The notes under the pieces are model-generated. The model was not told the DNA's origin. It worked only from the letters and a program-made list of their open reading frames with translations, and searched no databases. Of a stretch of 64,000 nt of DNA, positions 1-64,000 are shown piece by piece (the first letter of the stretch is position 1; each line of letters begins with the position of its first letter). Source of the DNA: Daucus carota subsp. sativus (lineage: Eukaryota > Streptophyta > Magnoliopsida > Apiales > Apiaceae); assembly GCF_001625215.2 (NCBI RefSeq), contig NC_030384.2:45604390-45668389 (forward strand), read 5' to 3'. Both the position numbers and the translations under genes were made by a program.

Positions 1-2137
1 TCTCTAGTCGCACTCCATCAAGTTCTTAAGGGTTAAGCGTTAATGCAGAGCATATAATAATATACACATATCAAAATAGCCATCTCTAAGGCAACCTCTC
101 AATTCTCATTAATGTAAAGAAGTAGCATCGTTGGGGATTCTCTCAATCTTTTGCACTTGCGTGTCAAAATAGGACGATTATCAATGTAAAAACTCGAAGT
201 CACCTCTTTTCCAAAAGGTACTTGTAATCAATTTCAAGTATGCATATTGTCAATGTAGACACATATCCTCTTTACTTCCATGTTATAATAGTATGAAATT
301 GTGCACATGTAACTTTTTGTACACATCTGGGTAAAAATGTAGTAAGATGATCCAGTCTACTATTTATGAGTTTTCATAAAAGTAACCTGATAGATCATAG
401 ATGAGAGCAGTCTCATTTAAAATTACAACAACTTAATGTTACTACTTTAAGAAAATAAATTTCCAGTTCTTAAAGAGACGATGGAGGCGAGAGGTAAAAT
501 CTGTCATCCCAAGATGCGACTAACTTTATGTTTTAACAAAAAAGATGCGACTATTATAGAATACCTTTCTGCCGTTCCTATATGTGTGAAACAATAAAGT
601 AGCTTTGAAATAATTCCGTGCGATGCAAAATCATAAAACCAAATCAAATGTTAAATGTAAATCTTTCATCTTTTGAGGCAATGGTTAGACAAAATCTCTT
701 GGGTATTGAAGTACTGACACCATCACACTACCTATTCTCTGTATATTGAGAAGACCTTAATGGCGCTTGCTTTTTAGCTTGTGCTTTTGGTGCATGCAAA
801 GTTCTTTTTTTTTCGAATGTCAACCCGGACCGGTTGAGAGACAAACAGAATAGGCGTGCATGAAACTCGAAAGAATCAAGAGTACAAAGTTGAATGAAAT
901 TATTCTGAAATTCATAGAAATTGCATTCGAAACATCAGGCGAAGAGAAAGCTGAAAAAAGACGCGCTGGTTAAACAACTCTGGTGCCATGGCAAGTTGCA
1001 GGTCTGGTCTGGAGCGTCTTCCTAATACTAACACCACTCATATTATTGACTATATAGACTAGGGTCATTGTTGCACTACACCCTCGTGGATAAGTGGGTG
1101 GTAAAAAGGATCAGGAATGGATTTATATAATGAATATCACCACATGAATATACAGTAGTACGTAGTAATTTTTCTAGAATCAAGCCCAGTCGCCCAGATA
1201 TATATGACCTTCTGTTATACAAAGTGCTGAATACGTATGATAAAATATACAACTATCAAATTTGAGGATAATCGACCTCCCAATACATTACATACATAGT
1301 ACATATATATTATACAGTAGTAAATAGTAAATTGAGTAAAGTGACACTCTCAACATAAAAGTTACAAAGTGCTGATAGTTTTTTATATTCTGATGGTCGG
1401 AGTTTTAAAATTTTATAAAATGATTAGATATCATTTTAATTTATTAAAATGTGATTAAGGATCATTTTCTGATAAAAAAGTTAGTATTGTTTTAATAAAA
1501 AGACTCTTCACTATTTTTTTGAAGGATAAAAATAATATTTCGTCATTATATTACAAATTTGAAATTAAATAATAAATGAGTAAAGATTAGCCAGTTTGGC
1601 ACTTAACCTCTATAAATTTATAAACAACATAGTTCACATGTCTACATATCGTTTGAAAAAATTGAGCAATTACTTGTTTGCTGTGAAATTTACTCAACCA
1701 TCGCTGTATCAGCCTGGATGGCTGTTAATATTGCCCTAATATTGTATGGATTTTACATACTGTATTAAATATATACATGTGCAGATGTAGCAGCATAATT
1801 AGAAGAAACGAAAAATAATCTTAGAACAATCACATGCCTGGAATTAAGCTTGTCAGACTGTATCGGTACAATGAAGCATATTACGGGATCTGCAAATTTC
1901 GTTTTATTTTTATGGATCCCAAGATTTCATCCTTCTATCCCCCTTCTCATTTCCTGTCAGTTTCCTCCTCTCTTGTCTGTATTATTCACACTCAACATAT
2001 CTCATATGTGTACAGTATACATTCATCCTGCTATTATCTCTACTAATTAATCAACTCATCATTAATTATTCCATAAACTAAAAGCCTAAACTCTAAAACT
2101 AGCACTAAATTTTACAGCAACTTGAGGAGTATTCATT
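1..2137. other. Intergenic DNA, no gene seen
   Basis: AT-rich sequence without a convincing reading frame, splice pattern or bounded repeat on either strand. The short frames near 1834-2050 have no recognisable protein motif and lie in plain AT-rich DNA. Confidence 0.5.
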
Positions 2138-2364
2138 GGGGCCGTTTGGGTTAGCTTAAAAGAAGTGACTTCTTGCTTATAATAAAGAAGTGGAGTAGAA
2201 GTGAGAAGTAAATAAGTTAATAAAGTGTTTGGAAAAGAAACAGAAGCTGTGAGAGATAAGTTAGCATTCTCGGCTTTTTAAAAGTGTTTCTACTTCTTTG
2301 CACAAACGGGTCAAGAGAAGCAGAAGCCAGAAGTAGCTTCTGCTTCTCTCGGCCAAACAGGCCC
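2138..2364. mobile_element. PIF/Harbinger-like MITE (GGGGCCGTTTGG termini)
   Basis: The left end GGGGCCGTTTGG and the reverse complement of the right end (GGGCCTGTTTGG) form imperfect terminal inverted repeats. Both are flanked by ATT (2135-2137 and 2365-2367), a possible 3-bp target duplication. The interior is rich in AGAAG/CTTCT and partly self-complementary. There is no coding capacity. The superfamily is inferred from the 3-bp duplication and termini. A degraded relative lies at 11460-11660. It sits about 360 bp upstream of the OVATE gene, so it could contribute promoter sequence. Confidence 0.7.
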
Positions 2365-2659
2365 ATTAATTACACTCATAAATTTCCACAAGAGACCAAG
2401 GATTACATTCATAAACAATTAAGCTAGGCTACATGAGATGAAAGTCAAAGTAAATAGCATCTCATACAATAAAGGCATATTAATGTGCATCATGAATTGA
2501 GGCACTGCCCTCACATACATACATGATACACTCATTACTCATCACTTGCCCACATTAGCCTGTCATGTTTCACTCCATAAAAACCACCGTCACCTTAGCA
2601 ACACCTCACACGCTCACAACCCTCTCAATATAATACTCTCCCACAATCTTTCTCTCGCT

Positions 2660-2717
2660 TCCCACCATTTTCTCTTCCTCTCTCTCTTTATAAATCTCTC
2701 TCTCTCTCTCTCTCTCG
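2660..2717 (+). repeat. Pyrimidine-rich tract with (TC)n microsatellite in OFP leader
   Basis: A CT-rich run ends in an uninterrupted TC repeat that stops 8 nt before the ATG at 2725. It contains TTTATAAAT near 2688. Pyrimidine patches next to transcription starts are common in plant promoters, so this is probably core promoter or 5' UTR. The repeat should be length-polymorphic. Confidence 0.7.
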
Positions 2718-2724
2718 AGCAACA

Positions 2725-3255
2725 ATGTCACACAGGAAGAAGCTAACGGTGAGAAATGTGACCGTGAACCTGGGCTGTGGAAGCTGCAGCAGGACATCAA
2801 GGCTCTTATCCAACATCTTCAACCCTAAGCCCAAGCCCATCCACAAACCTCTCCCATCTTTCCGACAGGCCCACAACCCATCCTACTCCTCCACCAGCTC
2901 ATGGCAAACAGCCGACACCTCCACGTACTATTCCGACAGCACTGACTCCGACATTCGCAGCCTGCGAGCCGTCCAAGGTTTCGGAAAAATCGGCGGAGAA
3001 AGCCTCGCTGTCGAAAAGGACTCCGAAGATCCTTACCTTGATTTCCGACAGTCAATGCTCCAGATGATTCTAGAAAACGAGATTTATTCCAAGAACGATC
3101 TCAAAGAGCTCCTCAACTGTTTTCTCCAGCTCAACTCGCCGTATCATCACGGTATCATCGTCCGTGCCTTCACCGAGATTTGGAACGGGGTCTACACGGG
3201 TCGGGCCGGGTCATCCACCAACATGCATGGAGTTTACAAGTCACGTGACTATTAG
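2725..3255 (+). CDS. OVATE family protein (short OFP6/OFP8-like)
   Basis: Intronless gene for a 176-residue OVATE family protein, a plant-specific transcriptional repressor family that binds TALE homeodomain (KNOX/BELL) and TRM proteins and shapes organ growth. The C-terminal OVATE domain (DUF623) covers about residues 98-156, with the hallmark DPYLDFRQSM, then LLNCFLQLNSPYH and GIIVRAFTEIW. The N-terminus is basic (SHRKKLTVR), followed by LGCGSCSRTSRLLSNIF, which resembles the Cys-containing leader of the OFP6/7/8/10 group. The middle is rich in Ser, Thr and Pro and probably disordered. The ATG is the first in frame after the TC microsatellite, and family members are usually intronless. The subgroup is judged from motifs, not from a tree. 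Confidence 0.92.
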   Translation: MSHRKKLTVRNVTVNLGCGSCSRTSRLLSNIFNPKPKPIHKPLPSFRQAHNPSYSSTSSWQTADTSTYYSDSTDSDIRSLRAVQGFGKIGGESLAVEKDSEDPYLDFRQSMLQMILENEIYSKNDLKELLNCFLQLNSPYHHGIIVRAFTEIWNGVYTGRAGSSTNMHGVYKSRDY

Positions 3256-3422
3256 CTGCTGCACGTGACGCAATCATTTCCTTTGGTTTAGTGTCTAGGT
3301 TTCTGTGCAAGTGTGACTAAAGCAGTCTTTTTTTACTACATTTGCGAGCTTTTTAACTTATGTAACAGTAGGAAAGTAGGAGTTGCGAGTGTAGACTGTA
3401 GAAAACCATGAGTAGGTGCAAA

Positions 3423-3486
3423 AGTATTAATCCAAAATAAATATTTATTTGTTTAATCAACAAATAAATTTATTTTGGAAAATACT
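3423..3486. repeat. AT-rich foldback (hairpin), about 20-bp arms
   Basis: Arm 3432-3453 (CCAAAATAAAT...TTATTTGTT) is complementary to arm 3459-3478 with a 2-nt bulge and a 5-nt loop (TAATC). Outside the arms, AGTATT pairs with AATACT, extending the stem. It lies about 180 bp beyond the OVATE stop codon, so it may fall in the 3' UTR or be a relic foldback element. Confidence 0.75.
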
Positions 3487-5760
3487 GATCTGACGCTCTA
3501 TTTATGTATAATTAGGAGTAGCAGGGCAGGTCGCAAATGTGATAAGAAAAGTGTGCTTCTGGTGACTTAATAATCTGTCTTATGTATAATCAATGTGTTG
3601 GTACTTAACCCGTGATTAGTTAATGCAAGTTCAGCAGCTTTCCATTCATTGCTCTTCTTCTGTTTGGTTTTATTACTATGGTCTATGGTAATGCCTGCTA
3701 AAATTAACTACGGTTGATATCTAAGAACAATATACCAGACAAAATTTGCAAGATTACAAATGTACTTGTTCAAAAAGAAATTTACACCAGACAAAGTTTG
3801 CATGTGAATTTATAAGTGTACTTGTTTAAAGAGAAAAATATTTCAGACAAATATAAATTTTGTTTGGATTTTATATGCATATAACTTGTGGCTTATAACC
3901 GGCTAAAAGTTATCCGAAATACTAAAAAACCAAAGAGGCTGTTATAACTTATATTCACCGGTAAAACATTAATATTATTATCCAACACCTAAAAATTACG
4001 ATTATATCATACAGGAGTACTGTATATTTGAAAGAAAAAACATATTTTTCTCTCTGGAACATGGAAATTTGATCAAATTTTTTTGCTGTATCTGTAAATA
4101 AGTTTGCCAGTAGCTTGAAGCATTTCTAGAAGGATGTTTTATGCAAGCGTAAATAATCAAAAAATTGATCTATTCGAATGTGTTTGCCCAGAGTTTAGAC
4201 AACATTTCTTATTAATACTATTCTCTGTCTCATTACCTTTTTACACATAATTTTAAGGTGTTATAAAAATCACATCTAAAAATAATTATTTTTTATAAAA
4301 TTTATATTAAATAAAAATTTAAAATATTTAATATAAAAACTAATTTTTTTTTTATTAAATGTAGATGTTGTTTTTTACACCTCATACTTGTCAAAAAGTC
4401 AATACATTGTCCAATTGGAGGACTCTCCTGGGCTATTTGACTTCAACCTTAGCTGAGTTTAAAATTATAAATTATACTTTAGTGTAATTTAATATGATTA
4501 GTGGAGAGTTGAAAATATTTGTTTTAATATTTTTAATTTGTTAATAATTTATAGGTTTTTAAAAAGTATAATAAAAAAAAGTTGATATGGATAACTTGTT
4601 AGTTATGAGTAGTTTTTTAAAAAATAAATTAAAAATTAAGTTATTAAAAAAAATACATTCAAACTAATTTCTAATTTTAAGCTAATTTCTGACTTGTTTA
4701 TGATTTAAGTCAGTTTCTAACTCATTTCAAAAATATACATCTTTCAATGTAAAATGAGTGTCATGACTTAAAGCCTACACAAACAAACTTTTTAGTCACA
4801 ATTTTATTTGCAGATTTTTAAACCATTATTAATTATTAATACTATATATATTTGAGTATATAAAGGTGGTGTAACTTGTAAGAAGTTTAAAATAATAATT
4901 TTTGTTTCATGACTCCTATTTTTTTTTCATAAACACTTTAATACTTATGAGTTTTAACGTGATTCTGACTTCTCTTTACTTATTTTAAGTAAAAAGACAT
5001 TTATTTTACATTCAACTAAACCGAAAAAAAAAAACAAAGAAATGCTGAGGATAGATAGAAACAGGAGTAAAGAAAGACAGTGCGGTTGATGACAAAATCA
5101 ATATTTTTGTGACTGATTGCTGACTCTTGCCGTAGTAGCAGCAGCAGTGACAGCAGCATGTACGTTTATGAATAGCCTACTCACACCAGATATAATTACT
5201 GGATCTCCTGCAGTCTACCATTATATGTATGAATTTCATCATTTCGTTTTGCTTGCTACCCGTTTCTTTAGCCGGCCATTCACTTATTACCACCCCCTCC
5301 TCATCCTCATCTCATCTTGTACTTTATTTTACTTGTGATTCGCATGTGATACTATCAACTGAGACTACTCTTTCCCATATTGCTATTCACTATTCCCTCC
5401 ACCATTCGATTATCTTGTACGTATTCAAATATTACTATTTACTATTTACTGTTCTCAATCAATCCGCCCTCGATCATCTTGTTCGACACGTCTAGATAAA
5501 GATAAAATTTATCCAACAAACAGAAAAAATAATTTTGACTTGAAATTTAAAAATATGAATTGTTGTTTTCGGTTAAAACAAACATTTTGGAAGTAAAAAA
5601 CAATTTTAACTTTACTCGCGGTCTTCCAGCTTTTTGAGTCGCCCATTTACTTGTACGTCAAACATAAGAGAAGATAATGACAAAGAAAAATCTGTATGGG
5701 AGCAGTATTATGATTGCAGTGAATTTGCACGGACAACCTGAGTCCCTCTATAAAAAATTA

Positions 5761-5765
5761 ACTAC
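5761..5765. repeat. Target site duplication ACTAC (left)
   Basis: ACTAC precedes the left LTR directly and recurs at 11339-11343 after the right LTR. A 5-bp duplication is the usual size for LTR retrotransposon integrases. Confidence 0.9.
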
Positions 5766-5988
5766 TGTTATGTAAAAATATATGTAGAAAGAAAGTTGAG
5801 AGAGCTAGACAAGAGAAAAGAAGTAGACATAATTGTATTATTCATCTCATCACATTGCAAGCTCAACAAGTGGCTTTTATAGGTCCTTGGTAGATAAGTT
5901 ACAAGACAAGTGAAAAGTCAAAAGTCACATACATTATTGATAGGTCAATCCAAGAGCCAAAAGTCATCCACCTTTATATTTCATAACA
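5766..5988 (-). repeat. LTR, left copy (3' LTR in element sense)
   Basis: 223 bp, TGTTATG...CATAACA, with 7-bp inverted termini. Read on the minus strand it contains TATAAAAG near 5874-5881, a plausible TATA box for the element's own promoter. It is nearly identical to 11116-11338. Confidence 0.93.
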
Positions 5989-5999
5989 CTCCCCCTTGG
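5989..5999 (-). other. Polypurine tract of the LTR element
   Basis: On the minus strand CCAAGGGGGAG directly abuts the LTR start. This is the position and composition expected of the plus-strand primer used in reverse transcription, and it fixes the element's orientation. Confidence 0.8.
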
Positions 6000-6606
6000 A
6001 TGACTTGTATCAACGTCATGCCTCGTTAAAACCTTACTAGGAAAAACCCAGTGGGAAAAACCCTAGTGAAGGAAAAAGAGTACATGAGTTGTACAAAATA
6101 AAAACATATCGTTTATGTCTCCCCCTCGTCACGATATAACTATAAAAATCAGTAAATATGTCGAAGTATGCTCATCCCGTGTACTAATTTCTCGAAATGA
6201 GTGGTAGGAAGTGCCTTTGTGAAGAAATCTGTTGGATTCCTTTAATCATCATTCCTTGCATGTGATGCTGCCTGCAACAATTAAATTCATAGCAAAAGAA
6301 AATATCCACTATAATTTATTCAACTTTTGATCCCCTATTTCTTTACGCCTGCAAAATTAGCTTAAAACTTTATTGGAATATGTTAGTGGAGATCGAATAA
6401 AATCACTTTGTAAGTTCAGGATTAACACGCTCTTAAAGCGAGCGATCCCTTAACAATGAACACTAACCGAAAGCGGAGACTTACTTTAAATAATTATGTC
6501 AAACCATGTATGATAAAACATGTCATAGTTTAGTTAGATACGGTACCTCAGGACTGAGAATTTCTTTCAAGCGTTCAGAAAAGTCAGTGTACCATCGTGT
6601 ATTTAT

Positions 6607-9451
6607 AATCCTTCTGGGATTCCCATATGACAACATATCATTCATCTAAGAGTAATTCTTCTTTCAATATATACACCAAAAAACACTTTATCACATAATA
6701 TAACATCAGGTGCAACTCAATTCAATGTTAACTAGAAACACATTCTAGTTTCCATCTGCTCTGGCCAGAGACTTTATGAGTTGTCACCTATAGATATACA
6801 ATGATAACACGTATTTGTCCAGAATCCTTTTTCCATTTGAGAGGGTATAGTTCTCGAGAGTTTATTATACTGCTTCTGGCAGTTAAGATCCTTCTAGGAT
6901 GATTATTGTCAAGTGGGTCATATAAAACTTAAATTGAACATTCACATATTGCGGGATTATTTCGCAATCAAATAATCATTTCCACCACAAATCCTATTAC
7001 TCTTCATAACCAACACAAGGTTATCATACAATTATTTGAGCTTTACATATCTATAATTTCATTTTATTTTCGCACAAATAATCATACATATCCCACTGAC
7101 TTAATACCTTTGGGTGTGTGAACTGCAGTTTCAAAAATTTCTCTCTACTTTTTTTAGAGATAATGATTCATAGGGCGCACCACTTTCACAACTTCTGGTG
7201 TGAGAGGACTACTGGTCCAAATAATTTTTCTTTGTAATTGCCTCAATTATATCATTTATTCTTTGGCCAATGTTATCAATATTTTCTAACAAATTCTGCT
7301 TCATGATCCTCATTGTTATCAATAACCTCAAGTTCTATAAATATCATCGACGTCGATTCGATTTATGGTTCCACTTCATTCTGGACAAGGCATAATATAT
7401 CGAAATCTCAATAGTTTTCATTACTTTTATTTTCTCTAATTTGTCATGTCTATAATCTCTTCTGGAGATCCTTCAATGCCATGTCTATAATCTCTTCCGG
7501 AGATCATTCAAAAATTATTGATTTCTCAATCTAGCCATCATCAATTATTGCTCCTTTTCAACCTTTTTTTTGTATAAGATATGGAACCAACTTGCCTATC
7601 ACGCTTCAGGCGTTCTTTAGACATAGTAGTATCTTGAGGTTGTCCTTCTGCGACATTTAAATCATAGGAGCATATGTAGCCGGTGGCCATGACATATATT
7701 TTCTGGTCATCAAAATGAATTATCTTATGAACTTCTGGTTCATATTCTTTGTTTTGAGGATCAAGATGAGGCAATGATAACTCATTCTCATATTTCTACT
7801 TTCACCGGCTATTTATTTTCTCCCCCTGATTTTGGGAAAACAAACTCATTATATCAAGTCACAACAAATACATATTGATGATTCCAAATGCACTCATATG
7901 TAATATATATCCAATTGAGGAATCGATCTTACTAATGTGGTGGAAAATCTGTGATGACCAAAAAATTTATTTAAATGGGGAGAGATTATGAAAATTTTGT
8001 TTATATGATGATGTGAATCGATAAATATGTGATACAAAATAATCACTAATTTGAGATAATACTCATTATGAGATGCACCAGCATTATAAACATATATTTT
8101 AAATAATGAATCTCGCATACGTCAGGCTACGAGTTGATAATACTTTTGTATACAACCATATATTTCACAAAATATCTCACTGTTCAACAATATGATATTT
8201 TCATCTCATGCCATAACTTCATTAATTTATTCTCAAAGATGATAAATCACAATTATATCTTTGCTGGTGATCAATTTTCCTTTATAAGCAAATAATATAT
8301 GTACAACTGAGAAGAAGAATCTACAGGTTCTTCAACAAAAGTGCATATAAAATTACTATTCGCATCTTTAACAAATTAAGGTGGCTTAGCTAGTCAGGCC
8401 AAACTGTAAACTTATAAGTAAACTTCTGGTTTACTTCAAAATCAATTTCAATTATGCTTATTATAAATTAGTGGAGAATCTTTATCCAAAATACTTTTAG
8501 TGTCATGAATTAGACTCACTATTTAAAGGCCTTAATATCTCAATGCGATAAATTATATAAATTTTATTCTTCAATTTTCTTGGGAGAGAATAATTGCATC
8601 AATACTTTACATGCTCTTCTGGAGTAAAATGTACTTCTGAGAGTAGATAAAAATATACATGCTCTTCGAGAGCCTTATGCATGCTCTTCCGGAGCTTTAT
8701 ACTTTCTCTTCCCGAATCTTATATTTAGAAAAACTATAATGAGGCATCCTATATAATCCTCCCCTTTGGATGACTCATTTTAGATATGAAATATTGATAC
8801 TAGTCATCTTTATATCAATCAAGAGAAATATTCCTTATACACATAATAAGAATATGACTTAGAGAATTTGTAATGTCATGACCATTGCTACTATCATGGT
8901 TGATATCCTTTGATTTTCTAATACTGTCACATAATGGTACGATATCTTTTGTTGCAATTCATAATCATTTCATCAATAATTTAAATTTAGTAAACCACAT
9001 TTAGTCACGATATCAACTCATGCATTTAACACCCCAAATATTTCATCAATTGCATAATATTGTATCTGCGGGACATAATATAATATTTATTTAATCAAAA
9101 TCTATTATATCCAAATATTATACTATTCTTTATATAGAACCATCCTTCAGGGATATTATATCATCTAGGATAAACTCATGATTTGAATATTATTCTACTA
9201 TATCACTCTTCTGGAATGTAATCAAGTGTTTAAACACACAACATTGATTTTATAGACCTCGCTCAATATTATATTTATGAAAAATATGATCAATATCCAT
9301 TAGAAATTTCACAAAAATTAAACACAACGTCAATGTGTGATGATAAAAGAATTTTATTATATAGAGACAACTTCTAGTTGTTATTACGTGCAACTTCTGG
9401 GTGTAATTATATACAATCAATCTATTAAAAACAACATCAAATAGGTGTTGT
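6607..9451 (-). repeat. Dispersed hairpins with a shared five-base loop (TTCTG on +, CAGAA on -)
   Basis: Small perfect or near-perfect stems whose sequences differ but whose loops agree. Stem/loop, plus strand: 6607-6621 AATCC/TTCTG; 6869-6883 ACTGC/TTCTG; 6888-6900 ATCC/TTCTA; 7186-7203 TCACAAC/TTCTG with one bulge; 7455-7469 ATCTC/TTCTG; 7490-7504 ATCTC/TTCCG; 7726-7744 TATGAAC/TTCTG; 8416-8436 AAGTAAAC/TTCTG; 8612-8626 TGCTC/TTCTG with one G-T pair; 8661-8673 GCTC/TTCGA; 8683-8695 GCTC/TTCCG; 9142-9154 ATCC/TTCAG; 9367-9381 ACAAC/TTCTA. Other foldbacks nearby have other loops: 6730-6750 (8-bp stem, ACACA), 7206-7218 (GGAC, TACTG), 8314-8333 (TACAG), 9431-9451 (8 bp, AAATA). No family explanation is known to me. 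Confidence 0.8.
7541..7774 (-). pseudogene. Copia pol remnant (integrase to reverse transcriptase linker)
   Basis: The minus-strand frame reads HLDPQNKEYEPEVHKIIH and later VAEGQPQ..SKERLKRDRQVGS. This resembles the Copia polyprotein linker, where a LDP..ECE.EVQ.IIHLQ block is followed by PEGQ and a basic KRGRP.GSKD segment. The part between is diverged, and no frame extends into a protease, integrase core, reverse transcriptase or RNase H motif. It is therefore a decayed fragment, but it confirms the Copia assignment and the minus orientation. Confidence 0.7.
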
Positions 9452-10354
9452 CGATAATACCAACATCATGTAGCTCAAGTGAGATAAAAAAAAAAAAATC
9501 ACTTTTACAAATGTTAAGTTTTAAATCAATTTTAAATTTAAAGACATGGAGTGATATTAACATTCTATCAACATCAAGAATATCACATAGAGATCACATA
9601 ATATCACTTATTTGAAGCATGAATATGTAATATATTTAATATGTGAGCAAGACATAATGTGTGCCCATAAGCCATCTCTTCCAAACCATAATATATAAAG
9701 TTTTGACTATCTCAAAATTTGGGATGTCCTCTAAGAAGAAAGATTAAATATGGACAAGTAAGGATCCGTGTATCATATATTAATCCGAGATACATAGACA
9801 AAGACTAGAGGTAAGGTCATACATAATGTACATAGATAAGAATGATATAGAATTTTTATCTCTCTCATACAAAAATTAGCCAAGTCATTAATAAAGCTTA
9901 CTATCAATTTAAACTCATATGAAATAGATAATGACTTGAGAAAAATCAATTTTAGGATAAAGTGGAGCACATATGACTCATGACCTTTTAAAGATTAAGA
10001 CGACTTACTATATATTAATCATGTACAATTTATGGATTATTAATAAATTATGATTTCTTTTTTATGGATTCATAATAAATTGATCACATGTACACAAATA
10101 TAAATTTTTCATATATCCTATTTGTCAAATTAAAAATAATGTAGTGTACGAGAAAGAGAACGCAAGTGAAAATCATCACATGAATTCTACACATATTTTG
10201 AGAGTGACATAATATATAAATCTATAGTAATCCACCGAAGGTAATCATCAAAATTATATATAATGATCACTGAAAATATAATATGGCAGAAAAAATAGCA
10301 ACATGATTTTCATTAGTAAAAAAAAACAAGTATCTCACACATATTCAGATTCCA

Positions 10355-10520
10355 AGAGAGCCGAGAACAGAGATCCAAAATATTTTATCCAATTCCAAAA
10401 GGGTCCAAAATAGTTTATTGAAATCCAAAGAATTGTTCAAATCCAAAAGAGTCAAAATAATTTACTCAAATCCAAAAATATCCAAATAATGTGTTTAAAT
10501 CCATAAGAGACTAAAGCATA
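10355..10520 (-). repeat. Degenerate tandem array, ATCCAAAAGAGTC-type units
   Basis: About five diverged units of roughly 20-35 bp, each built on (A)ATCCAAAA(G)..TCCAAAATAATTTA, lie in the gag-side part of the LTR element. No reading frame is maintained through them. Confidence 0.6.
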
Positions 10521-11097
10521 TCCATATCAATCTATACTAACTCCAAAAACTATAAACATCCACATCCAAAATCGATTATTTCAAAAGCTATTCCAAAAGC
10601 AAACTTAAAAACATGTAAACATCTAAAATGATTCAATTTATGTATACTTGGATGAATTCACAACTTACATGTATCATATCAAGAATACTAACTAGTTTAA
10701 GTTATAGAAAATTAAGGGACTATTCCAAAAATATCCAAAACTTCTCAATTTTAATGTACAACTAATTTAGTATAATTTTAGGAGAATATCAAAACTAGCA
10801 TCACTCAAACATATAAATTTAGTATAGTACCATAAAATGAAAAGAATGGTGAAGGGAGGCTTACCTTAAAATCTTATGATTTGATGATCAATTCATTTGA
10901 GTTCAAGATTCCTTACTTCAAGAATGTCGTCTTTGAAAGACCACAAATTCGGAAGAACAACAAACTTCTCGTAGCAAGAACAATCTTCATCGATCCTCTT
11001 AAAATATCAAGTACAAGAATTTGTGAACAAAGCAGGAGAGTAGTCTTACAAACAAAATAGAAGAGGGAGCCGTACAACATATAACAAAATGAAAAAG

Positions 11098-11115
11098 CAT
11101 ATCGTGCTGATAACG
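11098..11115 (-). other. Primer-binding-site-like sequence of the LTR element
   Basis: Directly inside the right LTR the minus strand reads CGTTATCAGCACGATATG. The TATCAG core resembles the initiator tRNA-Met complement TGGTATCAGAGC used by many plant elements, but the match is partial, so the priming tRNA is unresolved. Confidence 0.55.
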
Positions 11116-11338
11116 TGTTATGTAAAAATATATGTAGAAAGAAAGTTGAGAGAGCTAGACAAGAGAAAAGAAGTAGACATAATTGTATTATTCATCTCAT
11201 CACATTGCAAGCTCAACAAGTGGGTTTTATAGGTCCTTGGTAGATAAGTTACAAGACAAGTGAAAAGTCAAAAGTCACATACATTATTGATAGGTCAATC
11301 CAAGAGCCAAAAGTCATCCACCTTTATATTTCATAACA
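11116..11338 (-). repeat. LTR, right copy (5' LTR in element sense)
   Basis: 223-bp near-identical copy of 5766-5988, followed by the second ACTAC target duplication at 11339-11343. In element sense this copy would drive transcription toward lower coordinates. Confidence 0.93.
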
Positions 11339-11343
11339 ACTAC

Positions 11344-12161
11344 GATATTGATAGAGTCGTCAAATCACTGATATGGGAGCTTAAATGAGATGTACTCGCA
11401 GCGAGGCTATCAAAATGTGTTCAGATTGCATTTTAAGAAAAATTACATAATATTGAAGTCACGGGAACAAGCTAAAAAAAATTGATTTCTTATTTAAAAT
11501 AAAAAAGTAGATTAAAAGTGAGAAGTAAGTAAGTTAATAAAGTGTTTAGAAAAAAATAAAAAATTGAGAAAAAAATTAGCATTCTTAACTTCTTAAAATG
11601 CTTCTACTTATTCATACAAACGGGTCAAGGAAAACTTCCGCTTCTTTTAAACAAACGGACACACTATATATTTTTGGATAAAACATTAATACTTAATAAA
11701 ATGTGTTATTATTTCAAATTATTATATTTATTTTATTATTTATGTAATTTAAAAAATCACAGTTTATTTTTCAAACAAACTATCTAATCAAATTAAATAA
11801 AACCATAAACCCTCTGCTTCGCTTTTCCTTGTCCTCTATTAAAATCCACATCTTATTCAATTATAATAAGTATCATACATGTTCACAACTTTTTGATTTT
11901 TTTTAAACAAAATTAACATATTTAGTATATAATTTATCATATTAATTTAATATGGACGAGAAAACCGAAATGGAATGGTATGTTAATGATCTCTTCCATA
12001 TTCCATGTTAACGAAGAGCCCCATTGTTTTTGTGATAGATCGGAACTTTTTGTAAATTGTTGGGAAAACTGAAACGGAAGAGTACGTTTTTTTAAGGGAA
12101 GAAAAGTATGTTAATTTATCATATATTCTGACTTATAAGAGGTCACTAGATTCTATATTCA
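11344..12161. other. Intergenic DNA with a degraded MITE relative
   Basis: The stretch 11460-11660 aligns by eye with the interior of the 2138-2364 MITE. Shared strings include AAGTGAGAAGTAA, AGTTAATAAAGTGTTT and CAAACGGGTCAAG. Its termini are too diverged to place. The rest is AT-rich with no gene. Confidence 0.55.
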
Positions 12162-12163
12162 TA

Positions 12164-12467
12164 CTCCCTCTGTCCCTCTCATTTCTTTACAGTTACTATT
12201 TTGGGATGTCCCTCTCATTTCTTTACATTACTATAAATAGTAAGTTTTTCTCATCATTACACCCACTATCTCCCCCTACTATCTCATATTTAACAATAAA
12301 AACTACTATTACACCCACTACTTTCTTCCACTATCTCAAATCTATTATTAAATATTGGTAGGTCCCACCACTTTACCCACTTTTCATCTAACTTTACTCA
12401 TTTTTTATACATTGTCTTGGTCTCCGTGTCCCTCTCCAATGTAAACAATTGAGGGGGACGGAGGGAG
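12164..12467. mobile_element. Stowaway-like MITE (CTCCCTC termini)
   Basis: 304 bp with inverted termini CTCCCTCTGTCCC and GGGACGGAGGGAG, flanked by TA on both sides (12162-12163 and 12468-12469). Termini of the CTCCCTCCGT type with TA duplications are typical of Stowaway (Tc1/mariner) MITEs. It is non-coding. Confidence 0.88.
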
Positions 12468-12469
12468 TA

Positions 12470-14530
12470 TGAGTCAAAATGTCTACATATAAAGAACAAC
12501 ATGGTCTATGAGATAGATTGGAATAATTTGCAATATGGATGAATGTGTTTTTGCGAGTAAATTAGTTTTTATCGTAAAATAATATCTCATAATTGAAAGA
12601 GGTTCAAAAATAAATTCCTGTTATTTCTCATAATTTCTCATAATATGGATTGCATTACTTGCTTAACAAACTGTGGAAGTAAACCCCTCGTCCAGTGAAA
12701 ACTAAAAACCTTTTTGGTGTTGCGTGGACCGGCTTGAGATGGGCCTAAAATTTACGGATTACATATGTACAGGCCACTTCCAAACGGTTAAATATGTGCT
12801 ATTGTGCAACATGTGACAACTACTGAAATTATAAAAATCTTGTTGAAATCTATATACTCCACAGAAGCTTTCTTTGATAAATTTCATCCAGTTTCTCTTG
12901 ATCTTTAACGAACCGTACACAAAACTTGAATTGTCGAAAACATATAAATACAGAATGCATTAAAAGATTTAACAACTTTGGTCTGGGTTGAAGAAATTAT
13001 TATGTCCAACGGCTAAGGACCAAAGGTTTGAAACTCAGACTCCATCTGCGTTCTCATTAACTGCACTGCTATGCAGTAAAATAAATTTGAAATAAGTCAT
13101 GATAATTACTCCTCCATTTGACAGGCCATTTCAATGCGAACATTTATTTTATATATAGCCTACACACACACCCTCGAATCTATTGCATTCGCTGCGCACT
13201 GCTACCTTCAATGTCTATTAAAATTTGATATGCATAGTTCGATGCCCTGTTAATTCAATAGATTAATACTACTGGTATTATTTAATCATGTAGTGTAGAA
13301 ACATTTGCATTCATCTGGCCTTATCAATCGTTAAGTTTTCATGTAAAAGAACATGTTTAGGGTTAGCTGAAAACTAATAGTACTACCTGGTTATGGAAAT
13401 CTGGTTTTGTAACATTTTTCTGTTGAAATTAGCCATTTTTCTCGTAGCGTCGTGAATATTTATAACACGAATTATTCTTAACTGATGAATGTGACCCAGT
13501 TATGTATGTCAACGTTCTAAAATGACATCCCGTATTACATCTTAAAAAGGATGCAAAGTAATATACAAATGTTGGCATATACTTGGACTTATAAATGCGA
13601 TGAATTGATAACTCACGCCTCACGGTATATGAGTATTTACTATTTAGTAGTATTGACTATTGAGATAGTTATAAATAATGAGTGAGCAGGTGGACAGTAC
13701 ATTATTTTGTCTCATTTCATAATCTCACGATTCTATGTACTGGATCTAAGTAGAGTCATTTTGTAATTTGAAAAGAATGGAAGCTCCTCAATTTACTCTC
13801 TAACAAAACCCTAGCTATATAATCACTGATTTTAGACAATTAGGTAATAATACAAAACGTAATGTAACCTTATTATTTCATCATATAATCATATAATTCC
13901 CTGGTTAATTTCTACCGAACTAATTAAATTGATTCACAGTTACTCTCTGGGGGAAGTAGTACTAGAATAGCTTACAAACCTTACAATAATGCTACTTCAA
14001 AAAAAAAAAAAAAAAAACTACACATGTACTATAAAATTAATTCAAGATCAGTAATTTCGAATTCTAGTTGGTATAGTATTAACTAGTAGCAGTCCAGCAG
14101 GTGGAGAAATAGACCTATCTGTTCACTGGAGATGTTTACAGTATAATGGTGTTGGCTCTTGGAAGGCAAATTACAACTATTAGGGCTATTGGTTAACACA
14201 CCAACCGGAATGGAGTCCTGTTTTGTGGAGTATTGAATTTCCAGAAAACAATTTTCTTGGAAATGAAAATTTCATTTATTATGAATTCAGTTTGGACAAT
14301 GACCATCGACTTTATAAATCTATGAAGCATGTTGGTTACCACAACTTTTGACAATTTCAACCTGCAGATCATAGACCTATAGTCCTATAGAGCTGGTTGG
14401 TTTGTTTGTTCGCCTATGGAAATCGCAACTTCTATCGGTTCTCAAAATGAGCACTATTTTTTTTGGCAGTACTGACTACTAATTGGAATCCAAATTAAAA
14501 CTTAATTTTTAAAATGAATTGGGTACTTGA
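12470..14530. other. Intergenic DNA, no gene seen
   Basis: AT-rich with a poly-A run near 13999-14017. No protein family, RNA gene or bounded element was recognised. Short frames such as 13429-13623 (minus) have no motif. Confidence 0.5.
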
Positions 14531-14988
14531 GGGGTGTATTGGATTGGGATTTTAAAGCATTTTTTTGCATTCATGAAATCCGAGGGTATTCGATTGAGAT
14601 TGTTTGAAATCCATTAAAATCCTGAGGTATTCAATTGGGATTTTGAACTATGCTACATAATCTAGTGGTATTCAATTGGGATTTTAAATTATGCTTTAAA
14701 ATCCGATGGTATTCAATTGGGATTGTTTAAAATCCATTAAAATCTGATGGTATTCAAATGCTGATGGATTTTTTTTCATTTCATAAAATGATGGATTTTG
14801 TGACATTCTTCATTGTATTTTAAGTTTTTTGAAATCCCACCAAATTCGATGGGATTTTGAAGCATTGTACCTAAATCCTATCAACTCTGCGACATTTCAT
14901 CAAGAATCCGCAAAAAATCAAAATCCCATACAATCCATTAAAATCCATAGACTAAAAACAATGCATTAAAATCTCAATTGAATACATA
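14531..14988. mobile_element. MITE-like element with internal GTATTCAATTGGGATTTT repeats
   Basis: The left end GGGGTGTATTGGATTGGGAT and the right end, whose reverse complement begins TATGTATTCAATTGAGAT, form imperfect inverted termini. The interior holds about five direct copies of GGTATTCAATTGGGATT (near 14588, 14627, 14667, 14709 and 14750), spaced about 40 bp apart. Target duplications are not clear. It is non-coding. Confidence 0.6.
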
Positions 14989-16946
14989 GTATAATATTAG
15001 CGCAATCAGCTTGAGATTTTGAAATCATCATAAGAAACGCCGCAAAGTATTCTGTGCCCACGTAATTAGGGATTGATTACACATAACTTTATACTGAAGA
15101 CTGGAGTAGTTACAAATAAACTGTGTGCAAGACATTTCTTTAGCATTATCTCAGCACTGCTGAATGGGAGTTTGTGTTGATATATAGACTCATATTTTAT
15201 AGTATATGGGCGCAAGGATTGGAAGGTTCGCAGCTCAGACGAGAATCTTTAATCATCACGTAAGAAATTTTAATTGCCTAGAGGAGTTCAAAGTAAATAA
15301 ATGTTTAAGTTGTTTAATAGTACAGTAGTAATGTGATTGATAATTTAAGTTGTATAAAGAAATTACAGAAATTGATGAGTAGCACAAAGAGTGGAGCATT
15401 TTACGCCGGGTTGTCTTCACGAAACTGCTGCTGTGAGGTTGCATTGTTGGCTTGTTGGCTGTTGCCCAATCGCTCTGGTTGTTACTTAAATTATTGTTAT
15501 TTACTACTAGTAAAAGATGTTCTGGTGCATTATGGACATGGCACACCTAGTGCTATTTGTTATTTTCAGGACTTTTAGAACACTGCATGTATGTTAGGTA
15601 TTTTCTCGAAAGATTTTATAAGACGGATGTGATGGAACTCATTGACGAAGTACTTGTTGAACAGTATATTCGGCTGAATATATGAATAAAATTTGCGATT
15701 CAGCGAAGACTTGGTCATTACGTGTTTACCTCTCCCAAAATTAATTAAAATCATTTGTTGAGGTGTAGGATAATATTGCATCACGGGTTAGCTCAAAAGT
15801 GTTGACAAATTGATATATATTAGTTATTACTTGTATTTATAAAGAACATAACTAATGTGAGATGTTACAAACACCTACTTCTATAGATTTGATGTTCTTG
15901 TTACGAAACTTGGCAATGTTTCTGCACTTGCCGACGGGTAGGTATGATACAATTCATAACATCCCAAGTCTGCTAACAAATTGATATATATTAGTTATTT
16001 ACTTGTCTCCATAAAAGCTCCAAATAATTTTTATCTAACCGATAAGATGTTATATGCAAACTTAACAAAATATCAAAGTTTCAAGTGTAGTACACTCACA
16101 CACATGTTGATACATGTTAGATGTCGAGATAGAATCCGAAATTCCAGATATAGCAAAGTAGTACAGCTTTGCCAGCCAAATCTCTCCAACAACCAAACAT
16201 GCTTGCCTGAGTTTTGATGGTGATCATCTATCATATCTCAAAACACATAATTTCCATCTCATCTTATAATTTCTCTTGGACACGAGATAGAAGAGAGATC
16301 GGATATAACCCAGTAGTAGTAGTAGTTTGGTCCTTACTCTTGGACCACCAACCGAATCCATTTCCAATTAGATGTGACATTCTCACTGGAACCATAAGAA
16401 TAAATTCAGCTTTCTTGTTTCTTCCTCCAGATTTTAGTTTCCTTTTTCTCTAGTTTTATTCGTCATAGATTATTCACAACCATCTTTTTTGCCACTGACG
16501 ACTGTACAAACTGCCCTACAACATATACAATACAAAGTTGCGACATTTCCCTTTTCTTTTTCATCATGACACGGTCAATAATGTCGTTAAGATTTAAGCT
16601 TTTTCCATGTAACAGATAGTAAAAAGGCTAATTTTTCAGGTGGTGTTTGTTTCTTGCTAACCGAATATAACCTTAAACCAAATTTAGTCTCGACATAAGC
16701 TGCGTACAGCTCGTGTTGCAGTGCACAAATTTGATAGTAACATAATTATGCTCGTCATCTCAATTTCCGAGTTTATGATAATGTTTGCAGGTTCAGAATA
16801 TATGAACATGTGTGTAGAGGACCACTCCATGCAAACTGTTCGGCCCACAACAATGCAGGGTTGCTATCAAATGATTATGAATCCAAATTTACGAAGCAAC
16901 GGCCGAGATGATCCTATTTGGTTATGTGATGTGGGTGGGGCTTGTT
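14989..16946. other. Intergenic DNA with a spaced direct repeat
   Basis: ACAAATTGATATATATTAGT and the following 10 bases occur at 15805-15834 and again, nearly identical, at 15976-16006, about 171 bp apart. The segment between contains AACTAATGTGAGATGTTACA, and a similar string recurs at 27050. This looks like a relic repeat. No gene was recognised. Confidence 0.5.
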
Positions 16947-16954
16947 CTCGGGGG

Positions 16955-17367
16955 TAGGGCTGTAATTCGAGTCGGGCGGCTCGCGAGCTCGCCCGGCTCG
17001 AACTCGTTTAAGTGGGCTCGGCTCGGCTCGACTCGTTAAACGAGCCGAGTTCGGGTAAAGGTTTCGGCTCGTTTAATTAAACGAGCCGGCTCGACTCGAC
17101 TCGTGAAATTAAACGAGCCGAGTTCGGGTAGAGGTTTGGGCTCGATTAAGTGTAAAATTATACGAGCTGGCTCGCTCGGCTCGTTAAAACCGGCTCGTTT
17201 AGCTAAACGAGCCGGCTCGACTCGACTCGTGAAATTAACCGAGTCGAGTTCGGGCAAAGATTTAGGCTCGATTAGTTAATCGAGCCGGCTCGGCTCGGCT
17301 CGATTAAAGTTGGCTCGAATTAGGCTCGGCTCGAAACTCGCCCGGCTCGGCTCGAATTACAGCCCTA
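16955..17367. mobile_element. GC-rich hAT MITE with palindromic CGAGCC repeats
   Basis: Termini TAGGGCTGTAATTCGAG and CTCGAATTACAGCCCTA are inverted repeats. The flanks carry a perfect 8-bp target duplication CTCGGGGG (16947-16954 and 17368-17375), diagnostic of the hAT superfamily. The interior is a dense mix of GGCTCG and CGAGCC on both strands, with repeated ACGAGCCGAGTTCGGGTA-like blocks, so it can fold extensively. Its GC content stands out from the surrounding AT-rich DNA. The frame at 17036-17257 is only the repeat read through. Confidence 0.92.
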
Positions 17368-17375
17368 CTCGGGGG

Positions 17376-18665
17376 TGATCTATCGGTTCATCGTATATCC
17401 CAAGTGGCGAGTGAGTTGGAGAAATTTATGTGCAACTGTGACGTACGTAGCTTGTGTCCCGGACTCCCAGCTAATAGGTGATGTAAAATTCGTGTAGTGT
17501 GCGTACGCGGGGGTGCACCAGGGTCCAAGGGTCGCCGTCTCCCGCAGGCCGAAGTGGATGGTGTTCGTCATTTTTATGGGATCGCTGTTGTTAGGATATT
17601 TTTGGAAACATAAATTTCGCATCGGTGACAGATTTTATATGATATGAATTGCGGTATTATGTCAAGTTTTGAAACTCGATACTAGCATATGAATGTCACA
17701 GACATGAATCGATTAATATGTGAATTTGAAGATCTTATCTGGATCGTATCTATTCCCTCTCTTTCAGTTTTCTTATCCTCATCTCCTTATTTCTTGATTT
17801 CTTGTCCTAAAAATGTATCCACGTTGAATTTATTCACATTAAATTAATACGATGAAATTTATATGATATTTAATTATTTTCTTAAAAAAATACAAATATT
17901 TGATAATATACAATTTATTTATTATGATTAAATAAAAGATGTATATAGAAGAATAAGAAAAACGGTACTATCATCTAAAATAATTTATTGATATTCAAAC
18001 ACGCCAGGTAGTTTCGGTTAAAATGTTACATGTAATGAACTCGTTCGTACGAGAACACATTCGTCGATATATCTCTCGAGACTTTCGTGTTACCTTCTAT
18101 ACTGAATTCTATTCAATTTGTGTTTATTTAACAATACTAGAAAACCTCAAACGAAGTAAGACCAATTGATATATTATTACAACTCGATAAGAAATGCCGT
18201 TGAAGCAAGCTCTTCCCCACCCACAAAGTAAACAATAATAAATACATATACCAAAACTTCATGTTTCGGCTTTACCTGACATTATAACACTTCTATCTCT
18301 CTAGCAAGAACACAGTTTAGTTTCAACTTTCAAGACCCTCCTCCTCAGATATTTGCAGTTATGCATATAGAGTGAAATGTGAGGCAAGAATGCTACATTT
18401 AGCTGCATAATTAATAACCAAGAATATATAGAACAGCAGTCCACATCTCTACCCACACACATCCACAATACGCGACAATGTAGGTTCATCAATATCATCA
18501 AGTGTCGCTAAAAGATAACTAGTATTTATATATATACTTCCGATATCCAAATACAATGACATTAATCGATAATTTAAATCAATATTTGAGGTGGGAAAAT
18601 ATCATACCATATTGCTAGCTAATAGACTTCACTAATTCTAATTATCATTACAGAATGTCGTTTAA
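17376..18665. other. Intergenic DNA between hAT element and second OFP
   Basis: No gene or bounded element was recognised. The last few hundred bases form the 3' flank of the minus-strand OVATE gene and may hold its 3' UTR. Confidence 0.45.
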
Positions 18666-19595
18666 TTATGTCGAACCACGATGATCAAGAGCCGCGTCCT
18701 TTTCTTCTTCTTCCTCTTCCTCCTCTTCTTCCTCGAATAAAGTCAATAAACAAGGAGCCGTGGAATAATTAGAAGAGAACGAGAGAGCCGAAACAGGAGA
18801 CTGAGTAATAACAGTGGCGGATGAAGAAGAGGAGTTGTTATGATCATAATCAGTACTACTCGAAGACGATGAAGTCGGCGAAGAAAACGAAGAAGAAGCC
18901 GAAGAGTACTCGAGAGAGACCATCAAGTCAACGAATGCTCCAACTATATAGCCATGGTTGCTTTTCCCGTTGACTTGTAAATACCATTTCAAGAGTTGAT
19001 GAAGAGACTCCCAATCATCCTTCACATTGAAGCCATTGGCTTCCACCATCTCCTCCATCGATTTCTTGAAATCGTCGTACGGATCTCTCGAATCCATCTC
19101 CATCAACAATACTTTATCACTCGAACAATATTTATATCTCTCGTTACTTGTGGCACAATCAATTCTATTAGTAGCACTACTCGTAACATCACCACTCTTG
19201 TTGTCATTACTCTTTGTAAGCTGATGCTGATCCGAAACTATGCAACTAGTTGTTTCTCCTGCGTGATTATCGAAGAACAGCCTCTCGGACGAGGTTTTCG
19301 CGCCCCGAATTACACTCTCTATGGTCTGATCCGCACCCTCGGCTAAATATTCCTCCTCTTCCAGCACTACGGTAGTTGACAAAATGCTAGAAGATTGTTC
19401 ACACACCGATGATGAGGTGAGGAACCTGGAGTCATTAGCAACAAAGACGGAGTTCATGATCTTTTCGGCTCGAAAAGAGAGTGTCTTGGGGCTACCGCAA
19501 TTAGGCCAAGGCCACGAAGAAGCCGAAGAAGAAGAAGATAGTATTTGTTCAGTGGGCTTGAATAGGAATGGAATGAGCTTCATTTTCCTCCCCAT
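18666..19595 (-). CDS. OVATE family protein (OFP13/OFP18-like)
   Basis: Intronless gene for a 309-residue OVATE family repressor. The start is the ATG at 19595 (MGRKMKLIPFLF). The open frame extends 21 codons further upstream only through a TTG, and the family normally starts M(G)KKMKLPFLF. Motifs in order: the KMKL leader, SPKTLSFR near residue 35, TIESVIRGAKTSSERLFF at 91-108, and the OVATE domain at about 163-229 (LLMEMDSRDPYDDFKKSM, LLKWYLQVNGKSNHGYIVGAFVDLM). These conserved blocks fit the OFP13/15/16/18 group, whose members regulate organ shape through TALE homeodomain partners. The tail is unusual: long Ser runs, then 11 consecutive Glu, encoded by simple GAA/GAG repeats that are likely length-variable. 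Confidence 0.9.
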   Translation of the reverse strand: MGRKMKLIPFLFKPTEQILSSSSSASSWPWPNCGSPKTLSFRAEKIMNSVFVANDSRFLTSSSVCEQSSSILSTTVVLEEEEYLAEGADQTIESVIRGAKTSSERLFFDNHAGETTSCIVSDQHQLTKSNDNKSGDVTSSATNRIDCATSNERYKYCSSDKVLLMEMDSRDPYDDFKKSMEEMVEANGFNVKDDWESLHQLLKWYLQVNGKSNHGYIVGAFVDLMVSLEYSSASSSFSSPTSSSSSSTDYDHNNSSSSSATVITQSPVSALSFSSNYSTAPCLLTLFEEEEEEEEEEEKDAALDHRGST

Positions 19596-22500
19596 TGAAG
19601 TGAGCAGATGGGAGGTTAGGAATGATAAATGATGGTATTTGAATGATGAAAGTAACAAGTGGTGTGAGTTTGTGAAAAAGTGGGTGTTTTTATGGTGGGC
19701 ATTAATGGAAGGAGTCAGATGGGTTTGTGAAATTCATTTAATGTGGTTTAGTATCAAGAGCATGGAGGAGGAGGGACTAGGGAGAGCTGGAAAATGGTGA
19801 GAGAAGTTAAGTTGGATGAAGAAGATATACTAGTATTAGAATTCAAAGTTTGGTGGGGTTGGGTTTTCTTTATTTTATACAGTTTGTATATGTGTATTTA
19901 ATATTTGGCCTATGTATAGTTCGTTGATATTAATGCTGTCAATCTGTCCAGAAGTTTTGAATTTGTAATTTTCAGTATGAATTTTAACATGCACATCAGC
20001 ACATGTGTTATCCGGATAATATTTGGATTGCTTCGTAATCAACCATATTATACCAAAAAGAGATGGCAGCTGTATTTTAGAAGCATCACACTTCACTCAA
20101 ATGTTAATAACTTTTAAGCATTTTAGAAAAATAATTAAATTTGAATCCTAAAAACATATGTTAACATCATATGTTTTAACAGGAAAAAAGTGTGGTACAC
20201 CTTAATTTTAAGTTATATATATATATATATAATAAATGATACGTATGGTATTATAGAACGAAAGTTACTTATTTATAAAAAATTTCGCGCCCAACTTTTT
20301 TCCCACTCGAAATATGTTATCGTCAGTAGTATGTTATGGATTAACCGTCAAAATAATATACTCACTCGTCAACTGAATATCTTTGCAATTAAATTAAATA
20401 AATGAGGATAACTAACTCTGCAGTAGTGCTATGTTGCAATTTTATCAAAATTTTAAAGTGATAAAAAGATATACAAATAAATAAATCGAACATTATTTTT
20501 AGCGCCAGTTTTGCTGAAATCTCGCCTGGATATGAGTATATAATTTCTGCTGCATAACCATTTGAAAAATGCAGGAGAGAGATATCGTTTAGGCCAAGTA
20601 AGATTTAGCAGGGACCAGCCCATTGATACTGTTTCACTGTTTCGTTTAGTCTATAAATTAAACTAATAGGATTACAAGAGTTATGATGTAAATTACTATA
20701 GCAGTTATTTGGTTGCGCCGTGTAGTATTTAAGTTTTGCTTGCACTGGCAGCTTTAGAAATAAATGACAACCAGCAGAAACCAACACTGAGGTTTAAATT
20801 CTCTATTTCAAATTTGTATATCTTTTTGTCCGGCCTAGGAGAGTAGATTATTAATGTCGAGCATCCGAAGACCGAATCCATTTACGTTTTCTATCTATAT
20901 ACTTCAGTTGTTGTTTCAAATCGCCGAAAGTGCTGAACAAGAGTACGATGATGAACAAAACAATGTGACAACTAAACAAATCACTGAAGAGGCAACAAAA
21001 ATATGCACATTCAAATCAGTTGCAGTCAGAATTATCTATTCTTTAAAAAAAAAAAAAAAATACGGTTCTATAAGAAGCTTTAGTTGCATATATGTACCCA
21101 TACTTCAAAAATTTGATGATTTGGCCGATTAATCATCTCATTAATTGTTATTAGTTACTCAGTTGATTTGATTTTTTAAATTAGACGATAGCTCTGTTGA
21201 TTAATTATGATTTCATACCTTGAGTTTAGAAGATTACATTTACTTCACACTCATGATGCGTATGCTAATAAATAAATAAATAATGGAATGTAGTCCTAGC
21301 TATATTTTTATCTTTGAGATAGGAGTATTTATACTTAAAAAGTCAATTATGCATACGCATAATACGATTAAAATACGTGAGATAATGTAATTACTAATTA
21401 TATATGCCGCTCCCTAGATGATACTTCTGGAGAGGCGTTGGCTTTTCATTATTTGAGTTCGACCATATCTTAATGATTTGCGATTTAGTGAATAAGTTAA
21501 ATGAGTTTAGTCAAATTGCAGGCAGGTTCCTCATGTCCTAATAAAAAAATGAGAATCTTTCTCCGTATCACTAGTACAATTAATCTAGAAAATACAGAAA
21601 AGCACAGCACATGATCTTAATGTGCATGTATGATTTCTGCACCGGTTCCTCTTGCCCACTTAAATATTCAACTACTATCTTACCATGCCGCAGCTTCAAA
21701 TTTAAAATTCGATATCCCTCGTAATCTCTTATCTGCGTCCTAAAGGCAAGTTGATCGTCGATATGGACCAACCGACCAAGCATGTTTGCCTAGGCTCTTC
21801 TGACTTTCAAGGGTTTTAACCTAAGCAGATTGAGTTTTAACCTAAGGTTTTACTTTTAACCCCAGCATGTTTTTTTGATCGATGAACGACGCTTGATCTT
21901 TCTAGAATCACTCGTATATAAATTTGAATAACCTGTAGTAGATACAAATTACAAGAGTTTCATATATCAACTTTAACTAGATCTTGTAATTTTTAGAGTA
22001 CCAGGCTTGCATTTTCCAGAATCATCGTAGTAAAATAACTTGCAGCGAATCAAAAGGTTTCGAAATTAGATGTTTGATCAAACATCGGGAATTTGAACTA
22101 TTACCGAATTGAAATTACTATCGGGCACTGCTCATGAAGACTACTTGACCACATGAATCATCTAATACTGATATTTGATAGTTAGCGGATGAAGATAATG
22201 GTTTGAATCAGGAAAATGGTAGTCTAAAAAAATTAATATAGGTTTTTAATTGATGGATTAATATGATCTATTTAAAGTATAAAAAATTAAACAAACAATT
22301 ATGTATCAAGTAGATTCATCAAAAATGAATAATTTAAAATATTTTATTAAACAACTAACTCATTTCACTAACAAATAACGGATAACCGCTAATTATCAAA
22401 ATTCATCCCAAGTCTTCTAGAACCGAGCATTTGAAATCAAGAACACGCATAGCATTTAAATTTTCACTATTTATCTTTATCAAAACTATGTTGTCAATAT

Positions 22501-23031
22501 CAAAATTCAAACCATAGCATATTGTAGCAGTTTACAAAATTAAAATAAGTCAAATAGGATCAAATGTTGTTATCAGGACAACATCGTTAAGTTCTCTCTA
22601 AGACGGCCCAATAATTTGGTAGTGTGGGGCCACAAGGAAGATGTTTATAAAACTACACACCAAATTAATTTTACATGCCCGCCCACATTATTATCGCAGA
22701 ACAACCTAGTCTGAGACCCAGAGCACCCACTTCAGATTCGATCAACTTGGGCCACCAATCAAACATGCAGATGTTATCAGCCCAGTAAACAAAAGTGGCC
22801 ATAACAATGAGGCCCTATGATCCACTTATATGTGGTTCAGATCCCACAGTAATCTTTAAATTTTAAAGTACGCAAATAATATTCACACTCGGCCCATGTG
22901 TGTACTCTTTAGTTTCCTACTCATCCATTACAACGCACGCCCTATTAACAATCCGCAAGATAAATAGGCCCAAGATTTTAAAAGGCCAATTTTCTCACTC
23001 TCACCCTCCTACAAAGCAGGTGCACCGTGAG
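19596..23031. other. Intergenic DNA upstream of the OFP13-like gene
   Basis: The part next to 19595 is the promoter and 5' leader of the minus-strand OVATE gene. A (TA)n run lies near 20215-20231. No other gene was recognised, and short frames at 20854-21132 and 21580-21783 show no family motif. Confidence 0.45.
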
Positions 23032-23208
23032 AAATCATTCGGAGACGATGTCAATTCAGCTGGAGCTCCTCCATTGAACTGTCATTTTCATTTTCGATAT
23101 GTGGGAAGTCATATGGAGACATTTTCGATACGTGGGAAGTCATTCGGAGACAACGTCAATTCAGCTGGAGCTCTTCCACTAAACTGTCATTTTCATTTTT
23201 GATATGTG
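23031..23208. repeat. Direct repeat, two 73-bp units
   Basis: Units 23031-23103 and 23136-23208 share the CATTCGGAGAC, GTCAATTCAGCTGGAGCTC and CTGTCATTTTCATTTT blocks with few differences. A short spacer between them partly repeats the unit ends (GATAYGTGGGAAGTCAT). No coding function is evident. Confidence 0.85.
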
Positions 23209-23365
23209 TTTTCTAGCATATATTCATGAACACTCACTAACAATTATTTTTTTAATTAGATGACATATTTTTATTAACTCTAATCTTATTAATAATAATG
23301 TGCCTATAACAAAATTTTCATCAATCAAAATTTTCTATCTGATAAAAAATAGTTGATATGTGTTA

Positions 23366-23731
23366 GAGCATCTCCAACGGCGTTGGCTATAATCGTTGAC
23401 TAATTGCTGAATCCGTAAGATATTGTGCTTCGATAGTATTGGCTATATTGGTTGGCTATAATTTAAAAATAGTATGTTATTAATATTTAGATTGTTGTAA
23501 ATAGAATATATCAGTTTAATATGGTAACAAATGATGGGCAATTTTCCTACAGATTTCTTACAGACCTGTAGAGGTTCGACAAATTTAGCCATCCATAGGA
23601 GGTTGCCTATAATCATAGACAACAAGTGGGCGTGGTTGGAGTGTACTTTTTTGATAATGTTGGTTATAATTTTTAATTATGGTATGCCAACTAACATTTT
23701 AGCTAAGGGTACTCTATGGTCGGAGATGCTC
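23366..23731. mobile_element. PIF/Harbinger-like MITE (GAGCATCTCC termini)
   Basis: 366 bp with termini GAGCATCTCC and GGAGATGCTC, flanked by TTA on both sides (23363-23365 and 23732-23734). A 3-bp TTA/TAA duplication is characteristic of PIF/Harbinger. The subterminal GGCTATAAT/ATTATAGCC blocks are partly inverted. Relatives occur at 43545-45085 (nested) and 59266-59581. Confidence 0.85.
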
Positions 23732-23954
23732 TTAGTGCGCACACACTCTAGAACTGTCTAGTCTACATGAAAGAAAAACTGACACCAAAGCCTCCTGTAA
23801 TGCGGTAGTTGACATAAATAGAGCTACTCCTATTTTTGCTGAAAAATTAAAAGCAAGACTGCAGGTGCAACTCTGCAAGTTATTGCCACTATCCACAAGA
23901 ATTCAATAAACACCAGAATTCAAGGCACTGCAAATAAGCTCACACTCTAGCCAT

Positions 23955-24582
23955 TAGGGGTGTACACGGTTCGGTAAAACCGACCAAACCAACCCGAACC
24001 GATCACTTTTCGACCGAACCAACCCGAATTTTTTTAACCCGATATGTATTTGGTTTAAAAAAATATAAACCCGACTTAATTGGATTGGTTACGGGTTTGA
24101 ATATTTTTAGGCCGAACCAAACCAACCCGAATAAAAAATAAAATATTTTAAATATTATATATATATGCATAGCCCAACATCCCGAATATATTTTAAATAT
24201 ATCATGTTGTCTAAATTAGTGATTAGTGTTACAAATATATGATTATTGTTCACAAAATGGTATATCTTCTGCAATGTTTCCGAAGGTAAAGTTTCTTAAC
24301 CTACCTCAGAAAATTTATTATAAAATATTTAAGTTACATGTTTCAGTTTTACCGAGTGGTCTGATGTGATTATACTGGTATGCACAGGGAAGTAAAAAGT
24401 TGAGCATCAGTTTATAATATTTATTAACTCAACCAAACCAATCCAAACCGAACCAAACCGAAGTACTACAAATTGGTTTGGGTTACAAATATATACGGTC
24501 CGGGTTGGGTTGAAATTTTGAAAACCCGACTTAATTGGGTTGGGTCAATAAATTCCATCAACCCGAACCGTGTACACCCCTA
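23955..24582. mobile_element. hAT MITE (TAGGGGTGTACACGG termini)
   Basis: 628 bp with matching inverted ends TAGGGGTGTACACGGTTCGG and CCGAACCGTGTACACCCCTA. It is flanked by a perfect 8-bp duplication CTAGCCAT (23947-23954 and 24583-24590). Subterminal regions hold many AACCGAACC/GGTTCGG-type motifs on both strands, a usual layout for transposase binding sites in hAT MITEs. The AT-rich core is non-coding. Confidence 0.95.
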
Positions 24583-24590
24583 CTAGCCAT

Positions 24591-27500
24591 CTTTAGCTAG
24601 CAGTGAAGGATTCCTTTATGAGCTATTTGCGAAATATATAACTTTTCCTTGAAGAAGGTAAGAAATTGTATTTATCCAAAAGAGAAGACATTACTAAAAA
24701 TAATAAGGGGGTGGGAGGTGGAAGACGTTGGATTTCAGCAAGACAGTGAAAATGCACAACTACAGTTGTTCCTGTGATCATTAACCAAACTAAAGTGTGA
24801 CCATGATAAGTTACAACTGGTTTGAAAGCAAAGGGTGATCGAAGATAGGACGGCATAATTCAAGAAAATGCATCTGCATTAATATACACATTGATACCAT
24901 GGGCGTCCATGACAATATGACATCCAAGGTGAATGCAAAACCAAAAAACAAAAACGATTTCTTAATTAGTGGCTGCTCATTCAAGAAAACAAGACAAACT
25001 TACCTGGACTCATACCCAAATAACAGTAGTCAGCAATGGATGTACGAAAAATAATAAGCGACTTCAGAAGCTGTAATGATCACCATTCAGACCAGAAGTT
25101 ACTGTATATCAATTTGAGTTTCAACTTCTAAGCAATGCAACTCATAAGTAGTAGTGCAAGGGTTACTTAAAGTTGTCTAGGATTTTTCTGAAATGACCAG
25201 AATTTCCAAGTAAAACAACAAACATATCTTCTTCAAGAAACTAAATTAGATCTCAATTTGATGACCAACCTTGTCAGGCAAGAGGCACCAAACCAAGGCG
25301 TTAACATATTCTCTTGTATTAGAGAATTAACAGAAAATTTATATATTACAGTTACCCAAAAGAAACTGACCATAGGTGGTTTAAATAACTGCACATACTC
25401 CCATAGTCCATAGCCCCAACACAAATCTCATCCACAGAACATATTACTTGGAACTAGTAGCTACCAAAGTTTGTCTTCCCTGTCAGATAGCAAGTATTAT
25501 CCTTACACAAAGAATAAATGAGATGATACTTTTCGTAGTTGCCATTTGCCAAGACTTGAAACCTAAACCTTTAGAGTTGATAGAACACAAATTAGTTATT
25601 AGTATGTTGCTATTGGGGCTCAAACACTTGTCCAAAATGAACCTTTAGATCCCCTTACTTATTAGTTGTTATACATGGATATAATCGAAACAAAACTTAA
25701 TTCAATCACAAGACCAAAAATTGACTCGAATGTAAATACACTGCTAGGACAGTAACTGAAAGTTATACATGCTGAGAAATATGTCCTTATAGTAGGATAT
25801 AAATTGCTTACTCCCAAACAAAATGTAGTTATGTTATTTTACTTGATGTTAACTAGACTAGTAATCATTGACGATCTTTAGGGGACTGATGAACAAACAA
25901 TCTAGGGAGTATAAGTCCAAGATAGTACCTCCATATCAGCACCTTTTACATCATTTCTGCGTTAAGACAGCTCCATTTGCCCAATAAACCGACAAACTGC
26001 TTTACCTCGAAGGGGATTACAAACTCAATTACATATATCCTTCGTGCCATTAAAACATGTAAACCTTGTCAAAATAAGCATCCCCCTGCAATCACAAGTC
26101 TTTTAGGCAAGTCAGCTAAGGGTTTAGCCCAGAAGAAATCTGATTATACCATCTAAGGTATATATAATTTACTACTTGTTTGTTGGTATATAAGTAAGCC
26201 CTAAAGATGTTAACAAATTATCTTGCTGGAAAGTAGAAACCAGAGGTACTAACACATATTCCCTAGTTTATTCAGGTTGATACAAGAAAATGAACTGGGT
26301 ATGTAGTCCAAACATTTAGCATCCCACATATACCTAGTCCATGTTGCCATATAGGGAGTAGCAATTTGAGATATCCAAACACAAAATTGTGCATAACAAT
26401 ATATTATATATTTGTAACATCACAAAAGTGGAGTCATCAATAGATCATGTTTAAACTTCAAATGATGATTTGATGTACACAATATGCCTTCTTAGATAGC
26501 AAATAGTATATAATGTTTAGATTTACTTGAACACAAAAACTGTTTATCAAGGAATACAAAATTGGCAAGGGCTCAAGGCAGGGGCACCTGGAGCACACAT
26601 AATTGAGGGACATGGAAGATAGTGAAGAATTGAAAAGTAATAGAATTATTGAAAAAAACTTGCAGTGATCGCACAAGTAAAATCAATTCATGAGCGGGAC
26701 TTCGCAAAAGAAGTTCAACTACCAGAACTGCATTCAAAATGTGTGATGCTCACAGGATAGAAATTAGAATACAATCACTTCTTGCGTTAAAAGATCTAGA
26801 AATATATATCACATAAATTTAAGATTTTAACTTGAAAAAACAATAATCTTGACATGTATGCAACATACTGAAATCAATCAAATTCAAGTCAATACTGAAA
26901 ACCAAACAGGCTTACTACTTACTAGTTGAGGCTGAATAACAATAATCAAAAAGATTTGACACGTAAATAAGGCCGACTTGTGGTGGGTTGTTGGGTCCGG
27001 TATACATTCAGTTATGGGCTCAGATGTTATAAATGGCCAAATACTCTTTAACTAATCGATGTGGGATGTTACAGAAGGCGCGAAGAGAAGAAAAAAGTAA
27101 TACCTCAAAAACTGCCAAGAAGTCTCTGTAGTCCAGAGGTTTGCCTGCAGCACCTTAGATTGATTACTTTCATGTTTCCTTCTTCCCGCCTTTCAACCCA
27201 ACAACCAACAGCATTTTATTTTAATTTCGATAAATTTCAAGTGTTCTGACTCGTGATGCTTCCTCTCACTGAAGTCTAAATGTGGCAAATCAATAGTCAC
27301 CTGGCCTAACCAAAGGAAGGTCCAATATATGTACCTACCACACATATAGTTGTAAACAAATCCTACATCCATAGTAGTTCTGCAAGAATGAAAAGGTTCA
27401 CAGCAAGAGGGCACAATCTTAAGCAGACTACTGCAGGCCTCGAATTAAGATTGTAAATCAGGAGTTCGAGCAAGGAATCTATACATACCAAGATAACTAG

Positions 27501-27597
27501 ATAAGATATTATGGAGAAAATTGTTACTACTTGAGCAGAGGAAAAGATAAGATGGACTCAAAAAGCAGATAACTTTCCTCTATTCACAAAAAAAAAC
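24591..27597. other. Intergenic or unrecognised transcribed DNA, no confident gene
   Basis: No complete gene could be built. On the minus strand 27193-27414 includes a peptide-like stretch (VTIDLPHLDFSERKHHE) preceded by a possible acceptor, and CAGTTTTTGAG|GTATTAC near 27095-27120 is donor-like. These could be parts of a spliced transcript downstream of CAF1, but no family was recognised and no exon chain holds together. Confidence 0.3.
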
Positions 27598-27600
27598 ATA

Positions 27601-27956
27601 GGCCCTGTTTGGGAGTTAGCTGTTAGCGGTTAGCTGTAGCTGATTGAATGAGCTGTTTTGACTAGCTGATTGAATTAGCTGTTTTGACTAGCTGATTGAA
27701 ATTAGCTGTTTTGGAAAAAAGTGTTTGGTAAATAGCTGATTGAATTAGCTGTTTGTACTTTATCCAGACACATTGCCAATCATCTAATTGAAAAAGCTCC
27801 TCCTATTAGCTTTTTCAAAATTAGCTTTTTGGATCCAAAAAGCTATTTCAATAAGCTAACTACCAAACACATCCATTAGCTTTTTCATTTGGTCAAACAT
27901 CTAATTTGATCCAAAAAGCTAATTTCATCTCAAAAAGCTAACTTCCAAACACCCCC
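27601..27956. mobile_element. MITE with GG..TGTTTGG termini
   Basis: 356 bp. The left end GGCCCTGTTTGGGAGTTAGC and the reverse complement of the right end (GGGGGTGTTTGGAAGTTAGC) are imperfect inverted repeats, flanked by ATA (27598-27600 and 27957-27959). The interior is built from AGCTGATTGAATTAGCTG units on one side and AAAAGCTAATTT units on the other, giving a foldback. It is similar in type to the 2138-2364 element. Confidence 0.8.
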
Positions 27957-27959
27957 ATA

Positions 27960-29215
27960 GACTGACCCTAAGCTATAACAAGGGAACATATCAATGGTCA
28001 AATAATAAAGTAGTAACTAGTAAGAGTGTAAGACTATGATCTGCCAAAGTTTTAAGAATAAAACTCCACTATAATGTTCAGCCTAACAAAATGGCGGAAA
28101 CATCCACTTAAACAACATCCATATATTGCTGTAAACCCCTTGTTAGGTATTATAGTCATGATTTTTAAGAAAGCAAGAGTCTTTTGTATTCCTGTTGATT
28201 TGCACCAGCACTGATGCAGGGGCCTACAAGTACCTTGCTCAAAACACCTTGTGAGAAGCTCAATAGTTCAGAAACCAATGAAAATGCTCTCCAGTTATCA
28301 CTACTCCTATCTACAGCTTTACACATCCTTCCTCATTTAAGTATAAAAAGGAAATGTGTATTTATTTAACACAACACATGTTATGTAAGCCCCCCGATGA
28401 GGTGCAAGAAAAACGCCCTGATAGATCAACTGAAAGTAGGTAACAAGGAGGAAGTCATCATAAGCAATTTATATACTAATTTAGAATATAGCTATAAGTT
28501 ATAACAAGTAACCATGGGTCAAATTCACGATGAAACATTTCTCTGAAAAGATTTTGTGAGCCAGAGGCTACAAAGACCTCTATATAAGCTCTCTCTCCAT
28601 AAAACATCAGCACTTAATTTCTTCTCTAATAGTAAATCACTTGAGTCTGATTCTCTTCAATATTATACTGCTGGGAGCTAACCATTAATTTCACAATAAC
28701 ATTGACCCTTTTGCATTACATAAAATAAAGGAAATTTATTCACTTAGCAAGAGTCATTCATCTCGGTCTGATTGTATCATTCACCATAATCAATATCAAG
28801 GACCACACTGTAAGATGTTATACCTCCTGTGATATGGTAAAGCAAATAAAGAATACTTAACCAAATGTAACAAATTTAAAAAGAGCTCAAATAATCATCA
28901 TGGGATTTCCAGTATTGACCTTATACCAGTAATCTCAAACTCTATAAACCCTGTTTAACAGCAATGAAGCTAGACCAATCCACATTTCACAGTGCATTTC
29001 AGTGTCTAGAAACAACCATCACATCGTAGAACAGGCAACAAAGGAAAATCATATCACATAAGCTCTACACACAGCATAAATATAAACATAAAAGCAAGAA
29101 GACCAACTCATAGCTCATAGGATAAAAGCAATGCTTATATCTGGTATTAATTAGAAAAGAGCCAAAGATTGTACATCTTCACTAATCGAAATGAAAAATT
29201 CTACAAACAGGGAAC
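27960..29215. other. 3' flank of CAF1, no other gene seen
   Basis: Lies downstream of the minus-strand CAF1 gene and probably contains its 3' UTR and terminator close to 29215. No further gene or bounded repeat was recognised. Confidence 0.45.
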
Positions 29216-30061
29216 TCAGAAAACCTCTAACCCAAACAGCACACCAGCATATCTTTCCGCCCCATCTTTGCACAAATCCTTAATCTTCTGAAAAGCATGC
29301 CATGTTAACAAACTATCAGAACCAGCCTGGTGCGATCGCCCTACCATCCGCTTCACATCAAGAGTCCTAGCCACCTGATCCAACCCCCCATACAAGCCTT
29401 GACAGAACTTCATCATATGCTTCACATCATACACATTTTCCCCGAAAAACATTTTGAGCAGCTTAAGAAACTCAGACAATGTACTAGGCAGAGGCTTGTG
29501 TGTCAATATCTTAATCAAGTACCCGAAATCGTAACCACTGTGAAAAGTAATCCAACTTACTGACTGATCCAACACCAGCCCTGACGACATCATGAGCTCA
29601 GCAAACTTAACCGAGTCAATCCCTTTCTCCCGGTTCTTCTCGAAATCGATACCTTGTCGCCTCAACATCTCAATCGAATCCGGCGCGTGCACGTCACTCG
29701 CCAGGTCAAAATCACGAAAATTGAATTCCCAAATGAACCTGTTCTCCGTCCCGAGATCCGGCAGGTTTCCAGTAGCATCCGACAGAGTGAGACCGACTTG
29801 TATCAGCTTCAGCTGGTCCACGTTCTGCTTGAGGATGACGTAGTGCTCGCCGGAGTTCCGGTGCACAAAAAAGTCAGTTCCGGCGTTTGTGGCCCGCACT
29901 ATCACGCCGGGAAACTCCGTGTCCATCGAGATGTACGGATACTGTTCGATGTACGTACGAATCAATTCGAATTCCGACGCGAGATTGTCGGACCAAACCG
30001 AACGTATCAGGATCGGCTTGGATTTCAACGGCGGGGGAACAGCGGTGGACATGGACGGCAT
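29216..30061 (-). CDS. CCR4-associated factor 1 (CAF1) deadenylase
   Basis: Intronless gene for a 281-residue CAF1/CNOT7-type 3'-5' exoribonuclease. It is the catalytic partner of CCR4 in the CCR4-NOT complex and shortens mRNA poly(A) tails in the cytoplasm. DEDD catalytic residues are visible: D47 and E49 in MDTEFPG, D178 in SGYDFGYL, and H244 and D249 in HQAGSDS. Other conserved blocks are [17 protein letters not shown] (86-102), WEFNFRDFD (111-119), and [25 protein letters not shown], then [22 protein letters not shown]. The C-terminal [10 protein letters not shown] and the variable insert at residues 58-80 resemble the Arabidopsis CAF1-5/9/11 stress-responsive subgroup, which is also intronless. 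Two Met codons (1 and 4) could serve as start. All key residues are present, so it should be active. Confidence 0.95.
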
Positions 30062-30408
30062 TTAGATTTCTCCAGATCGGCGATGTATAGATACAAGAGA
30101 TGTATGTATAGGTTCAATTAGCTTTGGTGAAGAAGAAAGGGCATAGGAGCGTTTCGAGGTTTTATTTTATAGATGTGTTTTGTTTTGTATTTATTTTTTA
30201 TATATTATTCCATCGAATTATTAGAGAGAGAAACATGGTAAGAGAAGCGATGGATAATGGGAAAAAGACGTGGGTAATAAGTCTCTCGTACTTTTCTATT
30301 TCCTTTTCATTATTCTGTTTTTTGTTAGACTTTATTAGTTTATTATTTTATTATTTTAATTAAAGTCAATTAAAATGAATAAATGAAACTGAGAAGAGCT
30401 GACGCGGT

Positions 30409-30595
30409 GTTTTGAAACAAAAAGTTGATAAATTTTTTACAAATACTAAATTATTATTCATTATTCATTTATTTGAATAAATAAAATTGAGATGACCGTC
30501 TAACGTGACGGATACTGTGTTTTGAAACAAAAAATTGGTGAATATTTTACAAATATTGAATTTTTATTTATTTGAAATAAATGAATATATAGAAT
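30409..30595. repeat. Two-copy tandem repeat, about 110-bp period
   Basis: TGTTTTGAAACAAAAA, then GTTGATAAAT/TTGGTGAATA and TTTTACAAATA, then an ATTTATTTGAA-rich tail, begins at 30409 and recurs at 30519. Confidence 0.7.
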
Positions 30596-30688
30596 CAGTA
30601 TCATTGGATTAGAATTATTGATACTTTCTGATAATTAAAATTAGCAATATAAAATCTTTGTTTGTTTAAGATATGATTAGAAGACATT

Positions 30689-30955
30689 TATCGTATATAT
30701 TTTTCTTAAAACGGTTTCTGAAAACCGACATTGAAGAACAAGAGATCCTTCTTTTTCAAATTTTATATATACACCGCCTCTTTTTAGGGAAATGCTCACA
30801 TAGAAAATAAAATCCATCCGCTTATCGTATATTTTTTTCCTAAAACGGTTTGTGAAACCGATATTGAAGAACAAAAAATTCCTTTTTTTCAAATTTTATA
30901 TATACACAGCCCCTTTTTAAGAAAGCACTCAGACCGAAAGTAAAACAATAAGCTA
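30689..30955. repeat. Two-copy tandem repeat, about 134-bp period
   Basis: TATCGTATAT, then AAAACGGTTT, ATTGAAGAACAA, TTTCAAATTTTATATATACA and a GC..CTCA tail begins at 30689 and again at 30823. Differences between units are scattered, so the duplication is not very recent. Confidence 0.8.
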
Positions 30956-33363
30956 GAAAAATAAAATAAAACAATAAGTTAGAAAAATAAAATATGACGT
31001 TGCAAGAGCGTCATTGGATAGTCCAAGACTCCAAGTCATGGATTGATCCTCTATTATCCCCACATACTCATGTTCCGACTCTGGCTCTTGGGTTCAATTT
31101 TTGCTCATCTCTTCTACTATAATGTTGTTATTTTTTTCCCTGATTATGTATGAATATTTAACATAAGATAAGTCTTGCTTTGAATTATAAATTTTATAAA
31201 CTTCGATAATAAAGTATTTTGAATTGTTAACATTTTTTTCTATATTTAAAAACATATAAGTCAAAAACTAAATTAATGTCAGAAACAAGGTCGAAACTGA
31301 CTTAGAGTCATAAGTTAGTTTGAGATAATTTTTTTGAGTGATTTAATTTTTTTAAACTTCTTTTTTGATAAAAGTTATCCATAAGTTGTGAATTATCCAT
31401 AAATCATTTTTATTTTTATTGTAACACTGTTTTAGAGTAATTATCGTTACATTTTTAATAACTGATAAATCATTCATTAGACATTTTAAACTACAACTCA
31501 TCACTCTGTGAAAAAAAAACGACAACTCATCACAATAAGTCACGTTAGGCGGTAAGTCATAATTTTAAACTCAATCAAACAGACTTTTAATGTGATAAGC
31601 TTGGAGTTTAAAATATGTTTAAATAATTTTGACTTAATAGTGACTGATATGTTATTAAAAAATTATAATAAATGCAGAAATGATTTATGCGTAACTTATG
31701 ATATATGAGTAACTATAATAGGGAAAAAAAATTAAATATCATGTCACTAAAAAGTTTTCTCAAACTAACTTCCGACTTTGAGTAAGTTTGTGACTTTTTT
31801 ATGAGTTTAAGTTTGTTTCTGACCACAAACATACCATTTTCAGTCAGAAATAGTTTTAAATGTTAACTTAAAATCTACACAAACATGCTCATTATTTGTC
31901 ACTTAAAATTATTTAATATTTTTCCAAATTTAAATTGAATTATACAAATTTTATGGGTTGTTAAGTTATAATAAAAACATAAAATTTATTTATATATGAT
32001 TTGCATTTGGTTATGTAAATTTAGACTTTGTTTGACATTATTTTTGAAGCAACAGTGTGAGGTTCTTTTTACTAAAAAAATATATGAAAATCGTTTGTTA
32101 AATTTAAAAACAGTTTTTAAACTCAAAAGCTACTCTTAGAAAATGCAGACACTCTTTTTTCTGTTTTTAGAAAAACGGCTTTCAAGCTTTTGCAGAAAGT
32201 TGTAATAGATTTTAGTATCAAATTCATCAAAAATATTATTATTTTTTATTATAACTCAGAATATGCAAAAATAAAAAATATATCAAATAGTAATCTAATT
32301 TTTACAATAACACTTTTTTCATCGACCTTTTTCCTCAAATAATACAATAATTTTTAACAACACTCATAGACAAAATATTAATTTCTATGTGTATATAAAA
32401 TAATGTTGAAATAAGAATGAATATCAACCACTAATTTTATTCATATCGCTCAATTTATTATTCATAAGACTTCAATTCATTTTGTAAGTTTAATTACTAC
32501 ATCTAGACTTTTTTTTGAGTAAAATTACCACATCTAGACTTATTTTCACATTTAAAATTTGATATGCGTACATGACACATAAAATATTAATAATAGTGAA
32601 AATTATTATTATTTATGACCCATGATTATTATATAGACACCGTATTAAAAGTCGTTGTTTAATTTAAAAAATAATATAATATTTTTAGACAAATACTGTG
32701 TTAATTCAAAATATATTTTAGCAGTGTTGTAAAAATGAGAATTAAAATTTATAGGTGAATGTATCAATTAGCAATTGATCAAAAAGAGGATTAATCGGAA
32801 TTAACCTAAAATAATTTAATAGTATTTATAATATTATAATAATATATGTATATGCACACATATATTTATCATTAAAATTTTAATTATTTTGCACAAATTT
32901 TATAGTTTTCAGTTCCATAAATGTTTTTATTATTTAATTCAATTTTTGATCGATTAATTTGATTTTAACCTATTTTTCACTAATAATTACTGGTCTGAGT
33001 CATTTGTTCAAAATTTTTATGATTTTTTATATTAATCATGTTTTGACCCGTTTCTAAATCACAGCAAAGTCGGTTTACTAAGAAATTAATCATTCAATTA
33101 ACCCATCAATCTTCGATTTCTTTAAAATATTATGTGATTTCCTTGTAAAAAAAATATTGATTATCGCCTATAAATTTATTTTAAAATTCTAACATCAATG
33201 TATATGCATAAGACCGTATTCGATTTCTTAAAATATTGTGTGCCATTAATAAACCGGTCTCTATCATAAAAAAAATTTATAGATTATCGTCTACAAATTT
33301 ACTACAAAATTCTACATGAGTGTATATGCATAAGATTGTATGCTTGTCCATTAGGCACGTGCA

Positions 33364-33555
33364 GTGTTGTAAAAAGCGGGAATCGGACTTAGTCGGTGAA
33401 GTTACAGAACAAGAATAATCGGGGATTAATTGAATTGATCGAGAATTAATCGGATTGATCGGTGATTAATCGGAGATTTAATCAATTCGGCGAGTTACGG
33501 AACATGGATTAATCGGTGATTAATCATGATTAATCACCGACTTTCAGAACAGAGC
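33364..33555. mobile_element. Small element with 9-bp duplication GCACGTGCA (possibly Mutator-like)
   Basis: GCACGTGCA stands at 33355-33363 and again at 33556-33564. The ends GTGTTGTAAAAAG and the reverse complement of the right end (CTGTTCTGAAAG) are imperfect inverted repeats. The interior repeats GATTAATCGG many times on both strands. A 9-bp duplication is typical of Mutator-like elements, but the duplicated site is itself palindromic, and a 7- or 8-bp reading (hAT) is also possible. Confidence 0.6.
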
Positions 33556-33793
33556 GCACGTGCATATATGACATTTTTAATATAATATTTTAATTTATTT
33601 TTCATTATGTATGATTTTTCCTAATATGAAATTTTTTTTCTAAACCAATCTTCATAATCATTGTTTGTAATTTCACAATAATGGGCCCATTAACGGGGCT
33701 GATATGATATGATCCACAACTAGCCCAATAGACAAACTTTAACGGCCGGATTACGGAGCAGAGCTACGGTGAGAAAGCCGGAGCTAAAAATCA

Positions 33794-36700
33794 ATGGGAA
33801 ACTCTGAATCTTCTTCTTCCGATCCTCGTTTCGTTTCTGCCACCAGGTTCCATATCCCTCCCTCTCTCTCTCTCTCTCTCCCTCCCCCTCCCCCTCCAAT
33901 ATTAGTAATTTCTACGACTGTTGCAGATCTTTCACCCCAAAGTATCTCGAAGACCTAAAATCTCTCTTCCAGTCTCTACCTGCTCAATCAGAGAGTGATC
34001 GCCAATATATATCTCCCACCGTTTTTAAAGTAAAGCCATTCTTTAAAGTAATCTGATCTGCTGCCTATTTTTACATTTTAAGTACAATTTGACAGGGTGC
34101 AGTTAATTTTTCAGAAATATTATGGACTTCACGGTGCACTAGGAGACAGAATGTTTGATTTAATCACACAAAAACGTCGTGATGAAAAGCTGACCTTTGA
34201 GGACCTTGTGATTGCCAAAGTAGGTTCCCTAATTTCGATCAGTTATTGTGGTTTCTTTATAAATTTAATTTTGGCTACCCTGTTCATTTATTCTGATCTA
34301 ATTCCAAGATTTCACGACTGAATAAATGCTGCCTACACAATATTTTGTGAATTCAGTTGATCGATAAATACGTGTTTGATAATGTTATATCATGATAAGT
34401 GGTTGGGAGTTGTGAAAGACGTGGTTGTGATACATTTTGTATCAAGTCTTTTGGTTCCAGTTTGCACTTCCAATGTTTGGCAATTCATGTACTCAGTTTG
34501 CACTTCTGCAATTCTTTCCACACTAAGCCTACTAGTAAGGTAGTTGGTTAGTTGCCTTATTGTACTTCGTCTGTTAAGTTTTGGAAGCTGATCAGCCTGA
34601 TGAGATTATAATATTATAGCATTATTGCGTGCGTCCAAGGTACTGAAGACAAATCTTCGTTTAATAAAAGGTCCTGTTCTTGAAAATTTCTATAATTTTA
34701 ATGATAATAGAACACAAAACATTTTTTTGAAGTTGGGTATTGTATTTTCATTGTGATAGTCTCTGTTTTTACTGAAACAATTTCTCTTTAGAATACTACT
34801 GGATATTCTTTGACTCTGTAGTCAATATAATTATCGAGAGTGCTGTTTTTATGTTTTAAACTTTCAATATCAATTCAGAAAAACTCCCCCCCCCCCTTCC
34901 CATGATATGATCTATCCGATGTCTAGTCTAAACTTCGTTCTTTGTTTAAAAACTGATCACTCTTTGAGAACTATCAAATTATGCCTAAATGTAGGATAAA
35001 ATCTTTATATGTTTTTGCACCTGCAAAGGACATTTTATCCCTACATTGATGAAGGCTGAAATATGTTTGCCTTACATAGCACAATTTTCATATTGCAGGG
35101 AATTTATGAGAAAGGAACCAGAGATGAAATTGAAGAATTTATTTATCAGATATTAGATGTCAGTGATGATGGGACTGTAGGATGGTAAAACAGCAGCTCC
35201 TACTCTTTTATTCAGCAAATCAGTAAAATCTGCTCTTTACATTTTTAAATGTTCTGTTGTCAGCTTCTCTAGTTATACATGCTTTATCCATTGTATAGTT
35301 GCTCAAACTCCAACAATAGCCTTATGCAGACTGTCTACATTTTTTACTCTTTCTGTTACAAATTGGATGACCCCTTCTTTTGAAATACCCAAGACTATAG
35401 AAAGAACAAACCACAACGGGCATGAGCGAGTTTATATGTAAATTGTACCTTCCACAATGGGCATTAAAATTTCTTAACATAGTTTTGGTAGGGCTTCAGT
35501 CACGTACTTACATGACTCTCCTTTTCAATTTAATTCCTTTTACTAAACTGATTATCCATCAAACATTACTGACCTATTGTTTTGTGATGGTCAACATGCT
35601 TTTATATACAACTTTTTTTTCTTCTACAAATTTTTGCTTAAACTACATTTGGAATTCTTGCTTTATATTTTCCTGTAAGAACCCTATAAACTTTGGCAGG
35701 TCTGATCTTGAAGCCGTTCTTAACGAGTTGTTTGATTATATTTTTTCTAATAAACAATCCGAACCTGGTACTGCATCACACTTAGAAAGCATTGACGTAT
35801 TCATTAATGCTGCAAATTTTTCGAAGGATGATGGAGGATGTGCAATGTCTTTCGAAGATTTCAAAAAATGGTGCACTCTTCTACCATCTGTTAGGAAGTT
35901 TCTTGGGAGCTTGCTGAGGCTTTCTGATTCAGGTCATTATTGTCTCTGAATTATGATATTCATAATCTCTTTTGAAATATATTTATGGTCTTAGTTTTTC
36001 TTTTCAATCTGCTAATCTCTTTGTATTACCGTGCTTTTATGCATTACTTTCTTGATTGCTCAGCAGGTTTTCAAGTTCCTCATCTGTTACTTCCGGAAGA
36101 TCTTGATCCTAAAATGATCTTGTTGAGGAAGGAATATGCTTGGCACATAGGAGGAGCTCTTTCCCATCAGGAACTGGGTGAATGGAGACTCTTGTATCAC
36201 AGTGCAGTGCATGGCTTAAGTTTTAGTACGTTCTTAGGGAAAATATCGTGAGTAGCAATTCTATCCTATATCAAATTCATGTTCACTTTCTGTCCCCAAA
36301 CGGGACAAAATATGCGATGACTGGAGTGTCCAGTTATATAAATGTATTTCAATTTTTTTTTTTTCCGTATGCAATTTGCTTCTCGGGTGATTTATCCCAT
36401 CAGAAGCTAGAGGATCTATTTTAATATTCTAAAAGCTTGCGACATTTTGTTTTTATTAATTCACCGTCTAGTTGTTTCCATCTCACCAATAAATTATAAA
36501 TTTATTTTAGAATTTCTGAGGTTCACTTTTTGACCAACATTTATGTTGCCATTCACGATATCCCTACTCCATCTCTCAAACATCATGAATTTCTGTGTAG
36601 AGCTATATCTCCTACTCTAGTTACATATTGAGCATATAAATGTGGAAATAAACTATATGTTGCTCTATCGAATCTTAACATCATGAAATATACATCGATG

Positions 36701-37922
36701 TTGCTTTCTCTTTTATCTAATGTAAGTCCTTGACATGGACCTTTGCTTTCTTTTATTGAATGCAGAAATAATGAAGGATCAACTGTATTCGTTATCAAGG
36801 ATACTGATGGTTACATATATGGAGGTTATGCTTCTCAACCTTGGGAGAGACATGCAGACTTTTATGGGGATATGAAGTCTTTTCTCTTTCAGCTGCACCC
36901 GAAGGCATCTATATTTCGGCCCACTGGAGCGAATAATAATATACAGTGGGTAAGTTTTCCTCTCCGTTCGCTAGCATTTGATGTATCCATATTATTATCA
37001 TTTTTGTATTTGAAAAAAGCACACAGATAATTTTGCTTTTCAATCGTGGGGAAAAGTGACACTATTAATTTGCAAAAAGAAAAAAACACTTCATGATTTT
37101 ATTTTTCCAATGAAGCAATTGTTTGCTGCAATTAGATCGTTTTAGAAGTCAGAGCGTTCTACTTCTCTATTTCGCTTCTTTGTATTCTAATATCTCTCCA
37201 CATATACCTCAGTCATTCTGTAAACTCCCAAGAGTCTAATAACAAACTCAATTTCTTAGATAAGAAGGAAAACCAAGTGCAACCTATTACCGAAATGATT
37301 ATAGATAAGAATGTGCATGAAGTGGTCAGTGGTCTCAAATGATACAGAAGTGGTTTCGATACTTAACAAGTTAACATAAGCATGCTTTTCTCCTTTTTAT
37401 TCCCGGGTGGAAATTCAAATAGCCTGCAACAACCATGTGAAATCATTGTGTAGTACTTCTACAATTTAGGAGCATGAAACTTGCTTGCACTTTCTATTTG
37501 GTGAGAATTTCATCAGATATAGAGGATTTGTTTTTTTGGTTTTCTAGTTGTTGCTGTATTTACCTCAGTTGCATTTTGTTACTTTGTTCTGTCTGATGAC
37601 TTTGCTGCATTGGCAGTGTGCTACGAATTTTAGTTCAGAGAGCATCCCCAATGGCATTGGTTTCGGGGGCCGAGCAAGTCACTTCGGCTTGTTCATTTCA
37701 GCAAACTTCGATCAGGGACACACCTTCTCTTGCACCACTTTCGGCAGCCCTTGTTTGTCCAAGACTGATCGTATATGCCCAGAAGTAATAGAATGTTGGG
37801 GTGTTGTGCCAAAAGGATCTGAAGAAGAAGCACATAATGGTCTCAAAGGTTCTGTATTAGAGAGATTTAAGGAAGAACGTAACATGCTCAACTTGGTTGG
37901 ACTTGCAAATTCAAGCCAGTAA
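33794..37922 (+). CDS. EF-hand and TLDc domain protein, 8 exons
   Basis: Exons read from GT-AG junctions and frame: 33794-33846, 33927-34029, 34103-34219, 35099-35184, 35700-35932, 36067-36247, 36766-36949 and 37617-37922. Together they encode about 420 residues (MGNSESSSSDPRF...NLVGLANSSQ). The N-terminal half has EF-hand-like helices, with a plausible calcium loop DVSDDGTVGWSD where exons 4 and 5 join. The C-terminal half is a TLDc domain: WRLLYHSAVHGLSFSTFL, VFVIKDTDGYIYGGYASQPW, then FLFQLHPKASIFRPTG, NIQWCATNF, GIGFGGRASHFGLFI and CTTFGSPCLS, ending with IECWGV. TLDc proteins of eukaryotes are linked to oxidative-stress tolerance and V-ATPase regulation, and plant members are poorly characterised. 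The protein probably starts with an N-myristoylation-type MGNS, and a membrane anchor is an inference. The exon 6 acceptor is a CAGCAG tandem. Confidence 0.88.
33857..33897. repeat. (TC)n/CCCTCC microsatellite in TLDc intron 1
   Basis: An uninterrupted TC run followed by CCCTCCCC repeats lies between the first and second coding exons and contributes to the polypyrimidine content of this 80-nt intron. It is probably length-polymorphic. Confidence 0.8.
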
Positions 37923-38180
37923 TCGCCCGAGCCCTCTAAACATTACTCTTATAGATATACATGTAACATTTTGTTTTGAAGAGTAAATCGACAAATACTC
38001 ACACGGCTATACGCCTATACCCATGCTTAATTTCCCTGTACAAAGTGTATTATTTCTCGGCCCTTTTGTACATACTGCAATTGTTTGCAGAGCGTACATG
38101 GATCGGTTGTTTGATATTTATTGTTGTGAGATAATTGCTGAGTGGAGTATACTTATTATCAATCAATATACTTATATAAA
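37923..38180. other. 3' flank of the TLDc gene
   Basis: Probably holds the 3' UTR and polyadenylation region of the TLDc gene up to the Helitron-like block. No other feature was recognised. Confidence 0.45.
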
Positions 38181-38650
38181 GGAGAAGCGAGGGGCGTGTA
38201 GGTGGCGCCTCTCACATCGCTCCATTCTGTTATTCTAATTTTCTGGAATTTTTGGATGTAAAATATCAAAAATTAAAACTACCTTTTTTAGTTTCGGGTG
38301 TATTGGAAGCAAGTTTCAGAATCTGATTTTGTTTCAGAATATTTATGGAATATAGTAGTTTGAAAATTTTAATCTGATTTTGTTTCAGATTATTTATGGA
38401 ATATAGTAGTTTGAAAGTTTTAATCTGATTTTGTTTCAGATTATTTATGGAATATAGTAGTTTGAAAGTTTTAATCTGATTTTGTTTTAAATTATTTAAT
38501 TATGGAAAAGAGTAGCACACAAGTCTCTCTGCACCTATAAATACCCCTATATATTGTAGGGTTTTGGATCATCTAATCTAAACACAACCTCTCGTGACAA
38601 AAAAAAATAAAAAAAAATCTAAACACAACCTCCTCTCTCTCAATACCACA
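38181..38650 (+). repeat. Direct repeat copy A with promoter-like end
   Basis: Starts GGAGAAGCGAGGGGCG, continues GGCGCCTCTCACATCG and ends with CACCTATAAATACCCC, TAGGGTTTTGGATCATCTAA and CCTCTCTCTCAATACCACAAC. It is homologous to 38995-39322. CTATAAATACC near 38535 looks like a TATA box. Two direct copies enclosing a short unique segment could also be read as a decayed short LTR (TRIM-like) pair. Confidence 0.75.
38321..38490 (+). repeat. 51-bp tandem repeat, about 3.3 copies
   Basis: Units starting ATCTGATTTTGTTTCAGA begin at 38321, 38372, 38423 and 38474 (partial). Each continues into TTTATGGAATATAGTAGTTTGAAA. Copy B at 39133 has a single unit, so the expansion arose in copy A after the larger duplication. 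Confidence 0.88.
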
Positions 38651-38994
38651 ACTCTACCACAACTCTACCTCTCTCTGGTGATAGTTCTCTTGCTTGATTT
38701 CTAACTCGGTGGTGCTGTTCTTCTGCAACGATAAGTGAAGACTGTTTATATAGTATTAAAAAAATAAAGATTGTTACAAGCAAAGGTAGTTATAGATCGC
38801 TATGTGGGAGCTGACAAATTCAAACAAGGGAGAAGAATATAGTCTTGACATGATATTGATGGATGATATCAATAAATTAACTATTAGTGATGTATGTTTG
38901 TTGGTTATTCTTTTATAATATTTGTTTTGTTCATGGGACATGTTTGTTGTTGTTAATTATCATATGATTAACTTTGTATAAAGGAAAATATGGT

Positions 38995-39322
38995 GGAGAA
39001 GCGAGGGGCTGTAGATGGCGCCTCTCACATCGGTCCGTTCTATTTTTTAAAATTTATGGAATTTTTGGATGAAAAATATCAAAAATTAGAACTACCTTTA
39101 TTAGTTTCGGGTATATTAGAAGCAAGTATCAGAATCTGATTTTGTTTCGGATTATTTACGGAATATAGTAATTTAAAAGTTTTAATCTAATTTTATTTTA
39201 GATTATTTAATTATAGGAAAGAGTAGCACACAAGTCTCTCTGCACCTATAAATACCCCCGTAGATCGTAAGGTTTTGGATCATCTAAACACAACCTCCTC
39301 TCTCTCAATACTACAACCTCAC
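38995..39322 (+). repeat. Direct repeat copy B
   Basis: Homologous to 38181-38650 but with one 51-bp unit. Shared strings are GGAGAAGCGAGGGGC, GGCGCCTCTCACATCG, AGAGTAGCACACAAGTCTCT, CACCTATAAATACCCC and GGTTTTGGATCATCTAA. About 345 bp of unlike sequence separates the copies. Confidence 0.8.
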
Positions 39323-39890
39323 GGATTTAAGTTAGATGTATTTGTGCACAATCAATCCAAAAATATTGGCGGAAGGTGACAATGTAAGAATATAATTACA
39401 TTTAAAAAAATAATAATAAAATTAAGATTCGTCGTGTTTTAAATTGTTAATTACCTGTATAACTTTATTTTCATTTTTTCACCATGAATTATAGTCCAAT
39501 TTTACAATTTTATATATTAGTATTGGTATTACATCAAGATTTTTATAATATAAAATTTATTTTATCCTACAAATATTAATTTTGAAACGTTAATTAGTTT
39601 ATATAGACAACTATAAAATTATTTTATTCTATAAATATTAATATTGAATCATTAATATAATTTTCATAGACCGCCGCAACGCGCGGCTTCTCAACTAGTT
39701 TTTCATATAGCACCTCTCCTGTCTTTTGTTTTTTGTTTTTTGAAAGCTGATTGTTGGATTGCTACATCTCATGATTAGATAAAAATAAATTCCTTCAAAA
39801 AAATATTAAAAGAGAAAAATATATATCGAAATTAAAATCGTCCATTACTTTTTTTACCCTTATTCGTTTCGGGCAGGACAGTACAACAAA

Positions 39891-40076
39891 AGCCCAATAA
39901 TACCCTACAATAACGAGCCCAGCCCAATGGAGAAAACCCTTGCAGATCAGTCTTGATATATAAACATCACAAACATCACAAACACTACCAAGCCACCTCC
40001 CTGAATCAAACCCCTCTTTCACTCTCCTCTCCAAACCCTAGCAAGCTCCTCCCCGCCTCCTCAATTCACATTCACC
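39891..40076 (+). promoter_or_regulatory. Ribosomal-protein promoter with site II and telo-box motifs
   Basis: AGCCCA (site II, TGGGCT on the other strand) occurs at 39891-39896, 39916-39921 and 39921-39926. TATATAA lies near 39957, and AAACCCTA (telo box) is at 40033-40040 in the leader. Plant ribosomal protein and other translation genes typically combine site II elements (bound by TCP factors) with telo boxes, giving high expression in dividing cells. The ATG context ACCATGG is optimal. Confidence 0.75.
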
Positions 40077-40520
40077 ATGGGTCGCGTCCGTACAAAAACC
40101 GTGAAAAAATCCTCAAGACAAGTAATCGAGCGTTACTACTCAAAAATGACCCTGGATTTCCACACCAACAAGAAGATTCTCGAAGAAGTCGCCATCATCC
40201 CCTCCAAGCGTCTCCGCAACAAGATCGCCGGATTCTCTACTCACCTGATGAAACGCATCCAGAAAGGCCCTGTCCGCGGCATCTCTCTCAAGCTCCAGGA
40301 GGAAGAGCGAGAAAGGCGCATGGACTTCGTGCCTGATGAGTCAGCAATCAGGACTGATCACATTGAGGTTGATAAGGAGACTATTGAGCTCCTCGCTACT
40401 CTCGGCATGTCTGATGTTCCTGGAATTGTGCTCAAGGAGGAGCAGGCTGCGATTGCCCCTGTTTTGCCCGCTTATGGGCGCGGCGGGTTTGCTGGTGGTG
40501 CTGGTGGCCGTAGGTACTGA
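40077..40520 (+). CDS. RPS17: 40S ribosomal protein S17 (eS17)
   Basis: Intronless gene for the 147-residue eS17, a component of the small cytosolic ribosomal subunit head. Near-invariant family segments are visible: [20 protein letters not shown], then [67 protein letters not shown] and IEVDKET. The C-terminal Gly/Arg-rich [14 protein letters not shown] is the variable plant tail. The length is normal for plants, and plant RPS17 genes are commonly intronless. The base composition is more GC-rich and codon-biased than the surroundings, as usual for a highly expressed gene. The frames at 39953-40336 and 40336-40527 are shadows. Confidence 0.97.
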
Positions 40521-41142
40521 TTACTAAGAGTTTTTGGTTTTTGGTTTTGTAATGTTATCTATTTGGATATCTATATTGAAGTTGATGATGTAGTGTTACA
40601 ATTGTTGGATCGGATGTTATTAAGTTTAATTTGGAATTCAAATTCTATAGTTAAATATTTCTCGTCTCGGTCTAGTTGATGTTAGAAAATCAGTAGAACG
40701 ATAAAAACAGAGTGATCAATAATAAACAGAGTAAAACAGAACAATATATCTGTATATAATCCTAGATTACATTAAATTAATTTGTAAAACAAGTTAAAAT
40801 TAAAACGGAAGTATTAAACATATACACACACATTTTATATATCGTCCAAATAATGTACTGTACAACAGTTGATGATGCTTTTATATTTGAATTGGCGATG
40901 CAGAGGTACTTATTGACATGAGATTAGTTCATGTTTGTTTTATATCCTATGGTCTGGGGGAATCATCAATTTATGATAAATTATAAATACAAGGTGTGCT
41001 TGGGATTTATCCATTGTTAAGAAATTGATGAGCACTGTCTAGATGACAATTTAGTTTATGATTTCCGCATTTTGTTGTGCTCTGTTAATTTTAACTGCCA
41101 ACTGAAGTATTAGTTTGTCAATACTGGAACTCTATAGAGGTG
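40521..41142. other. 3' flank of RPS17, no other gene seen
   Basis: Contains the likely 3' UTR of RPS17 and AT-rich DNA up to the hAT element. No frame or repeat of note. Confidence 0.45.
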
Positions 41143-41150
41143 ATTACATT

Positions 41151-42011
41151 CAGGGCCGTTCCATATCTTTTGAGGGCCCAGGGGCGAAAGAGAAAAATGG
41201 ACCCTAATTTTTTTTACTTCATTAAATTTGATAAAATATGACCTTGTAGGCTGTAGCAATGCAAACTCAAATTTTAGTCCACTTCCGTAAGAAAGTAACT
41301 ATAAAACAATCAAGTTTTAACAATAAAGTGTATTGGATGTAAAAAAGAAGATTAAACAAATATTTGATGACATTTTTCTAGTTAGGCCTCATTTGTTAAT
41401 GGGTGAATGAGAGGATATGGACTGAACCAATCTTTTTTGCGCGTTCAGGCCGTTTGTTTCACATTTTAAAAGTCTGGACGAGAGCAAAAAAGCTCTGGAC
41501 GACAGAAGCTTAAAATTCCATCTGAATCGTCCATACAGCCTCTGTGATCCAACTAATTACATATGTGATATCTTCTTTAATTTTAAGTTTTAAACTTTAA
41601 TATTATATTATATGATATTAGTTTGTGTTATAAATTGTTCCTTGTTAAATTGATGAGTTCTTAATTAAAAAAATTATTATTATATTTTTAAATTATAATA
41701 TTAAAATTAAAATAGTTATTCAGAAAATCAATTTTAAATTTAACAAATGAACCATAACTCAATCGTTCAGAACTCTATTCATCCAGAATTCTCATTCATT
41801 CAGAAAATATGATTCAGATTTAACAAATAACCCCTTAGTGTATGATTGATAGTACCATTAGTTTAGGTACGGACCTAATCACTTAGGATAGAATAGGCTT
41901 ATTGGACTGACATATACTAATAACAAGACATAAATTATATAAATTTTGGGCCCCTAAATTTTTTGGGCCCTGGGCGGTCGCCTTGGTTGTCCTCCCTCTG
42001 GGCCGGGCCTG
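41151..42011. mobile_element. hAT-like element (CAGGGCCG termini) carrying a nested MITE
   Basis: Flanked by a perfect 8-bp duplication ATTACATT (41143-41150 and 42012-42019). The left end CAGGGCCGTTCC and the reverse complement of the right end (CAGGCCCGGCCCAG) are short imperfect inverted repeats, and CAGG(G)-type ends are common in hAT elements. GGGCCC-rich blocks sit near both ends. It is 861 bp including the insertion at 41385-41834, and no transposase frame is visible. Confidence 0.82.
41385..41834. mobile_element. PIF/Harbinger-like MITE nested in the hAT element
   Basis: 450 bp with termini GGCCTCATTTGTTAA and, reverse-complemented, GGGGTTATTTGTTAAA, flanked by TTA (41382-41384 and 41835-41837). 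The interior has CATTCA/TGAATG-rich subterminal blocks. It lies wholly inside 41151-42011, so it inserted later. Confidence 0.78.
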
Positions 42012-42019
42012 ATTACATT

Positions 42020-43541
42020 GCTGTGTTACTGTGTGTGTTGTTATCATTTTTGAAATTCAGTTTACAAGGTTAGTCTATTTACATAATAATACACTTTTTG
42101 CCCACTGTTGGCATCCTTTAAGCTATGTAGTTGATTGCACATATCAAGAACTCTTTTACTGTGATGCCCCAAAAGTTTGGAACATTTGAATTCCAGGCTT
42201 CCAGCTATACAAAGATAAGTTGTCGAACTCATGGATTTTCTGAAAGTCGTGCTCTGGTCTTGTTTTAGAACTTAGAAGAGAATGAGAATGGTATTGCACC
42301 TACTATTATAGTCCTTTGTTTTTATGAGTGAGAGTTGGCAGGTGGGGAGGAAGGACAAACTTGTGGGGAGTGACTGTTTTGGGCCTTTTGGTCCATGGTC
42401 AGGTTGAATTTGCTATTGTTCTGCATGCTTTATGATGCTGTCTGTCTAGGTCTGATGTCAACCCTTTTTCGCAACCCTTTTTTGAAAAAAATGCCTAAAA
42501 CTTGGCCTAGGACTGATTTGGTGGCATTCTTCGGTTTTCAAGATTTTGATTCGACCATGAGGTTGATAAAGAAACAACTTACAGTACATAAATATTTTTT
42601 TACTTTCACTAATCTTATTATATACAAATGATTTGTGTAATTTCTTGTGATTATGTTTTTTTGGGTGATCATGTTCCTATTTGTACATATCATGTTCATG
42701 TTTGCATGTTGAAGGTACAAAAATACACATCAGATCTATCATTTTCATGGATTATTTTGATTGCTTTTCTTTTTTATTTTGTTTAATGGATATATCCATA
42801 ACTTACTATAGGTGACTACCTATAATAAATAATGGAAGAAAAGAAATAGATATCTTCGTTTAAGCCACTAAAATAATAATTAGTCTTTTACGGCTAAGTT
42901 CATGCTTTCTATTGGGAATCTATACCATATTTTTAAAATTATATATACAAATATTTGGTCGTGGGTTTGTGGTATGCTGGATTATGACTGTTAAGTGATA
43001 ATATTCATTATTTATACTACTAAAAGTCTTAATTATTAATTTAACACGCATATCATAAGTCATCTGGGCATTACCCCGTATCAATTATAGTCGGTGGTGT
43101 CCTATAAAGTTTGCGAAAATAACTGAATATTCTAATGATCTTGCCGAGTAAATCTCAATTCATTATTCATGATTCATACAAAGTATACGTGCAGTGACGA
43201 ACTCTTTTTGGAAAAAAACAGATACATTTAAAATCAAATTAATTCTGACAATATTAAAGTATCGTCTGATATTATTGTTGTTTTTTGTTAAAAAATATGT
43301 GAAAAATTATTGATAAATCTAAATATTTTTTCTGAACAACAGTTTTTTAAGTTGTAAAGCTCTTTTGAAAAAAGTAATTTTTCCATATTATTTCTAATAA
43401 ATTGTTTTTCAGTTGTTGGTCATCAATTCTTTCTATATATTAGAACTCGTAAGTATAAAAACTACAATAACATTTTTCTATCAATATATTTTGTGACAGA
43501 ACATTAATTTTTAACAACACTTTCAAATAAATCTTATGTTA
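42020..43541. other. Intergenic DNA, no gene seen
   Basis: AT-rich, with no recognised gene. The frame at 42395-42631 has no family motif. The stretch ends at the left TTA of the nested MITE stack. Confidence 0.45.
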
Positions 43542-43970
43542 TTAGAGCATCTTACAATAAGGCTCTTAAATTATTTTTTAAAATATAATATATAATATAA
43601 TAAGAAGCTCCTAGTGAGTTAAGAGCATCTCTAAGGGGCTCTCTAAATAAGCTCTTAACTTTAAATTTAAAGAGCAAAGCAAAAATTAGAGCTCCAATAA
43701 ACTTCTAGAAACTCTTTAAAAATTTAAGAGCTCATCATCTCTCCTCTCTTTTAAAGAGCATGTAAGAGCTCTTAACTTTTTTTTTTTGAATATAATATTG
43801 ATTTCCCTACAACTTTACTTCCAACATTTCTCTCTAATTTATATAAATAAAATATGAATAAGGAGCAAGTATAAAGAAGAGAATTAGAGTTGGAAATCTT
43901 TTTCAATGTCATAACTAACTAGGAACCAAATATTATATTATATTTTAAAGAGTGATTTAAGAGTGCCATT

Positions 43971-44471
43971 TAGGGATGGCAACGGGTCGGGTCGGGTCGG
44001 GTTTCTTAAGATCCAGACCCGATCCATTATATTTCGGGTCGGTTCGGGTCCGGGTCTGGAAAATGAAGATCCGGATCCGATCCGTCGGGTTTCTTCGGGT
44101 TTCGGTTCGGGTTCGGGTCTGATTCGGGTATTTAAAAAATAAAATTAAATAAAAAATAAAAATTATATAGCTATAAAAAATGTGATGATTGATTTTTTTT
44201 AAAAATTTAGGAACATAAAAAAGGGTTTTACAAGTTTCGTCTAATACAATAAACACGTGAAACATGTTAACTTAATTGTATACAATCATTCAACTTATCA
44301 TTTATATTTTATATTTTATTATATTTAGATTTTTCAATGCACAATAACTGAGAAAAATATTGATGAAATGAATATAAATTCTGTATTGAGCATATAAAAT
44401 TAAGTAAAATGTTAATATTCATACCTAATAATTCACAATATTTCAATATATATACTTTACATTAAACACAT

Positions 44472-44524
<53 letters not shown>

Positions 44525-44757
44525 TTGTATCGGGTTTTTATCGGGTCTCGGGTTTGGATCGAGTTTAAATCGGGTTTCAGGTTTCGGGTCGGGTCTCGGT
44601 TCGGAACACCTGAGATCCAAATCCAGATCCAAACTTTTTCGGGTCTAAAAATAAGATCCAGATCCGGATCCAGATCCAAAAAAATCGGGTTCGGGTAGAC
44701 CCAATCGGGTCGGAACGGGTCGGGTATCCATCGGGTCGGGTAAAACTGCCATCCCTA
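43971..44757. mobile_element. hAT MITE (TAGGGATGGCA termini), innermost insertion
   Basis: 787 bp, ends TAGGGATGGCAACGGGTCGG and GGGTAAAACTGCCATCCCTA. A perfect 8-bp duplication GTGCCATT flanks it (43963-43970 and 44758-44765). CGGGTC/GACCCG motifs are repeated near both ends. An (AT)n microsatellite occupies about 44477-44519. The minus-strand frames at 43957-44265 and 44443-44679 merely translate the repeats. Confidence 0.95.
44477..44519. repeat. (AT)n microsatellite
   Basis: About 20 uninterrupted AT dinucleotides inside the innermost hAT element, likely highly variable in length. Confidence 0.95.
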
Positions 44758-45088
44758 GTGCCATTGGAGATGCTCTAAGACATCGGAAAAGATGACAACT
44801 CCAATGCTACTCCTTATACTTGCTTTTTATTTATATTTTATTCATGTAAATGAGAGGGAAATTAGGAAGAGAAAAATGTTGGAGTTAAAGTTGAAGGGAA
44901 ACTAATATTATATTTATAAATAGAAGTTAAAAGCTAATAAATGTTCTTTATAAGAGAGGAGAGATGATGAACTCTTCAATTTTTAATTTTCAAAAGCCTT
45001 TAAGAGCTTATTAAAGCCCTATTTTTATCTTGAATCTTTAAATTTAAAAGTTAAGAATTTGTTTAGATAACACTTGGAGATGTCCTTA

Positions 45089-45728
45089 GCTTTAAAATTA
45101 TATATCTAAGTATCTGAAGTATATGATATAGATTAGGATTTGTTTGTTGCCAACTTGTCTAAAAACGTACCGACAACTAACATCACCGGCTTGCATAAAT
45201 TTGGACTCGTATTATACATTTACCATAAAACAAACGGAAAAGACAAATTTTGGTTTGTCCTCCGCGATTGTGTACTAGCATCACCTTTCTTTAACCAAGA
45301 CAGGTCCAAGGGACAAAGACGTTTCACCGCCATATCCTAAGAATTTAACTCATACATAGCATAAGACTGAATTCTGATATGAACATCTGGCCATTTCCTT
45401 TTCGATGCGGCTCCCGAATTGTATATAATATGTTACTATGACCAAAATCTTGTGCCCGTCTTATATTCCGCTTATGATAATATGACCAGAAAAACTAAGA
45501 TATATAAAATCTTATGTTCGTCCCGTCCTAAAATCTATTTCATGCTCGCGGCACCATTCATAATCATATGCTGTAATTTTCAACTTCATTACTTTAATAT
45601 TTTCTGGCCGGCCAAGTTTGAGATATAACGCAATCCCCGGTTATCTGCTAGACTGTTGTCTGCTTTTGTTAGCAAAGGCATCTTTGTTCCACGATTACAT
45701 TTTCGAAATCTAGCAAATATATATTATT
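45089..45728. other. Intergenic DNA, no gene seen
   Basis: The plus-strand frames at 45140-45340 and 45419-45628 have no recognisable motif. Nothing else was identified. Confidence 0.4.
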
Positions 45729-46025
45729 CGTTCCGTCCTATAAAGGAAGTCATTTTAAGTGATTTTTTTTTTATCTCATAATAATTGTTCTTATTAGCTT
45801 TTGAGACAATTTTATTGATTTAAATTTTACCATATACCTTTACTTGTTTATTTTCAAGAGCTAATATGGTTTTTATTTCATATATTAATTATTATTTACT
45901 AGTCTTGTATTGAAATCAGCTATATAGTCGCTAAATCATGATAATTAATGTGAATATAGATAGAATATGTGTTCAAAGTTGCACGTCATTTTTTTGAAAT
46001 GACTGGTAATTTGATGGAGGGAGTT
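45729..46025. mobile_element. Degraded Stowaway-like MITE
   Basis: Left end ATTCGTTCCGTCCTATAAAGG, and a right end TTGATGGAGGGAGT whose reverse complement is ACTCCCTCCATCAA. AAGTCATTTTAAGTG and GAAATGACT lie just inside the two ends as inverted blocks. Ends are imperfect and the TA duplication is not clean, so this is an old copy. Confidence 0.5.
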
Positions 46026-46370
46026 CAGTTAATTTCTTTACTGTTTTCTAATATTATTCGATATGTATATATAATATAATTTTATAATTTATTTCTTAAA
46101 TCTTTTTTATAAACATTTAAATATTGATTTTTAATTCAGATAAAATAAATTTAAAATAATTTATAAAATAACAATTTATAAATGTTTTAAAATATGTCAA
46201 CCTCCCAGCATAAGCGCCGAGGATACAGAGGAGAGTATCAATAGTTGTAATAAAATGCTGAAACGTTCCACCGACTCTGGGAGCGGTTGAACACGGTTTT
46301 CGACTGCAGAAAAAATTTATTTCAGACAAATTAATCAAACCCTCGCAGTAGGTTTACAATGAGGTTGTTA
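46026..46370. other. 3' flank of the SDR gene
   Basis: AT-rich sequence likely containing the 3' UTR of the minus-strand dehydrogenase. The frame at 46117-46338 has no motif. Confidence 0.4.
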
Positions 46371-47281
46371 TTAAGCCAAAGGTTCATCTTCAGGATACTG
46401 AAATAATTTAAAAGCCGAATTAACAATCCCAAATCCCCCATCAACAAACAAATTCTGGCCGCTTACGTACTTAGCTTCGTCGCTGGCGAGATAAAGAGCT
46501 GCATTAGCCACATCCTCGGTCTTGAGAGTCACACCCTTCAAATTGGCCAAAGAGTTCATCACGCCTTCAAGAATTTCATCATCTTGAATCCCCACAAAGC
46601 TCCTAGCCAAAGGAGTCGCCATCGCGTAAGGCGACAGACAATTGACTCGTATGCCGAATTGTCCTAGCTCGACTGCCAAGTTCTTGGTCAGTCCCAAGAC
46701 AGCATGCTTGGAGGCGCAATAAGCATGTGATGCTGCGCCACCGATGTTAGAGCTCAAGCTAGAGGTCGAAAGTATGCAGCCACTTCGAGCCGGGACCATG
46801 ACTCGAGCCGCGTGTTTCATGCCTAGGAAAACAGCGGTCACGTTGATGGCCATGACCCGCTCGAAATCAGACTTGAGGTTGTCCAAAATTCGAGGCTTGT
46901 TGGGATCGGAGATGCCAGCGTTGTTGAACATGATGTCAAGTTTTCCGTAGGCTGAAACTGCTTTGTCTACTGCATCTTTTATGTGGTCTTCATTTGTGAC
47001 ATCACAATGGACGTAAATAGCGTTGGACTTTCCCAATGCTTCGACAACTGTGTGCCCTAGTTCATCTTGAATATCCGCGATAACAACCTTAGCTCCGTGC
47101 TGAACGAAGATCCTCGCGGTGCATTCACCTATGCCGCTGGATCCTCCGGTGATCAGGGCGACCTTACCCTCCAACCTATATATTATCCAAAATAAAAAAA
47201 ATAATTCTTAATAAAATTTTATGTGTAAAGTCATTTAGCTATGAGTTGCAATGAGCTTACAGTTTGTACTTACCTTGCCAT
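46371..47281 (-). CDS. SDR110C short-chain dehydrogenase (secoisolariciresinol dehydrogenase-like), 2 exons
   Basis: Coding exons 47281-47274 (8 nt, ATGGCAAG) and 47175-46371, joined across a 98-nt GT-AG intron, give a 270-residue protein beginning MARLEGKVALITGG. It is a classical NAD-dependent short-chain dehydrogenase: TGGSSGIG at 12-19, D37 after the second strand (prefers NAD over NADP), DV at 61-62, NNAG at 87-90, and the catalytic set N114, S142, Y155 and K159 (YCASK). [18 protein letters not shown] and DEAKYVSGQNLFVDGGF are typical of the plant SDR110C family, whose members oxidise secondary alcohols such as secoisolariciresinol, borneol, xanthoxin or zerumbone precursors. The substrate cannot be deduced. 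The usual 10-15 residue leader before RLEGKV is missing. A broken paralogue lies at 50201-51091. Confidence 0.9.
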
Positions 47282-48834
47282 TGCACCAGAGATGGACGAT
47301 GAGTGAGTCTGATAGAGTAATGGGGAAGGAGCTGGAAGAGAACCATATTTATACCGAACAAAACAATAAAATACTTTATCACTATATTATCTTTACAAAT
47401 TACAATTATTAAGCCTGCAGCTGGAGCATCTAGATTAGTTAAGCATAATGACAAAACAGGATCTATCAAACTCAAGCTCTTGACGATGCTGTAGTAGGTA
47501 GCCAGGTAAATATAATATTAATTAAACCTATCAAGAATAGTGCACGAGCGCAATCGTTCAACAACACAGGGCCACGCTCATATAGTCCAGCAGCCTACGT
47601 AATCTAATTCTAAAGTTCGTGCAATTAATTAATTAACATTTTCAGAGACTTCGCCATAGTAAAATAATGATACAGAACCAATAGTTTTGAATAACTGTTA
47701 ATATGAATACTTAGTTAAAGGTTGAGTGATTAACTTGTGTTTATCCTTGTTTAAGGTTATTAGAAGTTTAGCTCACTTGAGCTCACTTGATGGATAACGA
47801 TCTTGGGGTGACACATCAATACATTATACATCAAACACACTTTCTTAGAACGTAAACCACAAGTAGACCTATCAGGACAACCGAAACATAGTATCGACAA
47901 TGTTTATAAAAAAAGTAATTTATTGTTTTGTATGGAAGAATCTATATATTTATAAATAAAATCTCTTTTTATTATTTATTTGATTAATTTGTGGATATGT
48001 AAATTCTAATATAATTAATATGTATATTTTTGTGAAATCAAATTTCAAAAATCAAAATAATACAACAAAAGAAATGAATATTTTCAATTTCTCAACTTAA
48101 AATATAAAATTAATATATAAATATATCATAAAAACAACCGAAAATAAATTGTTTGTAGATTATAATCACGAGCCAAACACATACACTCCGTGTTTTTACT
48201 AAATGAAAAATATGAAAAATTATTATTGACTTTTTGATACCACGACCAAGCAGGAATATCAATAATTTTGTAAACCAAGGATGATTGAGAAACTTCACAA
48301 CACAAAAATAAGACTTTATGTGTTTTAGAATCGTTTGACTTTTTCATACTCCAAAATCATTTGACTGCATAACTAAAATTATTATTTTTAATTTTTTTTC
48401 TAATTAAAAAGAATTATATTATAATTTTTTTAAAAAAATTTTAAAAATAATAATTTTAACTAAGCTGTCAAAAACATAAAAACGTTTGCGTTAAAAATTC
48501 AAATAAATTATATTTCAAAACCAAGTAAGTAGTTCACTGGAACTGTTCATTGCATTATAGAAGTACCAACAGAAAATAATTTTGTTACTAAATTTACTGT
48601 CGGAAAACAATTACAAGTTAAAATCAGAAAGACCAGTTGACTGCACAAACCTAGCTTAAATATGTCGGATCGTCAATGTCGGATCATAATTGTAGTAGAT
48701 ATTCATTTGAAATTGAGGAACTATTCAGTATTGATCATATTTATGGACAGTTGAGCTTCCCGAATTTAGCATAAAGAGAGTTTGTCATTGCTCATTAGGT
48801 CTTGTTAGGACCTCCTGCTCTCTGTTTCATGTCA
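47282..48834. other. Promoter side of the SDR gene and intergenic DNA
   Basis: Upstream region of the minus-strand dehydrogenase, otherwise AT-rich. AGCTCACTTG is repeated in tandem at about 47769-47789. No gene was recognised, and the two overlapping frames at 48110-48347 are shadows in AT-rich DNA. Confidence 0.4.
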
Positions 48835-48842
48835 ATGTATCC

Positions 48843-49027
48843 CGGGACGGAGCTAGAATTTTGGAAGTAGTGGGGGCAAAAATAGGCTAGAGGGAGGTAC
48901 AACACACTAACTGTGGGGCAACTTAACAATTTGGTTAAATTAGAAATTAGTAGTAGAGATATGGATTTACCCTGAAAGTCGGTGGGGGCAAGTACCCCCA
49001 CTGCCCCCACCCTGAATCCGTCCCTTT
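48843..49027. mobile_element. Small hAT-like MITE (GGGACGGA termini)
   Basis: Flanked by an 8-bp duplication ATGTATCC (48835-48842 and 49028-49035). Inverted GGGACGGA lies near the left end and TCCGTCCC near the right. The middle carries GTGGGGGCA and TGCCCCCAC as inverted blocks. It is 185 bp and non-coding. The outermost bases do not match well, so the exact ends could shift by one or two. Confidence 0.72.
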
Positions 49028-49035
49028 ATGTATCC

Positions 49036-50200
49036 ACCCTCAAATTCCCTTTATGTATCCACCCTCATGCCAAGTGTTCAGACAGACCGTAGGTGCTGAT
49101 CCTATGATATTAAGGATGCAGTTCAATCCTCTCATACTAGGCCGAAGCCATCAGCACTGAACCAGGAGCTTCTAAGCTTTTTTTCTTTTGACAGACAGGG
49201 AGCTTCTAAACTTAATAACAATAGGATTGTTATTACATTACCCTCAGGCACGAATGTCATTGTTTGCAAAGGGCAATAGAGGACTAAATATCGGCAAGTT
49301 GGCCACGAGTTCAGTGATCTTTTTGCCTATTAACCCGATTCTAATGTATGATTCATTTAATCACTGTATGGTTTGGAAAAAGCTCCCATAAAATAGTTTT
49401 TCTGAACTTCTAACAGCACATTGATTAGCATATATACACAGGTTGTATCCAATTGAAATTTAACTACAACTCGTCTGATTTGAAATGGGTTTTATCCAAT
49501 GTCTACTACTATGGTTATCATCTATGCGACTATGAGGATGATTAATAATATGTGGCAGCAGTGTTCATAACGTTATTCACATCAAGACAATGCTTCTAAA
49601 GTAGACATTGGTTCTGTGAAGATATATCTGAGGGACTGATGTTCCCATGTATTCTCTCTTTCAGAAAAACAAATACATACCATTGTCTTACAACAGGAGG
49701 TCTACCACATTACCTCATCTACTAGTCTGTCTAAAACAACCATTGATCATATCACACCTTTACTCATATACCAATGTCAAGCGTCATTAAATTTATTTTA
49801 AATAGCTCAAAAGAGTGTACTTTCGAACAAGTTACAAACTATAATCGGCAATCACTATGCCACTGAGAGTAAATGCATATCTAAATTAAGGAATTAGCAC
49901 TATTTTTCCTCTTTCCTGGATTATTTACATCAATTTAACTTCAACAATCAATTTCAGACAGCATCTTGTAATTAACAATGTTTTCCAGTGTATAACAATT
50001 GAAAACACTTATCTATCAACATTTAAAAATCAGAATACATGGCAGAGAAGCAACTGAAAACACAAGGACTGTAGGTAAATGTTCAACTTACTCCTCCTGG
50101 TCTAAACAAAGCTTATTTGTGACAAGTCATGAAAAGCGTAGCATAGCAGTAGGCAGTAGCTTAGTGTCGCAAGTTGTAATTTGGGCAGATCGGCAGAATA
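49036..50200. other. Intergenic DNA between SDR gene and its pseudogene
   Basis: No gene was recognised. A CTAGTATGAGAGGA-like string near 49125-49141 (minus strand) recalls the rRNA sarcin-ricin loop but stands alone. The frame at 49999-50214 has no motif. Confidence 0.4.
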
Positions 50201-51091
50201 CTAAACCATCTTAAAAGATGAAACCACAACCCCCAATCCCCCATCGATAAAAAGGTTTTGACTGCTGACATACTTAGCCTCATCACCAGCAAGATAAAGG
50301 GTTGCATTGGCTACATCCTCAGTCCGGAGGGTCACGCCCTTCAAATTGGCAAATGAGTTCAAGAAATTTTCAAAGTCTTCATCATTTTCAACCCCTAGAC
50401 AACTGACAAGTCTTACCAAAAGGAGTCGAAACTCCATAAGGCGATAAACAATTGACTCGATATTCCAAATTGTCCGAGCTCAACCGCCAAGTTTTTGGTT
50501 AGTCCTAATATTGCTTTGAGGCAGTATAAGCATGTGACGCTGCACCAGCGCGATTAGAGCATAGGCTAGCTGTTAAAATTATGCAACCACTTCGAGCTGC
50601 ATGTTTCATGCCTAAAAAAACACCAATTACATTGACAGCAAAGACACGCTGAAAATCAGACTTTAGGTTGTCAAGAATTCGAGGCTGGTAAGGATCGATG
50701 GCGCCAGCGTTGTTGAAAACATGATATCAAGTTTTCCGAAAGCTGAAATTGTTATGTCTACAGCATCTTTAAGATGATCTTCATATGTAACATCACAGTG
50801 GACATAAATAGAGTTCACTTTTCCTAATGCTTCAACAACTGTATGCCCAAGTTCATCTTGAATGTCGGCAATAACAACCTTAGCTCCATGCTGGACGAAT
50901 ACCCTCGCGCAGCATTCACCAATGCCACTAGATCCTCTGGTGATCAGGAAAAATATAACAAAATAGTATTAACTTTTAACATTTAACCATTTTTTTTCTA
51001 AAGCCAATATATAATTAGGTTTCAAATTAAGCCTCACAGTTTGTACTAACCTTCTTGTGATTGCTGCTGCAAGTGAATCGGTGTTTGCCAT
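50201..51091 (-). pseudogene. SDR110C dehydrogenase pseudogene (paralogue of 46371-47281)
   Basis: Exon 1 is intact (51091-51051) and reads MANTDSLAAAITR before a GTTAGT donor, the canonical SDR110C leader. The 5' end of exon 2 that would encode LEGKVA is missing: after the segment matching SSGIGE the sequence runs into unrelated AT-rich DNA with no acceptor there. Further damage relative to the intact copy: about 2 extra bases near 50715 (NNAG region), 4 missing bases near 50510, an 18-base in-frame loss near 50590, and a shifted frame near 50400-50420. The C-terminal part ([29 protein letters not shown]) stays readable at 50201-50437. It ends without the EDEPLA tail of the intact gene. Confidence 0.88.
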
Positions 51092-53038
51092 TTTACCGCA
51101 GATGTGAAATTCAATTATAATGGAGTTATGTGAAATGGCCAAGGAGCTAGAGGGTAATAATATATAGACACTCAACAAAAAACAAATTAAGCAGGCATAA
51201 ACTAGCCGTCCTAGTTCTCAGCATTTTTAGTAACCGATTAAAATGGATTTATCATTAGGCCCAGAAGGTACTTCAACTTTGCAAACGGAAGTTTTAACTG
51301 AGAAGATGTTCACATTGTGGTGCCACGAATGTTACTGTCTGATCAGATTAAATACCAGCAGTATCTGTTTAAGAGCACAAAGCATTGTTTATCCTCCACG
51401 AGAGCTAGTATTTTAAAGTTTCTGAAGTTTGTGCAGCAGACCAATCCTTTCCATTACTTTGATAAGTCATTTCTTTTTTATCCTAATGATGAGTTCAAGA
51501 GTTTTGTCCTGCTATAAGTGATGCGAACCAAGTTTATAAATGGTCCTAAAATCCTAAAACATCTCGGAGACAAAAAGTTATTTTGAGAAACGATGTTACA
51601 AAAACATCGATAACATTTATTAATCTAATCATGTACTCCTATGTGTTATCTGAATTTCACGAACAGTAATTGAATTATAAGCTTCATTCGATGCTAGTTG
51701 AAAGAAGATAAAGATCTGATATCATCAGAATATTTTCAGAAGTTTAGCACTTCGGCACTAAATATAATTAATTGCATAGCTTATGCAAGATGTCTGAATA
51801 AAGCAAGTCTCTAAAATTTTTAATCTGAGATTTAAACTTTGTGCACAAATTTTTAGTTGGTTTGAAGTTTTGAATATGTCATCACGGTCTTGAACGCAGC
51901 ACGCAGGTAACAACGAGGCTTCATTTTAAAGACAGTTACAAGATCACACAGTACAGATAAGATATCTATACGGCATTAAGAAGGCTTTTCCCAAGTCAAA
52001 TATATGACGAGATAATCTATGATTAAAATATTGTGTTGTTTTGTTTGGTTCAAGAAGCATAAACTTATGTAATTCATATTTTCGTGTAGACATACCAATA
52101 ACATTAAGAGTTATATAATTTTGATATTATGGAGAAATAAGTAAATAAATATTTTTATGATTACGTCATATTAATATTCTATTATTTATATAATTTTATA
52201 GATAAATTAACTGTTTATAAATTTTCTAACACGCACATGTCTATAAAAATTAATCACGTAGATAAACAAATAATTATAAGTATAAATTAATTAAATTATA
52301 TAGTTATTAAAATAATAATAGTGACTCATAAGGCGAATCTAATCTAAGTGACCTTGATATGATACTACTTTATTCCAGACTAAATATTGAGAAAGTATTT
52401 ATCCTAATTCCATGCAACTTCCCTTCTCATTCACTCACCATCTCGCTTCCCAACTCTCAAATAATTACTATAAATAATTTCTATAATAAATTACTGTAAA
52501 AAATTGCACGTATAAATATTATACAAATTATATAAAATAAAATATGTCTATAATAAAAAATATCATACAAAAATGATATAACACAACAATACACAAAATA
52601 AATTATTACTTATCAAGGTAAACATGTTTCTCTTAAATTTTAATGTTATCTCAATTTAATATCAAAATTTTTATAATATAAACAAATTATTACTTTTATA
52701 AAGTGTTCGTAAAGTCCTACCACGATAATACTTCATTTAACTTATAAAAGACTACTCAAGGCACAAATTAAAATGGAATACAAGCCTCGAGCAAGACTTT
52801 AATACTGTACCTAGAGTTTCATGTTAACAAATAATAAATCAAAGGAAAAATCAAATAAAAAAAACATGTCATCAAAGGAAAAATCAAATAAAAAAACATG
52901 TCAACATAATAAAATCGTCTTATTTCAACCATGAAGAAATTAATGTACGTTGTCTTGATTGAACAGAATGGTTGGTCTTATTTCAAACACCACAAATATA
53001 GTTCATTACTTGGATTAAAGCTCTCCTTTCTTCCCGGC
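51092..53038. other. Intergenic AT-rich DNA, no gene seen
   Basis: Promoter side of the SDR pseudogene, then AT-rich DNA. A 21-22 bp unit (GTCATCAAAGGAAAAATCAAAT) is duplicated at about 52838-52900. No gene was recognised. The final bases form the 3' flank of the small minus-strand gene. Confidence 0.4.
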
Positions 53039-55227
53039 TTAAGATATTGATTTAAGCAAGCGCTGCATGTCTTTCATATAAGGTGGGTCCTGCAATAAAA
53101 GGAATTACAAGTCTTACAACATTTCTATAGAAAAGAAAGAAAAATGAGGACATAAAAAAATTGTAACTAAAATCAAGAAAAATATAAGAACGATTTGGAG
53201 TAATTTAATTTGTAATATTTGTATTTCAATTTGCAAAAGATAAATATTAAAAATTATATATCCAATTTTTAAAATACAATTTTATTTGATAATTAAAGAA
53301 AAAATGGATACAAGACATGAAAATCTTAATAAAATTGTATTTAATAATATAAAAAAATGGATTCAATTTTATTTTCATCTATATTTATTTATTTACATGC
53401 AAATCTTAATATAAAAATTAAGTTAAAAACTTAAAAATATTAACGAATATTTTAGGTCAATTAATATAAGTGATCCATAAATATTTTAAATAATACATAT
53501 TTAAGTGACAAAACACTGTCTTATAAATAATGATAATACATTTGCTGATATACTCCCTCCGTCCCTCCTATTTCTTATTACCTCCGTTTCAATTTACATA
53601 TCCACTTTCAAGAAATTTTTTTGTTTCAAATTACTTGTCCACTTCAACTTTCAATGCAAAATCATATTTCCAAAATCAATTGTCCATCACATATCACTTA
53701 TTTATATTTCCTAAATCAATCTCACACCACATATTATGCTCATTTAATGCAATTAATTTGTGAACAACCATTTTTCTTAAACTGTATGATTTTTGAAAGT
53801 GGACATCTAATTTGAAACGGAGGGAGTAATAAAGTAGTTGAAAAGAGAAAGAAAAGTAGATGAAGTAGTGGGACCCACTGATTTTTAATGTAGAAAAGGG
53901 AGATAGTAGAGTAAAAATAGTGTGAAAAGGAAAGAAAAATGGACAAGTGGTGGGACCCATTGATCATAAGTTTTGAAATGTAAAGAATTGGATGGTACAT
54001 CAAAAATAAAAGTGTAAAGAAATGGAAGGGACGGACCGAGTAGATTACAAGGTTTTGAAATCTTTTACGGAAAGATACCACCTTCAAGTAAGTTTATACA
54101 TAAAATATAAATAATATTCATCTGTGAGATAATAAAAGTATCCAAATTTATATGAAATCTGTCACATAAAATATGTGCGGCGACAAAAGAGTAATAGAGG
54201 ATTGACTTGTGCATATTTTTTTATTTAAAAATTTTGCAAACAAAAGAAAAAGATAGAAAAATAATTTTTATTCTTCTATCAAACAAAATTTAATGTGTGA
54301 CTTTTAATATCATACAATTTATAAATTATTAATTTTATAAGAAAAATTATTTTAACACAATTTTTATTTGTATAGCTCATTTTAGTCATGAAAAAGACAT
54401 GAAACTTATATCAATTATAAATGTATTAAATAAAGATTATTAAAAAAATAACTAATAATTCATCTATTATTGACTTGCGGTGCATGTTCTATTTCTTTTA
54501 AGATTTTTTGAAACAAGAAAGATGAAACATGACAAAATAAATTTTTTTATAAAAAACAAAATTTTATATTCGATATTCTAATCTCATACCATTTATAAAT
54601 TATTAATTTTTATATCCAAAATTATTTTTTAGGACAATTGTTGACTTCTATGTAACACCAAAAATTTTCTATCTAAAATAAATTTATTAAAAATGTTAAA
54701 ATCTAATTAATAATTTATTTGAAAATAATAAGCAAAATGTAAGTATATGAAGTCGTGATGGCAAGTTTTTAATGACCAACTTATATATATTCATGTAAAA
54801 TTAATAAATAATTATATTATATAAGAAAGATTAATTAATGTACCTCTGATATGAAGAATTCAAAAACTTCAATCTCATCGACAGCGGGAACAGTAGAATA
54901 TTTCAGATAGATATAATTTCCTTCGCTTGGAGTGTACATCTCAGCCACACCATCCCATCCTAGCACATACATGTCCTCGATTTCTTTTTTCAGAAAAGTT
55001 CCATCACTGATGAACGAGTAGCTCACATCACCCCTGCACTTGTGGGTTTTCATTTTCACAGGCACCATCATTCCTTTTTCCTCAATGAGATCTTCTAAAT
55101 GAGGTGCATGAGCATAAATATACTTACTCATGTCACTTTCGCACAGAACCAATTGCTTGTCTTTAATTTCTTCCTCTGTGATAATTTTGCATAACCATAC
55201 AGAGTTTTCATCACTAGCTGATGGCAT
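53039..55227 (-). CDS. Small two-exon protein, possibly B3-like (DUF313 type)
   Basis: Exon 1 is 55227-54844 (384 nt, start MPSASDENSVWLCKI) and exon 2 is 53089-53039 (51 nt, DPPYMKDMQRLLKSIS then stop), across a 1.75-kb intron. The donor is GAG|GTACAT and the acceptor TTTTATTGCAG|GAC, both phase 0, giving 144 residues. Reading through the donor would instead end the protein after 130 residues (ISEVH). The pattern KQLVLCESDM..., then VPVKMKTH, and finally MYVLGWDGVAEMYTPSEGNYIYL recalls the last strands of plant B3 DNA-binding domains of the DUF313 group (Y.L..W..V....L..GD.I.L), but the match is loose. The protein is acidic and lacks signal peptide and membrane segments. Exon 2 is my inference from splice signals. 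Confidence 0.55.
53554..54044. mobile_element. Stowaway-like MITE split by a second Stowaway-like MITE
   Basis: Outer ends are CTCCCTCCGTCCC (left, after TA at 53552-53553) and, on the right, GGGACGGACCGAG followed by TA. Inner sequences TTTCTTAT and GTAAAGAAATGGAAGG also pair. The outer copy is interrupted by 53581-53826. The whole lies in the intron of the 53039-55227 gene. Confidence 0.8.
53581..53826. mobile_element. Inner Stowaway-like MITE
   Basis: Left end CCTCCGTTTCAA and right end TTGAAACGGAGGGAG, with ATCCACTTTCAAGAAA and TTTTTGAAAGTGGACAT as further inverted blocks, giving a long stem. TA flanks are visible on both sides. It inserted into the outer copy, so it is the younger. Confidence 0.8.
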
Positions 55228-56203
55228 TTTTGTTAAACAAAAATTTAGCTATGGACATCTTCACATTATATGGACTATATATTTACGTTCAGGACTGTGC
55301 AGTTATTGAAAAGAAGCTTTTGTTAATAAATTTTTGTTTACACATATATAATATAATGGGTCCCAAATTAATATACGTTTGTTTTTATATAAAATTTGTA
55401 AAATCATTGTCGTTGAAATTTATAACAAAATGACTGTTTTGAACGTAGTAACAGTTTTCAACCAACTATGATATAACATGCAATTATGGATCAATGTGCA
55501 ATACAACTGTAGTTTTCTGGAAAACGTTGAGTTGCATTTGATTGTCATAATGTCATTGTATAAAACATTGCAACAAGTTATTTTTAGTTACATATTGTAT
55601 TTATATAATATTTTGCAAGGTAATATAATTGGAAAAAAAGATAAGTTGAAAAAAATATTATTGATAAATTTTGTAAGAAATATACAACAATGATATATGA
55701 ATTAATCTATGGAATACTTTTAAAATTCAATAGTTTCTAGAGCAATAGAGTAATTAGATTTTATCTTTCACATTATTTTAATATTTGAGTCAAATTTTTA
55801 AAATAATATATGATGTGTCTGAATAAATTCAATTTCATAAATAATATTTTTATACACACTACTGTAACATTATTTATTATATATATATATATATATATAT
55901 ATATTCTCTTTGTATAAATATATTAATTTTTAAAATAATTTCTTGTATTAGAAAAATAAGGTACTCAGACTAAAGCATAATCTACACTAAGATAGGAGTA
56001 ATAATAGAGATAAGTAATAGTCTTGTATGTAAGCTAATACTATATTTTAAAATCAAATTCTAAGACTTGAATATTATTTATTTATATTTCTTAATCTAAA
56101 ATGTGTCAAACCAATGTTTAATTATATTGAATTATTATATTTTAAAATCAGTATATAATTATAATTCATATTGTAACAAATTATTCAAATTACGCTTAAT
56201 TGG
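55228..56203. other. Intergenic AT-rich DNA
   Basis: Promoter side of the minus-strand small gene. An (AT)n run lies near 55880-55905. No other gene was recognised, and frames at 55221-55433 and 55478-55693 are shadows. Confidence 0.4.
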
Positions 56204-56205
56204 TA

Positions 56206-56454
56206 CTCCCTCTGTCCCATTTAATTGTATACGTTTCTTTTCAACTATTCGATACTCATTTCAATGCTCTTATAAAATATAGTTCCGTAACTTATTTTTG
56301 AGATTTTCTTTTTCTGAATAAAAATATAACATCCAAACTTTAATTCAGAAAAAGAAAATTTTAAAAATAAATTACACAACTACACTTTACAGGAGCATTA
56401 AATTCCGTGCCGCGTCCCGTCCCCCAATGTATACAATTCAGGGGACGGAGGGAG
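56206..56454. mobile_element. Stowaway-like MITE
   Basis: 249 bp, ends CTCCCTCTGTCCCATTTAAT and GGGGACGGAGGGAG, flanked by TA (56204-56205 and 56455-56456). TTGTATACGTTTC near the left and AATGTATACAATTC near the right are also inverted. It lies about 450 bp upstream of the coiled-coil gene start. Confidence 0.88.
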
Positions 56455-56907
56455 TAATTATTATATTATTTAAATATGATAGCTAAAAGGTTAGTTATAA
56501 TTATAGATGTTGGGAACTTCATTGGGGTTGATTTTATTTATTTTTATATAATTTCTATATTTTTTGTTCATAATAATTTTTAATTAATTTTAGAACTAAA
56601 ATATTCTTGTATACAATTTCTCTGTATTAAATTATCATATATTTCTCTACAGCCCATGTATGGAAGTTCACAATCTAACATGGTTATTCTCATATTTTAC
56701 ATTCCAACTCACATTCCTGTTTGTTAACCCAATAAACTTTTTAATCATTCGAGTAAAAAGGAACAAAGTTTCTTGTGAATGTAACCAAAACTCCAACCAA
56801 TTAGGCCTAAACTATTTTCAACAGTCTCCGAGTAGCAGGAATAAAGCTTGCTCATCAAGTTCTTCAACCTCATCAAAAGTCCATATCACAGGTCTAAGCA
56901 CCCTATT

Positions 56908-58990
56908 ATGGTGGGTACGATTCGAAGGAGAGTCAGATCAAGATCCAGCATGCGGGTATCGACCAGAAAATTGGCAGCAACATTTTGGAAAATGAATGAA
57001 ATGCCCTTGTCTGAGGTCATGGAAAAGAAGGAATTACAGAGTGAAAATTTGAGCGTGGTGCTTTCGGCTTCAGTGTCTCATTCAACTGATCACGCTCCTG
57101 GTGTTTCTGTCTCTCGGGTATTACTATTTTTTTGTTGTACAACAATCTACTAGATTATGGATGTAATGGTTATTTGCATTATTTAACACATCTAAAATCT
57201 GAATCACTACTACTTAGGTCTTAGGGGTGTGGTTATTTAATCTGTCCCACGTCTGTAATGAGCAATGTTGCCAGGTATTTCAGCTATTTAACTAGGTGCA
57301 GCATTACCGGAACCTGTAAATCCTTGACAGGCATCTAGATTAAGTTCTTTCTGATCAATATGGATCAAAAAATATACCAACTAAATTATCTTAATTATGT
57401 GAATATTTCTTTAGCGCTTCAGGATTCATGTTTTGTTCCTCTTGAATGTGTTGCGTGAAGATGGTTGTTTTCTGCCGTATATGTTTTTATGATACGCATT
57501 AAAAATGTTGTAGAGAACGGATAGGTTCATACCTCGTAGTCATCAGAGCAGGCTTTCTGAGTCGCTGGAACGCAAACATTTGGAACCAACTGTTAGAGTA
57601 GTGGCTGATGTGGATCAGCGTAGTAGTGCAAGTTCGATGGAGGTGATAGATATTTAACTTACATAGTAGTAATTGTTATTGTAACTCTATGGCTCTTTGT
57701 TAGCTACTTGTTCAAAGTTTACTGCCTGTTTAACTGTTTCTGCAGACTGAAATCAGTTATCGAGCCCGGACTCCAAGAGAGCCCATAGTTGGATTCAGGA
57801 CTCGTCTAAAGGATGTTAATAATGCTTTAGTCACTTCGAAAGAGTTGCTGAAAATTATTGACCGCAATTTGGCTCACAACGACCAACTCACATCGTGCAT
57901 GTCTCTTGTCTCCGCCTTGCATTCTGAGCTTGAAAGAGCTTGTCAGCAGGTAAATCAACTCATCAGAGAACAACAAGCGGTAGAAATGGCTATTGAGTCA
58001 ATTGCTGGTGAACTTAAAGCGGAGAGGAGGCTAAGGTACCAATATGAGAGCTTAAACAATAAGCTCGATAGGGAACTAAGTGAAACAAAAATTACACTTA
58101 CTAACAGAATCAAAGAGCTAGCAAGCGACAACAAAGCAAGAAAGAGAACAGAGAAAGTGTGTCATAAATTAGCTTTGGATATTAGTCATGAGCAGTTTGA
58201 GAGGGAACACGAGATTCTACAACTATCTGGGAGGTTGGGGGAAAAGAAAGTCCACAGAGAACTTTTGGAGTGCAAGGATCATTTCGACGAGAAAAATGGG
58301 GTTGTAGAGAGGCTGAGGAATCAGTTTGAAGCATTTTTTAAATCCAACAAATCTGAGAAAAGAAATTGCAACAAGATCACGACATACTCTAGTAGAACCC
58401 ACTCTAGGTCTAACAAGAATGAAGAAAGAGAATGCAGTGGAGAAGTAGGTAATAGTTCTGCAGAAAGTGATCTTCATTCCATAGAATTGAACATGGACAA
58501 GAAAAGAGGGAGTTTCAGGTGGATTCATGCCTCTACTGCTGCTAGGGACAGTTTATCAACTGATGATGAAACGAGAGCAAGGAAGTACATCTCAGAAACA
58601 GTTCAAAACAAAAGCAATTATATTCAGGGGAGCGTATCAGATGGATTTCAACGTGGTATTCGTGCTGGAAATACCCCGAGCTCAGTAAATTTACTACAGC
58701 AGAAGAGATGTTATAGGCCTGGCAAAAAATCTCAAACAAAAGGGGACAACTGCGAATTGCTGAGACAAAAATCAGTGAAGGACCTTAAGGACAAGATATT
58801 GTCTAATTATAGCTTAGGATCAGGTGGCGAGTTCAGTAGTCCCATTCAGGAATTGACGGATCCGCTGCATTCACAATATATTGGTCATGTAAAACAGATA
58901 CCTCGGTTAAAGCAGAGGCTTAGTACAAAGTCGAGGCTGGGGGAAATCGGAGCAGAACAAAGAAGAATTAGTAGGCATTTTGTTGAATGA
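56908..58990 (+). CDS. Plant coiled-coil protein (At5g41620/At1g50660-like), 3 exons
   Basis: Exons 56908-57117, 57514-57642 and 57746-58990 join in frame (CGG|AGA and GAG|ACT) to give about 527 residues. The N-terminus has a basic VSTRKLAATFWKMNEMP, matching the RKLAA.LWE conserved start of this plant family. The middle is coiled coil: NNALVTSKELLKIIDR, then CMSLVSALHSELERACQQVN, and AGELKAERRLRYQYESLNNKLDRELSE, which match the family's SKELLKVL, SL.SAL..EL.RA and heptad-rich regions. YDISHEQFEREHEILQ-like and HRELLECKDHFDEKNGVVERLRNQFEAF follow (the family has WREERVQMKL.DAK..LEEK...L..L..FL). The Ser/Lys-rich C-terminus is variable. Family members have been called USO1-related, and their function is mostly unknown. 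The start is uncertain, since family proteins usually have a longer N-terminus and an upstream exon may exist in 56.6-56.9 kb. Confidence 0.78.
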
Positions 58991-61188
58991 TATTTAAACC
59001 TCGAACATTCAAATGTACATGAAATCAAGACTAAAGGAATCCTGGAATGAACCAAGCGTGCTTGCAAGAATTGAATATGTAGGATTTTCGTTTAAAGTAG
59101 CGCTGGCGGTCTTGTCTATGGTCTATGGACCCTGTAAAAAATTATGCTTGTGTCTAACAGAGCTATGTTTGTGCTTGAAGTATAATCCAGAATCCAAACT
59201 AGTTATTTACACTTGATTATTTGCAGCTGAACTGATTTTAAGTTGGATAACAAACCAGGATCTTAGCATCTACAGCAGTGTCTTAGTGTCTTCCTTATAA
59301 ATATTATAAAATATTGAATCCTAGCGATTTAGGACAAGATTTTGTATTTCAACTCCAACAATGATCCTTATAATTCATTCCTTATTATTATTATAATAAT
59401 AAATTTGGAAAAAGATTGATAAAAGATGAAAGGAAGAGGGAGAAAATAAGTTACAATAAGAGAGAGAAATGATTTTTTTATTAAAGAAATCAAATAAGGC
59501 ATGGCTAGTGGTGCCTTATTAAAAAGGCATGGAAGGAGGATCCTAGTGATTTAAGGCACCTTTAAGACACTGCTGGAGCACTAATTTATGTCACATTTCT
59601 TATAATTGGACTTAGGACATGAAATAGGGAAATTGATGGAGTTGCTCTTAAGGATTTTGTGCTCTCAAGTCTGAACCTTGGTCATGTACATGCTGCTTTG
59701 CTCATCGAAATTTGGTAGATTAAAGTATGTTTGTCTAGACTTTAAGTATGGGACTTAAAGTTGTTTTTAAGACGAAAAATGTAGGTTTATGTAATACCGA
59801 CTATCAGTCACAAATCAATTTGAGTTATTTTTTTTCAGTGATTTAATTTTTTCAAAATTCTTTTTTATATAAAAGTTACTCATAAATCACTTCAATTTTG
59901 TTTTTATCATTACATTTTTAATAATTTCATAAATTATTAATAAGTCAAAATTATTAGCCGAACACGACAAATAAGCTCCCAACTTAATAAATTAAATCAT
60001 GTTAAGTCAAACCGGCTCAAACATTGTATGCATACATCTAATAAAATGTTTTTAAATAAATTATTTGAAAATCTGTGTACTTATTTCAAATTAAGTAAAT
60101 TTGTCAAAGATTATTGCATCCCAAAACCCGAACACGTAACCACTTTCTCAGTCACTTCTTTTGGACTTGAATCCTATCTTCTAAAAGATAGTCTTACGGA
60201 CGACAAAAAACAGAAAGAAGAATAGAATCTTAAAATGTTGAGCAAGTTGATGGGAAAGCAAGACAAGAAGCTTGGAAGCAATATTCAATCTAATAAACTC
60301 GTTTACATATGCATGTATAATTGTATATACATTATACTAGTATAATATTTACGTAAAATAAAAATTGTTCCAATCGAAGTTTAGCTGGCACAATATAGCC
60401 ACATGCATTTGGAACCAATCAGCCTATTAATATAATCCAAAGACTCGCTTCGATCTAATCAAACGGAGGCCACGAATAATTGAGATTGACAACAAAGTTT
60501 GATAATTAATTGAGCGCGCCAAATTTTCTTGGACAAATAAGGCACGGCATGAAAGCAATGTCTTAACTGATGCAAAATGTATCAACCGTTCACTCTATTT
60601 CCCTTGTCGTCAATTTTCTGAAAATGGAGATAATGGCCAATCAAGAAATCACAAAGAATGATAATCGGAAAAAGAAAAAAAAAACAACCGAATATGCACT
60701 TGAAAATCGTTAGTTTAGGTTTTGGCAGAAATCTCAGTTTCGGTAATTATTTAGTAAGCAATGACAGGGCCGAATTTGTCTACGAATGTCAAGTGGGTGA
60801 TTTAATTTCGTATCATTTATGCATATAGGTTTTTTTCATCCCAAATTCGTGTCCCTGACATTTCTCTTCCACGTGATCATTTCCAAAAAAAAAAATAAGT
60901 CCATTATGGTATTAGTATTAGTATTAATGATAATAAAGTAGAATACCTTTTCTAAAATCTCAAATCATAGAATTGAGATTCTCCTTGACATGAATATAGA
61001 CTGTAGTCCACCACATAAGGTCCAACAGGGCATCAAAAAGGTTGGCCTGGCCTATCATCAGCTAATAACCTTCTCAGTGTCTCATACTTTGTAAATAGGT
61101 TGGTTACTTTTAAGAGATTCTCCCCCTCTTTCTATCATCTCTGGTGTTTTTGTTACCAATTGGTATTCTCAAAAGTATAGGTAGAAAA
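58991..61188. other. Intergenic DNA with a PIF/Harbinger-like MITE; S28 gene promoter
   Basis: Contains the 3' flank of the coiled-coil gene, the MITE at 59266-59581 and the promoter of the carboxypeptidase gene. The frame at 60028-60225 shows no motif. No RNA gene was recognised. Confidence 0.4.
59266..59581. mobile_element. PIF/Harbinger-like MITE (GCATCTACAGCAGTG termini)
   Basis: The left end GCATCTACAGCAGTGTCTTA and the reverse complement of the right end (TGCTCCAGCAGTGTCTTAAA) are inverted. The flanking TTA and TAA-like trinucleotides are imperfect. It belongs to the same general type as 23366-23731 and 43623-44775. Confidence 0.65.
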
Positions 61189-64000
61189 ATGAGGGTCTTA
61201 CAATTCTCATGCAGTTTAATCTTCCTTCTTTTGTGCTCTGCTCTTTGTTTATCGTATGCAGCTCCAAGATTTCCTGGTTCGGTCATTAAGCCTGAACAAA
61301 TATCTTCCTCTACGGTAGCAAAATCCGAAAATGAGTTGTACAAAACTAAGTATTTCACCCAAATACTTGATCACTTTAACTATAGTCCACAGAGTTACCA
61401 TAAGTTTCAACAGAGATATCTGATCAATGATACTTATTGGGGTGGAGCCAAGAAGAATGCCCCAATCTTTGTTTACACAGGAAACGAAGGCGATATCGAA
61501 TGGTTTACTCAGAACACTGGCTTTATGTTCGACATTGCCCCACAGTTCAAAGCTCTCCTAGTTTTCATTGAGGTTGGTAATTGTAGTTTAATCCAATGTA
61601 GCAGTGACTAATTGTAGCTCTCTGTTTTTAATGCTGTATATGTTTCCAGCATAGGTTTTATGGGAAATCTATTCCTTATGGAGGTAATAAAGAAGTAGCT
61701 TACGCGAATTCAAGCACACTTGGACATTTAAGTTCTACACAGGCATTGGCGGATTATGCCACAATAATCATTGATCTCAAAAAGAATTTGTCTGCAACTG
61801 ATTCTCCGGTTGTCGTGTTTGGAGGCTCCTATGGAGGAAGTATGTACACATATATCTCTGCAAACTCGTGTCAGAAAATGTAGACATTGCTATATAAATT
61901 TTAATCTTGGGCTTTGTGAAGTAAGTTATGGAATTATGTGATTTTTCCGGTTATAAATTGCAGTGCTGGCGGCGTGGTTTAGGCTGAAGTACCCACATGT
62001 AGCACTTGGAGCTTTGGCATCTTCAGCACCAATCCTCAATTTCGAAGATATAACTTCACCATATAGTTTTGCCAACATCATCACTCAAGACTTCAGGGTA
62101 AGTTACTTTTAGTTATTCCTGAGATTCTGTTTCCGCAGATACTTTTGTGGAATATAAAGAACATGACACAGTTGTACTGGTACTAGATGAGGTTTAAGAT
62201 AAGGGTGCAAGTGGGGGATGGACACAGACATGCACCAATAACTGATGATATACTACTGTATAACAAATTGCTAGATTCCAATAGACTTGTTAACTTGACA
62301 ACCATGCATATTTTGCTAGTTTATAAAATAATTCGTATTTTTAGACATTCTAGTATCACTTTTTTTATTATGATGTCGGGTAGAAGTTCAATGGAGTACC
62401 CTTAAATGGAGTACTAGTTAGAGACCGTATGTTCTACAATCTCCAATTAACATTTCATTCAAAGGAGGGAAGGGTACTCCGCTGAGCTGAACCTTGTGAT
62501 GTCACAGTAATATTAAATAAAAGATATATTTGCGTTATAACATTGGAAAGTGAATAAACACAGAGTGAAAGTGAAAACTGTTACAAAGTGATCAAAGGGT
62601 CCTGGCAAAAAATTGAAGACACTGCTAAACAGCCCGGAGGACTCGACTTGCTTCAGAAATCATTTCACATATGCAAGTAATTACACTGACTCCCGGTTTC
62701 GGATTCTGTTATTTTACCACGCACAGTCTGTACATATTCATCACGCGGACAGACAGACAATATCCTGATGTTAATCAATTAATTTGTTTCTAGGAATACT
62801 ATTGGTGCTGATTCTCTTAGCGGTTGGCTTAGCACGGCATTCGTTTACACGGGGATGACAGATTATCCAACTCCTTCTAATTTCCTTAATCCAATGCCAG
62901 CTTATCCAGTCAAGCAGGTATCTCTATGACCATATTCGACATTTAGTACTATGTTATAGCAAGATGTTTTATCCACCCGGGGCGCTTGGATTGAATATGA
63001 AGTGTGGTTGTTTGTCTTAATGTGCAGATGTGCAAAGCAATAGATAACCCGGTCCATGGAAATGACACTTTTGCAAAGTTATATGCTGCTGCTAATATCT
63101 ACTACAACTACACCGGCCATGCCAAATGTTTTGATCTTGATGATCATTCTGATCCTCACGGCCTTGACGAATGGAGCTGGCAGGTACTTACTCTAATAAT
63201 TTCAACTTAGTTCAAATAATTCGCATGTCCTAAATTTTCTCCCAAATGAAATGGTAAACCAAATGGTTGATTTCAATTGGACGATTTATGTATATAGAGG
63301 TCGTATTAATTTTAACATGAGTGAAACCGATCAAACATTTTCAATTAGGATTTGATAAAAAAAAATTGTGTTTTGTGACACTTAGCATTTTCCAGAAAAT
63401 GAAAATAAGAATCTATTTCTTGCATCTCACTCTCACTGTATATGGTATCTCTGCCTATTTTGAGGGGTGAGTGGGTGCCTTTTGTTGCTTGTGGATTTTC
63501 GTTCACAAGGTATGCTGCTGCTAATGAGCAAAAATGATGTCAAAACAAACAAACAATCAAGTTGGTGATTGCAGTTTTCCGGAAAGAAAAATTTATTTGC
63601 ATAAAATTGTAATAATTTTTTTTTTTTTGAGTATGTAACTGAAAATGTCGAAATAAGGCCTGTAGAATATTTTATAGGCTTGCACAGAGATGGTAATGCC
63701 AACAGATGGGAGCAATGAGGAGAGCATATTTCCAGTGAGCGAACCGAGCTACAAGGATTGGGCCGAATCATGCCACGATTATTATGGTGTTTGGCCCAGA
63801 CCCAACTGGATTACCACCGAGTTTGGAGGCCATGTATTTCACTCCTTACCAAAGTTTCTGAATTATAAACCATAGAAATCAAAAATGTACTCGTAAGCTT
63901 ATTTTTTTCCTGTGTCATGCAGGATATCAAAAGAGTTTTGAAGCGATTCGGGAGCAATATTATATTTTTTAATGGACTCAGAGATCCTTGGAGCGGTGGA
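61189..64000 (+). CDS. Lysosomal Pro-X carboxypeptidase-like serine protease (family S28), 3' end outside window
   Basis: Exons: 61189-61572, 61650-61839, 61964-62097, 62564-62676, 62794-62917, 63028-63183, 63678-63833 and 63923-64000 (cut by the window). They encode 445 residues so far. S28 peptidases remove a C-terminal residue after proline in acidic compartments. Visible features: signal peptide at about 1-24 ([20 protein letters not shown]), [42 protein letters not shown], catalytic Ser188 in [51 protein letters not shown], and catalytic Asp440 in [10 protein letters not shown]. The catalytic His lies beyond the window. The start at 61189 was chosen because it opens the signal peptide, and the frame upstream lacks an ATG. 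All splice sites are GT-AG and all junctions keep the family alignment. Predicted location is the vacuole or apoplast. Confidence 0.95.

Follow-up and report, generated by a model that had tools for sequence, protein, structure and literature searches.

The LTR element and its setting

The window analysed here, a stretch of 64 kb, is land-plant nuclear DNA: six of the eight open frames scanned have a Pfam match and two have none, the matches being to Ovate (twice), CAF1, ribosomal protein S17e, short-chain dehydrogenase and Peptidase_S28. Ovate proteins are plant-specific. Within the window, at 5766-11338, lies an LTR retrotransposon with paired TG...CA LTRs and a short target-site duplication. 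The duplication, the 5-bp sequence ACTAC, is intact on both flanks of the element (5761-5765 on the left and 11339-11343 on the right), and the two LTRs, which are 223 bp long, are identical at 222 of 223 positions (99.55%). Because the LTRs have scarcely diverged and the duplication is intact, the element is a young, recently mobile copy. In a blastn comparison of the element with the window, there was nothing apart from the LTRs of the element itself and some weak matches, with E values of at least 0.007.

Each LTR is recognised by its identity to the other. The one at 5766-5988, which reads TGTTATG...CATAACA on the plus strand, is the 3′ LTR in element sense, and the one at 11116-11338 is the 5′ LTR. 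The interior between them, of about 5.1 kb, spans 5989-11115. Adjoining the 3′ LTR is a polypurine tract, AAGGGGGAG (5989-5997), whose role we assign from its position and from general knowledge of such tracts, and immediately after the 5′ LTR comes a likely primer-binding site, CGTTATCAGCACG (11103-11115), assigned from its position. Given the placement of AAGGGGGAG beside the LTR at 5988 and of CGTTATCAGCACG beside the LTR at 11116, we take the sense of the element to be that of the minus strand, presuming the usual layout of such elements. The hairpins and heptamers of the array described below are all on this strand.

An array of hairpins with a common loop

The original prediction described thirteen foldbacks with stems of 4-8 bp around the plus-strand pentamer TTC[T/C/A/G][G/A]. 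The array is real, with a strict count of 12 rather than 13: among the 62 TTCNR pentamers on the plus strand of the interior, 12 are enclosed in perfect Watson-Crick stems of 4-8 bp. In 2,000 dinucleotide shuffles, hairpins with stems of at least 4 bp had a mean of 0.42 and a maximum of 4, so that the array passes the shuffled-control test that had been suggested for it. The expectation of about 0.1 hairpins given at that time was somewhat low, which leaves the excess unaffected. With stems of at least 5 bp, the count is 7 against a shuffle mean of 0.13.

Pentaloop hairpins of any sequence, with stems of at least 4 bp, number 48 in the interior; 13 of these have loops that start with TTC, and the next most frequent trinucleotides account for 3 each. 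When the loop length is changed and the TTC start is retained, the interior has no hairpin with a loop of 3, 4, 6, 7, 9 or 10 nt, two with a loop of 8 nt, three with 11 nt and two with 12 nt. Every one of the 12 strict hairpins has a C-G closing pair, although the search had left the closing pair free. Outside the element, the plus strand of the window has six TTCNR hairpins; their stems are A/T-rich, and none is closed by C-G. The minus strand of the window has six in total, of which one is in the block 8001-12000. Variants lacking the C-G closing pair are at background level: two are on the sense strand and one is on the antisense strand of the element, and the window has 27 elsewhere.

Written in element sense, the repeated unit is the heptamer C-YNGAA-G, in which the first and last bases form the closing pair of the stem. 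The interior has 17 copies of it on the sense strand and none on the antisense strand, against a shuffle mean of 1.23 and a maximum of 5 (2,000 shuffles), which makes it about 14-fold over-represented. The single sequence CCAGAAG is present in 9 copies, where dinucleotide composition predicts 0.15 and the frequency of the sequence elsewhere in the window predicts 0.35. Among the 16 sites tallied, the first base of the loop is C at 13 and T at 3, and position 2 can be any base; the Y, GAA and C-G of these 16 sites, like the constant bases (C, GAA and G) in the alignment discussed below, were fixed by the choice of sites and are no evidence by themselves. The case for a single strand follows from the heptamer count of 17 to 0. 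Deviations of the G-U and A-C kinds (5 versus 3 at depth 5) occupy too few cells to identify the sense strand as the one that folds. Neither the C-G closing pair nor the confinement of the motif to one strand of the element had been noticed in the original prediction.

The array had also been placed in the 3′ two-thirds of the element, and this agrees with the heptamers, 16 of 17 of which lie within the 3′ 66.5% (P = 0.009), a boundary set post hoc at the first array site. The hairpins are not significantly clustered, 5 of the 15 gaps between them being of 50 nt or less (P = 0.13). A reading of the sites as heat-shock elements (TTCNNGAA) was rejected by eye; the bases that follow TTCNN vary with the stem.

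Complementary flanks and covariation among sites

Covariation was measured among the sites inside this one copy of the element. The sites were picked by the heptamer alone, with the stems ignored (n = 17), and the three adjoining pairs at each site give 51 cells. The flanks are Watson-Crick at 44 of these, compared with 15.6 ± 4.0 when the right flanks are re-dealt (maximum 33; none of 20,000 as high). With the three tandem sisters dropped, namely 7465 (a sister of 7500) and 8670 and 8622 (sisters of 8692), the figure is 36 of 42 against 13.1 ± 3.5, and none of 50,000 permutations is as high. All three adjoining pairs are formed at 12 of the 17 element heptamers, or at 13 when a single G-U counts as paired. 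Outside these sites, the window contains 38 heptamers (20 plus, 18 minus), none of which has three adjoining pairs and three of which have two.

The 17 sites can be aligned without gaps, and the alignment has a covariation score of 0.712; shuffles score 0.196 ± 0.052, and slid registers 0.05-0.19. Changes on both sides of a pair are found in 35 of 102 cells, compared with 13.8 in shuffles. Of the five measures of covariation, two do not exceed their shuffled values: the number of both-side-changed pairs, which is reached in 409 of 500, and that of further pair types, reached in 113 of 500.

To guard in part against circularity, we trained a covariance model on the eight sites of the 3′ half only and ran it over the 64 kb; because this model encodes loop and pairing together, it does not test the pairing by itself. 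Its best five new matches are hairpins of the 5′ half, on the sense strand (8418, 9203, 8611, 8681 and 9366). Of the remaining four, 9140 ranks below a single site outside the element (13264), 8659 is at background, and 9389 and 10911 do not appear at E ≤ 5. A covariance model of all 17 sites has its top 15 matches in the element, with 10911 and 7187 among the background.

Could chance or composition have produced such an array? The window does have other hairpin-rich classes, of TA runs, and in a look-elsewhere scan over 5.1-kb blocks, loop lengths of 3-10 and loop trinucleotides, the only higher scores among the best 25 belong to TA/AT classes, in the two blocks that start at 40001 and 42501. 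However, no shuffle or permutation attains the observed counts of hairpins, heptamers or paired flanks, and the covariation score, the paired cells and the cells changed on both sides are likewise unreached by shuffles. An artefact of this kind is so improbable as to be negligible, and for this copy it is refuted. The observation of the hairpin array is thus confirmed, and it is stronger than first stated.

A mutational process is another candidate. Fold-back template switching in reverse transcription, for example, might have copied the left flank in inverted form onto the right, leaving stems that have no function. Such a process would leave a fixed core flanked by perfect stems of differing sequence, as seen here, and the strand bias would be expected if it acted on sense RNA or on first-strand cDNA. 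It requires, however, that the heptamers were abundant beforehand, and composition gives 1.2 rather than 17. Several sites, moreover, have partial stems, though decay could also produce these. We regard this origin as quite unlikely. The original prediction had named both RNA-level selection and the copying of an inverted flank as possible causes; the shared heptamer, the unrelated and yet complementary stems, the excess of cells changed on both sides and the restriction to one strand favor the first, and copying offers no account of the heptamer excess. Selection at the RNA level, acting inside this single copy, is well supported and is the best account of the pattern.

Individual sites and their predicted folding

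When the sense RNA is folded locally, the closing pair has a probability above 0.6 at 9 of the 17 sites. These are ACTGC-CAGAA-GCAGT (6869-6883; 0.93); ATCC-TAGAA-GGAT (6888-6900; 0.77), in whose minimum-energy fold there is an extra U-A pair within the loop, an additional pair through which TAGAA loops can close; the tandem sisters ATCTC-CAGAA-GAGAT (7455-7469; 0.80) and ATCTC-CGGAA-GAGAT (7490-7504; 0.79); ACGC-CTGAA-GCGT (7601-7613; 0.84); TATGAAC-CAGAA-GTTCATA (7726-7744; pairing 0.93-0.99); AAGTAAAC-CAGAA-GTTTACTT (8416-8436; pairing 0.91-0.98); CATTC-CAGAA-GAGTG, with one G-U pair (9204-9218; 0.61); and ACAAC-TAGAA-GTTGT (9367-9381; 0.73).

Lower values are found for AATCC-CAGAA-GGATT (6607-6621; 0.43 at site 6617), whose own 35-nt piece has another minimum-energy fold, and for ATCC-CTGAA-GGAT (9142-9154; 0.39 at site 9151), and six sites are at or below 0.24. 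The group of sites at 8622-8692 (0.11-0.24) consists of the short 3-bp hairpin CTC-CAGAA-GAG (8614-8624; 0.11), a repeat sister of those at 8661 and 8683, together with GCTC-TCGAA-GAGC (8661-8673; 0.19) and GCTC-CGGAA-GAGC (8683-8695; 0.24). The degenerate, bulged hairpin TCACAC-CAGAA-GTTGTGA (7186-7203) is weak, with 0.14 at site 7198. Two heptamers have a pairing probability of about 0: CCAGAAG at 9394-9400, with mismatched flanks, and CTTGAAG at 10916-10922, which has no stem and is the sole site outside the array. A further possible degenerate hairpin, TGTC-(GCAGAAG)-GACA at 7641-7655, has its closing pair unformed and is uncertain, such variants being at background overall.

Twelve pieces were also folded alone, with z ≤ -2 in five, between -1 and 0 in six and positive in one. 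Other folds are preferred by the pieces around 6616 and 8610-8705, and in local folding the antisense strand is also able to form several of the same stems. As far as these predictions go, the individual hairpins are weak, and seven of the twelve pieces folded alone are not clearly better than shuffles.

Coding capacity of the element

No stop-to-stop frame that overlaps the element is longer than 92 aa. The longest sense frame in the interior has 84 codons, and an equally long frame is present in 33% of 300 shuffles. The element is apparently non-coding, as its open frames are no longer than chance would give, and like non-autonomous LTR elements it has no intact gag-pol ORF. It had been stated that the hairpin at 7726-7744 sits within readable pol-derived codons. 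This was not confirmed: the frame around it is the one of 84 codons, which is no longer than expected by chance and is without a Pfam match at E ≤ 1. In all, the Pfam scans covered 16 short pieces, 15 of them among the 80 listed sense pieces of at least 20 codons: ten gave no match at E ≤ 10, and of six scanned at E ≤ 1, three were without a match and three had weak, unrelated ones, nothing being plausible. The domains of the Copia superfamily (Gag-PR-IN-RT-RNaseH) thus have no plausible match in these 16 pieces.

Several stretches look to us like decayed Copia pol. The one at 6241-6152 is presumably akin to the end of a Copia RNaseH, and the adjacent pair 6897/6879 bears what we take to be a resemblance to a conserved Copia reverse-transcriptase motif. 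This pol-like look is a lead only, and, even if true, it would account for the heptamers and not for the complementary flanks. It does raise the possibility that the heptamers derive from Pro-Glu codons (CCN GAA G) of an ancestral pol, with some of the stems being codon coincidences or having been selected in the coding RNA of an autonomous ancestor. Many of the sites in that frame translate as x-P-E-G/E/V/A, and the apparent reverse-transcriptase motif at 6897/6879 would fit. Codon identity, however, is no predictor of complementary flanks, and the heptamers elsewhere in the window are fully paired in none of 38 cases, compared with 12 of 17 in the element. In addition, sites 7738 and 7610, both in one longer open frame, lie by coordinate arithmetic in different frames, and the 16 pieces scanned against Pfam, which are short and make up a fraction of those listed, have no plausible match. 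For these reasons, we consider a descent from codons improbable.

A repeated protein-binding site as a proposed explanation

What, then, would the array be for? Since a loop and closing pair are shared, the stems are free, one strand is used, and the carrier is a young and apparently non-coding element, we infer selection for a repeated contact between RNA and protein; the pattern points to a repeated binding site on the RNA of the element. We propose that the sense RNA would display about 15 small stem-loops with the common loop C(YNGAA)G, in which the sequence of the stem would be free as long as it is paired. These stem-loops may have been kept by RNA-level selection as a multivalent site for one protein, which would read the loop and the closing pair. 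For an element that apparently encodes no protein, the Gag of a helper would be the natural partner, with host readers next. The most likely candidate would be the Gag/nucleocapsid of an autonomous helper element, and the hairpins would then mark the RNA of the element for packaging into helper particles. We hold this proposal tentatively, with somewhat less than even confidence. It is tempting to go further and to suppose that a non-coding parasite has built a protein-read hairpin code, C-YNGAA-G on arbitrary stems, in the 3′ part of its RNA and by this means captures the particles of its helper; this bolder version is possible, though we lean against it.

The position of the array in the 3′ part of the element would count against packaging, given that the packaging sequences of yeast Ty1 are placed at the 5′ end in the abstract of PMC5454406. 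Alternatively, the same RNA array may be read not by Gag but by a host factor concerned with export, stability, granules or silencing. All of the covariation evidence fits such a reader equally well, and host-read structures are carried by other retroelement RNAs, as excerpts on the transport elements of IAP and MusD (PMC12786077) and on the ENE of Evade, a plant element (PMC12501189), attest. In those excerpts, however, each of these is a compact structure and not an array with some 15 copies. Nor did any Rfam family match at its gathering score in the 64 kb; at E ≤ 1, the element has one match, to a family of bacterial sRNAs, and its 27.2 bits fall short of the cut-off, 81. We therefore judge a host reader to be unlikely, and continue with helper Gag as the preferred partner.

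The choice of RNA for packaging in plant LTR elements, above all in non-coding ones, appears to be little known. In its excerpted parts, a 2025 review (PMC12786077) gives host factors and transcript classes and no RNA packaging motif, and the words stem-loop and hairpin are absent from its text. Among the literature matches listed, judged by their excerpts, there is no such hairpin array in an LTR element. A short, defined loop on freely varying stems lends itself to computational searches of any plant genome and, if the arrangement is general, it would provide a sequence handle on which RNAs the Gag of an element accepts.

Comparison with known systems

Relatives of the element were sought in viral and prokaryotic contig collections, whose silence says little about plants. 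The viral contigs gave no match for the PPT-LTR junction, the 3′ non-coding motif or the degenerate RT motif, and 26 pattern stretches for the 84-codon frame, none of which was confirmed; the prokaryotic genome contigs gave none for the 3′ non-coding motif and none for the degenerate RT motif. One contig (L001) matched by the 17-base pattern of the LTR-PBS junction was rejected as a relative: its sequence and ORFs are phage-like by eye, and its best R1 score, 13.3 bits, is background.

As a young LTR element with no open frame above chance, the element resembles LARD-type and other non-autonomous LTR elements, which must depend on helper proteins and cis signals. LARDs have LTRs of several kb and an interior that is non-coding and conserved in many copies, whereas the LTRs of this element are short, at 223 bp. 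A small loop read by a protein and borne on stems of free sequence recalls the recognition hairpins of Smaug/Vts1. These have a loop of the CNGG type, whereas the 12 strict hairpins of the element are YNGAA, with A and not G at position 4 of the loop. The ENE of Evade/Copia93 and the 5′ structures of Ty1 are RNA structures that serve a Copia-type element, as the array may be, but in the sources' excerpts they are compact single structures and not arrays of one loop.

There is also a likeness to the packaging-signal arrays of single-stranded RNA viruses. The packaging signals of STNV have AXXA loops in about 30 copies, and those of enterovirus-E have loops of purine trinucleotides, with GAA in EV-F, according to the available extracts of PMC3593212 and PMC7793301. 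As they are described there, these arrays share with the element many short, dispersed stem-loops, a degenerate loop motif in common and varied stems. It differs from them in that its loop is a YNGAA pentaloop of fixed length, closed by C-G, and in that the carrier is a plant LTR element. The anatomy thus appears similar, although similarity is not membership. If helper capture is the true reading, this would be a packaging-signal array of the single-stranded RNA virus type in a plant retrotransposon.

Other Repeats and Open Frames in the Window

The LTR retrotransposon that carries the hairpins contains a second repeated motif array. The hexamer TCCAAA (plus strand; TTTGGA in the sense of the element) is clustered in the element's 5′ part, where 12 of the element's 17 copies are packed into approximately 370 bp, at positions 10374 to 10739. 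A diverged repeat has one copy on each side of the element, at 2153–2315 and 11470–11629 (80%), the latter starting soon past the right LTR.

Elsewhere in the window, a degenerate repeat is present in four copies with a 41-bp spacing at 14576–14760, and a local duplication joins 46391–47157 and 50194–50948 at 75% identity; the first of these copies overlaps a short-chain dehydrogenase gene. A long imperfect palindrome of 143 bp occupies 56260–56402, with a 77% match between the segment and its reverse complement. Two Ovate-family open frames, at 2599–3255 and 18666–19733, lie on opposite strands, separated by about 15 kb.
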